Source of the DNA: Proteiniphilum sp. X52
Lineage (GTDB): Bacteria > Bacteroidota > Bacteroidia > Bacteroidales > Dysgonomonadaceae
Direction of reading: 5' to 3'
DNA length: 64,000 nucleotides
Assembly (NCBI RefSeq): GCF_003712195.1
Contig: NZ_RDSD01000015.1
Location: 1-64,000, forward strand
A program made the position numbers and the translations under genes. Below the pieces are notes generated by a model, which worked only from the letters and a program-made list of their open reading frames with translations, made no database searches and was not told the DNA's origin. Of this stretch, positions 1 through 64,000 are shown in pieces (position 1 is the stretch's first letter; every line of letters starts with the position of its first letter).

Positions 1-488
1 AAAAAAACCTTTTATTTGGCCCTACAATAAAAAAATTAACCGTTTTAATTTTAAATTTTCCACACCTTTTTTGTGGCGCTTAGGGGTTAACCTTTTTCCC
101 CCCCCCCCCCCCGTTAACATTGGTTAACACAATAATATTGTTATTGGAGTATATCGCATTTACTCCAATAGTGGTTGTGTTCCGATACTTGCGGCACACT
201 ACAGTTTATTTCTCTAAATATACCTTTTTGTTCATTCATCCGCCTCTTTCATTCAATCAACTTTCCACTCTTTTTTCCAAAAAAAAATTTCCAGTCATAC
301 CAGATACTCATTCAAATGAGGTCCTTCGCGATGTCGAACGTTCTTCAGGATTGTTAAAGTGGCGGCTGATTCCAACATTACACGAGGACCTCACTATTTA
401 TCGAAAAGGATATTCAATATTATGGAAGGGAAACGATAACGTTTCTCATACTCTGAATTATTTATTTCTTAACTAAAAAACATGAGAT
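1..488. other. Intergenic stretch with no supported gene
   Basis: This AT-rich leader precedes the first lipoprotein gene. It holds a run of 15 C and several GTTAAC words around it. A frame open from 120 to 476 starts with TTG, has no recognisable domain, and encodes a Phe/Leu/Ile-rich product as expected of random AT-rich DNA, so I do not call it a gene. The stretch may carry the promoter of the downstream operon, but I could not pick out a convincing TAnnTTTG box. Confidence 0.5.
98..112. repeat. Homopolymer tract of 15 C
   Basis: Fifteen consecutive C residues sit in otherwise AT-rich intergenic DNA about 375 bp upstream of the first lipoprotein gene. GTTAAC words lie on both sides (86-91, 113-118 and 123-128). 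Such a tract is prone to slipped-strand length change and to sequencing or assembly error. Its true length is therefore uncertain. Confidence 0.9.
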
Positions 489-911
489 ATGAAAAGAATT
501 CATTCAGGCTATTTAAGTATGATAATTGCTTTATTATTAAATACGACATCATGCGGCAAAAAGTTTGAAGACTGCAATGAGTCGTTGTATTTGAAAAATA
601 ATTCACAATCTTCAATTTATTATGCCACTACATTAAAAGAGGGTTTTCTCAATTATGACCCGTCGAATCCGACGTATGCGCCGGATTATAAAATAGGGGC
701 CGGCCAAACCCAGAAAGTCCGAATAGGCATCACACTTTCATGCTGGGAACAAGTAATAGAAAGTGCTGACGGGTACTTGTATATATATATTTACGACGCT
801 GAGACACTGGAATCTGAAGGTTGGGATAACATAAAAAACAAACCATTGAAAAAATACAATTTAACGGCTAAAAATCTCTCTCAAATGAAGTGGACAGTCG
901 TTTACCCATAA
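489..911 (+). CDS. Small secreted lipoprotein, function unknown
   Basis: A 140-residue protein with a lipoprotein signal: basic start MKR, a hydrophobic stretch, then lipobox NTTSC with Cys22 as the lipidation site. The mature part is rich in Asn, Tyr and Ser, contains two Cys beyond the lipidated one (in EDCNES and LSCWEQ) and ends in a beta-like strand TVVYP. I recognise no catalytic domain. It lies 30 bp before a SusC gene on the same strand, so it may be co-transcribed and end up in the outer membrane, but nothing in the sequence links it to transport. Function not assigned. Confidence 0.75.
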   Translation: MKRIHSGYLSMIIALLLNTTSCGKKFEDCNESLYLKNNSQSSIYYATTLKEGFLNYDPSNPTYAPDYKIGAGQTQKVRIGITLSCWEQVIESADGYLYIYIYDAETLESEGWDNIKNKPLKKYNLTAKNLSQMKWTVVYP

Positions 912-941
912 TAATATCATTCCTTTTAAAAACATTATTGC

Positions 942-3900
942 ATGAACAGAAAAATCAATCTCAAACAAAATCTGAAAAGGATTTACGTATCGGCCCGAAA
1001 ACGAGAGCTATGGGTTTCATTGCTTGTGATAACTCTTTCACTTTCTGCCCAGAATGGTGTGGCAAACTCTTCAGGAATTTCAACAACCCATCTCGAAGCA
1101 CAGCAGCAGAGGAGAGCAATTACCGGTATCGTTTCGGACTCGAATGGAGAACCTCTGCCAGGTGTAACAGTGCGAGTGGTAGGTCGGGAAGGTGGTGTGA
1201 TAACCGATATTGACGGACGATATACTATCAATGCTGCCCCTGAAGAATCGCTGAGGTTCAGTTATGTTGGAATGAGACAGGTTACAACAGTAGTGGGTAA
1301 CCTTACCACCCTTAACATCACCATGCAGGAAGATGCCGAGTTATTGGACGAGGTCACCATTACCGCTTTTGCCACACAAAAAAAAGAGAGCGTAGTCTCT
1401 TCCATAGAGACCATTAATCCAAGAGAACTCAGGATTCCTTCGAGCAACCTTACAACTGCTCTGGCGGGACGATTGGCAGGAGTAATTTCTTACCAGCGAA
1501 GTGGGGAACCGGGCAACGACAACGCGCAGTTCTTTGTACGAGGGGTTACCACTTTCGGTTACGCCAGCAGCCCGCTCATCCTTTTGGATGGCTTTGAAGT
1601 AAGTTCCTCTGATCTGGCACGAGTAGACCCCGATAATATCGAACAATTTGCTGTGTTAAAAGATGCTACCGCGGCCGCTTTATACGGGTCGAAAGGTGCT
1701 AACGGAGTAATCATGGTCACTACAAAAAAGGGAGTGGCAGGGAAACCCAAGATTTCGATTCGTGCCGACGGCCGTTTGTCCGCCCCCACCCAAGTGCTGG
1801 AAACCGTGGACGGTCCTACTTACATGAGATTATACAACGAAGCGCAGTTCAACGACAACCCGTTGCTCGAACCCTATTACAGCGCGCAAAAAATACAGAA
1901 TACCATTGATAATCTGAATGAATACGCCTATCCGAATCTCGACTGGTACGATATCATGTTCAAACCCCATACATTCAATCAGCACTATAACATGAATGTG
2001 AGTGGGGGAGGCTCTGTGGTAAAGTACTACTTATCCGTGTCTTACGACAAGGATACTGGTATTCTTCGGGATAATAAGTTGAATAACTTCAAGAACAATA
2101 TCGACATCGACCGATTCAATATTCTTGCTAATATAAGCATGGACCTTACCTCCACCACTAAGATGGACATCAATATGAATTCCATTTTCGAGAACTTCAC
2201 GGGACCGCTCGATAACACGAATGATATCTTCGCCAGTGTGGTAGCCTCGAATCCGGTGGAGTTTCCTAAATATTACCTGCCCGACGAAAAAACGGCCTAC
2301 GTGAAACACACGCTGTTCGGTTCAGATGCCACCGGTACGATGATCAACCCATATGCGCAAATGGTGCGTGGTTATAAAGACGGTTCTCTGGGGCGGATTA
2401 CCTCACAATTTTCATTGGATCAGGATATGGATGCCATTTTGGAAGGATTGATGGCAAGAGCCAAAATATCCATTAAGAACGACAACCGGTATGAGAATTA
2501 CAGGAGTTACACTCCCTACCTTTATAATATAAAAAGCTATGATGAGTTTAGCGACACTTACGTGCTACAAGAGGTGCGCCGAGGCACCGATGCTCTAAGT
2601 AACCCCACTATCACCCGTGAAGGTGAATTCAAAGTATATATGGAAGGCGGCTTCACTTACGCCAACACGTTAAACGATTTACATGACGTAAGCGGATTGT
2701 TGATCTACACGCAGGAGGAATCAAAAAACACCGGAATCTATCTGCCGCAGGATATGACCATCCAAAGGACGTTACCTCAACGGAACCAAGGATTACGGGC
2801 ACGTGTTAATTATGGATTCAACTCAAAATATCTTGCTGAACTAAGTTTAACCTACACCGGTTCGGAAAAGTTCGACAAATCACACCGCTGGGGGATATTC
2901 CCGGCTTTTGGGGTAGGATATATCGTGTCGAACGAACCGTTTTGGTCTCCACTGGAGAATACCATCTCCAACTTTAAACTGAAATATTCCTGGGGAAAAG
3001 TAGGTAATGACCAGATTGCCGGAGCCGCGGATCGATTCTTTTTCCTCTCCGACATTTCTACCGGAGCAGGCGGATACCGTTGGGGAAGGGATTTCAACAC
3101 CAATTATGGAGGATTCAACATCAACCGTTATGCCAACCCCATGATCACATGGGAAATTGCACAAAAACAGAATATAGGTGTCGAGGTAGACCTGTTCAAG
3201 AACCACGCAGTGAAATTAATCCTGGAATATTTTACAGAAAACCGGAAACAGATCTATCAGGCACGGGCTAATTTGCCTGCAACCATGGGGTTGACCAGTG
3301 CCGTACATGGTAACGTGGGAGAAGTGAAGAGCGGCGGATGGGACGGATCTATCGACGTCAATCATTCGTTTAACAAGGATCTCTGGATTCAAGGACGTTT
3401 CAATTTCACCTTCGCACAGAATGAGTATGTACAAAACGAAGAACCAGAATATCGCTGGCCCTATTTGAGTGACATCGGGTGGCCCATCAATACATGGAAG
3501 GGATACATCGCCGAAAGGTTGTTTATCGATCAGGCCGATGTGAATAATTCGCCTGTACAGGAGTTGGGAAGTGTTCCTCAACCGGGAGACATCAAATACA
3601 AAGACATCAATGGCGACGGAAGGGTAAATTCCGACGACCAAGTGCATATTGGTTATCCGACCGTACCTGAGATCACCTACGGATTCGGATTGTCCGGAGG
3701 TTATAAGAATTTCGATATCTCCTGCTTCTTCCAAGGACAAGACCGGGTCTCCTTCTTTATCGACCCGAATGCAAGAAGATATGATCCCGACCGGTTCGGT
3801 ATAGCACCTTTCGCCGGACATAGAGGAGCTCTTAAAATCATCGCCGAGGATCACTGGAATCCGAATAATCCGGTATCGCATGCTTTCTGGCCGAGATTGT

Positions 3901-4172
3901 CGGCCACCATCAACCAGAACAATAGCGTGCAGAATTCAACCTGGTGGCTCCGCAACGGACGTTTCTTACGGTTAAAAACCGTAGAAGTGGGATACACACT
4001 GCCGGACAAGTGGATCGGATCAATACCTTTCAGCATGGTTCGCCTCTATTTCACCGGACAGAACCTGCTTTCTATTTCCGATTTCAAACTCTGGGATCCG
4101 GAAATGGCAGGAAACGGGTTGGCGTATCCATTGCAGCGCGTGTACAACGTCGGATTAAACATAACTTTTTAA
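942..4172 (+). CDS. SusC/RagA-family TonB-linked outer membrane transporter
   Basis: A 1076-residue TonB-dependent transporter that imports a glycan or peptide ligand delivered by its SusD partner. The N-terminus has an unusually long charged leader before the hydrophobic segment WVSLLVITLSLS. A carboxypeptidase-regulatory-like beta domain follows (ITGIVSDSNGEPLPGVTV ... GRYTI ... YVGM, roughly residues 58-135), then a plug domain (LAGRLAGV, VLKDATAAALYGSKGANGVI, roughly 160-270) and a beta-barrel. It ends with the aromatic residue expected for an outer-membrane barrel (NVGLNITF). The region before the plug (LDEVTITAF) is the likely TonB-box area. The SusD gene follows after 105 bp. Substrate cannot be read from sequence. 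Confidence 0.95.
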   Translation: MNRKINLKQNLKRIYVSARKRELWVSLLVITLSLSAQNGVANSSGISTTHLEAQQQRRAITGIVSDSNGEPLPGVTVRVVGREGGVITDIDGRYTINAAPEESLRFSYVGMRQVTTVVGNLTTLNITMQEDAELLDEVTITAFATQKKESVVSSIETINPRELRIPSSNLTTALAGRLAGVISYQRSGEPGNDNAQFFVRGVTTFGYASSPLILLDGFEVSSSDLARVDPDNIEQFAVLKDATAAALYGSKGANGVIMVTTKKGVAGKPKISIRADGRLSAPTQVLETVDGPTYMRLYNEAQFNDNPLLEPYYSAQKIQNTIDNLNEYAYPNLDWYDIMFKPHTFNQHYNMNVSGGGSVVKYYLSVSYDKDTGILRDNKLNNFKNNIDIDRFNILANISMDLTSTTKMDINMNSIFENFTGPLDNTNDIFASVVASNPVEFPKYYLPDEKTAYVKHTLFGSDATGTMINPYAQMVRGYKDGSLGRITSQFSLDQDMDAILEGLMARAKISIKNDNRYENYRSYTPYLYNIKSYDEFSDTYVLQEVRRGTDALSNPTITREGEFKVYMEGGFTYANTLNDLHDVSGLLIYTQEESKNTGIYLPQDMTIQRTLPQRNQGLRARVNYGFNSKYLAELSLTYTGSEKFDKSHRWGIFPAFGVGYIVSNEPFWSPLENTISNFKLKYSWGKVGNDQIAGAADRFFFLSDISTGAGGYRWGRDFNTNYGGFNINRYANPMITWEIAQKQNIGVEVDLFKNHAVKLILEYFTENRKQIYQARANLPATMGLTSAVHGNVGEVKSGGWDGSIDVNHSFNKDLWIQGRFNFTFAQNEYVQNEEPEYRWPYLSDIGWPINTWKGYIAERLFIDQADVNNSPVQELGSVPQPGDIKYKDINGDGRVNSDDQVHIGYPTVPEITYGFGLSGGYKNFDISCFFQGQDRVSFFIDPNARRYDPDRFGIAPFAGHRGALKIIAEDHWNPNNPVSHAFWPRLSATINQNNSVQNSTWWLRNGRFLRLKTVEVGYTLPDKWIGSIPFSMVRLYFTGQNLLSISDFKLWDPEMAGNGLAYPLQRVYNVGLNITF

Positions 4173-4277
4173 TTATTAAAAGAGTAATCATATGAAACGA
4201 GCATGATAATCATTATCACACAAGATCATGACTAAAGCGAGTTCCATATACCGAAATAAAAAAATAAAATAATCCAT

Positions 4278-6239
4278 ATGAAATCAAAAATAATTGCCAT
4301 AAGCTTTATTCTAATCTTATCCGTCATTCTGACCAATTGTAATTATCTGGACATTATCCCAGATAACACGGTACAAGTGGGCAGCTTGTTCGAAAACCGG
4401 GATAAGGCGCTCAACGCACTATCCACCTGCTACAGATATATGCCGAATTATGAAAAACTTCACTATTCCATGTCCCTTGCCGGCGATGAATGGGTGGGTC
4501 GTCTGGATGCCGACCATGGAGAAAACAGGGAATTGCTGAGAGGGATGCAACTGATGCGTGGGTGGAATAACTCGAACGACCCTATTTTGAATTATTGGGG
4601 AAATGGTGGAGGAGCTACCGGTCTATATCGAGGCATTCGCGTATGTAATATCTTCTTCGAAAACATAGACAATGTCCCGGACCTGACACCCGCTGAGCGT
4701 AACGACTGGATAGCACAGGTAAAGATACTGAAAGCCTATTACCACTACTACCTGCTCAGGCTATACGGCCCGATTGTGATTGCCGACAAAAACCTGGAAC
4801 CGTTCTCTACCATAGAGGAGGTACGGCAGGAAAGACAAACCATTGATTCCTGCTTCAATTACGTGTTGAATCTGATCGATGAAGTCTTATTCGATGAAAA
4901 CGGAATCGCAAGAACAGAACTTGCCATGGAAAGAGAAAGTACTTATTACGGACAAATAGACCAAACCATTGCCCGGGCCATCAAGGCACAGGTACTCCTC
5001 ACCAGGGCAAGCCCTCTGTTCAACGGAAACTCCGAATATTTCAGCAATTTCAGGAATAAAGCAGGTGAAACCTACTTTCCGATGCAATACGATCCTGAAA
5101 AATGGAAGCAGGCGTTGGACGCGATCAAGGAAGCCATCGATTTTGCGGAGGCCCGCGGTAAAAAACTCTATACTTTTGACGGTCAACCCAAGTTCTGGGA
5201 TATAGACAATTTCCAGACATCCGAAATCATCCAGTACTGCTACAACAAACGTTTCAGTATTGTTTCTCCGTGGAACGACGAATTGATCTGGGGATATTCC
5301 GGATTGGATTATGAAGGACAGGGCGGATTTGCACATGCCACTAATATGCGTTCCGTTGCAGAACCTACGACTGCCGGATTTGCATGGCAATGGTTGGGCG
5401 CTGATTACCGGATGACCGAGCTTTTCTATACAAAGAATGGAGTGCCTATTGAAGACGACAAAACATTTGACTATGACAACCGTCGGCAGATAACGACTAT
5501 TCCCAGCGACAACTACCATAAAGGGTATATGCAGGCGGGAGAAAAGACCATTAACCTGCATTTAAACCGGGAACCTCGCTTCTATGCATGGATGGTAGTG
5601 GACAGAAGCATCTGGCGGACCCATGATATAGCCAATGATGTAAAGATGCGTTACAATGAATTTCCTGGGGGAAGAGGGTCACAACATACAACCGACTTCT
5701 ACTGGACAGGTATTGCGGTGAAAAAGCTAGTTCATCCCGAATCGGGCACCGGCCACTGGGCACGTGTGGTAAAATACCCCTATCCTATTATCCGATTGTC
5801 GGACCTCTACTTGATGTATGCCGAAGCATATAACGAGTATCACGGACCAGGAGCACCTGCATACGATTACCTGAACAAAGTGCGGGCCACAAGCGGGCTC
5901 AAACCGATAGAGCAAGTATGGAGTGATGCCAATATAGTAAGGACGCCAGACAAACACCTCACGAAAGAAGGGTTGCGCGACATCATCCAACGGGAGCGCA
6001 TGATCGAATTATCCTTTGAAGGACATCGTTATTTTGATATTTTGCGCTGGAAACAGGCAGACAGGTATTTTTTATCACCTGTCAGGGGATGGAACACCAC
6101 AGGGGTGGATCCGGAACAATTCTATGTGCTAACGACATTACAACCACGCAGATGGCAGACACCCCGCGACTACCTGATGCCCATACCCATTTCAGACTTA
6201 AATAGAAATCCGAATTTAACACAAAATCCGGGATGGTAA
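4278..6239 (+). CDS. SusD/RagB-family nutrient-binding surface lipoprotein
   Basis: A 653-residue partner of the preceding SusC. Signal peptide with lipobox-like LTNCN (Cys21), then the SusD N-terminal region with its helical TPR-like part (AQVKILKAYYHYYLLRLYGPIVI, near residues 155-180) and a C-terminal SusD domain typified by RLSDLYLMYAEAYNE, RERMIELSFEGHRYFDILRW and the closing LMPIPISDLNRNPNLTQNPGW. SusD proteins cap the SusC barrel and bind ligand at the cell surface. At 653 residues it is longer than many SusD homologues (about 500-600). Confidence 0.95.
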   Translation: MKSKIIAISFILILSVILTNCNYLDIIPDNTVQVGSLFENRDKALNALSTCYRYMPNYEKLHYSMSLAGDEWVGRLDADHGENRELLRGMQLMRGWNNSNDPILNYWGNGGGATGLYRGIRVCNIFFENIDNVPDLTPAERNDWIAQVKILKAYYHYYLLRLYGPIVIADKNLEPFSTIEEVRQERQTIDSCFNYVLNLIDEVLFDENGIARTELAMERESTYYGQIDQTIARAIKAQVLLTRASPLFNGNSEYFSNFRNKAGETYFPMQYDPEKWKQALDAIKEAIDFAEARGKKLYTFDGQPKFWDIDNFQTSEIIQYCYNKRFSIVSPWNDELIWGYSGLDYEGQGGFAHATNMRSVAEPTTAGFAWQWLGADYRMTELFYTKNGVPIEDDKTFDYDNRRQITTIPSDNYHKGYMQAGEKTINLHLNREPRFYAWMVVDRSIWRTHDIANDVKMRYNEFPGGRGSQHTTDFYWTGIAVKKLVHPESGTGHWARVVKYPYPIIRLSDLYLMYAEAYNEYHGPGAPAYDYLNKVRATSGLKPIEQVWSDANIVRTPDKHLTKEGLRDIIQRERMIELSFEGHRYFDILRWKQADRYFLSPVRGWNTTGVDPEQFYVLTTLQPRRWQTPRDYLMPIPISDLNRNPNLTQNPGW

Positions 6240-6260
6240 TCTCTTAAATTATACATAATT

Positions 6261-7598
6261 ATGAAACGAATATATTATTTCTATAGCATCATTATTTTAT
6301 TTGCAGCGGTTTTTATCATGAACAGTTGCCAAGATACCGCGGTGGGAGACACTACTCCCCCGGGGCAGGTGACAAACGTGATTTTCACGCCGCAGTACGG
6401 TGGAGGTTACTTCACTTACACCATTCCATCCGATGAGGATTTTCTCTACACCCGGGCAGAATACATTATCGACACCGGTGCGAAAATATCCAAAACCAGT
6501 AGTGTTTATTCAGATACCTTATTTATCGACGGGTTTGGACAAAAAAAGGAATACGATGTGCAGATCTTTTCGGTTGACAGGAATAATAATCAATCGGCCC
6601 CTGTTGTCATGAAAGTAGTGCCTCTTGAACCTACCACACTGGCAGTATTGGAAACCGTTCAGGTACAGCCCGGATTTTCCTCATTGGTGGTTGACTGGGA
6701 AAACGACCAGAAAAAAAATATAACCATTTACGTGAATGTAAAAGTGAGGGAAACGGAAGCCACCAAAATCTATGCTTCCAATCTTGAGAAAGATCGTTTT
6801 ATGATTGATAATCTGAAAGGAGAACCTCATTTAGTGAATGTATTTATCAAGGATACCTATGAAAATCAAACGCAGACTAAAGATTTTGGAGAGATTACCC
6901 CACTGGTCGATGGAGCTATCTCTAAAAAGCAATGGTCTTTTCTTAGGGATAATCTCCTTTACGGTAATAAGTGGGATTATAATAGTGATCCAGATCCCTT
7001 TCAACAAAAACCTCTTCCTGAATATCAAGGAACGTATCGCGACGATAGTTTGAAGAATGCAAGGGAAACCTATTATGAAGGGCGGATAGAAAAATTCTGG
7101 GATAATGAATATGATTACGAACCCAAATTGAATCTGAACTACTTCCATACTGGTCCGCAGTCTTATCCATTTTCATACTTTATTGATATGGGACGTGAAA
7201 TCCAAGGGAGCCGCTTTAAAATATGGCAACGTAATGCCTGGGGTATGCTTTATGGCGGTGAAAATGTGGAAATCTGGGAGATATGGATCAGTGACGATAA
7301 AGATCCGACCGACGGAGTTTTTGAAGGTTGGGAATTGGTGGGAAGGTATCGAATAGCACAACCGGCCAACGTGATTGAGGCTCGTAACGAGGCCCGTGAC
7401 GGACATGAATATTTATTTTATCCCGAGAATCCGCGTTTTACCAAACCCTTCCGTTATTTACGCTATAAAGCTATCAAACAGTATGGAGGAGGAAATTCGG
7501 GATGTACTTCCGAAATCACCATTTTCGGCACGGAAGCCGACGGATCCATTATCGAAGATCCTGAAACATTGACAGGGGTTTTAGAAGGATGGGAATAG
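6261..7598 (+). CDS. SusE/F-position surface lipoprotein (DUF4959/DUF5126/DUF5000 type)
   Basis: A 445-residue lipoprotein whose N-terminus contains FIMNSCQD, with the likely lipidated Cys near residue 23. Domain order is inferred from memory of the family: an N-terminal fibronectin-like DUF4959 region (DTTPPGQVTNV), a middle DUF5126-like beta region and a C-terminal DUF5000 discoidin-like region with YFIDMGREIQGSRFKIWQR and FRYLRYKAIKQYGGGNSGCTS. Proteins of this build sit just after SusD in many Bacteroidales loci and are thought to bind glycan at the surface. It starts 21 bp after SusD, consistent with one operon. Confidence 0.8.
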   Translation: MKRIYYFYSIIILFAAVFIMNSCQDTAVGDTTPPGQVTNVIFTPQYGGGYFTYTIPSDEDFLYTRAEYIIDTGAKISKTSSVYSDTLFIDGFGQKKEYDVQIFSVDRNNNQSAPVVMKVVPLEPTTLAVLETVQVQPGFSSLVVDWENDQKKNITIYVNVKVRETEATKIYASNLEKDRFMIDNLKGEPHLVNVFIKDTYENQTQTKDFGEITPLVDGAISKKQWSFLRDNLLYGNKWDYNSDPDPFQQKPLPEYQGTYRDDSLKNARETYYEGRIEKFWDNEYDYEPKLNLNYFHTGPQSYPFSYFIDMGREIQGSRFKIWQRNAWGMLYGGENVEIWEIWISDDKDPTDGVFEGWELVGRYRIAQPANVIEARNEARDGHEYLFYPENPRFTKPFRYLRYKAIKQYGGGNSGCTSEITIFGTEADGSIIEDPETLTGVLEGWE

Positions 7599-7634
7599 AT
7601 CAACGGTACATTCATTTTCAAATTAATCATACAG

Positions 7635-8789
7635 ATGAAAAAAATAAAATCAATAATAACATTCAGTATTCTCATCGCTTTCGTGGGGAATTACGGATGC
7701 GACAGTATGGAGGATAATTTTAAGCAATATCTCAAAGAATATAACTATTCCGGCAAGATCGACAGTTTGCGCGTTTATCCCGGTTACGAGAGAGTAATAT
7801 TGGCATGGGATAATCCAAAAGATCAAAAATCAAAATCGATCAGGGTTGTATATGGTAGCGACAGCACTGTTATATCGTTTGACACGTTGGTAGATTCCAT
7901 CAGTATTGAAGGATTAACCGCGGGGACCGGTTACGAGTTCATTGTCTACACAATGGATGCTCACAACAACCTGTCTGTGCCGACCTATATTACTGCTTTT
8001 CCTATTTCACAAGCCTTTGTCGAAAGTTTAACACCGCCCATGGTGGTTGTCCAGACAATCGGTCCCGATCAATACATATCGATGATGGGGACCTCAAACG
8101 TGTTGATGAATTTCTCAGGTCATGTTGAATATAGTGTCACCGGGCCGGATGATTTCTCTTTATCAGACGAAATCTACTTACCTGGGTTGGCGGGGAAGAC
8201 TCAAGTTGATATTCCTGTCGCCGACCTTATATCTTTACCGTTCCTACCTAGAGGGGATTATACATTTAATATCAAAGTCTCTGTATGGCCTCTTCAAGGC
8301 AATCTGGTCTCTGTTGACGAAGTATGGCTTTCCAACACTCAGACAATTACGGTAGAACCGGTAAAAATCAATCTGATGACAATTCCCGGAACCGTATCCG
8401 ACCAGCATAACACCGGTGGCGGCGAAGGTATCCAGATGCTGGTCGATGGCAATCCAAACACCAAATACCTGTGCGGAACACAGCTCACATGGATGATGTG
8501 GAAGATGGACCGTGAATTTATTGCCAACACGTATGAACTCACATCGGCAAATGATGCGGACAGCCGAGATCCGAAAGACTGGGTACTGGAAGGGTCAAAC
8601 GACGGAACCAACTGGACGGTACTCGATCAACAATCCGATATCAAGTTTACAACTCGTTTCCAGAAGAAGACATTCCCGTTATCCAATGTGACCCCCTACT
8701 CTCATTACAGGCTAAGGGTTACCGCAAATAACGGATCCAGTATATTCCAATTAGCAGAATGGACACTCTTCTACGATACCAATGAATGA
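7635..8789 (+). CDS. Surface lipoprotein with DUF4998-like and discoidin-like domains
   Basis: A 384-residue lipoprotein with the lipidation site likely the Cys in NYGCDSM. The N-terminal half resembles DUF4998 (KIDSLRVYPGYERVILAWDNP, then YEFIVYTMDAHNNLSVP), a fibronectin-like fold. The C-terminal about 120 residues look like an F5/8 type C (discoidin) module: KDWVLEGSNDGTNW, a Phe/Trp-rich core and HYRLRVTANNGSSIFQLAEW. It is the last gene before a strong terminator, completing a SusC-SusD-lipoprotein-lipoprotein operon. A role in surface binding of the imported glycan is inferred. Confidence 0.8.
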   Translation: MKKIKSIITFSILIAFVGNYGCDSMEDNFKQYLKEYNYSGKIDSLRVYPGYERVILAWDNPKDQKSKSIRVVYGSDSTVISFDTLVDSISIEGLTAGTGYEFIVYTMDAHNNLSVPTYITAFPISQAFVESLTPPMVVVQTIGPDQYISMMGTSNVLMNFSGHVEYSVTGPDDFSLSDEIYLPGLAGKTQVDIPVADLISLPFLPRGDYTFNIKVSVWPLQGNLVSVDEVWLSNTQTITVEPVKINLMTIPGTVSDQHNTGGGEGIQMLVDGNPNTKYLCGTQLTWMMWKMDREFIANTYELTSANDADSRDPKDWVLEGSNDGTNWTVLDQQSDIKFTTRFQKKTFPLSNVTPYSHYRLRVTANNGSSIFQLAEWTLFYDTNE

Positions 8790-8813
8790 AGGGGTAGAGT
8801 AAAACAGACTAAG

Positions 8814-8852
8814 AGTAGGAGAAAAAAAGTAGTTTTCTCCTACTTTTTTTTC
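8814..8852 (+). terminator. Rho-independent terminator after the first Sus locus
   Basis: A hairpin with stem AGTAGGAGAAAA paired to TTTTCTCCTACT around a short AAAGTAG-type loop, followed directly by a run of T. It begins about 25 bp after the stop codon of the discoidin-domain lipoprotein gene, where the operon should end. Confidence 0.9.
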
Positions 8853-8910
8853 AGGGTAGCTTTTTGACACCGGTATTCGAAAATCAATTCTTTCATCCGT
8901 CCCTGCTTTA

Positions 8911-8942
8911 TTTCAATTCATCACCATTTTTTTCTATTTTTG
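8911..8942 (+). promoter_or_regulatory. Candidate promoter of gltX
   Basis: A perfect Bacteroidota -7 box, TATTTTTG (8935-8942), lies 79 bp before the gltX start. Twenty bases upstream is TTTC (8911-8914), one base from the -33 consensus TTTG. Spacing fits; the -33 match is weak. Confidence 0.5.
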
Positions 8943-9021
8943 TAGCTGGAAAGAACAAGGTTTTACTTTCGATGGGATATATCAGGAAATGAACACCTTG
9001 GGAACTTGAATAAAAAAAATT

Positions 9022-10545
9022 ATGATGGATCACAAGACTAGGGTACGCTTTGCACCCAGCCCCACAGGGCCATTGCATATCGGCGGGGTACGCACGGCAC
9101 TATACAATTATCTCTTTGCCAGACAACAAGGTGGGGATTTTATCCTGCGGATTGAAGATACTGACTCCACCCGGTTTGTGCCGGGTGCGGAAGAGTATAT
9201 CCAGGAAACGTTCGACTGGCTGGGTCTTGCCTTTGACGAAAGCCCACTGAAAGGAGGATGCTACGGACCCTATAAACAGTCTCAACGAAAAGATATCTAC
9301 AAACAATATGTCAATGCGCTGCTCGACAAAGGAGCAGCTTATATCGCGTTCGACACGCCGGAAGAGCTGGAAGCCCAAAGGGCGGCGATTGCCAATTTCC
9401 AGTATGACGCTTCCACCAGGGATAGGATGCGTAACTCGCTTACCCTTCCGGAAGAAGAAACAGAATCTTTGATAAAATCAGGCACACAATATGTTGTCCG
9501 CATCAAAATAGATCCTGATCAGGAGATTATCGTCGACGATATGATCCGCGGCAAGGTGGTGATCAACTCGTCCGTACTCGACGACAAGGTGATCTATAAA
9601 TCGGCCGATGAACTGCCCACCTATCACTTAGCCAATGTGGTGGACGACCATCTGATGGAAATAACCCATGTGATCCGGGGTGAGGAGTGGCTTCCCTCGG
9701 CTCCTTTGCATGTATGGTTGTACCGCAGCCTGGGCTGGGAAGAAGGCATGCCGCGGTTCGCCCACCTCCCGCTCCTGCTCAAACCGGAAGGAAACGGCAA
9801 ACTGAGCAAACGTGATGGCGACCGTCTCGGATTTCCCGTTTTTCCATTGCAATGGACAGACCCCAAGACAGGCGAACTATCGTCGGGATACCGCGAAAAC
9901 GGCTATCTACCGGAAGCGGTCATTAATTTTCTCGCTTTTTTAGGATGGAACCCGGGCACGGAACAGGAGATATTCTCCCTCGACGGACTGGTACAGGCAT
10001 TTTCTTTCGACAGATGCAGTAAGAGCGGAGCCAAATTCGACGTGGAAAAAGCCAAATGGTATAACCACCAATATATCCTCAAAATGTCCGACCATGAGCT
10101 GGCCGAACTGTTTATGCCCGCCTTACAGGAAAAAGGGATCCGCGCGCCCGCGGAAAAAGTGGAAAAAGCGGTCGGATTGGTGAAAGAGCGTGTACATTTT
10201 ATCCCTGAGCTGTGGGATCAAACATCCTTTTTCTTTGTCGCCCCCACGGCTTACGATGAAAAAACGGTCAATAAACGCTGGAAAGAAGAGACTCCCGCGC
10301 AGATGAAGCAACTGGCAGCATTGCTTGAAGCAACGGACGACTTCTCCGCAAAAAACCAGGAGAGAATGGTAATGGAGTGGATCCAACAGAACCAATTACA
10401 TACCGGAAACGTTATGAATGCATTCCGGTTGGCCATCGTAGGTGCCGGAAAGGGACCGCATATGTTCGACATTACCGAAGTGATCGGCAAAGAGGAAACA
10501 CTCCACCGTTTGGAACAGGCAATACATGCTCTGCCGCAGAGATAA
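9022..10545 (+). CDS. gltX: Glutamyl-tRNA synthetase
   Basis: A 507-residue class I aminoacyl-tRNA synthetase that charges tRNA-Glu. The N-terminal Rossmann domain carries the signature [13 protein letters not shown] (residues 10-22), and the KMSKS-equivalent loop is KLSKRDGDR near residues 260-268. The C-terminal helical anticodon-binding domain follows. Length is normal for bacterial GltX. Two ATG codons stand in tandem at the start (9022 and 9025); I used the first. A Stealth-family gene begins 21 bp downstream and could be read through from this promoter. Confidence 0.97.
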
Positions 10546-10566
10546 ATTTAATTCTGTATAACAGCA

Positions 10567-11559
10567 ATGGATATCGATTTTGTGATTACCTGGGTTGACA
10601 TGGACGACCCAAAATGGAAAGCCGATTTCACCAAATATTCGGGTAAAATAGACAACTCGAAAAATGAGGTTTCGGAAGCCCGTTTCCGTGACTATGGCTT
10701 CCTGAAATATTGGTTCAGGGGGGTAGAGAAATTCGCGCCATGGGTGAGGAAAATACATTTCGTCACTTGTGGCCAGAAACCCGAATGGCTCAATGCCGAT
10801 CACCCCCAATTGGCACTGGTAAATCACAGTGATTACATCCCCGAAAAATACTTACCCGTATTCAACTCCTCGCTCATAGAGATATATCTTCATAAAATCC
10901 CACATCTGGCCGATCGTTTTGTCTACTTCAATGATGATTTTTTCATCATCGACCATATCGGCCAGGATCGTTTTTACACCAATGGGTTGCCCAATGATAT
11001 TGCCGCATTCCGCTACAATTCAGGAATGGGATTATGGTCGAAATGCCTGAAGAACAATATCAGGATTATCAATGAAAGGTTTGACAAACATGAAGTGCTG
11101 CAACGCGATCAGGATAAATGGTTTCATCCCTCTTACGGTAAAAAAGCCAATCTGACGCGATTACTGAGGCCTTATGGAAAGTTTGTGACACTTATCACGC
11201 CGCATAATGCCCAACCCTACCTCAAGTCGACTTTTGAAGAGGTTTGGGAGTACGCCGGAGACAAATTGACCGCGGTATCGACTAACCGCTTTCGCAGTCC
11301 CGAGGATTACACCCAGGAGTTGTTCCGTACCTGGCAGATCTGCCGTTCAAACTTTGAACCTTACAACACCTACAAGAATACAAAGATGTTCCCGCTCGTA
11401 CTCCGGTCGAAGAAGGCGATAAAAGCCATCTACGATCAAAGTTACAAGTTGATCTGCCTCAACGACAACGCCCATATCTGGAACTATACGCAGGTGATGC
11501 AGGAGATTGAAAAAGCTTTTGAATCTGTTTTACCGGAAAAGTCTCAGTTCGAATTATAA
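10567..11559 (+). CDS. Stealth-family sugar-phosphate transferase (first copy)
   Basis: A 330-residue Stealth-type protein, the family of capsule hexose-1-phosphate transferases. The conserved regions appear in order: CR1 as DIDFVITWVDMDDPKW at residues 2-17; CR2 as RFRDYGFLKYWFRGVEKFAPWVRKI followed by GQKPEWLN; CR3 with FNSSLIEIYLHKIPHLADRF and VYFNDDFFI; a shorter CR4-like C-terminal end with CLNDNAHIW. No signal peptide, so it probably acts at the cytoplasmic face. It is the only intact gene of the polysaccharide locus on the plus strand and ends just before two gene remnants. Substrate sugar unknown. Confidence 0.88.
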   Translation: MDIDFVITWVDMDDPKWKADFTKYSGKIDNSKNEVSEARFRDYGFLKYWFRGVEKFAPWVRKIHFVTCGQKPEWLNADHPQLALVNHSDYIPEKYLPVFNSSLIEIYLHKIPHLADRFVYFNDDFFIIDHIGQDRFYTNGLPNDIAAFRYNSGMGLWSKCLKNNIRIINERFDKHEVLQRDQDKWFHPSYGKKANLTRLLRPYGKFVTLITPHNAQPYLKSTFEEVWEYAGDKLTAVSTNRFRSPEDYTQELFRTWQICRSNFEPYNTYKNTKMFPLVLRSKKAIKAIYDQSYKLICLNDNAHIWNYTQVMQEIEKAFESVLPEKSQFEL

Positions 11560-11578
11560 CCATATCACACCCTATGCT

Positions 11579-11626
11579 ATGGAGAAAGAGCTATTAATTT
11601 CTGTTATTATCCCGACACTGAATTAG
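11579..11626 (+). pseudogene. Remnant: first 15 codons of a GT2 glycosyltransferase gene
   Basis: Starting 20 bp after the Stealth gene, an ATG opens MEKELLISVIIPTLN and then meets TAG. This is the typical first beta-strand of a family 2 glycosyltransferase, where the chain would normally continue with Arg or Gly and the nucleotide-binding fold. Only the start survives. The next remnant begins three bases after the stop, so a deletion appears to have removed the rest of the gene. Confidence 0.55.
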
Positions 11627-11628
11627 TT

Positions 11629-11808
11629 ATGATAAAAGGAAAAAATACAGTTTTGTTAATGACAGGTGCAATTGATGTTCAACACAGCCAAGTCCCTTTT
11701 ACCCAGATTACCGATACACAAACACGTCTCGAACAGTACCTCCGTTCGATTGAATATGCCATCAGGAAATACCGTAGCATTCGATGGCGGTTTCAAACTT
11801 TTCCATGA
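11629..11808 (+). pseudogene. Remnant: N-terminal fragment of a polysaccharide-locus glycosyltransferase-like gene
   Basis: An open frame of 59 codons reads MIKGKNTVLLMTGAIDV, then QVPFTQITDTQTRLEQYLRS and IEYAIRKY. I recall this opening from glycosyltransferase-like proteins of Bacteroidales capsule loci, which are several times longer. After about codon 48 the frame runs into the 3' end of the convergent GT4 gene (stop at 11762) and ends in an unrelated tail RSIRWRFQTFP. The gene was therefore truncated by a join at about 11760-11775. Family identity is from memory and should be checked. Confidence 0.55.
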
Positions 11809-13009
11809 CGCGTTTCCATTGATAATTTCTTTCAACGTACGATTTACCGTTTTGCGCGATAAGATGTCTGTCGCTGCCGGATAGAGTGAGTATTCTGTTT
11901 ATCTGTTGGCGGAAATCTTCCCCCTCATAATAAACGAATCCCGCTTGGCTCTGCTCGATATGGGATCTCTGCACCTCACAATGGCCGTTGACCAGAACCG
12001 GTTTTCCCGCCGACATTGCTTCCAGCGTTACCATCGACAGGCTTTCGTTGCGGGAAGGGACGATCACCGCCTGACAGTGCTGCAGATAGGTCAGTTTCTG
12101 GACCTCGTCTATAAATCCGGTAAAAATAATATTATTGCATTCAACCGGATTGTTCATATGATTCTTGCCGATCATTACGAGCTTTATACCGTTATATTGC
12201 GACTTGTTCATCCGGAAGAAATAATCCATCAGTTCCAAGCACCCTTTACCGATATCTATGCGTCCGATATAAACAAAATAAGGGAAAGCGATTGGTGGCG
12301 GCGTATTTTCCTTCCCTTCCGGACTGTCGAAACCGACGCCTGTAATGTCGGATCTGATAGTTCGTGTATCAGGATGGACGGATTCTACCAGTCGTTTTTC
12401 AAACTCCGTGCTATACATGATAAAGCCCGGCAGGGAGAACATTTTTCTGAAACCTGACAGGTAAAGCTTCGGCTCATCATATGCCAATGGAATGAGGATA
12501 CTTTTACCGGATACTTTGTGCAATCCAAAATAATTTGGATAGTACAGACAATTAAAAAAAATAAACGCCTTATACCTGTCATTCTCCCGTTCTATATACG
12601 AAATCATCCCCTTGCATACAGGATTTTCATTCTCTATCCAGCGTTCAAATATCCGGTCGTGATCTTTCCTTCTTCTGTATCGGATGCGCCTGTACGAAAG
12701 GGTAATGATATTGCTTAACGTATATCCTGTATTGTAATACTTGTAATTTCCGCGGATATAACGGCCTACCCATCGAGCTGTTTTCGGCTCTCCTCTCTCA
12801 TATGTAAACCGCAATACACGTATGCCGTCTATTATTTCCTCACCTGCCAGATAATGGTCTTCCCCGGTAGGATAACCTACAGAACAGGAGGTGAGGACAA
12901 CCACTTCATACCTTTCTATCAAACGTTCAGCTAGCAACCGGGCATATAACTGCTCCCCTCCGTTCATCTCCTCACCGTATCGCTGTACAACTATTGCTAT
13001 TTTATCCAT
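11762..13009 (-). CDS. GT4-family glycosyltransferase (paralogue A)
   Basis: A 415-residue GT-B glycosyltransferase. The N-terminal acceptor domain begins MDKIAIVVQRYGEEMNGGEQ with the usual glycine-containing loop. The C-terminal donor domain has FVYIGRIDIGKGCLELMDYF, the loop FTGFIDEVQKLTYLQHC and the family motif PSRNESLSMVTLEAMSAGKPVL, whose two Glu residues (E-x7-E type) contact the nucleotide sugar. No signal peptide or membrane segment. It closely resembles the gene at 13803-15044, so the two are duplicates. It is the last gene of a minus-strand cluster, 5 bp after the GT2 gene. Sugar specificity unknown. Confidence 0.9.
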   Translation of the reverse strand: MDKIAIVVQRYGEEMNGGEQLYARLLAERLIERYEVVVLTSCSVGYPTGEDHYLAGEEIIDGIRVLRFTYERGEPKTARWVGRYIRGNYKYYNTGYTLSNIITLSYRRIRYRRRKDHDRIFERWIENENPVCKGMISYIERENDRYKAFIFFNCLYYPNYFGLHKVSGKSILIPLAYDEPKLYLSGFRKMFSLPGFIMYSTEFEKRLVESVHPDTRTIRSDITGVGFDSPEGKENTPPPIAFPYFVYIGRIDIGKGCLELMDYFFRMNKSQYNGIKLVMIGKNHMNNPVECNNIIFTGFIDEVQKLTYLQHCQAVIVPSRNESLSMVTLEAMSAGKPVLVNGHCEVQRSHIEQSQAGFVYYEGEDFRQQINRILTLSGSDRHLIAQNGKSYVERNYQWKRVMEKFETAIECYGIS

Positions 13010-13014
13010 TCGTT

Positions 13015-13749
13015 TCAGTTGTTATTCGGTCGAATTCTCTTTTTCCGCAATTTATGTTTTATAATCCTGAAATTATACCTGAAACGCACTACGATTCCGA
13101 AGTTCTCCATGACAAGCTTTCTTTTGTCCCGAAGAAATACTTCATCCTCACCATATGACGATACTCCCGTACTATTAAAGTAGGCTATAATATACTCCCG
13201 ATATTCAAACTCATAAGATTTGTCACGATGTAATTGCATATTAAGTGCATAATCTGCCGATACTTTATATTCCGTGTTGTATCTGTATTTTTTGAAAACA
13301 CTCGCAGGATAAATAATTGCCTGATGAAAAATACCTCCTTTAGCCTGTTCGTAACCCGAAACAAAACCTCTTGATTTAATTCCTTCCCTTAAAACATTAG
13401 CGTAATAAACCTTATGCTGATCTTTTAGCTCATTTTCCACAAAGGTAGAGAAGTCGGACAAAAGCCTGTCGTCAGCGCCAATGAAATAGACCCACTGCCC
13501 ACGGATGTATTCCAGCGCCTTGTTCATGGCGTCATATATTCCCTTGTCCGGTTCGCTTTTCCAAAATGCTATCCTGTCTTCATACCTCTTTAGTATCTCC
13601 TGGGTTCCATCGGTACTGTTTCCGTCAATTATGATCAGTTCGACGTGGTTTGCACACCGTTGTTCGATAATACTGTCAATACAGCCGGATATGCAGGAAG
13701 CGACATTGTATGTAACGCAAATAATACTGACAAATGGTTGTTTTTTCAT
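13015..13749 (-). CDS. GT2-family glycosyltransferase
   Basis: A 244-residue family 2 (GT-A fold) glycosyltransferase. The fold begins FVSIICVTYNVASCISGCID; the acidic pocket is IDGNSTDGTQEILKRY; the DxD-like metal site is FIGADDRL; and the region QWVYF precedes it. I chose the ATG at 13749 (MKKQPFVSII) because it starts immediately before the first beta-strand; the upstream in-frame ATG at 13791 would add 14 residues of no evident role. The gene lies between the two GT4 paralogues with gaps of 5 and 53 bp, so all three are likely co-transcribed. Confidence 0.88.
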   Translation of the reverse strand: MKKQPFVSIICVTYNVASCISGCIDSIIEQRCANHVELIIIDGNSTDGTQEILKRYEDRIAFWKSEPDKGIYDAMNKALEYIRGQWVYFIGADDRLLSDFSTFVENELKDQHKVYYANVLREGIKSRGFVSGYEQAKGGIFHQAIIYPASVFKKYRYNTEYKVSADYALNMQLHRDKSYEFEYREYIIAYFNSTGVSSYGEDEVFLRDKRKLVMENFGIVVRFRYNFRIIKHKLRKKRIRPNNN

Positions 13750-13802
13750 ACGGATTTGAACGAGTGGGATATGAGTCCTGTTTAGGCGCAATTATGTAAG
13801 GA

Positions 13803-15044
13803 TTATTCAGCAGCACTCACAAAATCAATTGCGGCATCAAATTTTTTCATGATATTCCCCCATTGAAAATTTTTTTCCACATAAGACTTTCCTTTTTGCG
13901 CAATATCCTGCTTATCCCGGGCAGACAAATTCAATATTTTATTTATCTGCGCAATAAAATCTTCTTTATTATAGTACACAAAACCCGCTTCACTTCGGTC
14001 AATATGGGATTTTAACACATCACAATGACCGTTAGCTAAAACCGGTTTTCCGGCCGACATTGCTTCCAGTGTAACCATCGAGAGGCTTTCATATCGGGAA
14101 GGAATAAGCAGTGCTTCACAATGCTGTAAATAAGATAGCTTTTCTCCTTCATCTATAAATCCGGTAAATATAATATTATCATTCTTCACCTCGGTTTTCA
14201 GATGATTTTTACCAATCATTACAAGTTTTACTCCCGGTTTATTCACTTTGGTAAAGTAATCCAATAATTCTTTGCATCCTTTATGTATATCTATGCGTCC
14301 GATATACACAAAATACTGAGACTTTATCTCACGTTCTTTGTCTTCATCAAAGAGTGGCGGTTCAAAACCGATACCCGCAATATCCGACTTGATTCTCTGC
14401 GTGTCAGGATAAGTTGACTCTACCAAAAGTTTTTCACTTTTGGTATTGTACATAATAAACCTTGGCAAAGAAAACATTTTACGAAAACCTGAAAAATAAA
14501 ATGAAGGCTCAGCATGGGCTGTAGGAATAAGAATACTTTTTTCTGTCACTTTCTGTAAGCCGAAATAAGTAGGATAATAGAGATAGGAGAAAAAAATAAA
14601 TGCTTTATATTTCGCCTTCTCCTGCTCTATATAGGACATCATTTTTCTGCTGACCGGACCATGTCCCTCAATCCAAGAATCAAAGACACCCTCGTGATTT
14701 TTTCTTTTTTTATATCTGAAACGCCTCAGAAAAAGAATAAAAAGATTGCTCAGTGTATATTTCTCATTATAATATTTCAGGTTTCCCCGAAGATAACGAA
14801 ATAATCGATGAGTTCCTTTCAGGTTTTCGTTTTCATTTATAAAACGTAATACCCGTCCCCCATTTATTATCTCTTCACCTGGGGGATAATGGTTATCCCA
14901 TTTATGATAATCCAGCGAACAGGAGGTGAGAACCTCCACTTCATAACGCTCTTTTAAACGTTCAGCCAACAATCGGGCATGTAATTCCGCACCTCCATTA
15001 ACCTCTTTTCCATATCGTTGTACAACTATTGCTATCTTATCCAT
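13803..15044 (-). CDS. GT4-family glycosyltransferase (paralogue B)
   Basis: A 413-residue GT-B glycosyltransferase that closely matches the gene at 11762-13009 over its whole length: MDKIAIVVQRYGKEVNGGAE at the start, FVYIGRIDIHKGCKELLDYF in the donor domain and PSRYESLSMVTLEAMSAGKPVL at the nucleotide-sugar site. The two differ mostly in the acceptor domain, which suggests different acceptors on the same glycan. Its DNA is more AT-rich than paralogue A. Soluble, cytoplasmic or membrane-associated. It follows the second Stealth gene by 40 bp on the same strand. Confidence 0.9.
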   Translation of the reverse strand: MDKIAIVVQRYGKEVNGGAELHARLLAERLKERYEVEVLTSCSLDYHKWDNHYPPGEEIINGGRVLRFINENENLKGTHRLFRYLRGNLKYYNEKYTLSNLFILFLRRFRYKKRKNHEGVFDSWIEGHGPVSRKMMSYIEQEKAKYKAFIFFSYLYYPTYFGLQKVTEKSILIPTAHAEPSFYFSGFRKMFSLPRFIMYNTKSEKLLVESTYPDTQRIKSDIAGIGFEPPLFDEDKEREIKSQYFVYIGRIDIHKGCKELLDYFTKVNKPGVKLVMIGKNHLKTEVKNDNIIFTGFIDEGEKLSYLQHCEALLIPSRYESLSMVTLEAMSAGKPVLANGHCDVLKSHIDRSEAGFVYYNKEDFIAQINKILNLSARDKQDIAQKGKSYVEKNFQWGNIMKKFDAAIDFVSAAE

Positions 15045-15084
15045 ATTTTCCTCGTCCTTTTCTAATTATTTCCACCATGGCTTA

Positions 15085-16041
15085 CTATATCTCAAAGGAT
15101 GATTTCTCCGGAAAGAGACACTTCAGAAAGGGTTCCACTCTTGTCCTGTCTGCGTCAGTAGCATGGTGACTGTCATTGAGACAAAAAAGAGCTGGTCGGT
15201 ACCTGTTAATAAAATACATATAATCCGGTTTATGTACTCGTATTCTGCACGATTCGCTTCTGCCTACGTAACGTAGTTTACCCCGCCCTACAGCCAAGGC
15301 ATAGTAAAGGTAAATGATCCGCTGAATGTCATCCTCACTTCTGATATGATGGGTTATGGTGGAATATATCTCATCCCGGAATAGATCTTCACAGACAAGT
15401 TGATAATCTGATTTAAGATAGGAATCGATATTATGATGAGGGGTTCCGGAATAGTATTTCCCAAATTTCTCCTCTATGAGTGAGGCTGCCCGATCGATGG
15501 TTTTCCGGTAGATATTGGTATGTATTTTGAATGTCTTTTTAAATTTGTTTATCCATTTACCCCAAAAAGCACGTTGTAATCTCGCCACAGGTAATCCCTC
15601 TTTTGTGAAAAAGAAACCTGGGGCAACTTCAGCGTTAAAAAACATATCGTCATTTGCATATAAAAAGTGTTCAGATAACTCCGGAATCTTATACAGAAAA
15701 TGTTCGATTATCACCGAATTATAACAAGGTAATGCCTGGGGAGGAACAAGTTCCCGTATATCTACAATTCTAATTTTTTTGTCCTGCCAATTCAGCCAAT
15801 CTGGTTTTTGGCCATCCGTGACAATAAAAATCCGACGAATCCATGGAGCATATTTTTCTGCCGAACGTAACGAATATTTCAACTCATCGTTGTTTGCGCT
15901 TCGCGCTTTAGTCGTAGCTTCAGAATTCAGGTCAACATTTCTTCCTAAAAACAGATTTTTCCTGGCGACCCATTCCGCGTCGCTTCCATCAACCCACAGA
16001 TAAACCAAGTCTATATCAAATCGTTCTGTAAATTTCCTCAT
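15085..16041 (-). CDS. Stealth-family sugar-phosphate transferase (second copy)
   Basis: A 318-residue Stealth protein with clearer signatures than the first copy: CR1 FDIDLVYLWVDGSDAEW, a CR2 with RSANNDELKYSLRSAEKYAPWIRRI and VTDGQKPDWLN, a CR3 with YNSVIIEHFLYKIPELSEHF and YANDDMFF, and a CR4-like CLNDSHHATDADR. I place the start at the ATG at 16041 (MRKFTERFDIDL). An upstream ATG at 16092 is in frame but would overlap the preceding GT4 gene by 77 bp instead of 26 bp. The short overlap suggests translational coupling with that gene. Confidence 0.87.
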   Translation of the reverse strand: MRKFTERFDIDLVYLWVDGSDAEWVARKNLFLGRNVDLNSEATTKARSANNDELKYSLRSAEKYAPWIRRIFIVTDGQKPDWLNWQDKKIRIVDIRELVPPQALPCYNSVIIEHFLYKIPELSEHFLYANDDMFFNAEVAPGFFFTKEGLPVARLQRAFWGKWINKFKKTFKIHTNIYRKTIDRAASLIEEKFGKYYSGTPHHNIDSYLKSDYQLVCEDLFRDEIYSTITHHIRSEDDIQRIIYLYYALAVGRGKLRYVGRSESCRIRVHKPDYMYFINRYRPALFCLNDSHHATDADRTRVEPFLKCLFPEKSSFEI

Positions 16042-17086
16042 AATCGTGAAAATGTTGATCTCCGGAAAACTTTTCAGCATACGATTTTTCAACTTCTGCC
16101 AGTCCGGGGGTTTTATAAAAATCGTTCAAACCTCTATCTATAACCTGTTTCATAGGCTCTGGCTCAAAATTATCCCAAAAATAGGCATAAATGGAACCTA
16201 TTTCCTTTAAACTGGTCTGCTGAGATGAGAAAACAGGTTTTCCAAACTGCATGGCCTCAATGACGGGTATCCCAAATCCCTCCAATAGGGAGGGAAAAAG
16301 AAACGCCTCACAATTCCGATACATCCATATCTTTTCCTCATACGATATAGCCTCATGTAATGTTACATTGGAAATATTCTCCTCTCTTATGCGTCTTTTT
16401 ATATTCAAGGCGTAGGTGTTATGTTTTTTATCAGCCCCACTACCTATGATATAAAGGTGTTTTTCTGGAATCAGTTTCATCAGATCAAGCAAGACATGAA
16501 AATTTTTTTTTCGCTTGATAATTCCCAATGTAAAAAAGAACGGTTGAATTACGTCGAAGGCAGGTCTTGACGCCATCCTTTCATCCAACAATTGCACTTT
16601 ATTATAGATTACTTTGCATTCTTTATCATGCAGCTGAAGTTCCCGCTCCACCTCTCTCTTCGTAAACTCGGAAATACAGACAATCTCATCCGCCCGATCT
16701 ATTTTTTTTTGAAGTCTTCGGTGTCTCCTGATCTTGGAATTACCGGTTCTCTCATAGAGATAATTCAAATCGTGTATAGTCAGAATCAGTTTAGTGCTGG
16801 AATGGAATGGCCCAAAACGACTCAACTGATGAATGGAATGCCAGATATCAAATTTTGGGAAAGTATAAGGGCAATATTTTCTGAACCAGTTTGTGGAAGA
16901 AATATATTTCATTTTATTGCCGAAAGCACCTATATATCGCTTAGGAACCAGCAAGGTAAGCTCATACAAGGATGTATGGGCATGATAGTTATCCTTAAAA
17001 TAATAACCATAGCTTAATGCAATTTGCCCTAGCCCAGAATAAAGGTTTTTAAGTGAAGAAAGATCAACCAAGAGTCTTTTTTTCAT
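16016..17086 (-). CDS. GT4-family glycosyltransferase
   Basis: A 356-residue GT-B glycosyltransferase of family 4, not closely similar to the two duplicates downstream. The N-terminus carries LVDLSSLKNLYSGLGQIALS, where the glycine turn meets the donor. Mid-protein TIHDLNYLY and VCISEFTKREVERELQ are the GT4 interdomain features. The donor domain has FFTLGIIKRKKNFHVLLDLM and FPSLLEGFGIPVIEAMQFGKPVF. It is the first gene of the minus-strand cluster, so its promoter should lie in the gene-free stretch 17087-18014. Confidence 0.9.
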   Translation of the reverse strand: MKKRLLVDLSSLKNLYSGLGQIALSYGYYFKDNYHAHTSLYELTLLVPKRYIGAFGNKMKYISSTNWFRKYCPYTFPKFDIWHSIHQLSRFGPFHSSTKLILTIHDLNYLYERTGNSKIRRHRRLQKKIDRADEIVCISEFTKREVERELQLHDKECKVIYNKVQLLDERMASRPAFDVIQPFFFTLGIIKRKKNFHVLLDLMKLIPEKHLYIIGSGADKKHNTYALNIKRRIREENISNVTLHEAISYEEKIWMYRNCEAFLFPSLLEGFGIPVIEAMQFGKPVFSSQQTSLKEIGSIYAYFWDNFEPEPMKQVIDRGLNDFYKTPGLAEVEKSYAEKFSGDQHFHDYEEIYRTI

Positions 17087-18014
17087 TTCTTATAATAATA
17101 AAACGATAATACAAGCGATTGTATACGGGTCATTATGCTTACCATAATTTCCACTTTAAGTTACAAAAATAGTTTATTTAATTCAATTACAGATATCGGA
17201 AGTTTCATTTCGTGGTTGAACAAGTCAAACAACACGGTCCTTCTTATACACGGTAAAAGGAATATCTTATTTTTCGAAAGCTGACTTGAGTGGAAGCAGC
17301 TTTTCCAAAAAAGGTTTTATTTTTCACGATCTACATCTCTAACCCGTTGGTTATCATTTAAACAAAAAAAGATCCAGCTGATATATATTTAAAAGATTTC
17401 TGAAATCGCTCTTGTGAAAAAGTAGCCGATCAGACTCTATTCTCCCTACATTTTTTATATGTCGTTTGTCTACAGCCAATGATGATATAAAAAAGCACGA
17501 ACAGTGCATGTCGCCATAAATACGCTTACGGCTTGAGCCTAATGCTAGGGTAAATAAAGTAATCGAATCCATCTGACAAAGATTTTTCAATTTACCCATA
17601 CACATAGAGCCTGAAAATTCAAATTAAACATGAGTTCGAGGTAAGAAAAGTAATGGTGAATGTTGGCGGAGGGTTTCCCCACTGTGGTGCCTGCCGTAGT
17701 GCTGGGCTATCATGCGAAGAAAGGTGGGTATCAAGGCGACTCACCAAGGATAGTACAAAAAATTGTATTTAAAATGAAGAATCTGAAGAATTTTTCTGTT
17801 TTCAGATTTTCCATTTACAGTATTATTTATTTATCTTTGAGGATGTAATGAGTAAATAACTACTTTTACGAAATTGGAAATACCCATTAAAAGCATATAA
17901 AAAATTGGGTTTAAGCAAATTTACAAATTCTCACAGGAATATCAATTTACATGAAATTGCGATATATTTTGTATAACCCTATACTCTATAGAGTTTTATT
18001 TTTATAAGAAGATC
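17087..18014. other. Gene-free, apparently decayed region
   Basis: About 930 bp with no supportable gene. Short open frames (minus 17354-17605, plus 17660-17848) have no recognised domain. Most of the stretch is AT-rich, but 17660-17760 is clearly richer in G and C, which suggests foreign or decayed coding DNA. The left end should hold the promoter of the minus-strand glycosyltransferase cluster and the right end that of the gene at 18015. A run of AT-rich sequence just before 18015 is compatible with this, but no clear TAnnTTTG box is visible. Confidence 0.5.
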
Positions 18015-20270
18015 ATGTTAAAAGAATCACTACACAACATCTTAATCCGCGACATGTGTCAAACCGGGCAGTTATCCACCCGGGCGGCCAATTGTTGTTC
18101 AATGGCAGGTTTAATCACTCTTTACGATGTAGTTTCTTATTTCGAAATGGGTCGCTCTTTTTTGCTGCTAAAAAATTCCGGCCGCAAGACATCGGGTGAG
18201 TTGGAAATGTTATGCAAAGAAACGCTTTCGCGGCTCGAGGAACCAAAAGAAGAAACCCCGGAAATTGACAGAGAAACAGAAGTGAAGGATTTGCTCGAGA
18301 ATGATTTTTACCGCTCCATCAATGAAAGACTTATTTCACCCACTGAATTGTTAGATTATTTGTCTCCTTTACAAAAAAAAATATTGGAAAAGGAATATGA
18401 TAAACTTGTCTCATCTTGTTCTGACCGCACCGCCAGATGGTTAAGAATGGTCGATTTTAACGATTTTGTAAATAATTATCTCATCGAAGAAAACAACGCC
18501 CTCATGAAAATCAGGAATTTAGGGAAGAAAGCGTTCCCGGAGCTGGTGGGTTTTAAAGAGACGTTCAAAAAAGTATTATTCCGCATCACACATTCACCGG
18601 AGGAAGATTTTCCGAGGGAGAAGCTGATATTGGAAAAAGGCAAATGGTTTGAGGAAGATTTTGTATATGATTACTATGTGCGACAGGGACACGTCCCCAT
18701 GTTTTGGATACTTGAAAAGGAGCTCAGGTCGGACCACAGCAGGAAAATGGATATTCTCCTCAATACATATCCGATATTTGAAGGATATCGATTCCTGACG
18801 TATAAGGAATTACGAGAAAAATACAACCTGTCTGCCCAACGGATCTATCAAATCAAGAATAAAACATTCAAGCATTTCTTTTCAGCAGAAAATCCCCTTT
18901 TGACAAACAGGAAGGAGGAATGGGCCTTTTATAAAAACTTAATCGGTGATGAAGAGGTCTTATGGCAAGACGATGATCGCATCTCCACCCTCATAGAACA
19001 AGAGAATATTCACTTTACCCGAGGGTTTGTCTTACAGGTGCTTTCCCTACTTACCGATACCACCCATATGCTACTGGGCGGCTTAGACTCCCCGCCGGGA
19101 AAGAATATAATGAGAAAAAACAGTGTGTTGATTCCAATTGACCCGGCTTTCGCTTTCAATTTTAATAGATTCATCTCGGATGTCAGATATTTAATTTCCA
19201 TCAATCAGGCAAGAATTCTCTCAGACTTCGAATCTTATATATTGCGCTCCCCGGGATGGCTAAAATATAAGGAGGAAATACTGGAAGGTGTGATAAAGGT
19301 CGCGTCCGAAATCCTTGAGCATGAGTTCGGCCTTGCGACCGTCTCGGGAAAAGTCATCACCCCACCCCCTCCTGTTCTTCCCAAACATCCTTCCGATGTG
19401 ATATATGAAATATTGAAACAGCAAGGGACACCCATGCACATAGATGATCTATTCACAGAATTCAAAAAGATACTCCCGGGACATAAGTATACCTCCTCCA
19501 AACAACTTCGGCCTCTTTTATACCAACATGATCTAATAACCCACAAAGGCCGAAAAAGCATGTATATGCTAAAAGAATGGAAACATATCAAGTCGGGCAC
19601 CATCAGGGAAACTATCATTGAATTTTTAAACGGGCATGATCGTCCGCGTGCGGTCAGGGAAATAACAAATCACGTTTTGCAATATTTTCCCGAGACAAAT
19701 ATCAACAGCATCCGCACCTCGATGATCAAAGACTCAAAGAAACGTTTCAAGCAATATAAGAACGGGTGTTTCGGTTTAAGCGATAAGACCTATCCGGACA
19801 AGACGGGCGACCCGGCGACGCTTGGTATTTCCAACAACCCATTTGACGAGAGGCTGTCTGACTTGGAAAAATTCATCTCACAGCACTGGCATTTCCCTTT
19901 TTCCGTTTCAACCGACCAGAATGAGATGTCGTTGTATCGGTGGTGGAGGTTACAATGCGTTCATTTTGACAAACTGACACAAGGGCAAAAAACTGAGGTA
20001 GAGAGGATAAAAAATCAATACGCGGGTCTTGACACGGAAAAAAAGGTCTATGAGTGGAACAACCGGTACAATATCCTCATTGGCTTTCTTCTTACTAATC
20101 AACGCATGCCGTCCCCGGATAGCCGGGGGCTGGAAAAATTACTGCACGAATGGTACCTCAGGGCAACAAGCGATTTCAACAGGAAGAACGGTTTAAGCGA
20201 TGAACAAAGAAGAAAATACATGGACATTGAAAAGATGGCGAAAATAGAATATTCGTCCCCCTCTTCATAA
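18015..20270 (+). CDS. Large multi-HTH protein with RNAP alpha-CTD-like and sigma-4-like modules
   Basis: A 751-residue soluble protein with no signal peptide. By eye it reads as a chain of nucleic-acid-binding modules. Residues 17-70 resemble the RNA polymerase alpha C-terminal domain (LSTRAANCC, then LKNSGRKTSGELE). Residues about 155-180 repeat the helix-hairpin-helix motif (ALMKIRNLGKKAFPEL). Residues 258-290 look like a sigma region 4 helix-turn-helix (TYKELREKYNLSAQRIYQIK). After a proline linker (450-455) come two winged-helix, HARE-HTH-like units (459-521 and 528-590). The C-terminus has two units resembling helicase-associated domains (LEKFISQHWHFPF ... LYRWWRLQC, and EWNNRYNILIGFLLTNQRMP). 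A role in transcription or DNA transactions is inferred. It converges on an S1-domain gene, with stops 6 bp apart. Confidence 0.75.
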   Translation: MLKESLHNILIRDMCQTGQLSTRAANCCSMAGLITLYDVVSYFEMGRSFLLLKNSGRKTSGELEMLCKETLSRLEEPKEETPEIDRETEVKDLLENDFYRSINERLISPTELLDYLSPLQKKILEKEYDKLVSSCSDRTARWLRMVDFNDFVNNYLIEENNALMKIRNLGKKAFPELVGFKETFKKVLFRITHSPEEDFPREKLILEKGKWFEEDFVYDYYVRQGHVPMFWILEKELRSDHSRKMDILLNTYPIFEGYRFLTYKELREKYNLSAQRIYQIKNKTFKHFFSAENPLLTNRKEEWAFYKNLIGDEEVLWQDDDRISTLIEQENIHFTRGFVLQVLSLLTDTTHMLLGGLDSPPGKNIMRKNSVLIPIDPAFAFNFNRFISDVRYLISINQARILSDFESYILRSPGWLKYKEEILEGVIKVASEILEHEFGLATVSGKVITPPPPVLPKHPSDVIYEILKQQGTPMHIDDLFTEFKKILPGHKYTSSKQLRPLLYQHDLITHKGRKSMYMLKEWKHIKSGTIRETIIEFLNGHDRPRAVREITNHVLQYFPETNINSIRTSMIKDSKKRFKQYKNGCFGLSDKTYPDKTGDPATLGISNNPFDERLSDLEKFISQHWHFPFSVSTDQNEMSLYRWWRLQCVHFDKLTQGQKTEVERIKNQYAGLDTEKKVYEWNNRYNILIGFLLTNQRMPSPDSRGLEKLLHEWYLRATSDFNRKNGLSDEQRRKYMDIEKMAKIEYSSPSS

Positions 20271-20276
20271 ATTGTG

Positions 20277-21257
20277 TCATTTATCCCGGGAAGCATCTAT
20301 TTTTTCTTTGATATCCTCCAGAATTATTATGGAACGTTCGTCGAGCATCTCCGCCATGGGATATCTCCGGACAGGAACCTTCTCCGGCAAATTCATATTC
20401 ACCAGCCATTTCAGCACCAGGGTGCACTTTCTGTCGTCACACCCCACCACCACACAGGGAATGGAGTCGCTGTCCGATAAAGCATTTTTGGCCCGACGGA
20501 CCGCTTTGCGATGGGAGGGATACATTTCCTTGTTGATGAGAAGCATGCCTTTATACTTGTCCAGGACAAGGAACTCCTGTTTCTGAGTCTCCTCATTCCT
20601 GGCCACCTTCACCCATGTGGTTTGCCCGACCATTTTTTGCGGAATTCCCAGGGCCCAGTCCACATCAGTCTCATTTTGGGAGAGCTCTATGTGCCCGTCC
20701 TCACTCTCTCCCAGATAGATCACCTGCACGGTAGTGCCGCCCTCCATATCGTCTAAAGAGACCGAACCCTCCAGTTTGGTTTTGTGCAGCAAACCCACGA
20801 TAGATCCGTGTCTCCAATTGAAATGGTAACCGATATCTATGAACAGCCCATATTCCCTTTTATGGATGATCAAGCCCTTGTAAAGCCCCCCTATGGCCAG
20901 TTCCGCCTGTTTGAATTGTGGCACGTCGCCGTCAAGGATAATGGAAAACCGCTCCCTGACGATGCGGTGGATCTTACAATAGAACTTTTTCCCGATCAGG
21001 CTGGGGGCAACATGGAGCCACGCACTCCTGTCAAAATACCTCCATGGCATATGATTGAAAGAAATATACGCATATAATCCTTTTACCTTGGCTAAAAATC
21101 CATATATCTTCACATCCACAACCTTGAACGGAAGGGTATCCGAATGTTGCCTGTGCATTTCAAGTTCATGGAGACGCTCCGATTTCCAATCTTTCTTATT
21201 GCTCTTACCGGGAATCTTTAATTTGTTTTTTATTTCATTGGTGATCGTCCGAAGCAT
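20277..21257 (-). CDS. S1-domain RNA-binding protein
   Basis: A 326-residue protein with a basic N-terminus (KNKLKIPGKSNKKDWKSER) and S1/OB-fold features. A first, degenerate unit spans about residues 42-90 (PFKVVDVKIYGFLAKVKG). A clearer S1 unit spans about 118-185: IGGLYKGLIIHKREYGLFID, GSIVGLLHKTKL, then VQVIYLGESEDGHIELSQNE. The C-terminal third has a further beta-rich part (TTWVKVARNEETQKQEFLVL) of unknown type. No membrane segment. The gene converges on the multi-HTH gene at 18015. Binding to RNA is expected of S1 folds; the target is unknown. Confidence 0.8.
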   Translation of the reverse strand: MLRTITNEIKNKLKIPGKSNKKDWKSERLHELEMHRQHSDTLPFKVVDVKIYGFLAKVKGLYAYISFNHMPWRYFDRSAWLHVAPSLIGKKFYCKIHRIVRERFSIILDGDVPQFKQAELAIGGLYKGLIIHKREYGLFIDIGYHFNWRHGSIVGLLHKTKLEGSVSLDDMEGGTTVQVIYLGESEDGHIELSQNETDVDWALGIPQKMVGQTTWVKVARNEETQKQEFLVLDKYKGMLLINKEMYPSHRKAVRRAKNALSDSDSIPCVVVGCDDRKCTLVLKWLVNMNLPEKVPVRRYPMAEMLDERSIIILEDIKEKIDASRDK

Positions 21258-21308
21258 TATTCATCGCCATTTCAGGAATATTTTCCCCGTATCTTCGACT
21301 TATTGTAA

Positions 21309-21340
21309 CAAAGCTATGCAAAAAAAATCAGACATCCAAA
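21309..21340 (-). promoter_or_regulatory. Candidate promoter of the S1-domain gene
   Basis: Reading the minus strand, TTTG (21340-21337) is followed after 20 bases by TAGCTTTG (21316-21309), a full match to the Bacteroidota consensus (-33 TTTG, -7 TAnnTTTG) at correct spacing, about 50 bp before the start codon at 21257. Confidence 0.6.
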
Positions 21341-21431
21341 TCCATATAGGTTGTCGCCCTTTTCGGATTTCACTTGAACTATCCCGCTGCGAAAAATGGC
21401 AGAATAAAGCCCACCACAACCAAATTTACTT

Positions 21432-21439
21432 TAACTTTG
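21432..21439 (+). promoter_or_regulatory. Candidate -7 box of the PgpH-like gene
   Basis: TAACTTTG matches the Bacteroidota -7 consensus TAnnTTTG and lies about 115 bp before the preferred start codon. No TTTG is present at the expected upstream distance, so this is a weak call. Confidence 0.35.
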
Positions 21440-21554
21440 CCGTGACGGATAAATGGCTATGTTTTTTTCACAACATAGATGCCATCTAAAAATAAGAACA
21501 ATCCATTGATATCGGATGTTTTATGAAAATAGAAACACCATAGATACAAAGACT

Positions 21555-23618
21555 ATGCAAACGAAAAAAAAGAGAATAAGAATCAAGACAAAAGTATTCG
21601 TCCCGTTGGTCTTTATTATCGCCGTACTTTTTACCACCTATTTTTTCCCGCGTCAGGGAAGCTTCAAGTATAACTTCAACGAGGGCAGGCCGTGGCAATA
21701 CGGGCTGCTCACCGCGCCGTTCGATTTCCCCGTGTATAAACCTGCCGCGCAACTGAAGGCGGAGCAGGACAGTATCCTGGAATTTTATGAGCCTTATTTC
21801 CTGATTGACGAGGAGATCCGGAAGAACGCTCTCGCCGAATTCGACGCGGATGCCAACCTGAAAGCCAGGGTCGCCGAATTGGCTCCCGAATATAAACTTT
21901 ATATTCGAAATAAATTAAATGAGGTGTATGATAACGGCATTATGCGTTCGGAAGATTATGACCGGATATACAAATCACACACGCAGGCATTGCGGATAAA
22001 AAAAGGCAATGTGGCCGAGTCCAGAAAAGTGGAAAAATTCTTTACTATCCGTTCCGCTTATGAGAAAGTGCTCAATGATACCCCATCAAGCATCGACGCG
22101 GGTATCCTCAAAACCGCCAATATCAATGAATATATCCGGGAAAACGTGTTGTATGACGCGGCCACATCGGAAAAGGCCCAAAACGAATTCATCCAGCAGG
22201 TCGACATAAGCCATGGCTTGGTCCAAAGGGGGCAACGTATCATTGACCAGGGCGAGATCGTCGACTCACAGACATACAACATACTCTCCTCCCTGAAACG
22301 GGTAACGGAGGAGCGAAACGGGGGCACCACCCGGAACAACTGGGTGTTGCTGGGCCAGTTCCTCCTCATCCTGTTCATGTTCGCCTCGTTTTACACCTAT
22401 CTCCTCTATTTCCGCCCGGCAGAATACCGGAACCGGAAACACGTGCTTTTCATGGTGCTGCAGATCGTCTTCTTCATACTGCTTACGGCCATTACGGTAA
22501 GGCTTGAACTTTTCAGCATCTACATCATCCCTTACGCCATCGTCACCATTCTTATCCGCACCTTCATTGACTCACGCACGGCATTATTCGCCAGCCTCAC
22601 CACCATCCTTGTGAGTTCGCTTATGGTGCCGTTCCCTTTCGAATTCATCATCATCCAGATCTCGGTAGCCATGGTGTCCATCTTCATGCTGAAAGAGTTG
22701 ACGGAACGTTCGCAACTGATCAAAAGCTCGTTCTTTATCCTGCTCACCTATATCTTGGTTTATATCGGATTGGAATTGTATCAGGAAGGAAATGTGAAAG
22801 AGATCCACTGGGTGGTACTGGTCTATTTCCTTATCAACTTCATCTTCATCATGTTCTCCTACTCGCTGGTTTACGTGGTGGAGAAGTCGTTCGGTTTTAT
22901 TTCGGGCGTCTCATTGGTGGAACTCTCCAACATCAACAAACCCTTACTGAAAGAACTCTCGGAAAAGGCGCCGGGCACCTTCCAGCACTCACTCCAGGTG
23001 TCCAACCTGGCAATGGCCGCAGCCGCGAAACTGGGGGCGAACGCGTCGCTGATGAGAACCGGAGCGCTATACCACGACATAGGGAAGATGACGAACCCTG
23101 CTTTTTTCACCGAGAACCAGACCCCCGGGATGAACCCGCACGCGGGGCTCCCTCCCGAAGAGAGCGCCCGCATTATCATCAACCACGTGAAAGACGGGGT
23201 GAAGATCGCCCAGAAACACAACCTCCCCCGGCAAATAGTGGAATTCATCGAGACGCACCACGGCACAAGCGTGCCAAGGTATTTTTATATCTCCTGGAAA
23301 AATGCCAACCCCGGCAAAGAGGCCAACGAGGCGGATTTCCGTTATCCGGGACCCAACCCTTTCTCGAAAGAGACTGCCATTATGATGATGGCCGACGCGG
23401 TGGAGGCCTCATCGCGCAGCCTGCCTGAATATACGGAGGAGTCACTCCGGAACCTGGTCGACAAAATTATAGACGGACAACTGGCTGAGGGTCATTTCAA
23501 ATCGGCTCCCATCACTTTCAAAGACATACAGACGGCGAAAGATGTTTTCGTGGAAAAACTGGTCACGATATACCATTCACGAATTGCCTATCCCGAACTG
23601 AAACGGCCGGAAAACTAA
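21555..23618 (+). CDS. PgpH-type 7TM-HD phosphodiesterase (cyclic di-AMP class)
   Basis: A 687-residue membrane protein with the PgpH layout. After a basic start comes one membrane segment (FVPLVFIIAVLFTTYFFP), then an extracytoplasmic 7TMR-HDED region that includes the inverted sensor-like part before LVQRGQRIIDQGEIVD, then about seven membrane helices beginning with WVLLGQFLLILFMFASFY. The cytoplasmic HD domain carries HSLQVSNLAMAA, the metal-binding pair in YHDIGKM (His507-Asp508) and IETHHGTSVPRYFY. Family members hydrolyse cyclic di-AMP. I prefer the ATG at 21555 (MQTKKKRIRIK), as homologues start just before the first helix; the ATG at 21516 would add 13 residues. Confidence 0.9.
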   Translation: MQTKKKRIRIKTKVFVPLVFIIAVLFTTYFFPRQGSFKYNFNEGRPWQYGLLTAPFDFPVYKPAAQLKAEQDSILEFYEPYFLIDEEIRKNALAEFDADANLKARVAELAPEYKLYIRNKLNEVYDNGIMRSEDYDRIYKSHTQALRIKKGNVAESRKVEKFFTIRSAYEKVLNDTPSSIDAGILKTANINEYIRENVLYDAATSEKAQNEFIQQVDISHGLVQRGQRIIDQGEIVDSQTYNILSSLKRVTEERNGGTTRNNWVLLGQFLLILFMFASFYTYLLYFRPAEYRNRKHVLFMVLQIVFFILLTAITVRLELFSIYIIPYAIVTILIRTFIDSRTALFASLTTILVSSLMVPFPFEFIIIQISVAMVSIFMLKELTERSQLIKSSFFILLTYILVYIGLELYQEGNVKEIHWVVLVYFLINFIFIMFSYSLVYVVEKSFGFISGVSLVELSNINKPLLKELSEKAPGTFQHSLQVSNLAMAAAAKLGANASLMRTGALYHDIGKMTNPAFFTENQTPGMNPHAGLPPEESARIIINHVKDGVKIAQKHNLPRQIVEFIETHHGTSVPRYFYISWKNANPGKEANEADFRYPGPNPFSKETAIMMMADAVEASSRSLPEYTEESLRNLVDKIIDGQLAEGHFKSAPITFKDIQTAKDVFVEKLVTIYHSRIAYPELKRPEN

Positions 23619-23624
23619 TCAGAG

Positions 23625-25145
23625 TTACTCCCATTCGATGGTGGCGGGGGGCTTCGATGAAATATCGTACACAACGCGGTTGACCCCTTTCACCTTGTTG
23701 ATGATTTCATTCGACACTTTCGCCAGAAATTCGTAAGGCAGATGTGCCCAATCGGCCGTCATGGCATCTGTCGATGTCACGGCCCGCAATGCGACCGTGT
23801 TTTCATAGGTGCGCTCATCCCCCATCACACCGACCGACCGCACCGGCAACAAAATAGCTCCCGCCTGCCACACCTTATCATACAATCCGGCCGAGCGGAG
23901 ATTTGATATGAATATATCGTCGGCGTCCTGCGCCATACGCACCTTTTCAGGGGTAATGTCTCCCAGGATACGAATGCCCAACCCCGGCCCGGGAAACGGA
24001 TGGCGATGGATCAGGTGAGGTTGCATGCCCAGCTCCAACCCTATCTTGCGCACTTCATCCTTGAACAAAAGCTTCAATGGCTCACACAATTTCAGGTGCA
24101 TCTTCTCCGGTAATCCCCCCACGTTATGGTGGCTTTTAATGGTAACACCGGTAATGGAGAGCGACTCGATGATGTCGGGATAGATGGTACCCTGTGCCAG
24201 CCATTTGATATCTTCCAGTTTATGGGCTTCCCTATCAAACACATCGATAAATCCTTTCCCTATGATCTTGCGTTTACGCTCCGGGTCAGTCACGCCCTCC
24301 AGTTCTTTGTAGAAATAGGCTTTCGCATCTACTCCGATTACGTTCAGTCCCAGATGTTCGTAATTCTCCAACACGGTCTCGAACTCATTCTTACGCAACA
24401 GGCCGTGATCCACAAAAATACAAGTAAGATTCCTGCCAATGGCTTTGTTGAGCAACACTGCCGTGACCGACGAATCCACACCTCCCGAAAGGGCAAGGAT
24501 CACTTTGTCGTCACCCAACCGCGCTTTTAATTCCTGCACGGTGGTCTCAATGAAGGAGGCGGGTGTCCAGTCCTTCTTCACGCCGCAAACAGCGAGAAAA
24601 TTATCCAAGATCTCCGTCCCGCGTTCCGTGTGAAACACCTCGGGATGAAACTGCACTCCCCAGGTTTTCTCATTATCCACCTTGTATGCGGCCAAAGCGA
24701 CGTCATCGGTCGAGGCAATCACCCGGAAACCCTCCGGCATGTGAACAATCGTATCGCCGTGTGACATCCACACCTGATTCTCCCGATTCATGGATCCCAG
24801 CAAAGGATCATTTTCATCAGTGACGCGCAAACGGGCACGCCCATACTCCCGGCTATCGCTCTTCTCCACAACGCCTCCCGCCGATTGCGCCATTAACTGC
24901 GCACCGTAGCAAATACCCAATACGGGGTATCGGCCGCGAATCCCATTCAAATCGGTCTTGAAAGCTTCGGTGTCGTTCACCGAGAAAGGACTTCCGGAAA
25001 GGATCACTCCCTTTACCGATTCATCTCCGAAAGGGAATTTATTGTAAGGTACTATCTCGCAGTAGGTGTTCAATTCTCTCACGCGGCGACCTATCAGCTG
25101 CGTGGTTTGCGAACCGAAATCGAGAATGATAATTTTTTCGTGCAT
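23625..25145 (-). CDS. guaA: GMP synthase (glutamine-hydrolysing)
   Basis: A 506-residue enzyme that converts XMP to GMP. The N-terminal class I glutamine amidotransferase domain has the nucleophile in [12 protein letters not shown] (Cys79) and the catalytic His-Glu in GVQFHPEV. The ATP pyrophosphatase domain carries the P-loop [13 protein letters not shown], and the C-terminal dimerisation domain ends with the conserved [17 protein letters not shown]. Full length with all expected motifs. It converges on the PgpH-like gene, with stops 6 bp apart, leaving no room for a separate terminator. Confidence 0.98.
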
Positions 25146-25165
25146 ATCGTATTACCGTGGGTTGG

Positions 25166-25184
25166 GACGCCTACAAACGGCGTC
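25166..25184 (-). promoter_or_regulatory. Small hairpin in the guaA leader
   Basis: GACGCC (25166-25171) pairs with GGCGTC (25179-25184) over a seven-base loop, within the predicted untranslated leader of guaA and about 20 bp before its start codon. It could influence translation. There is no recognised riboswitch fold around it. Confidence 0.3.
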
Positions 25185-25211
25185 GATTCAAAAAAAGAAG
25201 TTTTAAGAACG

Positions 25212-25245
25212 CAAAGATACGAAAAGACCCCGGAAAAATGGCAAA
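25212..25245 (-). promoter_or_regulatory. Candidate promoter of guaA
   Basis: On the minus strand TTTG (25245-25242) precedes TATCTTTG (25219-25212) with 22 bases between them. The -7 box is a full match to TAnnTTTG; the spacing is slightly longer than usual. It lies about 70 bp before the guaA start. Confidence 0.5.
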
Positions 25246-25334
25246 ACTCGAATGAATTGAATGGTTGTTCGTGAGTGAGAGCAAAGAATTATAAATTATC
25301 TCGCTGAATATGGAGCAAAAATGAAACAAATTAT

Positions 25335-25342
25335 TATCTTTG
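25335..25342 (+). promoter_or_regulatory. Candidate -7 box of the TPR/propeller-nfeD-floA cluster
   Basis: TATCTTTG, a full match to TAnnTTTG, lies 22 bp before the ATG at 25364. No good -33 element is seen. It would drive the TPR/propeller gene and probably the nfeD and floA genes behind it. Confidence 0.45.
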
Positions 25343-25363
25343 AAGATTAGTTTGTAACGCTGT

Positions 25364-26788
25364 ATGAAACGAAACAACTTTTTTTCTGTCTGTATATTGA
25401 TGTTTTTTTGCTTTTGCGCAAAAGCGCAAACCCTTGACGATGCCAAGAGCTGGTATCTGGAAGGCCGTTATGCCGAAGCGTTACCCGTTTTTCAGACAGA
25501 ATATCTCAATAATCCCAACAATGCCTCCATCAATCAATGGCTGGGTGCAAGCCTCTATGAAACCGGAAGAATACTCGAAGCACAAAAGTACCTCGAATTT
25601 GCCTCGGGACGGAAAATTACCGATGCCTACATTTACCTGGGAGAACTTTACGCGAAGTTGTATCGTTTTGAAGATGCCGCGAAAGAGTTCGACAAATACC
25701 AACGGGCCAAACGCAGAGACAGCGAGGCGTTGGAAATACTGGATCGGAAACGGGCAAATGCGGAAAGGCTGCAAAGAGCGGTCAACCGCACGGAAGACCT
25801 GCAGATCATCGACAGTCTGGTGATTGTGAAGTCGGATTTTCTGTCGGCTTACAACCTGAGCGCCTCATCAGGTTCAATAATGCCTGTACAGGCATTCTTT
25901 TCCGGCCGGTCGATGACGGATGAAACACTCTTTATGAATGAGCGACGCGACAAGATATACTATTCGGAAGGTGATGCGGCAACCGGCACCGATCTCTATA
26001 CGATGGACAAATTGCTCGACACCTTCGGAAATGAGAAGAGATTGCCGGGAACCATCAACAAAGAGGGCAGCCAGGCATTTCCATTCGTTTTGAGTGACGG
26101 GATGACGCTCTATTTTGCCTCTACGGATGAATCTTCCTTCGGCGGATATGACCTGTTCGTCACCCGCTACAATCTCGCCTCGGACTCCTACCTCAATCCC
26201 AACCAGTTGAATATGCCCTTCAATTCGCCTTTTAACGATTACATGCTCGCGATTGATGAAGAGAAAGGCATCGGGTGGTTTGCGTCCGACCGGTTTCAAC
26301 CGGCCGACTCGGTATGTATCTATACCTTTATCCCGAACCCGCAGGTGCGACTGGTCGAAAGTGAGGATGCCGCTTATCTGGCACGGAGAGCGCGGATCTC
26401 TTCCATTGCCGACACATGGAAGGAAGGCGCGGACTATGGACCGCTTCGCTCACTGGCACAGCAAAAGAGAGTCTCAAGGGAAGAAACGGCAGGCGATTTC
26501 ACATTTGTGATCAATGACCGGACCACTTACCATACCCTGTCGGATTTCAGGAATGACCATGCCAGGTCGCTCTTTTCCCGGGCCTTGGCTGATGAAAAAC
26601 GGTTACAGGCACTCAATGAGGAACTCTCACAGAAAAGAGACCAGTATGCCGGTGGAGCAACAAACGGCCCTCTCGCAGCATCGATCCTCAGCCTGGAAAA
26701 AGAAAGTGAATCCATTTTCCGGGAAATTGAAAGACTCAAAATGCAAGCAAGAAATGAAGAAATACGCACTCAGTTTAATCAAAAGTAA
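25364..26788 (+). CDS. Secreted TPR and beta-propeller (PD40-like) protein
   Basis: A 474-residue protein with a signal peptide (NFFSVCILMFFCFCAKAQ). Residues about 22-135 form TPR-like helical pairs (AKSWYLEGRYAEALPVFQ, INQWLGASLYETGRILEAQ, AYIYLGELYAKLYRFEDAA). A central beta-propeller-like part has PD40/WD40-like phrases (SDGMTLYFASTDESSFGGYD, GWFASDR). The C-terminal about 100 residues are helical and probably coiled coil (EELSQKRDQYAGG ... ERLKMQARNEEIR). It is followed after 6 bp by nfeD and then floA, so a role at the envelope together with the flotillin system is suggested by context only. Confidence 0.75.
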   Translation: MKRNNFFSVCILMFFCFCAKAQTLDDAKSWYLEGRYAEALPVFQTEYLNNPNNASINQWLGASLYETGRILEAQKYLEFASGRKITDAYIYLGELYAKLYRFEDAAKEFDKYQRAKRRDSEALEILDRKRANAERLQRAVNRTEDLQIIDSLVIVKSDFLSAYNLSASSGSIMPVQAFFSGRSMTDETLFMNERRDKIYYSEGDAATGTDLYTMDKLLDTFGNEKRLPGTINKEGSQAFPFVLSDGMTLYFASTDESSFGGYDLFVTRYNLASDSYLNPNQLNMPFNSPFNDYMLAIDEEKGIGWFASDRFQPADSVCIYTFIPNPQVRLVESEDAAYLARRARISSIADTWKEGADYGPLRSLAQQKRVSREETAGDFTFVINDRTTYHTLSDFRNDHARSLFSRALADEKRLQALNEELSQKRDQYAGGATNGPLAASILSLEKESESIFREIERLKMQARNEEIRTQFNQK

Positions 26789-26794
26789 ACGTAT

Positions 26795-27283
26795 ATGACA
26801 TTCGATCTGATCATCATCCTCGCCGTGATCCTGCTGGGAATAGTGTTCATGCTCATTGAGATCTTCCTCCTCCCCGGGATCAGTATCGCAGGTATTGCCG
26901 GCGCTATTTTCCTGATAGGAGGGATAATATATGCCTATATCTTTCAGGGTAGCGCCATAGGGAATATCACACTCGCGGGAACAGCCGTGCTGCTTGGCGG
27001 AAGTTTTTTCTGGCTGCTCAAATCAAAGTCATTACGAAGGATCTCCTTAGACACAAACATCGAAGGGAAAGTGGATACCTCCTATTTGCAGAAAATTGGC
27101 GTGGGCGACAGTGGCGTGACGCTTTCCCGGTTGAATCCCATCGGGCAGGTATTGATCAACGATGTGGAAGTGGAAGGTAAATCATTCGACGGGGAGTTTC
27201 TTGACGAAGACATTGAAATAGAAGTGATAAAGGTGGAAACCTACAATGTGCTGGTAAAGAAAAAAGAGGCTGTTTTACCCTGA
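26795..27283 (+). CDS. NfeD-family membrane protein
   Basis: A 162-residue short-form NfeD. Two or three membrane helices occupy the first 80 residues (FDLIIILAVILLGIVFMLIE; GISIAGIAGAIFLIGGIIY; TLAGTAVLLGGSFFWLLKS). An OB-fold follows with the family features GDSGVTLSRLNPIGQVLIND and FLDEDIEIEVIKVETYNVLV. NfeD proteins accompany flotillin-like proteins and are thought to help form ordered membrane domains. It lies 6 bp after the TPR/propeller gene and 46 bp before floA. The serine-protease domain of long NfeD proteins is absent, as is usual for this form. Confidence 0.93.
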   Translation: MTFDLIIILAVILLGIVFMLIEIFLLPGISIAGIAGAIFLIGGIIYAYIFQGSAIGNITLAGTAVLLGGSFFWLLKSKSLRRISLDTNIEGKVDTSYLQKIGVGDSGVTLSRLNPIGQVLINDVEVEGKSFDGEFLDEDIEIEVIKVETYNVLVKKKEAVLP

Positions 27284-27329
27284 GAGTAGACAAAAATAAT
27301 TTAATATAAAACATCAAAACAAATTTATT

Positions 27330-28316
27330 ATGACAGTTTTATCATTCCCACTGATTATTACGATTGCCGTAATCATCATCTTTTTATTGATATTCTTTCA
27401 TTACGTTCCCTTTTTCCTGTGGATAAATGCATTATCGGCAGGAGTGCGCATCTCGCTCGTGCAACTCTTCCTGATGCGCCTGCGCCGCGTACCGCCCCAC
27501 ACCATCGTTTACGCGATGATTGAGGGGCACAAGGCCGGACTCAAGATGATTACCCGCGACAACTTGGAAGCGCACTATCTTGCCGGGGGACACGTGGAGA
27601 AGGTAGTGCATGCATTGGTATCGGCATCCAAAGCAAACATCGACCTTACTTTTCAGATGGCCACAGCCATTGACCTGGCCGGACGCGATGTGCTGGAAGC
27701 CGTCAGGATGTCTGTGAACCCAAAAGTGATCGATACGCCTCCCGTCTCCGCCGTGGCCATGGACGGTATCCAGTTGATCGCCAAAGCCCGGGTGACGGTA
27801 CGTGCCAATATTAAACGGTTAGTGGGTGGTGCCGGTGAAGAAACTATCCTTGCCCGTGTGGGGGAAGGGATCGTCTCCTCCATCGGCTCGGCAGTCTCGC
27901 ACAAATCGGTGCTCGAAAACCCTGATTCAATCTCCAAGCTGGTATTGAAAAAGGGATTGGATGCGGGAACAGCATTTGAAATTCTCTCTATCGATATCGC
28001 CGACATCGATATAGGTAAAAATATCGGCGCTGTGTTGCAGATGGATCAGGCACAGGCCGACAAGAATATCGCGCAGGCACGCGCCGAGGAGCGGCGGGCC
28101 ATGGCTATCGCCTTGGAGCAGGAGATGAAGGCCAAAGCCCAGGAAGCCCGCGCCAAAGTGATTGAAGCGGAAGCGGAAGTCCCGATCGCCATGGCCGAAG
28201 CATTCCGTAACGGAAATCTCGGTATCATGGACTATTACCGGATGGAAAATATCAAGGCTGATACGGATATGAGGGACTCTATTGCCAAACCGCAGGGTGG
28301 CGGAAATAAAAAATAA
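27330..28316 (+). CDS. floA: Flotillin-like protein FloA
   Basis: A 328-residue flotillin-like protein of the FloA/UPF0365 family that organises lipid-raft-like membrane zones. An N-terminal membrane anchor ([20 protein letters not shown] with a further hydrophobic part) is followed by the SPFH/band 7-like region with the family phrases [45 protein letters not shown]-type text and [15 protein letters not shown]. The C-terminal helical part is Ala/Glu-rich ([20 protein letters not shown]) and should oligomerise. Normal length. The arrangement nfeD-floA is widespread in bacteria. Confidence 0.95.
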
Positions 28317-28337
28317 TTATCACAAACAATACATATT

Positions 28338-29204
28338 ATGAGAATCATACCTGAATCGGAATTGATCATCAACTCCGACGGGAGCGCCTTTCATCTCCAT
28401 ATCCGACCGGAGCAACTTTCGGACAGGATCGTAATGATGGGAGATCCCGATCGTGTAACGATGACAGCCTCATTTTTTGACAGCATTGAATGCGATGTGC
28501 GCAGCCGGGAATTCCATACCGTCACCGGGATCTATAAAGGCAAACGGATTACCGCGCTCTCGCACGGCATCGGCACCGACAACATAGATATCGTGCTCAC
28601 TGAGTTGGATGCGCTGGCCAATATCGACTTCAATACGCGATTGGTCAAAGAGGAACTCAAACAGCTAACAATGGTGCGGGTAGGCACATCAGGGGGAATG
28701 CAGCCGCATTGCCCCGTGGGTTCTTACGTGGTATCGGAGAAATCAATCGGTTTCGACGGACTTATCCATTATTATGGGGGTTCGGAATCGATCCGCGAAA
28801 AGGATTTCGAAGAGGCTTTCCAAAGGGAGGTGGGCTGGTCACCCTACCACTGCTCTCCGTATGTGGTGAGTGCCGACGAGGAGCTTGTCGACCGTATCGG
28901 TTTTGACATGATCCGCGGGGTTACCATCTCCGCCATCGGTTTTTACGGCCCCCAGGGAAGGCATGTGCGACTGCCGCTGGCCGATCCCAACCTGAATGCT
29001 AAAATCGAATCGTTCCGCTTCGGGGAGCATTCCATCACCAATTACGAGATGGAAAGTTCCGCTATCGCGGGATTAGGGAAGTTGATGGGACACAAGGCAA
29101 TGACTGTCTGCGCCATAATTGCCAACCGTGTGGCCCTGAAGTCGAATGCCGACTATAAAGGCTCCATAGAAGATCTTTTGCAAATAGTACTGGACAGGAT
29201 TTAA
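28338..29204 (+). CDS. Nucleoside phosphorylase (uridine phosphorylase-like)
   Basis: A 288-residue member of the PNP/UDP phosphorylase family, which splits nucleosides with phosphate into base and ribose-1-phosphate. The phosphate site is MMGDPDRV and the region after it (SREFHTVTGIYKGKRITALS, then HGIGTDNIDIVLTELDA) fits the family. MVRVGTSGGMQ is the second phosphate-binding loop, and NYEMESSAIAGLGKLMGH supplies the Glu-Met-Glu that holds ribose. Uridine preference is likely but not certain. It begins 21 bp after floA, so it may be read from the same transcript; a nucleoside transporter is encoded far away at 54004. Confidence 0.88.
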   Translation: MRIIPESELIINSDGSAFHLHIRPEQLSDRIVMMGDPDRVTMTASFFDSIECDVRSREFHTVTGIYKGKRITALSHGIGTDNIDIVLTELDALANIDFNTRLVKEELKQLTMVRVGTSGGMQPHCPVGSYVVSEKSIGFDGLIHYYGGSESIREKDFEEAFQREVGWSPYHCSPYVVSADEELVDRIGFDMIRGVTISAIGFYGPQGRHVRLPLADPNLNAKIESFRFGEHSITNYEMESSAIAGLGKLMGHKAMTVCAIIANRVALKSNADYKGSIEDLLQIVLDRI

Positions 29205-29303
29205 GATTTTAGATTCAAGATTCAAGACTTAAGATTTCAAATTCAAGATTCAACATACTCCTATCAATTAGTAATTGGTAATTAGTAATTGGTAATTTAT
29301 AAT
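29205..29303. repeat. Short imperfect tandem repeats between genes
   Basis: Two runs of simple repeats fill the gap before the M16 peptidase gene. The first repeats the word AGATTCAAGA with variants (about 29205-29254). The second repeats TTAGTAATTGGTAA (about 29268-29298). Similar AAGAATCAAGACT words occur at 47101. They probably arose by slippage; no coding potential. Confidence 0.75.
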
Positions 29304-29312
29304 TAAATTCAC

Positions 29313-32117
29313 ATGAAGAAGTTAATCATTCTGTTGCTGCTTGTAACCGGTTCGGCCGCCCATGCACAGCAAAATCCTCCTCTGCCTGTGGATCCGAAGG
29401 TGAGGACTGGAAAACTTGAAAACGGACTCACCTACTATATCCGGCAAAACAACCTTCCCGAAAACAGGGCCGATTTTTACATCGCACAGAAAGTGGGATC
29501 CATGCAGGAGGAAGACAATCAGGCCGGTCTGGCTCACTTCCTGGAGCACATGGCATTTAACGGGACGACCCATTTCCCCGGGAAAAGCATGCTGAACTAT
29601 CTGCAGGACAATGGAATTAAGTTCGGCACTAACATCAACGCCTATACCTCTTTCGATGAAACGGTTTATCATATATCCAATATCCCGACAACCAACAAGA
29701 ACCTGGTAGACTCGGCCCTGCTTGTGCTTCATGACTGGTCCAACGCCATTGCCCTTGAAGAGGAAGAGCTCGAAAACGAACGGGGTGTGATCCGGGAGGA
29801 GTGGCGTACCCGCGGTGGCGCGCAACAACGGTTATGGGATCAATTGCTCCCTAAAATGTATCCCGACAGCAAATATGCCAAACGCATGCCTATCGGAAGC
29901 ATCGATGTGATCAATAATTTCAAACCGGAAGAGATCAGGGCTTACTACCATAAATGGTATCGTCCCGACCTGCAGGGAATCATCATTGTGGGTGATATTG
30001 ATGTGGATGAGATGGAACAAAAGATAAAGGAACTGTTCTCGCCCATCCAACTCGCTGAGGAAAGGGCTGAACGGGAATACTATCCTGTTCCTGATAACAA
30101 GGATCCCATCGTGGCCATTGCCACCGACAAGGAAGCCCGTAATACACAGATAATGCTTTTTTACAAGCACGATACGATGCCCGACGAGTTCAGGAATACC
30201 CAGATGGGCTATATCACGGAATATATCTTCAATGCCGCTGCCGCCATGATGAACCAGCGGTTTGCCGAAATCATACAGAAACCCGACGCCCCTTTCACTT
30301 CCGCATTCGCATACAATAACGATTACTTCGTGGCCAAAACAAAAGACGCCTGGACCGTAGTGGCAGGAAGCGCCGAAGACAAGATAGAGAATGCGCTGGC
30401 AGCTATGGTACGTGAGACGGAAAGGGTGAAACGGCACGGATTCACCGCGTCGGAATATGAGGTGGCACGCACCAACATCCTCAAAGGATATGAAGATGCG
30501 TATAACAACCGGGATAAGCAGAGGAACGCTTCCTATTCACAGGAATATGTACGAGCGTTTACCGACGGAGAACCTATTCCGGGCATTGAGTTCGAATACC
30601 AATTTCTGCAGGCGGTGGTGCCCAACATCCCGGTAGAGGCGGTCAACCAGACTATTCAACAGCTGATGGGTGATGAAAACATCGTCATTGCCGTTACCGG
30701 CCCTGAAAAAGAAGGATTGGCATATCCTGCCGAAGACGCGTTGCTCAACGTACTGGCATCGGCACAGGCTGAAACTATCGAGCCTTATGCCGGAGAGGTG
30801 ATTGATGAGCCGTTGGTGGCCACGCCTCCCGCTCCGGGCAAGATCGTAAAAGCGGAAAAGGATGAGGCGATGGACGCCACGGTGTGGACACTGGAAAACG
30901 GGATGAGGGTGATCCTGAAAAATACCGACTTCAAAGACGACCAGATCGTAATGACCGGTACAAGTGCCGGCGGATACTCCCACTATGGAGCACAGTATCC
31001 GGTTAACAGCAGGCTGATGAGCAATGTGGCCACACTGGGAGGAGTGGGTAATTTCAGCGCGACCGACCTACCCAAGGTGCTGGCCGGAAAGACCGCTTCC
31101 GCACATCCGGGTATCAGCCTCACCACACAGGATTTCAACGGTTCTTCTTCCATCAGGGATTTCGAAACCATGCTGCAACTGGTTTACCTCTATTTCACTG
31201 CTCCACGGCAGGATAACGACGCTTTCCAATCATTCATCCAACGCATGGAGACCCAGTTGAAAAACCAGGAGGCCGAACCGATGGTGGCCTTCAGTGACTC
31301 TGTGTCGACTGCTTTGTATGGCGATAATCCATTGACAAAGAGAATAAAGGCCGATGATCTGAAAAAGGTCGATTACAACCGTATCATGGAGATGTATGCC
31401 GAACGGTTCTCCAATCCCGGCAGTTTTGTGTTCACCTTCGTGGGTAACATCGATGAGGAAAAGGTTCGTCCCGTAGTAGAACAGTATCTGGCTTCATTAC
31501 CGGGAAAGGCAGGGAAAGGCGAATTTGCGAAAATACCCATGAACTTCCGGGAAGGAAGCTTCGAGAATATTTTCCAACGGGAGATGCAGAACCCCAAAGC
31601 TTCGGTGTTCAACACCATAACGGGAAAAACAACCCGGGAGATGAAGAACCGGATACTGATGGGCATGTTCGACCAGATCCTCGATATCATTTACACCGAG
31701 AAAGTGCGTGAGGAGGAAGGGGGTACTTACGGCGTATACGCCGGAGGTTCCATCTCCCGTTATCCGGAGGGGCAAACCATCTTACAGATCAGGTTCGACA
31801 CTGATCCCGAGAGAATGGAACATCTCAATCAAATGGTTTTGGACCTACTAAAGGAATTCGCGGCAGAAGGCCCGCGTGACAGCGATTTTTCCAAGGTAAA
31901 AGAGTACATGAACAAGAGTTATCACGAAAAACTCAAAGAGAACAGTTACTGGCTGAACATCCTCGACAACAAATATTTTTACGGCGAAGACAATCACACT
32001 CAATATATTGAAACTGTAAATGCCATCACAAAAGATGATCTTCGCGGTTTCGCCAAAGCTCTGCTCGATCAGGGCAACCTGAAAACAATAGTGATGATGC
32101 CGAAAATAACGGAATGA
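29313..32117 (+). CDS. M16-family zinc peptidase
   Basis: A 934-residue secreted peptidase with signal peptide KKLIILLLLVTGSAAHAQ. The inverted zinc motif HxxEH is present as HFLEH (His75, Glu78, His79), with the distal Glu in LENERGVIREEW (Glu156). A second M16 repeat fills the C-terminal half (from about residue 520, TVWTLENGMRVILKN) without the motif, as expected for the inactive partner half, and ends with the substrate-binding YGVYAGGSISRYPEG. Such pitrilysin-like enzymes in Bacteroidota act in the periplasm on peptides; the substrate here is unknown. Confidence 0.93.
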   Translation: MKKLIILLLLVTGSAAHAQQNPPLPVDPKVRTGKLENGLTYYIRQNNLPENRADFYIAQKVGSMQEEDNQAGLAHFLEHMAFNGTTHFPGKSMLNYLQDNGIKFGTNINAYTSFDETVYHISNIPTTNKNLVDSALLVLHDWSNAIALEEEELENERGVIREEWRTRGGAQQRLWDQLLPKMYPDSKYAKRMPIGSIDVINNFKPEEIRAYYHKWYRPDLQGIIIVGDIDVDEMEQKIKELFSPIQLAEERAEREYYPVPDNKDPIVAIATDKEARNTQIMLFYKHDTMPDEFRNTQMGYITEYIFNAAAAMMNQRFAEIIQKPDAPFTSAFAYNNDYFVAKTKDAWTVVAGSAEDKIENALAAMVRETERVKRHGFTASEYEVARTNILKGYEDAYNNRDKQRNASYSQEYVRAFTDGEPIPGIEFEYQFLQAVVPNIPVEAVNQTIQQLMGDENIVIAVTGPEKEGLAYPAEDALLNVLASAQAETIEPYAGEVIDEPLVATPPAPGKIVKAEKDEAMDATVWTLENGMRVILKNTDFKDDQIVMTGTSAGGYSHYGAQYPVNSRLMSNVATLGGVGNFSATDLPKVLAGKTASAHPGISLTTQDFNGSSSIRDFETMLQLVYLYFTAPRQDNDAFQSFIQRMETQLKNQEAEPMVAFSDSVSTALYGDNPLTKRIKADDLKKVDYNRIMEMYAERFSNPGSFVFTFVGNIDEEKVRPVVEQYLASLPGKAGKGEFAKIPMNFREGSFENIFQREMQNPKASVFNTITGKTTREMKNRILMGMFDQILDIIYTEKVREEEGGTYGVYAGGSISRYPEGQTILQIRFDTDPERMEHLNQMVLDLLKEFAAEGPRDSDFSKVKEYMNKSYHEKLKENSYWLNILDNKYFYGEDNHTQYIETVNAITKDDLRGFAKALLDQGNLKTIVMMPKITE

Positions 32118-32140
32118 TCCTATATCCATAGGATTATCAT

Positions 32141-32245
32141 AATCGAGTAGGAGGTAAACGCTAATCGCAGGCGTTTATCTCCTACTTTCACGTTTACCGA
32201 CCTCTCCCATCACCGTACGTGCCGTTCGGCAGGTGGCCATTCCTT
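32141..32245 (-). mobile_element. Remnant of a group II intron 3' end (domain V/VI-like)
   Basis: On the minus strand CGGCACGTACGGTGATG matches the 3' half of a group II intron domain V, with a GAA-type loop before it. It is followed by GGGAGAGGTCGG and ends in CCTCCTACTCGATT, a 3' end I know from Bacteroidales introns. The 5' half of domain V (GGCCACCTGCC) departs from the usual GAGCCGTATGC, so the ribozyme is probably dead. The inner hairpin of 16 pairs (32146-32161 with 32171-32186, one G-U pair) could also stop transcripts of the M16 peptidase gene. Confidence 0.5.
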
Positions 32246-32264
32246 AATATTGCACTCGAACCAT

Positions 32265-32400
32265 TTAACCATGATAGTCCATCAAACATCGCCAGCCTTG
32301 TCGTTGCAATGATTCATTGATGATTGATCGATGGAGTATCGGGCTGTTTTTTTTATTTATATTTGCGATGTATAATGAATAAAGAGCCTAAAAATCATGA
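32265..32400 (-). pseudogene. Possible C-terminal remnant of a group II intron reverse transcriptase
   Basis: Just upstream of the domain V-like sequence on the minus strand, a short frame reads ILHRSIINESLQRQGW then RCLMDYHG and a stop (32265-32267). This resembles the end of intron-encoded reverse transcriptases, where a serine/threonine-asparagine-glutamate motif precedes a terminal hydrophobic helix. An in-frame stop lies about 39 codons upstream, so nothing functional is left. The order, reverse transcriptase end and then domain V, is correct for an intron. Confidence 0.4.
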
Positions 32401-32568
32401 GGATTACATTATTAAACAGAGGATTCAAAATCCGGTTATACCCCTATCGTAGCACAAGGCGGATGTGTTTTAACGAAGAACTTCAACAATTAGCTTAAAA
32501 TTAGTGTAAAGTCAATTTTGATATGATGTGTTTTTTATGTGTCGGACTCAATAGTAAAAATAATAAAA

Positions 32569-34944
32569 ATGTCTATGAATGTTTTAAGACAATTCAAAAA
32601 AAATCTCTCCTTACGCATTGTGAATCTTGTAGGATTGTCCATCATGTTCGCTTGCATTCTTCTTTCGTTAGGTTTCATCAATCGGGAATTGAGTTATGAC
32701 CGTCATCACACTAATTCCGATCGAATAGTTCGCTTGTCATTGCAATTCAACGATGATCCTATTGACGGGCGTATTTATGGCAATACCATTGATAACGTAT
32801 TGCAGCAAATACCTGAGATAGATCGAATTGTAAAGATGTTCAAAATCAATACAGCAGTGTTGACTTATCAGGGAAATCATCATATAGTCAATGATCTTTA
32901 CATGGTAAATCGTGAATTCTTGGAAGTATTTGATATCCCGTTGATACAAGGAGTCAAAAATGAGGTGTTACAACGTAAGGGACAGGTGTTGGTTAGCGAA
33001 AGTTTTGCTCGTCAATTGTTTGGTGAAATCAGTTTTGATGAGATTCAATTATCGGAATTTTTTATTGAAGGGCAAAACTTCTTAATCTCAGGTATATTTA
33101 AGGATATCCCTGAAACTTCACATTTCCGTACTGATTTTTTGTTATATCTCCCAGACAACAGAGAAGCGTATACTTTTACCTATTTGTTATTGAAGGATCA
33201 AACTGATGTTCAATCTTTAGCACAAAAAATAACCACGCTCGTTGAAGAAAAAGAGTTATTTCATTCCTTAAAACTTCATACTTTTTTGATGCCATTGACT
33301 GATATTCATCTTCATAGTCATAACCTTAGAGAAATGAGCATAAATGGAAACATTCATTATATTTATTTGATTATTGGAGCTAATGTGCTATTATTAATCG
33401 TAGTACTGTTTAATGTATGGTTAAATGCAAATTTGATGTTTTCCTATAATCGTCGTTATTATCAAATTTTACGTTTGCATGGAGCGAGTTCGTTGGTTGT
33501 ATTCAAAGATGAGGTATTATCGGCATCGCTTTGTGGCATTTTATCTATTATAATAGGGCTTGTGTCAGCGTGTTGCGTTCTCTTGTCTGGGTTTATTCCA
33601 GGGCATATCACTATCATTGGGACAGTTATATTATGCGGGATTTTCTTATTATCGATCATTGTTGTGTCACTCCTTCCGGTGATTAAAAGTATTTCATATA
33701 CATCATTTCTCAATACCACCATAGATGTGAAACCTATTGGATTTTCGCATATAAATGTCAAATGGATGTTAACGATACAATATGCAGTGGTGATGATAGT
33801 GGTAATTCTGGCGTTTGGCATTAACAAGCAGATGAATTTGGTGAAAGATATACAGGTGGGTGGAAACGAACGAACCATCTTGGTTACGTCTGATCAACCA
33901 GAGCAAGTTAGGGTAAACTTTGATCTACTAAAAACGGAGTTGCTTAAACATGTCGAAATTGAAGCAGTGACGACAGCTTTCCAATTACCCGGAGATGCAA
34001 TACGCGATGTAATACAAGTAAGAAGGGAGAACAATATGGATTGGCAACAATTGCCCATCATGGTTGTTGGAGAGGATTTTCTTCCATTCTTCAATATAAA
34101 ATTGATTGAGGGTCGGGAATTTGCGCCCGCAAAATACGATTATCAAACAGAAGAGATTATATTTTCTGATCATATTCACGGTAAACAAAAAACGGAACAT
34201 ATTGAAGAGTATGTTATTAACCGTAAAGCTTTGGCAGTATTAGGATTCAACTCTCCAGATGAAGCCATTGGCGAAATACTACAAATCGAACATGGTACAA
34301 TTGATTATTTTCAACGGGGTGTTATTGTAGGTGTCACGGACGATTTCAATTATACCGGATTGTACCAGGAAACAATTCCGTTGATGATGATGCAACGTCG
34401 CTTGTTTCAATATTGTATCATGGTGCGATTTGATCAAGATCGTTTTATGTATGCCCGAACAGTTTTTGAGAAGATTTGGAATGATGTTAATTCTAATTAT
34501 TCTGCCAATTATGTTTTTATGAATGATGTGTTTAATAAGATGTATCATAATGAAATGAGCGCTCAACAATTGGTGTATTTTTTCTCGCTGTTGTGCTTTT
34601 GTATCACTGATTTGGGATTGATTGTTTTCATGGCTTTCATCATCCGCCGGCGAAAAAAAGAGATAGCCTTAAGAAAAGTACATGGAGCTAGTGTTAGTGA
34701 TATCATCCGAATGCTTAACATGGATTTTATTCGCTATATGGCTTTGGCGTTCGTAATTACAATTCCTGTAGCATGGTACATAATGCATCGTTGGTTAGAG
34801 CGATTCGCTTACCGAACATCGCTTGATTGGTGGTTATTTGTGTTGGCGGGATTTATCGTTCTAATAATTTCCTACGCTTCTGTCTCGTTACAATGTTGGC
34901 GTGCAGCGACTGTAAACCCGGCGGAAGCAATTGCAAAGTCATAA
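32569..34944 (+). CDS. FtsX/MacB-type ABC transporter permease
   Basis: A 791-residue permease with the double FtsX layout common in Bacteroidota. It has an N-terminal membrane helix (LRIVNLVGLSIMFACILLSLG), a MacB-like periplasmic region, a three-helix block around residues 260-390 (YIYLIIGANVLLLIVVLFNV and on), a second helix and periplasmic region, and a final three-helix FtsX domain with RRRKKEIALRKVHGASVSDI and the ending CWRAATVNPAEAIAKS. I use the ATG at 32569; the frame extends to a GTG at 32539. No ATPase gene is nearby. The DNA is more AT-rich than the flanks and lies between two mobile-element scars, which suggests transfer. Confidence 0.88.
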   Translation: MSMNVLRQFKKNLSLRIVNLVGLSIMFACILLSLGFINRELSYDRHHTNSDRIVRLSLQFNDDPIDGRIYGNTIDNVLQQIPEIDRIVKMFKINTAVLTYQGNHHIVNDLYMVNREFLEVFDIPLIQGVKNEVLQRKGQVLVSESFARQLFGEISFDEIQLSEFFIEGQNFLISGIFKDIPETSHFRTDFLLYLPDNREAYTFTYLLLKDQTDVQSLAQKITTLVEEKELFHSLKLHTFLMPLTDIHLHSHNLREMSINGNIHYIYLIIGANVLLLIVVLFNVWLNANLMFSYNRRYYQILRLHGASSLVVFKDEVLSASLCGILSIIIGLVSACCVLLSGFIPGHITIIGTVILCGIFLLSIIVVSLLPVIKSISYTSFLNTTIDVKPIGFSHINVKWMLTIQYAVVMIVVILAFGINKQMNLVKDIQVGGNERTILVTSDQPEQVRVNFDLLKTELLKHVEIEAVTTAFQLPGDAIRDVIQVRRENNMDWQQLPIMVVGEDFLPFFNIKLIEGREFAPAKYDYQTEEIIFSDHIHGKQKTEHIEEYVINRKALAVLGFNSPDEAIGEILQIEHGTIDYFQRGVIVGVTDDFNYTGLYQETIPLMMMQRRLFQYCIMVRFDQDRFMYARTVFEKIWNDVNSNYSANYVFMNDVFNKMYHNEMSAQQLVYFFSLLCFCITDLGLIVFMAFIIRRRKKEIALRKVHGASVSDIIRMLNMDFIRYMALAFVITIPVAWYIMHRWLERFAYRTSLDWWLFVLAGFIVLIISYASVSLQCWRAATVNPAEAIAKS

Positions 34945-34993
34945 ATTGAAAAATTTCGAGAAAATATAGGAGTTTAGTTTGATTAGCTGAAAT

Positions 34994-35145
34994 ACGTTCC
35001 ATGACATCAAGCCCGAATTCTTACAAAATTACCTGGATGAATTCTGTACAAATTTAATCGCAGATATTTTGGAGAAGTTCTCTTTGGAAGATTGCTGGTA
35101 GCCTGTGTAAGCTATAGAAATGAGTTTTGGTATAAATGCGGATAA
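34994..35145 (+). pseudogene. Remnant of an IS1595-like transposase (C-terminal end, frameshifted)
   Basis: After the permease gene the frame reads FHDIKPEFLQNYLDEFC up to about 35046. It then continues one frame over as YKFNRRYFGEVLFGRLLVAC and VSYRNEFWYKCG to the stop at 35143-35145. The phrase LQxYLDEFxxxFNRR is the known C-terminal signature of IS1595/ISXO2-type transposases, so the element was cut down and then suffered a one-base deletion. A stop at 34988-34990 precedes the fragment; no inverted terminal repeat was located. Confidence 0.6.
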
Positions 35146-35157
35146 TCATTAAATATT

Positions 35158-35652
35158 ATGATAATTAAACTATCTTTTGTGAAATGTGTTCTTTATTTTT
35201 TTATCAATATACTGCACGTTGTTTTTTTTACGGTTTTGGCAGTTCTCTTATTACGCATAGGATTAGAAAACGAGAATAATAGTATCTTCATACTAATATT
35301 ATTATCTTTTCTTTGTTTAATATTGGCCGCTTATCCTTTGTTTTTTCTTATTTATTTTTTTTAAAATGACAAAAGCATATCTATTTACAGTAAAGAAAAT
35401 TCAGATACAATCATATATAAACTGAGCACTAAAAATTATGTCGTTTTCAAAATAAACGATATTAATAAAATAAATGTGTGTTTTCCTTTAATCAGATTAA
35501 CAATTAATTATTATTACAAGATATATTTGAACTCTGGACAAGTACTTATTGTCACATGTCTTACACCAACCAAACAATTAAGGAAGCGGGCAAATATAAA
35601 AAAAGAAAAATTAGAACATAAATTTTGGATTGATGATTTCATGAAACATTGA
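35158..35652 (+). pseudogene. Small membrane-protein gene interrupted by an in-frame stop
   Basis: An ATG at 35158 opens 68 codons with two membrane helices (LYFFINILHVVFFTVLAVLL and SIFILILLSFLCLILAAYPL), ending at TAA 35362-35364. The same frame then stays open for 95 more codons to TGA 35650-35652, reading KSISIYSKENSDTIIYKLST, NYVVFKINDINKINVCFPL and later HKFWIDDFMKH. The pattern of helices followed by a soluble beta-rich part fits one small membrane protein of about 164 residues. A single base change would restore it. In such AT-rich DNA 95 open codons by chance are unlikely. Family unknown. Confidence 0.55.
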
Positions 35653-35802
35653 TAGAGATGTATTTTCTGGGAGAAAAGAACCCGTCATTTTCCCTTATTA
35701 TAAACCTCAATGGCTCGCTTTTTTCTATCAATTGGAATAAGTTTGTTCCTTGGGATGTGGAACTTGCAGCCGTTAGAATATACCCATACCGGGCGGACAT
35801 AA

Positions 35803-35848
35803 AAAACAGGAGGAAAACCGATAAGATTTCCTCCTGTTTTTTTATTTT
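35803..35848. terminator. Bidirectional terminator downstream of the SusD gene
   Basis: AAAACAGGAGGAAA (35803-35816) pairs with TTTCCTCCTGTTTT (35827-35840) around a ten-base loop. T-runs flank the stem on both strands, so it can act in both directions. On the minus strand it lies about 75 bp after the stop of the SusD gene, at the end of the polysaccharide utilization operon. Confidence 0.88.
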
Positions 35849-35919
35849 ATTCCATTCCCTGGTGGGGAATTTCACTTATCAGCCAAAAGGTTCGCCGCAG
35901 CAAAACCCTCTTACCTGCG

Positions 35920-37488
35920 TCAAAACGACGGGTACCCGGGGTTCTGCACCAAGTTCGGATTGACCTGCCATGCATCCTGCGAGATGGGATAGAGTTTGAG
36001 GTGCTCACCCGTAGCCCGCTCACAATTGGAAGCCTTCCACATGGTCCGTTCAAATTCACCGAAACGGATATCATCCTGCCTCGACCATCCTTCCCATGCC
36101 AGTTCGAGTCTTCTCTCCAAAAGAACCTCCGCAAGTCCCACCGTTTCATAGTTGTGCGCCGCGTTACCGTAGCTGCGTTGGCGCACATCGTTCACCCATT
36201 GCGCGGCATCGGTGGCGCTCCCCCCGGAGCGCAACAACGCTTCGGCTTTCATCAGATAGACATCGGCCAGGCGGAAGATATGGAAATCGTTTTCCATCGC
36301 GTTCACCAGATCCGACGCATAGGGCCACTTAAGGCAGCGCGCGCCGTCGTGCTGGTTCACGGCTCCCCAGGGTGTGCCGTCGTATTCGGTGCCGGGAATC
36401 ATGGTGACAGCCACGGTATGATCCAACTCATATCCATGGTCGGTGATGATGATCTCGCCGGTAGTCCGGTCATATTGCTTCCCGATCAGGAACGAACCTT
36501 CGTAACGGGGATCTTCGGGATCAAAAAGCTCCACATATTCGGGTTGGGCACAAATGCCGTTCCAGGAGGAAAAACTGCCGCCCAGCGACAACTGGTCTTT
36601 ATAATGCAACGTGCGGTTCATCATTTGGTTCTGGTTTTCGGTATCGGTTTTCGAGAAAGCCACGGCGAAAATTGCTTCGCGCGAGTTGTGGTTGGTCAAC
36701 GAAAAATTATCCTTCCACACCGGTTCGAGGATATAGTCCATTCCCAGCACCAGATCGCAATAATCTATCACTTCCTTATAGGCATCGCCGGCGTAAGTAA
36801 CCTTCCAGGCTTCGGCGTTGAGCAGTAACTTGGCCAGCAATGTGTATGCGGCGCCTTTCGTGAATCTCGCATAAGAAGAAGCATCGGGACAGTCGGTGGC
36901 AATCTCTTTCAACTCGCTTATGAGCCAGTCGAAGACCACCTGTCGGGACTGGTTCGCGGGCAACACCTTGTCGATGGGAGAATAGTCGGTAACCAACGGG
37001 ACATTTCCGAAATAATCGATCCAGGTATAATACCAGAAAGCCCTTACACCCCGGACTTCCGCCATCTTAACTTTTTTCAGGTCATCAGAAATCACATCGG
37101 TGTGCTCGATAATGTAAATAGTGGCATTGCACTTTCCGATGCTGTTGGCGGCATTACTCCATCCGGTCTTGACCTGGCTGGTTTGCGCCGTCCAGGTATG
37201 CATGAACAGTTCGCGGTATTGCCCGCCATCGTACCAATCGCCGCCGAGGCGGGTAGGCGTAACAGCCATCGATCCGGCACATTCCGACAAATAGAGATAA
37301 TTGCTTGGCCAATAGGTTCTCAACGAATTATACACATCGCCGATAATGGCGTTGAGTTGTTGTTCGGTTTTCGGAAAATCACCGGCAAGCTGGTCGTACA
37401 CCACTTCGTCGAGGTTCGTGCAGGCAAATGAAGATATCAGCAGCAAGATGCCCGAGAGGAGGGATAATATGGTTGTCTTTTTGTTCAT
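35920..37488 (-). CDS. SusD/RagB-family surface lipoprotein (second pair)
   Basis: A 522-residue SusD-family lipoprotein with signal MNKKTTILSLLSGILLLISS and the lipidation Cys in FACTN. SusD features in order: EVVYDQLAGDFPKTEQQLNA near the start, the helical segment VRGVRAFWYYTWIDYFGNVP and the C-terminal FRLADVYLMKAEALLRSGG with RRLELAWEGWSRQDDIRFGE, ending LYPISQDAWQVNPNLVQNPGY. I chose the ATG at 37488 because it starts the signal peptide; the upstream in-frame ATG at 37509 would add seven residues. It follows its SusC partner by 33 bp. Confidence 0.93.
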   Translation of the reverse strand: MNKKTTILSLLSGILLLISSFACTNLDEVVYDQLAGDFPKTEQQLNAIIGDVYNSLRTYWPSNYLYLSECAGSMAVTPTRLGGDWYDGGQYRELFMHTWTAQTSQVKTGWSNAANSIGKCNATIYIIEHTDVISDDLKKVKMAEVRGVRAFWYYTWIDYFGNVPLVTDYSPIDKVLPANQSRQVVFDWLISELKEIATDCPDASSYARFTKGAAYTLLAKLLLNAEAWKVTYAGDAYKEVIDYCDLVLGMDYILEPVWKDNFSLTNHNSREAIFAVAFSKTDTENQNQMMNRTLHYKDQLSLGGSFSSWNGICAQPEYVELFDPEDPRYEGSFLIGKQYDRTTGEIIITDHGYELDHTVAVTMIPGTEYDGTPWGAVNQHDGARCLKWPYASDLVNAMENDFHIFRLADVYLMKAEALLRSGGSATDAAQWVNDVRQRSYGNAAHNYETVGLAEVLLERRLELAWEGWSRQDDIRFGEFERTMWKASNCERATGEHLKLYPISQDAWQVNPNLVQNPGYPSF

Positions 37489-37521
37489 AATTTCATGTTT
37501 TAGGATCATAAATGGTGGATA

Positions 37522-40482
37522 TTAAAAAGTCAGATTCACCCCAAAGGTGAAAGAACGCGCTTTGGGCATATAGTTGCGCGGCTCAATGCCGGGCGAAAGG
37601 CCGGCACCGCTGTCGGTGGGTTCGCCGCGGAAGAGCTCCACTTCAGGGTCGAGCCCTTTGTAACCGGTAATGACAAACAGGTTTTGTCCGGCCAGGTAAA
37701 CGCGTGCTTTTTCGAGCCAGCCAATGGATTGAGTATTGAAGGAGTATCCGACAGCCATGTTATCAAGCCGTATGTGTGACGCATCCTCCAGATAGAAAGA
37801 CGTCACACGCGAATTCTCACTTAAGGTGGTTACCAATTCGTCGTTCAAGGCGTTGGCTCCGCTTATATAGGTGTTGTTTCCATACGCCGCACGGGGGTTA
37901 TTCAGTACTTTGTTTCCGACGGTACCCCTGAAGAAAATACTGGCATCCCAGTTTTTCCAGGTGAACGCATTATTCCAGCCGAAGGTCAGGTCGGGTTGCG
38001 AATCACCCACATAGGTGCGGTCGTCATCGGTAATTTGCCCGTCGCCACTTATATCTTCGATAATATACTTCCCGTCTTGGGTCAGACCGGTACATTTCAG
38101 CATATAGAATTGTCCGATGGGATAACCCACCTCCACCACATGCGAGGTAACGCCCGATGCACCTCGTATCCACGGGTCGCCCGTATAGATGCGCCCGGTC
38201 GAATACAATTCGTTGGAAAGTCTGGTGACTTTATTTTTATTGTGTGCGAGGTTGACGGAAGTCGTATAGGTAAATCTCCTGTTTTTCACCACATCGATGT
38301 TCAGCAGCAGTTCGATTCCCTTATTACTCATATCTCCCACGTTGGCTTGTATTTGATTGTAAACATAGGTAGGCGTGGAAACATTATAAGTATACAACAT
38401 GTCGGATGTCTGCTTGTCGTACCATTCAATGGTACCGCTAAGGCGGTTGTTGAACAGCGAGAAGTCGAGACCCACATTCAACATGGCGGTGGACTCCCAC
38501 TTGAGGTCGGGATTGGCATTCTGCGATATCTTATAAGCCACCAGTTGGGTACCGTCACTATAATAGGTTCCGGCGGCCGAATAGAGTTCGAGGGATTTAT
38601 AGGGCTGCAACCCGTCCTGGTTACCCGTCACTCCGTATCCGACCCGGAACTTCAGGTCGTTCACCCAGCTGACATCTTTCATAAACGACTCCTGTGAAAT
38701 GCCCCAGGCGGCCGATGCCGAAGGGAATGTCCCCCATTTATGGTTTTGCCCGAATTTGGATGACCCGTCCCTGCGGACCGTGGCGGTCACCATATAACGG
38801 TCCTGATAGCTGTAATGCGCGCGCCCGAAAAACGAGATCAGTTTGTAGCCATTTTTACTGGAAGTGACCTCTCCTATTTTCAAAGAGTTCCCCGACTGGA
38901 TATTGTCGGCTCCCATGGAATTGACGATAAAGTCGGTCGCTTGGGAGCGCTGGCTCGAGAAGATGTTGTTTTCCCAGGAATAACCCATAATAGCATCGAG
39001 CTTATGGGAACCGTTACCGCCGAAATTTGATTGATAATTCGCAGTCCACTCCATCAGCTCACGATCCCATTTGCGCGCCTGTCGGACAGCAAGGCCGTTA
39101 TTACCTTGTCCGCGCGAGTTGCGGGAATCCTGCCATTCGCTGTAGTCATTACTGAAACGGCTTTTGTAGAGTGATGCCTTTACATTGAGGCCTTCGGCAA
39201 TATCGAACTGGAGATCTCCCGCTCCGTAAAAATAGTTGTTACTCGCCTTGCGGTAATTCTGATCTTGGTTTTGCACGGGGTTTCCCTGATCGTAATTGTT
39301 GTTGGCTCCGGTAAAATAGGAGCCGTCCTCGTTATAGACCGGAAAAACCGGCGGCATGTTATAAGCCAGAATGAAATCATCGGCAAAAGGAAAGCGCAAA
39401 TCCGACAAATTGCCCGACCCGGTAAGGCCCACACGCAACCGGTCATCAATGGCGCGTTGCTGTAACTGGAAACGGAATGAATGGCGTTTCATATCATTGT
39501 CGCGAGCGATACCGGTCCGGTCAAGATAAGTATATGAAGCGCGGTAATTGTGTTTGGAACCTCCACCCGACAAAGAAAGGGAATGGTTGGTGGATATTCC
39601 CGTACGAAGCATTTCCCCGAACCAATCGGTATCGGCCCTGTATGAATCGTACTTGCTGATATCGTTATTCAGTTCCCTGTTAGTGGCACGCCATTGGGCC
39701 GCGTTCATCATGTCGGGTTTATTGGCAACAACATCCATCGACACGTAGCCGTCGTACTGCATCAGATTCTTGGCACCCGATCCGCGCTTGGTGGTGATGA
39801 GAATGACCCCTCCCGCGGCGCGCGAACCGTAAATAGCTGCCGATGAAGCGTCTTTGAGCACCGAGATCGACTCGATGTCGGAAGGAGATACGGTGGACAT
39901 GTCTCCGCCGGGTATGCCGTCGATCACGATCATCGGTCCCTGGTCGTTCTGCAAGGTGGAGGTTCCGCGCAGGCGTATCTGCGAACTGCGTGTCACGTCG
40001 CCCGAACCTGAAGTGATGATCAATCCGGCCACTTTCCCCTGTAACAAGTCGGAAGCATCACGGTTGATACCTTTGTTGAAGTGCTCTTCCGATACATTGG
40101 CAATGGAACCGGTGATTTCGCGGCGTGTCTGCGTACCGTAACCGACGACCACCACTTCCTGAAGCAACTCGGCATCTTCCTCAAGCACAATATCAAAAGC
40201 GGCACGCCCATCAACCGGTATAATTACCGTTTGCATTCCGACGTAAGATATCTCTAATGAAGCCGAAGAGGGGACATTCTGGAGCACAAAACGCCCATCC
40301 GCATCGGTGACGGTGCCGGTAGAAGTACCCTGTACCCGCACCGTCACACCGGTAAGCAACTCACCCCCGGCGTCTTTTACCGTGCCGCTCACAGTAAGAT
40401 TCTGTGCAAACAGATTCAATGATATTGCCCATATGAGTATGGGCATCATCCCTTTCAGCAGATTTAGCATTTCTTTTTTCAT
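37522..40482 (-). CDS. SusC/RagA-family TonB-linked transporter (second pair)
   Basis: A 986-residue outer-membrane transporter with a signal peptide ending NLFAQ. The carboxypeptidase-regulatory-like domain reads LTVSGTVKDAGGELLTGVTV, with FVLQNVP and SYVGMQTV. The likely TonB-box region is LQEVVVVGYGTQ, just before the plug (LLQGKVAGL, ISVLKDASSAAIYGSRAAGG). A 22-strand-type barrel ends in FGVNLTF. Its DNA is richer in G and C than the neighbouring SusC/SusD pair at 40760-45325, and a 277-bp gap separates the two, so it may have its own promoter and a separate origin. Confidence 0.95.
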   Translation of the reverse strand: MKKEMLNLLKGMMPILIWAISLNLFAQNLTVSGTVKDAGGELLTGVTVRVQGTSTGTVTDADGRFVLQNVPSSASLEISYVGMQTVIIPVDGRAAFDIVLEEDAELLQEVVVVGYGTQTRREITGSIANVSEEHFNKGINRDASDLLQGKVAGLIITSGSGDVTRSSQIRLRGTSTLQNDQGPMIVIDGIPGGDMSTVSPSDIESISVLKDASSAAIYGSRAAGGVILITTKRGSGAKNLMQYDGYVSMDVVANKPDMMNAAQWRATNRELNNDISKYDSYRADTDWFGEMLRTGISTNHSLSLSGGGSKHNYRASYTYLDRTGIARDNDMKRHSFRFQLQQRAIDDRLRVGLTGSGNLSDLRFPFADDFILAYNMPPVFPVYNEDGSYFTGANNNYDQGNPVQNQDQNYRKASNNYFYGAGDLQFDIAEGLNVKASLYKSRFSNDYSEWQDSRNSRGQGNNGLAVRQARKWDRELMEWTANYQSNFGGNGSHKLDAIMGYSWENNIFSSQRSQATDFIVNSMGADNIQSGNSLKIGEVTSSKNGYKLISFFGRAHYSYQDRYMVTATVRRDGSSKFGQNHKWGTFPSASAAWGISQESFMKDVSWVNDLKFRVGYGVTGNQDGLQPYKSLELYSAAGTYYSDGTQLVAYKISQNANPDLKWESTAMLNVGLDFSLFNNRLSGTIEWYDKQTSDMLYTYNVSTPTYVYNQIQANVGDMSNKGIELLLNIDVVKNRRFTYTTSVNLAHNKNKVTRLSNELYSTGRIYTGDPWIRGASGVTSHVVEVGYPIGQFYMLKCTGLTQDGKYIIEDISGDGQITDDDRTYVGDSQPDLTFGWNNAFTWKNWDASIFFRGTVGNKVLNNPRAAYGNNTYISGANALNDELVTTLSENSRVTSFYLEDASHIRLDNMAVGYSFNTQSIGWLEKARVYLAGQNLFVITGYKGLDPEVELFRGEPTDSGAGLSPGIEPRNYMPKARSFTFGVNLTF

Positions 40483-40759
40483 ACGTTTTTTCAGATTTTA
40501 GTATTATGTAACATCTTAATGAACGGATCTATTTTCTAATAAAGCGAAAAATAGCGAGAATTATTGACCTGAACAAACAAAACACCATAAAATTCGCACT
40601 ATCCCATATATTAACATTGTAAAAAAACAACTCCCTAGCCCTATCAATGCCTTTGTAAATATTTACCAACTAATTGACAATCGGCTGGTTGCAAGCAAGA
40701 ATTAACATAAAATCAAAACAATCAACCAAAAATCAATGGCTTTATGGCACACCTATTCC

Positions 40760-42244
40760 TTAATACCCATCATTCTGGACTATACTTCCACCTGATTTGT
40801 CGATTTCTCCCTGAGGAATAGGATACAGATAATTAATTTTTTGAAATCCCCGGCTAGCCAACACCTCCTCGGCAATCCCCCATCGTTTGAGATCTCGGAA
40901 CCGATGAGATTCAAATCCTAATTCAACCCTTCTTTCATGTATCAACCAACTCGAGACGACAGCCATATTCGACTCATTGACGTTTCTATCAGGTAATGTT
41001 CCGGCCGGGGGAGTAGTTCCATCAATAGATATTGAATTCCTGGCCCGTTGACGAACCTGATTGATTATCTCGATTGCGTCTGGGGCATTACCAGTTTTCA
41101 GCAATGCTTCCGATTTCCAGAGAAGGACATCGGCGTAACGAATATAAATCTTGTTGCCCGGAGCATCATCATCGCCTTTGAACTCTCCATTCAACGTTCC
41201 TGCAATTTTATTCACGTTTCTTGAATCAACATCGACTGTATAAAGCAATCTTGGATCGTTTTCTTCAAACGCCTCGATAAATGATGCCTCAGGGGCTACA
41301 AAGCCCCATCCCAATAAAGCGCACAAGCCGTTCCCGTTCCGAGGCGTTTGTAACGGTTCGTGGTTATAGCAAAAAATCACCTCCTGCTCTTGAAATTGTT
41401 TATTTACATCGAAGCTGTCGAAATAATTGTCATTTAAACTGTAGTAGCGCGTATTTTCAAGTTCATTCACCAATGTAACGACTTCCTGCCATCTTTCATT
41501 GAACAGGGCGACTTTTGCTTGAAGCGCTATAACCGCTCCTTTTGACACGCGCCATTTTTCTTGTGGGTTAGAATATTTACCATCGGGCAATAAATTTTTC
41601 GCGTTACTTAAATCCCCATCAATCTGTAGCCAGACCTCCTGGGCTGTTGCTCTTACTGCCACCTCATAGGCTTCATTGAAAGATGTGAGCGGCTTCAACA
41701 ATAAAGGAACTCCACCGAAATTTGTCACCAGATCAAAGTAATAAAATGCCCTAAGAAAGTATACTTCTCCCAAAAGTCTGTTTTGCTCACTTCTATCGAA
41801 ATTGAGCTTAGCCATCATCTCCTCATTGGTTAAATAGTCAATGGCAGTATTTACCCTTGAAATCCCTTCGTAATTATATGTCCACAGACCATTGAAACCT
41901 CCGTTTGAAGCAATAAAACTAAAATTATCAAACTCATCCATCCACGCCTGATCACCATCGGGATTCCATTTCTTCTGCATATCATCCGAAGCAATATCCT
42001 GAAGGATAAAATCTCCTCGGGTCACTGTTCCGTCACTCCACGCCCAATCTCCAATAATATTCAACGTGTTCGATAGTAGTTGATAAGACGAGCTTACGGC
42101 ATATCGTACTGTGGTAGCCGCCGGTTCAAGGTCAACCTGATCGGGTGTCAACAATCCTATGGGGTCTTTCGACAAATACCCTTCACATCCGGACAAAGGC
42201 AATATACCGATTATCAATAATAACAGATTCTTATAAGATTTCAT
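40760..42244 (-). CDS. SusD/RagB-family surface lipoprotein (third pair)
   Basis: A 494-residue SusD-family lipoprotein: signal KSYKNLLLLIIGILPLSGC with the lipidated Cys in LSGCEGYL. Mid-part LLGEVYFLRAFYYFDLVTNF and GGVPLLLKPL are the usual SusD helical region. The C-terminus has IRYADVLLWKSEALLKTGN and HERRVELGFESHRFRDLKRW and ends with LYPIPQGEIDKSGGSIVQNDGY. It starts 21 bp after its SusC gene. Shorter than the first SusD of the window by about 160 residues, within the family range. Confidence 0.94.
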   Translation of the reverse strand: MKSYKNLLLLIIGILPLSGCEGYLSKDPIGLLTPDQVDLEPAATTVRYAVSSSYQLLSNTLNIIGDWAWSDGTVTRGDFILQDIASDDMQKKWNPDGDQAWMDEFDNFSFIASNGGFNGLWTYNYEGISRVNTAIDYLTNEEMMAKLNFDRSEQNRLLGEVYFLRAFYYFDLVTNFGGVPLLLKPLTSFNEAYEVAVRATAQEVWLQIDGDLSNAKNLLPDGKYSNPQEKWRVSKGAVIALQAKVALFNERWQEVVTLVNELENTRYYSLNDNYFDSFDVNKQFQEQEVIFCYNHEPLQTPRNGNGLCALLGWGFVAPEASFIEAFEENDPRLLYTVDVDSRNVNKIAGTLNGEFKGDDDAPGNKIYIRYADVLLWKSEALLKTGNAPDAIEIINQVRQRARNSISIDGTTPPAGTLPDRNVNESNMAVVSSWLIHERRVELGFESHRFRDLKRWGIAEEVLASRGFQKINYLYPIPQGEIDKSGGSIVQNDGY

Positions 42245-42265
42245 TATTCAAAAGATTTAAGTTGT

Positions 42266-45200
42266 TTAAAAAGAAAGATTAACTCCCAGGATATAAGTCC
42301 TTGACTGAGGATAAGTCCCCATATCAATTAAATCGGTAGATTCAGGATCAAGACCGGTATACTTTGTCCATGTAAAAAGGTTTTGCCCTGACAAATAGAT
42401 CCTTATGTTTTGTAGGCCAATTCTTTTTAGATCATTAAAGGAATAGCCGATTTCAACATTTTTCAACCTCAGATAAGAGGCATTTTCAACAAATATACTG
42501 GACACTTTACTACTTCCATTATCAGTAAAGCTCACTCGTGGAATAGTATTGGTGGAACCTTCTCCATCCCAGGCATTCAGGATATTTGTGGTGTAGTTGA
42601 ATGGCCGCGTATCATAATCGACAATTTTCTTGGCATCGTTATACCTGTCCACATCACCCACACCTTGGAAGAGTAGAGCCATGTCAAAATTTTTATATGA
42701 CCCGGAAAGATTCAATCCATACAATAACCCCGGGTTAGGGTCTCCTATGAAATCCCTGTCGTTGTCGTCGATCTTTCCATCTCCATTCAGATCCTTGAAT
42801 CGTATGTCTCCCGGAACCGATATCGGATTAGCCGTTCCGTGGAGATGGGTCCTGATTTCATTGTCATTCTGATAAATTCCATCAAAAACATAACCATAAT
42901 AGGCGTTAAGTGGTTGACCGGATTCTGTCCTTGTCACCGTACCGATCAAACTGGGCAGGTTCGGATGAAGTTTTTCCACTCGGTTCTTTACGGTTGTAAT
43001 ATTGGCGTTGATATTGTATTTGAATGCCCTTTCAGAATTCCGCAATGTAACACCCAATTCCCAGCCGCGGTTGCTGACCTCGCCTGCATTCACAATAGTA
43101 GGATCCACATCACCTACTATGCTTGGAAGCCCTATTGGCAGAAGAATATCGGTTGTCCGTTTTAGGAAGTAATCTGCGGTAAAATACAATCTGTTCCTGA
43201 AGAAACCGGCATCGACTCCCAGGTTGTATTGAGTGGTTGTCTCCCATTTCAGGTCAGGATTCCCATATCTCGATATCAGATATTTGTCTCCATCTTTTCT
43301 GATTAATGTGAGATAGGCATAATTGTCAATTTCCTGATTCCCCAATTGTCCGATACTCCCTCTTACCTTAAGATCTGAAAGCCAGTCATGTTTTTTCAAA
43401 AACTGCTCTTCAGATAACTTCCATCCGGCAGACAAGGAAGGGAAATATCCCCATTGATTATTCTTAGCAAAACGGGAAGATGCATCTGCCCTGAAATTAG
43501 CAGTAAGCATATACCTCATGTCGTAAACATAAGTCAGCGAAGCGAAGTAAGACATCAACGCCCATTCCGAGCCGGCACCTCCATTCCACAGATCCTGCTC
43601 CGTGCTGCCAAAGTCGATATACCTGAACTTCTCGGTATCATATTCATACCTTCTTCTTGAGGCATTGATCCCCGATTCGTAATTAGTTATAAATTCACTT
43701 CCTATCAAAGCATTCAAGGAATGCCCATTGAACATTTTGTCATAACTTAACGTGTTGTTCCAGGTAAATGTAAATTCTTCCCCTCTACTTTCGTCCAATC
43801 CATTGGGCCTGTTTTGGCGCCCCAAACCACGGTCTATTTGGCTGCCGCTGCCATCGTCATCTCCGAAATTGGCAAAAAATGCCTTTTCATGCCTGAAGTT
43901 CAAATCAACACCTACATTGGTTCTGAGAGTCAATTCTTTTTCGGGCAAAAAAGAGACTTCCGCGAAAAGGTTACCGAATGTTTTGAAATGCGAGCGGGTG
44001 TCGTCCGTGAAATAAGCCAAGGCAATGGGGTTTTGCGTCCATTCGTATTTGTCGCTTTCAAATCCTCCCGCGTCTCTGTTATTATGCACATAAAAGGGAA
44101 GGTCAGTAAAAGGATCCCTTTCAGAATAGGTGGGATCATCAGGCGACTTATATACAGGAATAACCGGTGGACGCAAAAGTGCATGTCTTATGATTCCGGG
44201 TGCATCACCTTTTGACGAGAGTTTATCCTGGATGGCGTAAGAGAGTTGCATATTGGTTCCCAGTCTTATTCTTTCAGTCAACCGGGAACTGATATTTGTA
44301 CGAAAATTGAATCGCTTATACTTATCGTTATCATACACCACAATACCGTCCTGACCAGTATACCCAGCCGAAAGCAAATAGTGCAATTTGTCGTTCCCAC
44401 CACTGGCGGTTATTTGAATATTCTGTGAATAGCCTGGTTCAAAAAGTTCATTCAACCAGTTTGTATTGGCAAAATCGCCACGTCCTTTATCAGCTGTATA
44501 AGGGTTAGCACCCGTATAACCCGCATTGTTCCAGGCTTTTTCCACAACATTGATATACTGTTCCGAATTAAGCATCTTGGGAAGATTAGCAGCATGCTGT
44601 ATCCCGCCATAATAATTTATCTCAAAACCAGTCTTTCCCGCAGTCCCCCTCTTGGTGGTGATGACAATAACACCGGCAGAAGCTCTCGAACCATAAATAG
44701 CAGCCGCAGAGGCATCTTTCAAGACTGTCATAGATTCGATATCGGAAGGGTTGAGAAAAGCCAATTCCCGGGTAGGAACTCCATCCACAACATACAGCGG
44801 GTTATTGTTCCCGATTGTGCCTTCGCCCCTGATTCTGATATTTATCTCATCACCCGGAGCACCAGTGCTCTGGGTGACCTGAACACCTGCCACCTGGCCC
44901 TGAAGTGCTTGTCTCAGGTCCGCGACCCGGCGTCGTTCCATATCATCCACATTCACCGGAGCCACAGCTCCGGTCAGGGTCGATTTCTTTTGCGCCGAAT
45001 AGCCGACCACCACCAACTCATCCATCAATTGTGTTTCAGGCTGAAGATTTATCTCCAACACCGTTTGACCGGCCACAACTATCTCCTGAACAGAATATCC
45101 CACGTATGACACTCTAAGGGTACTATTTACCGGGACAGACAGTTCAAAATTCCCATCTATGTCAGTTACAGTCCCGGCACCCGTTTCCACCGCAAGGACA

Positions 45201-45325
45201 GTTACTCCGATCAACTCTTCATTGGTAAGGGCGTCTCTGACGGTACCACTGACTTGGATAGTTGTCTGCGCTTGTGCTCCTAAAACAAAACAGACCATTA
45301 ATACAAAAAATAACGTTTTCTTCAT
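42266..45325 (-). CDS. SusC/RagA-family TonB-linked transporter (third pair)
   Basis: A 1019-residue TonB-dependent transporter with signal peptide KKTLFFVLMVCFVLGAQAQ. The carboxypeptidase-regulatory-like domain is TIQVSGTVRDALTNEELIG with SYVGYSVQEI. The TonB-box area is MDELVVVGYSAQKKST. The plug shows LRQALQGQVAGVQVTQS and MTVLKDASAAAIYGSRASAG, and the barrel ends YILGVNLSF. It starts 17 bp after the unassigned lipoprotein gene, so the order GH130, MFS, lipoprotein, SusC, SusD appears to be one operon facing away from the HTCS regulator. Confidence 0.95.
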   Translation of the reverse strand: MKKTLFFVLMVCFVLGAQAQTTIQVSGTVRDALTNEELIGVTVLAVETGAGTVTDIDGNFELSVPVNSTLRVSYVGYSVQEIVVAGQTVLEINLQPETQLMDELVVVGYSAQKKSTLTGAVAPVNVDDMERRRVADLRQALQGQVAGVQVTQSTGAPGDEINIRIRGEGTIGNNNPLYVVDGVPTRELAFLNPSDIESMTVLKDASAAAIYGSRASAGVIVITTKRGTAGKTGFEINYYGGIQHAANLPKMLNSEQYINVVEKAWNNAGYTGANPYTADKGRGDFANTNWLNELFEPGYSQNIQITASGGNDKLHYLLSAGYTGQDGIVVYDNDKYKRFNFRTNISSRLTERIRLGTNMQLSYAIQDKLSSKGDAPGIIRHALLRPPVIPVYKSPDDPTYSERDPFTDLPFYVHNNRDAGGFESDKYEWTQNPIALAYFTDDTRSHFKTFGNLFAEVSFLPEKELTLRTNVGVDLNFRHEKAFFANFGDDDGSGSQIDRGLGRQNRPNGLDESRGEEFTFTWNNTLSYDKMFNGHSLNALIGSEFITNYESGINASRRRYEYDTEKFRYIDFGSTEQDLWNGGAGSEWALMSYFASLTYVYDMRYMLTANFRADASSRFAKNNQWGYFPSLSAGWKLSEEQFLKKHDWLSDLKVRGSIGQLGNQEIDNYAYLTLIRKDGDKYLISRYGNPDLKWETTTQYNLGVDAGFFRNRLYFTADYFLKRTTDILLPIGLPSIVGDVDPTIVNAGEVSNRGWELGVTLRNSERAFKYNINANITTVKNRVEKLHPNLPSLIGTVTRTESGQPLNAYYGYVFDGIYQNDNEIRTHLHGTANPISVPGDIRFKDLNGDGKIDDNDRDFIGDPNPGLLYGLNLSGSYKNFDMALLFQGVGDVDRYNDAKKIVDYDTRPFNYTTNILNAWDGEGSTNTIPRVSFTDNGSSKVSSIFVENASYLRLKNVEIGYSFNDLKRIGLQNIRIYLSGQNLFTWTKYTGLDPESTDLIDMGTYPQSRTYILGVNLSF

Positions 45326-45342
45326 GTCTTTAAAAAGTTAAG

Positions 45343-47073
45343 TTATTCATACGATATGATTTTCTTATTTACCAAAAGCTTTCCATCCTCTTTTTCCACT
45401 TCCACACCCGACGGCAACTCTACAACCAAACAGCTGTAATCGGCCGGTATGCCTATTTCCACAGTACCGGTTACCGACCGGGCCAAATAGGTCTTTGAAA
45501 TAGTATCAAAGAGATCTACTCCATCTTTTTCAGGCGTGTATGCTACTTTTTTATCCTCTTCATAGGGATTATAAATCAAGAAGGTAGGGTAACTCCTATC
45601 CGAGTAAAAATCGGTTATATTACAATCGAGTTTGAGTATTCTCTCGACATTGGTTTTTTCTACCATGGCGCCAAATACCCCAACCGGTGCTGTGCTGTAG
45701 AGGCTGAACATAGATTCTTTGGGATTGTCTTTATGCCACTTAGGGCCATCCCCAATAGCAACAGGATGCACGCCCTCCAACCGAGGATTGTTCATATCAT
45801 CTTTCAAGCGTAACCCTTCGTAAGCAATGATAGCATTGGTATAGCCCCGCATTCCGGGAAGCCATTGGTTTTCATCAGGAATTTCATCGGGATAGAAAAA
45901 ACGGGAAGCATTCACATTGTTCAACATCCATTTACCGACAGACCTTGCAAATTGAGGTTCATATTTCACCATTGGCACAAATGGCATTGCGGTCAATATA
46001 CCATTCATCAGGAAAGCATACCCACCTCCATCTGTAATACTTCCCTGTAGGCCGCTTACATCATATTCACCCCATTTATCAGCAATAATCCCCCATCCTG
46101 TACGTCCTGTCCTGCTTTTTGTCCCTTCAAAAACCCAATCAAGCATTTTCCGCACATCAAAGTTCATTCCTTCTTCGGCATTTAATCGGGCGGCGGTATA
46201 AATTCCAATCGGCAACAGGACTTCATAAAAACGGCTTTCCCTTTGGTTATTCAACGCTTCAATTGCCGATTTCGCGCGGGTCAGATAACGCGGATCTCCA
46301 AATTTTTTATAGGCTGCATACAGCACATATCCATGTCCTCCGGCCGCATCTTGTTGTAAAGGAATATGGTTTACCATACCTTTCATTTGGCCATAATCGA
46401 AGTACGAATAATCATAATTACCGTCCAAGAGCGAGTCGGCTTTATAAAATTGCTCTGCGATTATCCTTTGGATAAACTCGGCGTTTTCGACACCCGGAAA
46501 AACATCACAAACATTATAAAATAGCACATTCGGAAGTACATCATACCACCAATCCCGACCATAACCTCCTCCCAAATGACCTACTTCAGAGGTTGTATTG
46601 TTCATCATGATGTTCCATCCGTTGTCCCTATTAAAATAGTTTTGAATCATCTTCACGAAATTATACCCGTTTTGATTGGTTTTGTCGATTCCTATTAAAC
46701 CGGCACCCAGCAAGGCTGACAGAGAGGTCAGACTTTCGTGAAATTCGCCATTGTTCACCTCAGCTCCCTGACGCACATCATTCACCGCGGTAAAAAGCCC
46801 GAATGTCTGTTGTGGTAAATTACGCCGGTTATTATCCAGCCAGATCATCGGTCCGGCGGGTAACTTCGAATTGAAATCAAAAACATACTCATCAAACTGC
46901 CGCGCTTTCTTTTTCCAATCCAGAAAACTGTAAGGTTGCGGCATATTGGGCATAAGTTCCACTCTGTGTATGTTGGTTTGAGCAACAGGATTACCATAAT
47001 TAGCAGGTTCTGTCGCACATGAGAACAGAGAAAACAAGCATGCAAACAGGAATAAATCAGCTATAAACTTCAT
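45343..47073 (-). CDS. Unassigned lipoprotein, probably an alpha/alpha-toroid carbohydrate-active enzyme
   Basis: A 576-residue lipoprotein with signal KFIADLFLFACLFSLFSCAT (Cys19 lipidated). The mature part is dominated by helices with aromatic and glycine-rich loops typical of alpha/alpha toroids: LTSLSALLGAGLIGID, GHLGGGYGRDWWYDVLPNVL, QQDAAGGHGYVLYAAYKKFG and GWGIIADKWGEY followed by ITDGGGYAFLMNGI. The last about 100 residues look like a beta-sandwich. I do not recognise its family. Its place in the operon directly before SusC and next to GH130 suggests a surface or periplasmic enzyme or binding protein acting on the same glycan. Candidate acid residues cannot be named with confidence. 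Confidence 0.7.
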   Translation of the reverse strand: MKFIADLFLFACLFSLFSCATEPANYGNPVAQTNIHRVELMPNMPQPYSFLDWKKKARQFDEYVFDFNSKLPAGPMIWLDNNRRNLPQQTFGLFTAVNDVRQGAEVNNGEFHESLTSLSALLGAGLIGIDKTNQNGYNFVKMIQNYFNRDNGWNIMMNNTTSEVGHLGGGYGRDWWYDVLPNVLFYNVCDVFPGVENAEFIQRIIAEQFYKADSLLDGNYDYSYFDYGQMKGMVNHIPLQQDAAGGHGYVLYAAYKKFGDPRYLTRAKSAIEALNNQRESRFYEVLLPIGIYTAARLNAEEGMNFDVRKMLDWVFEGTKSRTGRTGWGIIADKWGEYDVSGLQGSITDGGGYAFLMNGILTAMPFVPMVKYEPQFARSVGKWMLNNVNASRFFYPDEIPDENQWLPGMRGYTNAIIAYEGLRLKDDMNNPRLEGVHPVAIGDGPKWHKDNPKESMFSLYSTAPVGVFGAMVEKTNVERILKLDCNITDFYSDRSYPTFLIYNPYEEDKKVAYTPEKDGVDLFDTISKTYLARSVTGTVEIGIPADYSCLVVELPSGVEVEKEDGKLLVNKKIISYE

Positions 47074-47302
47074 ACGATCAAAAAATTAGACTCAAGAGCC
47101 AAGAATCAAGACTAAACGAATGTGCTAATTTGTTTATCCCGATAAATCGGGACGTGTAGTGCCGATGTGCTCATTGAATTATTAAATCATTGTATCATTC
47201 AATTTCATTGGCATATTATTCACATTATTCTCATTAACTACACTTCGTTCCGTTGAACGTTGTTTGTCACATTACAATCACTTCTTGTATCTGATGAGTG
47301 TT

Positions 47303-48568
47303 TTATACTGTTGAATTGTCATACTTCACATCAATATCATTGATGATATTCTTTGCAAGAGGTAATGAGAACAGTTGAATAGCGCCAACAATCAGCAACG
47401 CATATCTGAGGGCAAAATCTTCCGACACCACGTAAGCAAGCGATATGAATAACCCCATTCCGAAAGCGCGGCCAAAAAACAAACCAATCTCATGACTAAG
47501 GATATAGGTATATTCACTTCTCTTCTCAATCGCTTTTACCGCATCAATAGTTTTCATCATGGTAGGAAAATACGCTAAATCGTGAAGGGGTTGAAACAGC
47601 ACTTTACAGAGTACAAACACAATAACCCCTATCGCCGAAAAGAGAAAAGCGTTAAACAATGTCCCCAGAAAAAAGACCAGCAATCCGAATCCGAATATTG
47701 CCATCCTGTGCTTGGGCTTAGCAATCCTTCCCAATGTATAAACCAGGATAGCTGTAAGCAGACCTCCAATACCTTGTATCAGCCCTAAAGCACCCTCATT
47801 ACCCACAAGGCGCATTACCAGAATAGCCGGTGCCGTCACTAAAAACCCTTGCACCATCCCTTTGAGTCCGGCAAGCGTCAATAACTTCTTCCAGAGAATA
47901 TGAAAACGGGTGTAAAAGAATTTTTTTTGCACCGGATTAGTGAAATCACCTTTCGACAAGACAGTCCCTGCAATAATTGCTATGAGCAAGCTGATAACGG
48001 TAATAATCTGATAACCGTTATTCACATCTAACACCTTGCCGAGAAAATATAACCCACTGACCGATCCCAAGAAAGCTCCCACAATAAGGGGCACGACAAT
48101 GCTCCACAAAGAGAAAAAGAAAGACTCCAGACCAAAGAAGTAGTTCCTGTTTTCGTCATTTGTGGAATTCAGCGTAAGTAAATAACGGTTAGTCCAAAAG
48201 AATCCGGTGGACGCTCCCAAGACAAATCCGGATATACCCAACTCCAAAATTCCGGTAAAATTCACAAACATCATCACCATTAAGGCCAAAGCCGACAATA
48301 AAATCCCAAAAACATACAAGGAAGAAGCTTTGAACTTATTCATCATCAACCCGTTGAGCACTGACGTAGCCAACACCCCGGCATACATGCAAAGTTGGTA
48401 GATTGCCACATAAGACGGATTACCGGTGTTTCGCATAATATATGCTCCCACAAAAATCTCAATAATGGGCAATATGAGCGCATATAACATATTTGTTATA
48501 AGCAGCGTTCTTATATTCAACGGTTGAGAACGGAAGAATCTATACTCACTAAATAAGTTTTTCGACAT
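47303..48568 (-). CDS. MFS transporter, probable oligosaccharide importer
   Basis: A 421-residue major facilitator with about twelve hydrophobic helices, among them LLITNMLYALILPIIEIFVG, YQLCMYAGVLATSVLNGLM, VLGASTGFFWTNRYLLT and the C-terminal FGRAFGMGLFISLAYVV. It ends in a short charged tail (INDIDVKYDNSTV). The gene starts 3 bp after the GH130 stop, so the two are translationally linked. In related loci a transporter of this kind moves mannosides across the inner membrane to a cytoplasmic GH130 enzyme; that role is inferred here from position. Confidence 0.83.
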   Translation of the reverse strand: MSKNLFSEYRFFRSQPLNIRTLLITNMLYALILPIIEIFVGAYIMRNTGNPSYVAIYQLCMYAGVLATSVLNGLMMNKFKASSLYVFGILLSALALMVMMFVNFTGILELGISGFVLGASTGFFWTNRYLLTLNSTNDENRNYFFGLESFFFSLWSIVVPLIVGAFLGSVSGLYFLGKVLDVNNGYQIITVISLLIAIIAGTVLSKGDFTNPVQKKFFYTRFHILWKKLLTLAGLKGMVQGFLVTAPAILVMRLVGNEGALGLIQGIGGLLTAILVYTLGRIAKPKHRMAIFGFGLLVFFLGTLFNAFLFSAIGVIVFVLCKVLFQPLHDLAYFPTMMKTIDAVKAIEKRSEYTYILSHEIGLFFGRAFGMGLFISLAYVVSEDFALRYALLIVGAIQLFSLPLAKNIINDIDVKYDNSTV

Positions 48569-48571
48569 TTT

Positions 48572-49615
48572 TTATTTCAAAGAATTTAGTATTTCCTTAA
48601 TTGAGAATTCGGCTTTGCAAATAACCTCATCACTGGCACCATAGAATAATTTAACAACATCTCCCTCCACATAGTGTCCATTCGTAAATACCACATTGCC
48701 AAAGAACCCGGTCTTTTCATATGCGGCCACAGGCTCCATTATAGTTTCCACACTCCGTGCCAGCACTTTGGAGGGATCTTTTAAATCCAATAATAGCGCG
48801 CCTAAACAATACCTGTGATCCGCATTGGCTCCATGATATATCTCCAACCAACCCTCGTTGGTCTTAATAGGCGCGGCTCCAGCCCCCACACGTGCCGAAT
48901 CCCAACTATTGTCCCGGGTAGTTGCGATACATTTGTGATTTCCCCAATGTATCCGGTCGAAAGATTCTGCCAACCAAATGTAATTCCCCCCCAGTTCAGG
49001 ACTACTGGGACGGTGCAGCGCATAAAATTTGTCATTGATCTTTTCCTCAAAAATGGCACAATCTTTATTATGTGGCGGAAATATCATCCCTTTTCTCTCA
49101 TAGGTCTTGAAATCTTTTGTAGCAATCAGTCCAACACCAACCGCCACATGCGATACCATGGTATAGGTAAGAAAGAAGCCGTCTTCCATAGTAGCCACAC
49201 GACAATCTTCGATACCAAACGACTCCAGGGGCCCCTGACCGAAGATTGGCGAATATTCCGGATCCTCGCGAAAATGCAGATCGTCATCGCTGTATACAAG
49301 GCGTAAATAGGATAATGTGGTGAGATAATTCTGCCCCTTATATTGTATCACGCGAGGGTCTGAGGCGTCTAATTGAGGATCATCCTCATCAAAACTCATT
49401 ATCTCTATATGCCCCTCTTTATTATATACCGGAAAACTAATTTTTCCCTCAATCTGTTTTGGCCTTTCAGCCACTCGTAACACCAGCCATGTTTTGCCGT
49501 TCATCCTGAATACTCCCGGATTGAGTAAACATGTTATTTCCATTCCTTCTATTCCCGGTTTTAAATCCGAAGGTCGTAATATCGGATTTTTGTCGTATCG
49601 TTTTGCAATGTCCAT
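48572..49615 (-). CDS. GH130-family beta-mannoside phosphorylase or hydrolase
   Basis: A 347-residue five-bladed propeller enzyme of family GH130. Family features: NPGVFRMNGKTWLVLRVAE near the start; DASDPRVI at residues 83-90; the acid-bearing motif GIEDCRVATMEDGFFLTYT with Asp137; HRPSSPELGGNYIWLAES; and GAGAAPIKTNEGWLEIYHGA. No signal peptide, so it is cytoplasmic. GH130 enzymes phosphorolyse or hydrolyse beta-mannosides; which one is not decided by eye. The usual EDPR is EDCR here. I chose the ATG at 49615 (MDIAKRYDKNP), where homologues begin; an ATG at 49669 is in frame. Confidence 0.88.
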   Translation of the reverse strand: MDIAKRYDKNPILRPSDLKPGIEGMEITCLLNPGVFRMNGKTWLVLRVAERPKQIEGKISFPVYNKEGHIEIMSFDEDDPQLDASDPRVIQYKGQNYLTTLSYLRLVYSDDDLHFREDPEYSPIFGQGPLESFGIEDCRVATMEDGFFLTYTMVSHVAVGVGLIATKDFKTYERKGMIFPPHNKDCAIFEEKINDKFYALHRPSSPELGGNYIWLAESFDRIHWGNHKCIATTRDNSWDSARVGAGAAPIKTNEGWLEIYHGANADHRYCLGALLLDLKDPSKVLARSVETIMEPVAAYEKTGFFGNVVFTNGHYVEGDVVKLFYGASDEVICKAEFSIKEILNSLK

Positions 49616-49713
49616 GATATAAAGTTTTTTTGAATCAGGGCGAAAATTAGTCAATTTAATACACAGCAAGGTATCCTAGGTTTTCAAAATAGTACACTTA
49701 TGTCTCAACTATA

Positions 49714-49799
49714 GAAAATGTTCCATTACATCAGACATTTTCTGTGCTCGGCAAAACAAATAAATTTGTTCTGCTCTTGCTTAACGAAAATGTTCCATT
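49714..49799. repeat. Dispersed hairpin element, copy A
   Basis: The word GAAAATGTTCCATT occurs as a direct repeat at 49714 and 49786. Between them its inverse ACATTTTC stands at 49735-49742, and a central palindrome ACAAATAAATTTGT at 49756-49769. The right half reads TTCTGCTCTTGCTTAACG before the last arm. Copy B at 60114-60193 has the same parts at identical spacing but different arm sequence. The inner word TAAATTTG (49761-49768) also matches a -7 box on the plus strand. Confidence 0.75.
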
Positions 49800-49881
49800 T
49801 TATTTGAAATAGTGGACGTTCCAGGTATCAATACTGCTCAAATTTAAATTGTTTGGTACCGGTTTTCAGAATAAAATGATG

Positions 49882-49889
49882 TAATTTTG
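49882..49889 (+). promoter_or_regulatory. Candidate -7 box of the HTCS gene
   Basis: TAATTTTG is a full match to TAnnTTTG, 36 bp before the HTCS start codon. A TTTG at 49852-49855 lies 26 bases upstream, longer than the usual 19-21, so the -33 element is uncertain. Confidence 0.45.
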
Positions 49890-49924
49890 TGATCCACGGT
49901 TCTCAATAGATATTAAGCATCCGG

Positions 49925-52900
49925 ATGAAAAATATTTTTCACATATTATTTCTTATTCTGCCTATAACGGGGTATGCTCTTGATTTTGACATTCAATCCT
50001 TGACAAATAAAGATGGCCTGTCAAATAGTTCCATCAATGTAATTTTTCAGGACTCTAATCAGCTCATGTGGTTTGGAACATGGGACGGACTTAATTTATA
50101 TAACAGTAAGGAATTCCAGGTCTTCAAACCTGTACCCGGAGATCCCCAAAGTATCAGCAACAACATTATCAGGGATATTATCGAAGAAAAAAAAGATTTC
50201 TTATGGATTGCCACTGATATCGGAATTAATCGGCTCAATATCAAGGAAAGGGTCTTCGAACATTTTTTTGTGGATTCCCTAAGACGGGAAATAACCAATG
50301 AACGCTCCTATTTGATTGCCGCAAATTCTCAAGGTAAAATCGTAGCCTATATATATCAACAGGGGTTATACTATTTCGATACCGGGGAGAATGATTTTAT
50401 CCCTATGGATCTCAATAATAAATTGCACATAAAGAAAATTCTTTTTGATGACAACGATAATTTATGGGTATTGACAAAAGAAAAATCTGTATATACGATC
50501 CCATTAGACGCACAGGGAAACCGTTTGTCTGCGCGCAACATAAATCAATTTTCACTGAATGACATAGAAAATATCTTTCATTGTGAATCAGGGCGGATCC
50601 TCCTTCAAACATCCGATTATCAATTATATACATATCATGATTCACAAAACGAGCTCACACTTCTCCCTATTCAAAGTGAAATAGGTTATATCAATGATAT
50701 TGCTTTTCATGAAGAATCAACGTATATAGGGACAAATAAAGGTTTATACCGGTACAACCATCACACGGGGATAATGGCTGTGATAGAAAATATTCCTGTA
50801 CTAAGCGTATTATATAATATCACCCAGAATATCATATGGGTAGGTACCGACATGAAGGGAATTTACAAAATTGTCCCTTCCAATGAGAGATTTAAAGTTT
50901 ATTCATCAGAGAATATTCCTAATTTTGGAACTGTCGCTGTGAGAGCTTTTTTTGAAGATGAAAACCAAACCCTGTGGGTCGGCACCAAAGGGGCAGGGAT
51001 ATATAATTTCAGAAGAGATCCGAAAAGCGGAGAATTACAACCAAACAATAATTTCAGTGTGAAAGATGGATTATTAAGCAACTCTGTTTTTGAGATTGTA
51101 AAAGGATTTACAAATGAGTACTGGATCGGAACAGATGGAGACGGGATCAACTATTATGATAAAAAATCGAATAGTATCCGCAGTTTGAGCATTCCGGCAG
51201 AGTTGCGCCTCTCATCCATTTATGCCATTTTACCTGACAATGATAATACCTTATGGGTAGGAACAAGCGGTCAAGGGATGTACAAACTAAAAATCGATCT
51301 CACTGCCACTCCTTACCGTGCCATTGATTACAAGCAATTTATTTTTAAAGAAAAAGAATCGTCATTAAGCAACAATATCGTGTATTCGATTATAAAAGAG
51401 AATGACACTCACTTATGGATAGGAACACGGGGAGGTGGAATAAATAAATTTGATATTATCAATGAAACCTTTGAAGTAGTCAAATTTTCCGAAAACAATG
51501 CCAGCAGTGATGATGTGCTCTGTTTACATAAAGACAATAAAGGCAACTTATGGGTCGGCACAAGCATGGGGGTAAATAAAGTGTCATGGAACGATAAGAC
51601 AGAACCTGTAATCTATAATTTCAGCGAGAGAAACGGCATACCCAACAATACCATTCATGGAATTCTGGAAGATAAAAACAATAATTTATGGATTAGCACC
51701 AATAACGGACTGACAAAGTTGATCCCCGATGAAGTGGATGAACACTCCTATTATATCATCTCCTATTTTGCAAATGATGGACTACAGGATAATGAATTTT
51801 CCGACGGAGCTTATTATCAAAGTCCTTATTCCTCTCTTTTTTATTTCGGAGGAATCAATGGTTTCAACGAATTCGATCCGCTTAAAATTATTCAAAATGA
51901 ATATATGCCGGAACTTTGGTTGGATGCTTTTTTTGTTGACAATATTGATATGGAGCTATCCGATTACTTAGTCAGAAAGAAAAATATGGAAGTGCTCACA
52001 CTGTCCCACAAAAACAAATCGTTCAGTTTCCGGTTTGTGCCGATGGATTATCTCGCTTCGACCAAATGTGAAATAGCCTATTTGTTGGAAGGATTTCACG
52101 ATACATGGGTTAATTTAGGTGCGTCAAATACGATAGTATTCACGAATTTGCCAAAAGGGAAGTATTTACTTAAAGTGAAGGTAAGCAATGCGAATAAAAT
52201 ATGGAGTGATACTCTTTTCCGTTTGCCTATAGAAATGACGCCACCATGGTGGAAAAGTAATTTAGCCTATTTCTCTTATATTGTCCTACTCTTATGCCTC
52301 ATAGCAATTACAAGGAGACTGGTATTATATCGTATAAAGCTCAATAACGATATAAAAATGAAAGAGATGGAAAAACAAAAAGCAGAAGAAATCCACCAAG
52401 GAAAACTCCGTTTCTTCACCAACATAGCACACGAATTCTCCAACTCTTTGACCCTTATATATGGTCCGTGCGAGAAACTAATGAAAGAAAAAGAGATCGA
52501 CAGCTATACTAAAAAATATCTGGGAGTAATAAAATCCAACTCCGAAAGGATGCTGAACCTGATTGAACAGCTCGTTGAATTCAGAAAAGCCGAAACCGGA
52601 CATTTAAAACTTAAAATTGAACCCGTTGATATCTCCGAGTTAATTCAATTTGTAATTGATAGCTTTATCGAGATACTGGAACAGAAAAAAATCGATTATT
52701 CCATCTCTTTCCTGCCGGATGAAAATATAATATGGGTAACCGATAGAAATAATCTTGAAAAAATCATCTTCAACTTATTGTCAAATGCCGTAAAATACAC
52801 CCCGGAGGAAGAAAAGATTCAAATTGATATTAAAGCAGAAAATGATCTGTTATCAATCGCAATAAAAAATACCGGTATTGGAATAAAATCAGCATACTTT

Positions 52901-53959
52901 AATGCTTTATTCGACAGGTTTGAAGTGCTGAACCGCTTTGAAAAGCAGGCGTCTACCGGGAATTATCCCCGACACGGTATTGGTTTGGCATTATCTAAAA
53001 GTATTGCAAACCTGCTAAACGGAGATATACGAATAGAAAGCGACGGAGACACCTTTACCCTTTTTGAGGTTTCTATACCACAATCAGAACTCACACCCAC
53101 TCCATCTGGGGAGATGCCTCTCTTATCTCCTCCCAAATCAGTTGAAGGAGATCTCATAGAGGAAAAAGATCGTTCATCGGGGAAGGATAATTTTCCGAAT
53201 GAGGGGTTTATCCTGATTGTGGAAGACGATAATGAAATCCGCTCAATGATAAAGGATCTTTTGAGCACAAACTATACCATAGTAGAAGCATCCAACGGGA
53301 AGGAGGCTTTACAGATTGTCCATAAGCAACGGCCAATATTGGTTATCAGTGATATTATCATGTCGGAAATGAATGGGGTTGAATTTGTGAAAATAATGAA
53401 AACAGAAGAATTCACCCGTCATATCCCAATCATACTCTTATCCTCAAAAAGTTCAATTGAAAGCCAGATTGAAGGGTTCGAGGTAGGCGCGGACGCCTAC
53501 ATAAATAAACCTTTCAACTTTCGTCATCTGGAAGTAATCGTAAAAAATCTGCTGCATAAAAAAGATGTGTGGAAAGAGTATAGTCAATCTCCCTATTCTA
53601 CCCTTGAACAATATGAGGGTAGCCTTATTCAAAAGGAAGATAAAGATTTGATCCTTCGCGTTACAAAAATTATTCATGACAACATAGAGAACGAAGAACT
53701 CACGATAAATTTCATAGCCAATGAGACGGCTATCAGCAAGATACAGCTTTATCGAAAGATTAAGGAAATCACAAAAAAAACACCTACCGAATTCATTCGG
53801 TCAGTCAGGCTTACACATGCAGCAAAACTACTGAGGACCACAAATAAAACCGTGCAAGAGATCATCTATGCGTCCGGTTTTAACAACAAGACCTATTTCT
53901 ACAGAGAATTTCTCAAACAATTCAACAAGACTCCCAAAGAATACAGGGAACCAGGTTAG
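49925..53959 (+). CDS. Hybrid two-component system regulator (HTCS)
   Basis: A 1344-residue one-piece sensor and regulator. Signal peptide (KNIFHILFLILPITGYAL); a periplasmic sensor of two beta-propellers with repeats such as FQDSNQLMWFGTWDGLNLY and LWVGTKGAGIYNF (to about residue 650); a Y_Y_Y domain; a membrane helix (LAYFSYIVLLLCLIAIT); a histidine kinase with phospho-acceptor His836 in NIAHEFSNSLTLI; an ATPase domain (FNLLSNAVKYTP, KNTGIGI, HGIGLALSKSI); a receiver domain with Asp1143 in VISDIIMSEMNG; and an AraC-type helix-turn-helix. It reads oligosaccharide in the periplasm and should activate the divergent GH130-SusC/D operon. Confidence 0.96.
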   Translation: MKNIFHILFLILPITGYALDFDIQSLTNKDGLSNSSINVIFQDSNQLMWFGTWDGLNLYNSKEFQVFKPVPGDPQSISNNIIRDIIEEKKDFLWIATDIGINRLNIKERVFEHFFVDSLRREITNERSYLIAANSQGKIVAYIYQQGLYYFDTGENDFIPMDLNNKLHIKKILFDDNDNLWVLTKEKSVYTIPLDAQGNRLSARNINQFSLNDIENIFHCESGRILLQTSDYQLYTYHDSQNELTLLPIQSEIGYINDIAFHEESTYIGTNKGLYRYNHHTGIMAVIENIPVLSVLYNITQNIIWVGTDMKGIYKIVPSNERFKVYSSENIPNFGTVAVRAFFEDENQTLWVGTKGAGIYNFRRDPKSGELQPNNNFSVKDGLLSNSVFEIVKGFTNEYWIGTDGDGINYYDKKSNSIRSLSIPAELRLSSIYAILPDNDNTLWVGTSGQGMYKLKIDLTATPYRAIDYKQFIFKEKESSLSNNIVYSIIKENDTHLWIGTRGGGINKFDIINETFEVVKFSENNASSDDVLCLHKDNKGNLWVGTSMGVNKVSWNDKTEPVIYNFSERNGIPNNTIHGILEDKNNNLWISTNNGLTKLIPDEVDEHSYYIISYFANDGLQDNEFSDGAYYQSPYSSLFYFGGINGFNEFDPLKIIQNEYMPELWLDAFFVDNIDMELSDYLVRKKNMEVLTLSHKNKSFSFRFVPMDYLASTKCEIAYLLEGFHDTWVNLGASNTIVFTNLPKGKYLLKVKVSNANKIWSDTLFRLPIEMTPPWWKSNLAYFSYIVLLLCLIAITRRLVLYRIKLNNDIKMKEMEKQKAEEIHQGKLRFFTNIAHEFSNSLTLIYGPCEKLMKEKEIDSYTKKYLGVIKSNSERMLNLIEQLVEFRKAETGHLKLKIEPVDISELIQFVIDSFIEILEQKKIDYSISFLPDENIIWVTDRNNLEKIIFNLLSNAVKYTPEEEKIQIDIKAENDLLSIAIKNTGIGIKSAYFNALFDRFEVLNRFEKQASTGNYPRHGIGLALSKSIANLLNGDIRIESDGDTFTLFEVSIPQSELTPTPSGEMPLLSPPKSVEGDLIEEKDRSSGKDNFPNEGFILIVEDDNEIRSMIKDLLSTNYTIVEASNGKEALQIVHKQRPILVISDIIMSEMNGVEFVKIMKTEEFTRHIPIILLSSKSSIESQIEGFEVGADAYINKPFNFRHLEVIVKNLLHKKDVWKEYSQSPYSTLEQYEGSLIQKEDKDLILRVTKIIHDNIENEELTINFIANETAISKIQLYRKIKEITKKTPTEFIRSVRLTHAAKLLRTTNKTVQEIIYASGFNNKTYFYREFLKQFNKTPKEYREPG

Positions 53960-54003
53960 CCATCTCCCTGCCAAAAGAAACTAATGGATCGTCACCATAC
54001 GAA

Positions 54004-55299
54004 TTACCCTGTTCGTTCGTGACGATACCGGAACAGGATGGCGAACAGGATGGCAACCACAAGGGCATAACCGGCGAAAATAAACCAGACACTTTGCCAA
54101 TCGCCAATCAGCAGCGATGTGGTTGTAGAGCCCACGGTCACGTCTGTCCAGGAGCAAAACCGGTTCACCACCCACTGTGCCCATAACGTCCCCACGGTGG
54201 CGCCTATCCCGTTGGTCATCAACATAAACAATCCCTGCGCGCTGGCACGGATAGTGTGCGGGGTTTCCTTGTCAACAAACAATGATCCTGAAACATTGAA
54301 GAAATCGAAAGCCACGCCATATACCAGCATGGAGAACAACAAGAGCCACACACCGCCGCCGGGGTTACCCAATCCGAAGAACCCGAAGCGCAGTACCCAG
54401 GCAAGCATGGCAATCAACATCACGTTCTTGATACCATAACGTTTCAGGAAGAAAGGGATCAGCAGGATGCAGCACGCCTCCGATATCTGGGAAAGGGATA
54501 TCAATATATTTGAATGCTTTACCCCAAAAGTACCGGCATACTCCGGATAAGCTTCAAAACTGGCGATGAACGGGTTGGCAAATCCGTTGGTGATTTGCAA
54601 GGCGACACCCAGCAGCATCGAAAAAATAAAAAAGATTGCCATCTTTCTTATTTTAAAGAGTTTGAAGGCATCCAACCCAAGCGCCTGAAACAGGCTCTTG
54701 CTACCTGTCGCCGTTGACACAGGGCAACCGGGCAATGTGAACGCGTAAATCCCCAACATAAAGCCCAATAGGGCACTCACCACAAACTGCATCGAAGAAG
54801 TCTGGTATCCCAGTATATCCACAAGCCACATAGTGCAGATAAAACCTATCGTGCCAAATACACGTATGGGCGGGAAAACCCTTACCGTGTCCATTCCAGC
54901 CTTTTCAAGAATAGTATAAGCTACCGAATTGGACAAAGCCAATGTGGGCATATAAAAAGCCACGCTCAATGCATAAAGGCCAAAAATAGTGGGGAATGAG
55001 ACTTCCGTGCCACTAAACAATCCATACAGACCGGCAGAGAGCATGAAGGAGGCAGCCACCAGATGGCTTATTCCCAACAATTTTTGTGCGGGCACCCATC
55101 TGTCGGCCACAATCCCCATGATGGCAGGCATAAAAATGGATACTATCCCCTGTACCGAGTAAAAAATACCGATGTGCGATCCCAGTCCGGCAGGCCCCAA
55201 ATAACGGGACATGGAAGTAAGATAGGCCCCCCAGATGGCAAACTGGAGGAAATTCATGATAGTTAGTCTGATTTTCAATGACATAAGTTTTATCTTCAA
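54004..55299 (-). CDS. NupG-type nucleoside:H+ symporter (MFS)
   Basis: A 431-residue twelve-helix transporter of the nucleoside:H+ symporter family. The N-terminus has LTIMNFLQFAIWGAYLTSMS and IFYSVQGIVSIFMPAIMGIVADRW, the family's first two helices and loop. Later features are ILISLSQISEACCILLIPFF and FDFFNVSGSLFVDKETP followed by RASAQGLFMLMTNG. Inner-membrane importer of nucleosides, feeding salvage enzymes such as the phosphorylase at 28338. It converges with the HTCS gene, 44 bp apart. The ATG at 55284 (MSLKIRLTIMN) is an equally possible start. Confidence 0.88.
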   Translation of the reverse strand: MKIKLMSLKIRLTIMNFLQFAIWGAYLTSMSRYLGPAGLGSHIGIFYSVQGIVSIFMPAIMGIVADRWVPAQKLLGISHLVAASFMLSAGLYGLFSGTEVSFPTIFGLYALSVAFYMPTLALSNSVAYTILEKAGMDTVRVFPPIRVFGTIGFICTMWLVDILGYQTSSMQFVVSALLGFMLGIYAFTLPGCPVSTATGSKSLFQALGLDAFKLFKIRKMAIFFIFSMLLGVALQITNGFANPFIASFEAYPEYAGTFGVKHSNILISLSQISEACCILLIPFFLKRYGIKNVMLIAMLAWVLRFGFFGLGNPGGGVWLLLFSMLVYGVAFDFFNVSGSLFVDKETPHTIRASAQGLFMLMTNGIGATVGTLWAQWVVNRFCSWTDVTVGSTTTSLLIGDWQSVWFIFAGYALVVAILFAILFRYRHERTG

Positions 55300-55346
55300 T
55301 TATTATTCATTCCTGTTCGGTTATTATCAAGTGGATGTTCAGTCAA

Positions 55347-56702
55347 TCACCTGCCAAGCCATGGTGCCGGATTGAGTTTGTTTGTCTTTTGCCACAACTG
55401 GAAATGCATCGTCGAGACACCTGTGTCCGGATCAGTGAAGATCCGTCCTAATGACTGTCCGGTTTTCACTTTGTCTCCCTGCTTTACAAACAAGTCGTAT
55501 ATATTGGCATAGAACGTATAGTAATCACCGTGACGCACAATCACACAAGTGTTGGAGCCGGGGAAGGAGAATACTTTCGAAACTTCCCCATCGAATACGC
55601 TACGGATATTGGCACCTCTCTCAGCCTGAATATCCACTCCGTTACTATTGGTGGTAACATTCCATTCATTATGTTTTTTGGCACCGAAATTACCCACAAT
55701 GGCTGCTGTGCCGGTAACCGGCATAGGCAGTTTGCCCCTGTTGGCAGCAAAATCCTTCGAGAGGTTAAAGGTTTCGGCCGATGCGGTACTGCCGCCGGCC
55801 TCGATTCTGGGCCCCGGCGCGGCAGAGGAGGCACGCTCTTCTGTTTTCTCGGCGGTCTCACGCCCTGTCTCCCCACGGCTCTCACCCCTTCGCCGAGCTT
55901 CAGCCCGCTTCTCTTCCGCTTTTCTGCGCCGCTCCGCCTCTTCCGCTTTTCTCCTGGCCTCCGCCTCACGCTCCAGCCGCGCCACCTCTTCGGCGATAAG
56001 TCTGGCAATCTGGGCATTTAACTGGTCCGCCCGTTGCTGTTTTTCCCGAAGTGTCCTCTGCAATTCCCGCTCTTGTCCCTTCACAGCCGCCATCTCCGAC
56101 TGACGCGTTTTCTCTTCTCCCTGTAATCTTTTCTGCTCCTCCTCTAACGAGGCCAATGCCTTTTCTCTGTCAACCTTGGCTTTAGCCAGCAACTCCTGTT
56201 TTTCCTTTATTTCAGCATGCTGCTTCTTTATTTCTTCAGCCTGTGTTTTCTGCCATTTGGAATATTCACGCAGATATTGCATTCTCCGCAACGATTCCCC
56301 TACCGATTTACCTGATAAGATAAAAAGCAGTTTGTTCTGGCTGAACTTACGGTTCAGCATCCCTTTCATGGCATCGGCATAATATTCCTGCTTCTTTTTC
56401 AACTCTTTTTCCAGCCGGGATATCTCACTTTCGAGGCGTGCCTCCTCCTTCCGCAACGCTTCTATCTCCCGGTTCTGCACATCTATCAATTTTTTGCGGG
56501 CCGATATCTGGTTGTTGATAAGGTTGATTCGATCCAAGATTGTGGTGGTCTGCTTTTTGACATCGACATAAAGTTTATTCGTATTTCTGATCTCTTCCAT
56601 CAATGCCTGCTGCTGTCGTTGCAAATTCTCGATCTGCTGGGTTTGGGACAGCAGCAGAACGGCGATTGCGTGGGCAAGGAAGACAAGAATAATCTTTTTC
56701 AT
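55347..56702 (-). CDS. EnvC-like murein hydrolase activator (degenerate LytM domain)
   Basis: A 451-residue periplasmic protein: signal peptide KIILVFLAHAIAVLLLSQ, a long coiled coil (about residues 20-265, with REIEALRKEEARLESEISRL) and a very basic and acidic low-complexity part (RKAEEKRAEARRRG). The C-terminal LytM/M23 fold (about 325-451) has lost zinc ligands: the first motif is NSNGVDI where HxxxD is expected, the second YANIY has Asn for the zinc-binding His, and only MHFQLW is close to normal. This is the pattern of non-catalytic EnvC-type activators of amidases in cell division. Confidence 0.88.
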   Translation of the reverse strand: MKKIILVFLAHAIAVLLLSQTQQIENLQRQQQALMEEIRNTNKLYVDVKKQTTTILDRINLINNQISARKKLIDVQNREIEALRKEEARLESEISRLEKELKKKQEYYADAMKGMLNRKFSQNKLLFILSGKSVGESLRRMQYLREYSKWQKTQAEEIKKQHAEIKEKQELLAKAKVDREKALASLEEEQKRLQGEEKTRQSEMAAVKGQERELQRTLREKQQRADQLNAQIARLIAEEVARLEREAEARRKAEEAERRRKAEEKRAEARRRGESRGETGRETAEKTEERASSAAPGPRIEAGGSTASAETFNLSKDFAANRGKLPMPVTGTAAIVGNFGAKKHNEWNVTTNSNGVDIQAERGANIRSVFDGEVSKVFSFPGSNTCVIVRHGDYYTFYANIYDLFVKQGDKVKTGQSLGRIFTDPDTGVSTMHFQLWQKTNKLNPAPWLGR

Positions 56703-56846
56703 ACGATCATTTATATAGAACTAAGAAGTTAGAACCAAGAAGCCTGAAGTCAAGGAGTTCTGGAGTTTTGGTTCTTGGGCGGTTGACTTTTCTCCCCATT
56801 CCCCTCTCTCTCATACTCCCAGTCTGAGCCATCTCTCCCCCTAAAA

Positions 56847-57698
56847 TCACTTCGGAGAAAGAATTTTGAGTATCTCATCGATGGACGTCTTCGTATAATT
56901 CGACGGAATATTCAGCTCCAGCTTCAAGGAGTCATTCGTAACTATATCGGAAAAGAGCAACTCGGCATTAATCTTCCGTGATAGAGATGAGAGCGTAATA
57001 CTCATCTTATGCGGGAATGTGACATTATGCAACACCGTAAAATCATGATATTCCCACTGCATATCCTGTTTTTTCTCCGACTGCATGAGGTGGGCAAAAG
57101 TGATCCGGTCATCCCCGTTGACCGTAAATGAATAATCGATCCCCGAGTCGGCGTCTTTGGCCGTCATACGATAGCTCTGATCTGAGGCGCGACTATAGCT
57201 GAAAGCGCTGTAATCACCTGCATCAATCTCCTCTTTCCCGGACACAAAAAGCGCATTTGTGAATAGCGATTGCATCGTATAATAGTCGAATCCAACAGGA
57301 TAAAGCTGCTTTAATGTGGAGAACGATTCCAACACATACCGCTTATTCATCCTGTCGAGTAAAAACAACGTATCGGGGTTAATATGGATCCGGAACATCT
57401 CCACACCGAAAAGCGGCTGTATGGAGATCTGAAGGGCTTTGTCCCTCACAATCCGCAGGTTGGCTCTGGAACTATATGATTTCGTGCCGGAAGTCATTCC
57501 CATATTGAGTCTGGCTGACAGGGTACGATAGGGGAACTCCCTGGCAATGACATCATTGAAAAGCTCATGATAGGCTTTGTCCTCCACCGGGGCGGTGGAG
57601 TAAACGATCTTCTGTTTCGGTTTACATGCGGTAAATGCCACTGCTGATAATAAACAGATGATCAAAATATGTCGATAACGAGAAATATCCATAATCAC
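56847..57698 (-). CDS. DUF4292 lipoprotein
   Basis: A 283-residue lipoprotein with signal HILIICLLSAVAFTACKP (lipidated Cys in FTACKP). It belongs by eye to DUF4292: SARLNMGMTSGTKSYSSRAN, RIVRDKALQISIQPLFGVEM and DTLFLLDRMNKRYV, a LolA/LolB-like open beta-barrel half. The start overlaps the stop of the TPR gene by 4 bp (ATGA), so the two are coupled. The gene order dut, TPR, DUF4292, EnvC-like recurs in Bacteroidales as I recall it. A role in lipoprotein or outer-membrane handling is inferred from the fold only. Confidence 0.85.
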   Translation of the reverse strand: MIMDISRYRHILIICLLSAVAFTACKPKQKIVYSTAPVEDKAYHELFNDVIAREFPYRTLSARLNMGMTSGTKSYSSRANLRIVRDKALQISIQPLFGVEMFRIHINPDTLFLLDRMNKRYVLESFSTLKQLYPVGFDYYTMQSLFTNALFVSGKEEIDAGDYSAFSYSRASDQSYRMTAKDADSGIDYSFTVNGDDRITFAHLMQSEKKQDMQWEYHDFTVLHNVTFPHKMSITLSSLSRKINAELLFSDIVTNDSLKLELNIPSNYTKTSIDEILKILSPK

Positions 57699-59452
57699 AA
57701 CTCTCCGGTTTTAATTTTTTTATCCAATGCGGGGGAATCACCGCCCAACTCTTTGGCCTTCTTCCACTGCTCCAATGCCTTCTCTTTCTCCCCGGTTCGG
57801 GACAAGACATCTCCGTAATGCTCCACCACCTCTGCCGAAAGATCATCCTCTTTACTGTTCTCAATAGCCCGTTCTATATAGATCTTAGCCAATATATAAG
57901 AGCCTTGCTCATACAGCACCCACCCATATGTATCGAGATAAGTCGGATTTGCAGGCTCGGCCTTCACCGTGATGCCGCTCATTTGTTCCGCTTTATCGAG
58001 ATCTTTCTTCTCCAATGACAGATAATAGCTGTAATTGTTTAAAACAGGCAGATTCTGCGGATTCAATTGCAATGCCTTTTCATAACTCTCGAAAGCCTTT
58101 TCCTTATTACCGAGAAAATAATTCAGATCGCCAATCTGTCCATGAAAATCGGATTCCACCATGGGGTTTCGCATAGTAGCCTTGGCCAAACCATCCTCGA
58201 AAACTTCCAGTGCCTCACGGTGATTTTCCTGTTGGTAGTGAACCGCCCCTAAATAGAAATAGAATTGGGCTTCCTGCGGCAGATGTTTTAACGCCTCGGT
58301 GGTCACCTCTTTTATTTTCTCCAGATCCTGGTCGGGGAGAGCAATACGGAGCAGTTGTTCATATCCCGCGGGATCTTCGGGATTCGCCTCGGTGTAGATT
58401 TCGAACTGTTTTGCCGCTCCCTCTTTCTCCTCCTGCAATAAAAGCACATTCCCATAAATCATGTTTAACTGGGAATTATTAGGATGTTGCTCAAAGAGTG
58501 TCTCAAAGAGAGTATTGACCTGCTTCATATCCTGTCGGCTTTGTTGCAGAATACCAAGATAGCGGGTGAGCAACTGCAATTTCACCTCTACATCCATCGA
58601 CGAGCTTGTAACGGCCTTTTGCAGCTCTGCCTGTGCCGCCTGCTTGTCATTGGTTCTCTCATGATAATTGACCATGGAAAGGATAAGCGCGGGATAATCG
58701 GGATCAATCACTTTGGCCTTTTCGTAATAGCTCAGCGCCTCTTCATTCCGATTATCCTCGAGATACAGATCTCCCATCAGAACAAGGTATCTCGGCTCGG
58801 AGGGATTTTTCTCAATGATCTGCTTGATCTCGTTGAAAGCTTGTTCTTTCTCATCCATCATTGAATAGAGACGGAACTTATTCAGGGCGATCATCTCGTT
58901 GGTTCCGGTATTCTTTTCCAATTCGTCGAGCGTATCGATTGCCTCCTGAAATTCCCCTGCCTCGGCATAAGCATTGGCCAGTTCAAACCGGACATCGAGT
59001 TTTCCAGGATACAATTGCGACAAATGACTATAGATATCAATCACTTCCTGCTTTAGATCAAGCTCCTTGCTTAAACCGGCCAGCATCATATTATAATAAT
59101 AGTTATCGGGATCATAGGTGACCGACCGCCGGAAAAACTCAAGGGCTTTATTTTTCTCCTGCAACAGGTTATAAAATGTTCCCAGTTCCACCAACACATT
59201 GGCATTGGTGGAATCCAGCGCATGGCAATGTTGAAACAAATCGATCGCCTGGTCGTAATTCCCCAGGGCTTTCGCGTTCAAGGCCCCGTAAAAATAATAG
59301 TCGAATTTCCGCCTTGCCGCTTCATTGAGCTGGATATCCTGTTCCTGTTTCTCTTGCCGCACCACCATTTTTACCGGCCATATCGCTGATATCGACACAA
59401 ACAGAAAAAAAGTGAAAAGTATTTTTTTTATCACAGTTATTGAATATAACAT
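57695..59452 (-). CDS. TPR-repeat envelope protein
   Basis: A 585-residue protein with an N-terminal hydrophobic segment (KKILFTFFLFVSISAIWPV) that serves as signal or anchor. It has about ten TPR units, for example ALGNYDQAIDLFQHCHALDS, DLYLEDNRNEEALSYYEKAK, AVHYQQENHREALEVFEDGL and YFLGNKEKAFESYEKALQLN. It ends in a Lys-rich TPR-like tail (GEKEKALEQWKKAKELGG). TPR arrays bind other proteins; its partners are probably the DUF4292 and EnvC-like products of the same operon. Preceded by 119 bp after dut, which hold a diverged copy of the hairpin element. Confidence 0.87.
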   Translation of the reverse strand: MLYSITVIKKILFTFFLFVSISAIWPVKMVVRQEKQEQDIQLNEAARRKFDYYFYGALNAKALGNYDQAIDLFQHCHALDSTNANVLVELGTFYNLLQEKNKALEFFRRSVTYDPDNYYYNMMLAGLSKELDLKQEVIDIYSHLSQLYPGKLDVRFELANAYAEAGEFQEAIDTLDELEKNTGTNEMIALNKFRLYSMMDEKEQAFNEIKQIIEKNPSEPRYLVLMGDLYLEDNRNEEALSYYEKAKVIDPDYPALILSMVNYHERTNDKQAAQAELQKAVTSSSMDVEVKLQLLTRYLGILQQSRQDMKQVNTLFETLFEQHPNNSQLNMIYGNVLLLQEEKEGAAKQFEIYTEANPEDPAGYEQLLRIALPDQDLEKIKEVTTEALKHLPQEAQFYFYLGAVHYQQENHREALEVFEDGLAKATMRNPMVESDFHGQIGDLNYFLGNKEKAFESYEKALQLNPQNLPVLNNYSYYLSLEKKDLDKAEQMSGITVKAEPANPTYLDTYGWVLYEQGSYILAKIYIERAIENSKEDDLSAEVVEHYGDVLSRTGEKEKALEQWKKAKELGGDSPALDKKIKTGEL

Positions 59453-59471
59453 TCTTGTTTCTATAAAATTA

Positions 59472-59565
59472 GACTATTTGAGTCGCATTCGCTCCTCGAT
59501 TTTCAACTCCACGCTCAACATAGTCAAAACAAGTTTTGCCTTTGTATTCGCTTAACGAAATAGTC
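59472..59565. repeat. Dispersed hairpin element, diverged copy C
   Basis: Outer arms GACTATTT (59472-59479) and AAATAGTC (59558-59565) pair perfectly. A core AAAACAAGTTTT (59526-59537) forms a small hairpin, and the right half TTGCCTTTGTATTCGCTTAACG resembles copies A and B in its CTTAACGAAA ending. The left half is longer than in the other copies. It lies between dut and the TPR gene. Confidence 0.5.
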
Positions 59566-59571
59566 ATGGGT

Positions 59572-60006
59572 TTACTGCCTGCCGGTATGGCCGAACCCTC
59601 CGGCGCCGCGCTCCGTTTCATCGAGTGAGTCCACAGCGTCCCACTCCACGCGGGCATGCTCCGCAATCACCATCTGACAGATACGCTCTCCGTCTTGTAT
59701 GGTGAAGTCCTCATTCGAAAGATTCACCAGGATCACCCTTATTTCACCGCGATAATCCGCATCTATGGTCCCGGGAGCATTCACTATTCCAATACCATGT
59801 TTGATGGCCAATCCGCTACGGGGACGGATCTGGGCTTCATACCCTTCTGGCAGTTGAATATAAATACCGGTGGGCACTAATGTCCGTTCAAGCGGTTTCA
59901 ATACTATAGATTCTTCCAAATTCGCGCGCAAATCCATACCGGCTGCGGAAGCAGTAGCATATTCGGGTAAAGGATGCCGTGACTTATTGACTATTTTAAT
60001 TTCCAT
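59572..60006 (-). CDS. dut: Deoxyuridine triphosphatase (dUTPase)
   Basis: A 144-residue trimeric dUTPase that splits dUTP to dUMP and pyrophosphate, keeping uracil out of DNA. All five motifs are visible: SAAGMDLRA (1), [12 protein letters not shown] (2), [14 protein letters not shown] (3), ERICQMVI (4) and [10 protein letters not shown] (5), the last with Gly-Ala in place of the more usual Gly-Glu. Normal length. Transcribed away from the gene at 60209; the region between carries hairpin copy B. Confidence 0.97.
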
Positions 60007-60092
60007 CAGAAACGTCTATTCTGTTTAATCCTGCGAATTTATACAATTCCGAGGAATTAGGAGGCTATTTGATGAAATTTAATGAAATAAAT

Positions 60093-60193
60093 ATGGTTCC
60101 GCCTTCACTTGACGAAAAAGTTCACTGAAGTTAGACTTTTTCATCGTTCGGAAAAACAAATATATTTGTTCTGCCCTCACTTGACGAAAAAGT
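60093..60193. repeat. Dispersed hairpin element, copy B, with a partial unit before it
   Basis: Arms GAAAAAGT at 60114 and 60186 are direct repeats. ACTTTTTC at 60135-60142 is their exact inverse, and ACAAATATATTTGT at 60156-60169 is a perfect palindrome. The segment 60093-60122 (GGTTCCGCCTTCACTTGACG then the arm) repeats the right half of the element, so one and a half units stand in tandem. Spacing is identical to copy A at 49714-49793. The core contains TATATTTG on both strands, a -7-like word in each direction. Confidence 0.8.
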
Positions 60194-60195
60194 TT

Positions 60196-60203
60196 TATCT
60201 TTG
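60196..60203 (+). promoter_or_regulatory. -7 box immediately before a start codon
   Basis: TATCTTTG is a full match to TAnnTTTG and ends 5 bp before the ATG at 60209. Transcripts starting about 7 bases beyond the box would begin at or next to the A of the start codon, that is, nearly leaderless. No -33 TTTG stands at normal spacing. Confidence 0.45.
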
Positions 60204-60208
60204 TAACT

Positions 60209-60931
60209 ATGAGTGACGATGATCTTTTGGCAAAATTGCGCCAGACACTGAATGAACAAGGCATAGACTCCTTCCATATTCTCGAGGACCTGGTACCCAT
60301 TGAGGAACAAATGAACTATTTCAGGTATTTCGACCGTTTACGAAGGGAGAACAGCCCCTTTGTGCGTGACGATGAAGTGGCCATATTATTTTCGCCCGAC
60401 GAGTCTATCGAGCGTAAAAAGAGAAGTCTAACCCTATTGGCATCCATCCCCGACGTGGGGGCTTACCGTTCCATCGAGACCTATCACAGCAGCCCGCTGG
60501 AACCGGAGTTGCTACACTGGTCGTCCATGGCGTTGGTAAGCAGCCGCATCGTACTCAGTTCGGACCTTTCCGGCCACCAGCAGGTATATATCTCCTCCGG
60601 ATTGGGTGGACAGGACAAGAAACTGCGTTTCTTCGCGCTTTTCACGACCAATGACAGGCAGCACTTTACCAGTTTGCAGAAAGAGATGGTGGAACGTGAA
60701 TTCACCTTTCAACTGCAAAAAGCAGAGGTGGTCATTGAGAAATTTGATATCAGGGAAAATTACTTTACCATTCTGATGCTTTTCCCTTTCAACAAGGATG
60801 TAAAATCGAGTCTCAATGACGCTGTCACCGAATGCAACCAATACGGTAATTTTCTCGAACCCAAATTCCTTTTCACCAATGTGAAAGTGTTAAGCGAAAA
60901 AGAGATTGAGAATATGCTGAAGAAAAGATAA
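60209..60931 (+). CDS. Conserved protein of unknown function
   Basis: A 240-residue soluble protein without signal peptide or membrane segment. It begins MSDDDLLAKLRQTLNEQGID and has a mixed alpha/beta composition (IEEQMNYFRYFDRLRRE, EVAILFSPDESIERKKRSL, QVYISSGLGGQDKKLRFFAL, ENYFTILMLFPFNKDVK). It ends in a charged helix EKEIENMLKKR. I recognise no domain or catalytic motif. The gene is divergent from dut and is followed after 28 bp by a membrane-spanning regulator on the same strand. Alternatives were not pursued because nothing in the sequence favours any. Confidence 0.75.
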   Translation: MSDDDLLAKLRQTLNEQGIDSFHILEDLVPIEEQMNYFRYFDRLRRENSPFVRDDEVAILFSPDESIERKKRSLTLLASIPDVGAYRSIETYHSSPLEPELLHWSSMALVSSRIVLSSDLSGHQQVYISSGLGGQDKKLRFFALFTTNDRQHFTSLQKEMVEREFTFQLQKAEVVIEKFDIRENYFTILMLFPFNKDVKSSLNDAVTECNQYGNFLEPKFLFTNVKVLSEKEIENMLKKR

Positions 60932-60959
60932 ACTCCTGTAAATCCGCTGATATTCAGAT

Positions 60960-63842
60960 ATGACGATACAACCGGCATGTGGAAAACTGTTTTGCGCGGC
61001 GCTCTTCACCGTGATCTTCATCACTTTTTCCGTGTCGTCAGCCGCCCGGGAGATACCCTTTATCCCTCCCGTCTACAACTACACAACCGACCTTTATAAC
61101 GCCGGTAACCAAAACTGGGCCATCGCCCAGGGGAGCAATGGGGTGATGTATTTCGGCAACGATAACGGAATGCTCAGTTATGACGGTGTCAACTGGAACT
61201 TGCATAGTCTGCCTAATAACCTCTCCGTTAAATCAATCCATATCGACTCGCACAACAGTAACGAACGTATCTACGTGGGCTCTTTCGAGGAGTTCGGTTA
61301 TTTCGAGCCCAACGAAACCAATCAACTTACCTATCACTCTCTCAGGCACAATGTGGAGGATCACCAGTTCCATAATGATGAGATATGGGGCATACACCCG
61401 TTTAACGGAAAACTCTATTTTCAGTCATTTTCGGCAATCTTTGTCTACGACGGACAGGAGATTCAGATCCAAAAGCCCTACCCCGCAGTCTTATACTTTT
61501 TCCCGGCGGGAGAAAAAATGTTCGCGCAACTGATCGGCAACGGTTTCTGCCTCTTCGACGGTGAGCACTTTCATCCGGTATTTACACGTGAGCGGTGGAA
61601 TAACGATAATGTGATAGCCCTGCTCCCCTATGAGGAGGACTGGCTGTTGGTCACTTCCAAAAACGGGTTATACCGCTTTTCCGAAGAAGATTATACATTA
61701 ACGCCATGGAATATTTCCGCCTGGGATGAACTGCAACAAAGTACGATTAACCGTGCTATCGCCTCGGGCGATTCATACATCTTCGGGACAATCAACAGCG
61801 GCATTTTCGCGATCGGCAAGGATGGGGAGAAAATATGGCACATTGACCGGGGCAACGGGCTCAACAACAACACCGTACTGGCATTGTTCAGAGACCGCGA
61901 CCACACAGTCTGGGCCGCCCTCGACAACGGCATCTCCAACATCAGGACACATTCCCCTTTATCTTTTTTTGAACCGGCTGATAGCCAGATCGGGCCGGTA
62001 GAAGACATCCTGTTTCACGACAACCGCCTCTACCTGGCCACCAACCAAGGGGTTTACAGTTATTCCGACACCGACAAGAATCTCTTCCGCATTCCCGAAT
62101 TCGATATCCAGTCTTGGTTCATCAAAAGTTTCGACAATCAGGTCTTCGTGGGGCATAACCTGGGCACTTCGCTCCTGCGGGATCTTCGTGAAGTGCGCAT
62201 CGAAGGAGCCCGCACAGGGGGCATGGACATGAAACGGGCGACCGTCAACGGCAGGGATATTTTGCTGGAATCCTCCTATACCTCTTTGTTTGTCTACACA
62301 CGGAACTCTTCGGGCAACTGGATTTTCAGCCATGCCGTGGAAGGCTTTTCAGATCTGATCAAAAACCTTGAAATTGATCATGCCGGAAACATTTGGGCAG
62401 GACATATGTACAAGGGCGTATACCGCTTGAAACTCGACAGCGATCTTCGGAAGGTGGTTGAGATAGAGAATTATTTGTCGTTCGACAGTACGCAGGTCTC
62501 TACCTACCGGCCTGTCAAGGTCATGAAACTGCGAGGCAGGATTGTTTTTGCCGACGGTCACCGTTTCTTCACTTATGATGATATCGGTCATAAGATCATT
62601 CCTTTCGATCTGTTGACCAATGACCTGCCCGGATTTGCCGATACCCACCGTATCGTTCCCGTGAACGACAACCTCTTTTGGTTCATTCGTCATAAAGAGT
62701 ATGTGCTGGTGGAATATAGTGAAAGCAAATATGTTATCAAAGACCGCATACCCTACAGTATCCTGAATAACCCGCCCAATGCAGGGAGAGCCAACCTGCT
62801 GGTAACCGGTGACAATAACTCCTACTTCTGCATGAACGGGGGAATAGGGAAATATTCGTTCTCTGATGCACAACCGGAAGTGAAGACAGACCTGCAAATC
62901 GCATCCATAACCTTTCACAACCGGAATAACGATCAGCTCTTTTATCTCGATCCCTCTCAAAAGGGTATACTCGGTTACCAGAGTAACAACATTGCCTTCA
63001 GGTTCCTGTATCCCGAATTCTCAAAAAAGATATTTCAGGTAGAAAGTTATTTGCAGGGATATGATAGCCGCTGGCTAAGTACAAATGGCAACAGATCGGC
63101 CGCTTGGTATAATCTCCCCGCAGGCGATTATATCTTGCACGCGCGTGTAAAAGACAGTTCGGGAAAGATCCTATCCACGGTAAACTATTCATTCCGCATT
63201 CAAACCCCATGGTACAAAACATGGTGGGCATATCTGATATATTCCCTCATTATCGGGTCCTTGGCGGGATTTCTCATAAAAAAACATATACGCAGAGTTA
63301 TCCGCAAGAAACAAAAACTTTTCGAGGAACAGGAGAAAAGGCGCCTTGCCCAAATAGAACGGCAGGAAAAAGAGATTACCACATTACAAAACGAAAAACT
63401 GGAGGCGGAGCTAATCCACAAAGGTAAGGAGTTGGCCAGCGCCGCCATGATGCTGATTAACCACTCTGAATTTTTAAAGAGCTTACGGGAAAGTATTCAG
63501 TCGCTTATTCTCGCCGGAAAAGTCAACCGCACTGAAGGAAACGAACTCCTCACCATGATCGGGAAGAATCTTCCCGAGGAAGATGAATGGAATCTGTTTC
63601 AAAACAATTTCGACCTGATCCATGAGAATTTTTTCCGTAAGCTCAAAGAAAGGTATCCGTCGCTCACCCCTGCCGACCTGAAGGTATGCTCGCTGCTCAG
63701 ATTAAACTATTCATCGAAAGAAATTGCAGAAATGCTTCACATCTCCATCCGCGGCGTAGAAGCAGCCCGATATCGTTTACGTAAGAAACTGAATCTTTCG
63801 GAAACCGATAATCTGGTGGATTTTATGATCAAGTTCCAATAA
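60960..63842 (+). CDS. Membrane-spanning Y_Y_Y/LuxR-type transcription regulator
   Basis: A 960-residue one-component regulator. A signal segment (FCAALFTVIFITFSVSSA) leads a periplasmic beta-propeller sensor (repeats such as QGSNGVMYFGNDNGMLSYDG and ATNQGVYSYSDTDK) and a Y_Y_Y domain (about residues 660-755, FRFLYPEFSKKIFQVESYLQ). One membrane helix follows (WWAYLIYSLIIGSLAGFLI), then a coiled coil (EKRRLAQIERQEKEITTLQN). The C-terminus is a LuxR/GerE-type helix-turn-helix (LTPADLKVCSLLRLNYSSKE, IAEMLHISIRGVEAARYRLR). It has no kinase or receiver domain. The target genes are probably beyond the right end of the window. Confidence 0.92.
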   Translation: MTIQPACGKLFCAALFTVIFITFSVSSAAREIPFIPPVYNYTTDLYNAGNQNWAIAQGSNGVMYFGNDNGMLSYDGVNWNLHSLPNNLSVKSIHIDSHNSNERIYVGSFEEFGYFEPNETNQLTYHSLRHNVEDHQFHNDEIWGIHPFNGKLYFQSFSAIFVYDGQEIQIQKPYPAVLYFFPAGEKMFAQLIGNGFCLFDGEHFHPVFTRERWNNDNVIALLPYEEDWLLVTSKNGLYRFSEEDYTLTPWNISAWDELQQSTINRAIASGDSYIFGTINSGIFAIGKDGEKIWHIDRGNGLNNNTVLALFRDRDHTVWAALDNGISNIRTHSPLSFFEPADSQIGPVEDILFHDNRLYLATNQGVYSYSDTDKNLFRIPEFDIQSWFIKSFDNQVFVGHNLGTSLLRDLREVRIEGARTGGMDMKRATVNGRDILLESSYTSLFVYTRNSSGNWIFSHAVEGFSDLIKNLEIDHAGNIWAGHMYKGVYRLKLDSDLRKVVEIENYLSFDSTQVSTYRPVKVMKLRGRIVFADGHRFFTYDDIGHKIIPFDLLTNDLPGFADTHRIVPVNDNLFWFIRHKEYVLVEYSESKYVIKDRIPYSILNNPPNAGRANLLVTGDNNSYFCMNGGIGKYSFSDAQPEVKTDLQIASITFHNRNNDQLFYLDPSQKGILGYQSNNIAFRFLYPEFSKKIFQVESYLQGYDSRWLSTNGNRSAAWYNLPAGDYILHARVKDSSGKILSTVNYSFRIQTPWYKTWWAYLIYSLIIGSLAGFLIKKHIRRVIRKKQKLFEEQEKRRLAQIERQEKEITTLQNEKLEAELIHKGKELASAAMMLINHSEFLKSLRESIQSLILAGKVNRTEGNELLTMIGKNLPEEDEWNLFQNNFDLIHENFFRKLKERYPSLTPADLKVCSLLRLNYSSKEIAEMLHISIRGVEAARYRLRKKLNLSETDNLVDFMIKFQ

Positions 63843-63920
63843 TAAAGTACTACAAAGACCGCAAGTTAAATCTTTTCACATAACTGAAAAACAAACAGTT
63901 AACACATAAAGAAGTAGTAA

Positions 63921-63964
63921 AAAAGTACCCTTTAAAAATATGTTATATAACATAGCGTACTTTT
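63921..63964. repeat. Nested inverted repeat at the right end
   Basis: Outer arms AAAAGTAC (63921-63928) and GTACTTTT (63957-63964) enclose a perfect 16-bp palindrome TATGTTATATAACATA (63939-63954). It lies about 80 bp after the regulator gene and before sequence that continues beyond the window. It could be an operator or a terminator-like hairpin. Confidence 0.7.
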
Positions 63965-64000
63965 AATGAGGTTTTTTATTTTCCCGCAGCACCACACCCT

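Follow-up and report, generated by a model that had tools for sequence, protein, structure and literature searches.

The window analyzed is a stretch of 64,000 nucleotides from Proteiniphilum sp. X52. The gene under study runs on its plus strand from an ATG at position 18015 to a stop codon at position 20270 and encodes, without internal stops, a protein of 751 amino acids, termed P0001 in the following. It is faced by a convergent gene for an S1-like protein and preceded by a conserved noncoding segment (Table 1). No comparable open reading frame (ORF) was present on the minus strand of the same interval, and Rfam gave no match within the window. The MLKESL start is common to all Proteiniphilum homologs of P0001, and its closest relatives within the genus include the P. 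acetatigenes protein L011 (68% identity). A profile of relatives from which every Proteiniphilum sequence had been left out matched P0001 in a single continuous match of 329.6 bits (E value of 7.9e-100), and the best score of the controls, namely, 300 shuffled sequences and reversed family members, was 5.2 bits. With the relative L041 as the query, residues 21 to 753 aligned to P0001 (E value of 2.9e-36). The dN/dS ratio of P0001 was about 0.2 to 0.3 overall and about 0.2 to 0.4 in all blocks, indicating purifying selection on the protein.

Table 1. Coordinates of the features in the window and of the three-gene operons headed by long-form relatives
Feature	Coordinates	Strand	Evidence
Composite protein gene (alpha-CTD x2, sigma region 4-like, two winged helices, HA x2)	18015..20270	+	Leave-out profile, dN/dS
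alpha-CTD-like module 1 (residues 1-75)	18015..18239	+	Pfam, AlphaFold, VIA-align, residue table
alpha-CTD-like module 2 (residues about 105-195; second HhH RNLGKKAFPEL)	18327..18599	+	L041 copy, AlphaFold
Sigma-70 region 4-like HTH (residues about 240-290; SAQRIYQI, diverged recognition residues)	18732..18884	+	Pfam, family profile
HARE-type winged helix 1 (residues 453-524), RNAP delta N-terminal-like fold	19371..19586	+	VIA-align, relatives
Second winged-helix module (residues about 528-595)	19596..19799	+	Family alignment, model
HA-like repeat 1 (residues about 607-668)	19833..20018	+	Relatives, leave-out HA profile
HA-like repeat 2 (residues about 680-745)	20052..20249	+	Leave-out HA profile; aligns with second HA repeat of L041/L043/L044
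Convergent partner, 326-amino-acid S1-like protein	20277..21257	-	Homologs; co-occurrence
Recombined segment	19260..19919	+	DNA identity to P. acetatigenes copy of 82-98% in 60-base blocks (92-98% in most)
Conserved upstream noncoding segment	17729..17844	+	85% identical in P. acetatigenes
Three-gene operon	L041:3791-10891		
Three-gene operon	L043:1-5683		
Three-gene operon	L185:8750-14798		
Three-gene operon	L186:8484-14586		
Three-gene operon	L189:8688-14522		

The original prediction had described P0001 as a chain of two alpha-CTD-like helix-hairpin-helix (HhH) copies, a sigma region 4-like helix-turn-helix (HTH), HARE-type winged helices and helicase-associated (HA)-like repeats. Profile searches found similarity to the alpha-CTD, sigma region 4, HARE and HA folds, and this architecture is supported, mostly via the relatives. 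For P0001 on its own, every Pfam match was under the curated cut-off, and the NCBIfam matches were to RpoA (4e-4) and to RNA polymerase (RNAP) delta (1.6e-3). An AlphaFold model of the full-length protein, made from four input sequences, was poor overall (mean pLDDT of 53), which limits its use to single modules: residues 1 to 75 were confident, and residues of about 86 to 200 and 455 to 560 were usable. A model of residues 525 to 751 alone (mean pLDDT of 44) was set aside. As also predicted, no enzymatic domain was found in P0001 in Pfam, NCBIfam, PADLOC or PHROGs.

Comparison of the model with solved structures matched two of these modules to alpha-CTD and RNAP delta, respectively. In the first module, residues 19 to 63 matched RNA_pol_A_CTD (PF03118) with an E value of 9.7e-5 and 22.5 bits (cut-off of 23.8), and the matches of the relatives reached 30.8 to 38.1 bits, over the cut-off, with a best E value of 1.6e-10. 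The module was modeled with a pLDDT of about 85 to 90, and VIA-align superimposed residues 3 to 72 on the Bacillus subtilis alpha-CTD 1z3e_B (Z of 9.1, rmsd of 1.9, 27% identity) and on several further alpha-CTDs (Z of 7.3 to 8). In the second copy of P0001 (pLDDT of about 75 to 80), the second HhH alone was recognized, as a fragment by itself (E value of 0.068), and the homologous copy of L041 (residues 127 to 176) is the strongest stretch of the RNA_pol_A_CTD match of that protein (E value of 1.2e-9). This copy and the second winged helix are the less well supported modules of P0001. As compared to RNAP alpha, P0001 lacks the N-terminal (assembly) domain, is fused to sigma region 4 and winged helices, and contains a second, more diverged alpha-CTD copy.

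The Sigma70_r4 match of P0001 alone had an E value of 0.023. However, PF04545 was matched by 20 of the 26 family members and by all 16 core members (best E value of 7e-10), and a profile of the 26 members (A3) matched a solved sigma region 4 (5.2e-9) and RpoA (3.5e-6) in the PDB. In the relatives, the predicted region 4 assignment is solid. No match to sigma regions 2 or 3 was found for P0001 or the family profiles in Pfam, NCBIfam or the PDB; the family differs from sigma-70 by the lack of regions 1 to 3.

For the first winged helix, the HARE-HTH (PF05066) match of P0001 alone had an E value of 0.016 and 16.1 bits (cut-off of 25.9), the best E value among family members was 4.2e-7, and the phage relative L074 reached 32.5 bits. 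Residues 451 to 525 matched delta structures with Z scores of 9.2 (9a6y_A, over residues 452 to 523), 8.7 (2m4k) and 7.6, and 8x6g_E, probably delta too, with a Z score of 8.3. In the model, the winged-helix fold class of residues 452 to 525 is firm; the assignment to delta, which is among the best fold matches, is softer because other winged helices score within 1 Z. As opposed to delta, this winged helix stands in tandem with a second one and is not followed by an acidic delta tail. HARE is otherwise known in fusions to nucleases and chromatin proteins. The second winged helix, proposed with moderate confidence, corresponds to a conserved block in the family alignment (TIKELVxEYL..HIxDI..Y..N) and was modeled as H-H-H-E-E with modest confidence. 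The HA match of P0001 alone was poor (E value of 0.3, 11.8 bits, cut-off of 28.4). In relatives, E values of 1.7e-7 and 1.5e-10 were obtained, with two stretches each, and L185 scored 41.6 bits. A leave-out profile of the HA region of the relatives gave 57.4 bits for P0001 versus 8.9 bits for the best shuffle, and by this sequence comparison the predicted HA repeats are significant through the relatives.

We then inspected the residues expected to contact DNA. In alpha-CTD, R265, N268, C269, G296, K298, S299 and E302 (Escherichia coli numbering) have DNA-contact roles. The first copy of P0001 keeps the equivalents of R265, N268, C269, G296, K298 and E302 and has a threonine in place of S299. 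Among the 16 core members, R265, G296 and K298 are present in all, N268 in 15 and E302 in 14. The motif LSVRALNC of L011 and L070 is that of the RpoA of the host itself, and P0001 has LSTRAANC. The first alpha-CTD copy of P0001 is thus solidly backed by relatives, fold and contact residues. In sigma70, TRERxRQ comprises the residues that read -35 DNA. This motif, and with it the -35 contact positions, is invariant in the core form, whereas the clade of P0001 has SAQRIYQ (P0001), SSQRINQ (L011) and STQRVNQ (L070) instead of TRERVRQ, which corresponds to a change of three of the five -35-contact residues in P0001. A paralog encoded in the P. acetatigenes genome, L071, retains SRERVRQ. This protein ends at the linker ahead of the winged helices, and the N-terminal half hence occurs as a separate protein. 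The original proposal that P0001 touches both UP-element-like and -35-like DNA agrees, for the former, with the contacts kept in the first alpha-CTD copy, whereas the changed -35 residues of the window clade speak against the latter.

Considering the modules, the contact residues and the absence of enzymes, which point to the binding of extended promoter-type DNA, we propose with moderate confidence that P0001 is a nonenzymatic, multimodule, putative DNA-binding accessory transcription regulator that targets promoter-type DNA and works at RNAP or in its vicinity. The alpha-CTD modules, whose contact residues are kept, would bind AT-rich upstream DNA. The HTH may ancestrally have read -35-like DNA and, in the window clade, may have another target or bind protein only. 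The winged helices and HA repeats would supply extra contacts, and a single chain could in this manner grip an extended promoter region, raising or lowering polymerase recruitment. As it has neither sigma region 2 nor sigma region 3, P0001 should not be able to open promoters itself. For the same reason, and in view of the substituted recognition residues of the window protein, it is extremely unlikely that P0001 is a true, degenerate sigma factor that directs initiation, even though there is region 4 homology and the -35 contacts are invariant in the core form. The regulator reading is weakened by the scores of P0001 below the Pfam cut-offs, by the substituted sigma region 4 recognition residues, by the patchy occurrence of the gene in its genus, by the low overall quality of the structural model and by the fact that the same module types serve defense proteins that do not regulate transcription.

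Sequence searches gave a match in 34 of the 295 genomes of the order, and a core-form profile matched 32 genomes at an E value of 1e-12 or better. A further profile, A4, was discarded as a measure of phylum-wide spread: it matched 391 of 395 genomes, nearly all through region 4 of ordinary sigma factors, and for this reason solely long matches at an E value of 1e-12 or better were counted. The core form has about 490 amino acids and contains one alpha-CTD, a sigma region 4 with the 4.1 and 4.2 arrangement and TRERxRQ, and two winged helices. In 13 genomes from 8 families, its gene lies directly 3' of a SpoU-type methyltransferase gene, behind rpsF-rpsR-rplI. The ribosomal proteins and SpoU of this operon were confirmed by Pfam, and convergent apbE and nqr genes, read by eye, usually follow. 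This operon slot, occupied within one Bacteroidales lineage, is a stable core-genome position, and the core wing of the family probably regulates ribosomal-protein-linked promoters. Together with the polymerase-associated origin of three modules, this position suggests that transcription control is the older role. The long forms, of about 590 to 810 amino acids, have two alpha-CTDs and variable C-termini, which are HA, a further winged-helix-like piece or a possible HNH. The core and long wings did not split cleanly in the tree, in which deep branches were long and weakly supported. In one distant relative (L096; L191:8129-10009, genome G410), the C-terminus is HNH nuclease-like (CAICGRKFP...AHIKRRA), with a Pfam HNH_2 E value of just 0.037.

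Within Proteiniphilum, the composite gene clade (support of 100) was detected in 4 of 39 genomes, and given this patchy distribution the protein is not a required factor in the genus. The ORF is intact in G000, G014 and G021. In G007 (L070:6535-8759), the homolog consists of two overlapping ORFs of 463 and 278 amino acids, and the split, which may be a frame break or reflect a genuine two-protein form, falls exactly at the linker between the sigma region 4 half and the winged-helix-HA half. In G007, G014 and G021, the module is flanked by DUF4230 and DUF6377 genes or by equivalents of these. This site is empty in the window genome, where the module lies between a glycosyltransferase cluster and pgpH and has carried along 53 bp of the DUF4230 site; the left 53 bp of the conserved upstream segment are also left at the empty site. 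No convincing terminal repeats of the window module were found. The glycosyltransferase cluster (window positions 10567 to 17086) includes two Stealth-domain proteins (10567-11559 and 15085-16092), and its content differs from that of the locus in the congeners.

The window copy is also mosaic. Most of the gene upstream of the recombined segment has a sliding identity of about 57 to 78% to the P. acetatigenes copy, and dS with respect to L011 was 0.15 for residues 416 to 525, 0.35 for residues 526 to 600, and 0.9 to 1.7 upstream. With 85% identity, the upstream noncoding segment surpasses most of the neighboring coding sequence in conservation. In the P. acetatigenes/G014 copy and in the window, it contains TATCTTTG, which agrees with the Bacteroidetes -7 consensus. 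The split homolog in G007, the deletion of the S1-like gene in P. acetatigenes, the changed sigma region 4 contact residues and the empty other locus in the window genome would all be compatible with the window copy being a degenerating, now functionless relic of a mobile module. Nevertheless, we consider such decay unlikely, since the ORF is full-length and intact in three genomes, dN/dS is of the above magnitude in all blocks, the sigma region 4 segment has a dN of 0.22 versus a dS of 0.91, and the upstream segment outconserves most of the coding sequence.

The S1-like gene is present in 2 of the 39 Proteiniphilum genomes (G000 and G007), solely in carriers of the composite gene, with a remnant in G014 and G021; the two genes constitute an accessory two-gene module in the window clade. 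In P. acetatigenes, where the S1 gene is deleted, the composite ORF enters an antisense remnant of its start (L011:10239-10289), through which the protein is 11 residues longer. The window S1-like protein had no Pfam match, and its name rests on homologs, of which L140 matches Pfam S1 with an E value of 2.4e-12. Such homologs are scattered through other families of the order. A role of the S1-like gene as the general partner of the family was rejected, as its other homologs do not adjoin family genes. In G224 (L143:223-3876), an S1-like homolog of the window partner is found downstream of rpsF-rpsR-rplI-spoU, the core gene is absent there, and the homolog fills the slot held elsewhere by the core family gene. 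This homolog, the S1-like partner in the window and the position of the core gene would agree with P0001 working with RNA or translation instead of promoters, as an RNAP-ribosome or rRNA-linked factor. We consider this very unlikely, because every module recognized in P0001 is of a DNA-binding type and no RNA-binding domain was found in it.

The survey of the neighborhoods of homologs revealed a second setting in addition to the S6-S18-L9-spoU operon that carries the core form. In five families, some belonging to other orders or classes, a long form (five in all) is encoded by the first gene of a shared three-gene operon (Table 1), which continues with a DndD/PbeC-like ABC ATPase (PADLOC E value of about 1e-92) and a DndE-HerA/FtsK protein (for which the two examples checked matched Pfam DndE with E values of 5e-12 and 3e-9). 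This operon is likely an undescribed defense-like system. Pairs of DndD-like and DndE-HerA proteins have been described (clade-3 HerA; PMC10853773), and the part of that text that was searched does not mention a composite first gene. Among other relatives, L187 is part of a type I restriction-modification locus that also encodes HsdR, HsdS and a YgjP-like peptidase. In G328 (L044:2713-10103), an apparent operon encodes a HerA-like protein, an HSP90-type ATPase, a radical-SAM-like protein and an 806-amino-acid family member, downstream of which are integrase-, MobC- and relaxase-like genes, that is, a mobilizable-element setting; this operon is possibly a further conflict cassette. PADLOC matches of relatives to MzaA spanned the sigma region 4 stretch only and were not counted.

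These settings speak for a rival reading that we regard as a serious, though less probable, possibility: P0001 would be the DNA-recognition subunit of a defense-like conflict system that flags invading or modified DNA for partner ATPases or nucleases. Transcription would then not be the target, and the partner in the window clade would be the S1-like protein. In addition to the five operons and the loci of L187 and L044, the weak HNH match of the distant relative, the proposal (PMC10853773) that HARE-HTH discriminates modified DNA, and the accessory, mosaic nature of the window gene and its occurrence at two sites are in its favor. However, a DndE-HerA protein is absent from the window genome and from the three congeners with the composite gene, no defense gene was recognized in the flanks examined around the window gene, P0001 had no PADLOC match at an E value of up to 1, and the stable place of the core wing in a ribosomal operon is hard to square with ancestral defense. 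Under the accessory regulator reading that we prefer, conflict operons would have taken up the long wing on several occasions, as suggested by the repeated DndD/DndE-HerA operons and the patchy, mobile and mosaic window copy. A more speculative reading, which we hold to be rather doubtful, combines both aspects. The family would be an undescribed RNAP-mimic class that recognizes promoter DNA through the alpha-CTD, sigma region 4 and delta-type modules of a single chain, with the core form as a core transcription factor in one Bacteroidales lineage, the long form as a promoter-sensing conflict subunit and the window gene, together with its S1-like partner, as a third, mobile deployment; the three-gene system might then select actively transcribed invader DNA.

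Each of the modules is known; as far as our searches reach, their order on one chain and both genomic settings are undescribed. The literature searched, a scope outside of which lay the 2012 HARE-HTH paper (PMC3272235), contained no description of the composite architecture or of the defense link. The original suggestion of an undescribed transcription or phage-control factor is in line with this, with the place of the core form in a ribosomal-protein operon and with the defense-like settings of several long relatives; the window gene itself adjoins neither kind of operon. If RNAP is bound, P0001 would add a new accessory factor to the distinctive transcription machinery of its phylum. If the defense link is true, the long forms would belong to a conflict system that uses promoters, and hence transcription, as a recognition signal. 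A phage origin of the window gene was discarded: none of the 50,697 phage records matched, and there was a single weak match to a plasmid. Viral contigs yielded relatives with sigma region 4 and HARE alone, namely, the IMG/VR proteins L074 and L075 (306 and 466 amino acids), in which Sigma70_r4 (1.3e-10 and 2.8e-9) is followed by HARE/winged helices and which, unlike P0001, lack alpha-CTD and HA. At L075:3060-5294, a nucleotidyltransferase-like gene lies just upstream of the gene with sigma region 4 and winged helices and, as read by eye, is apparently interrupted by an intein.
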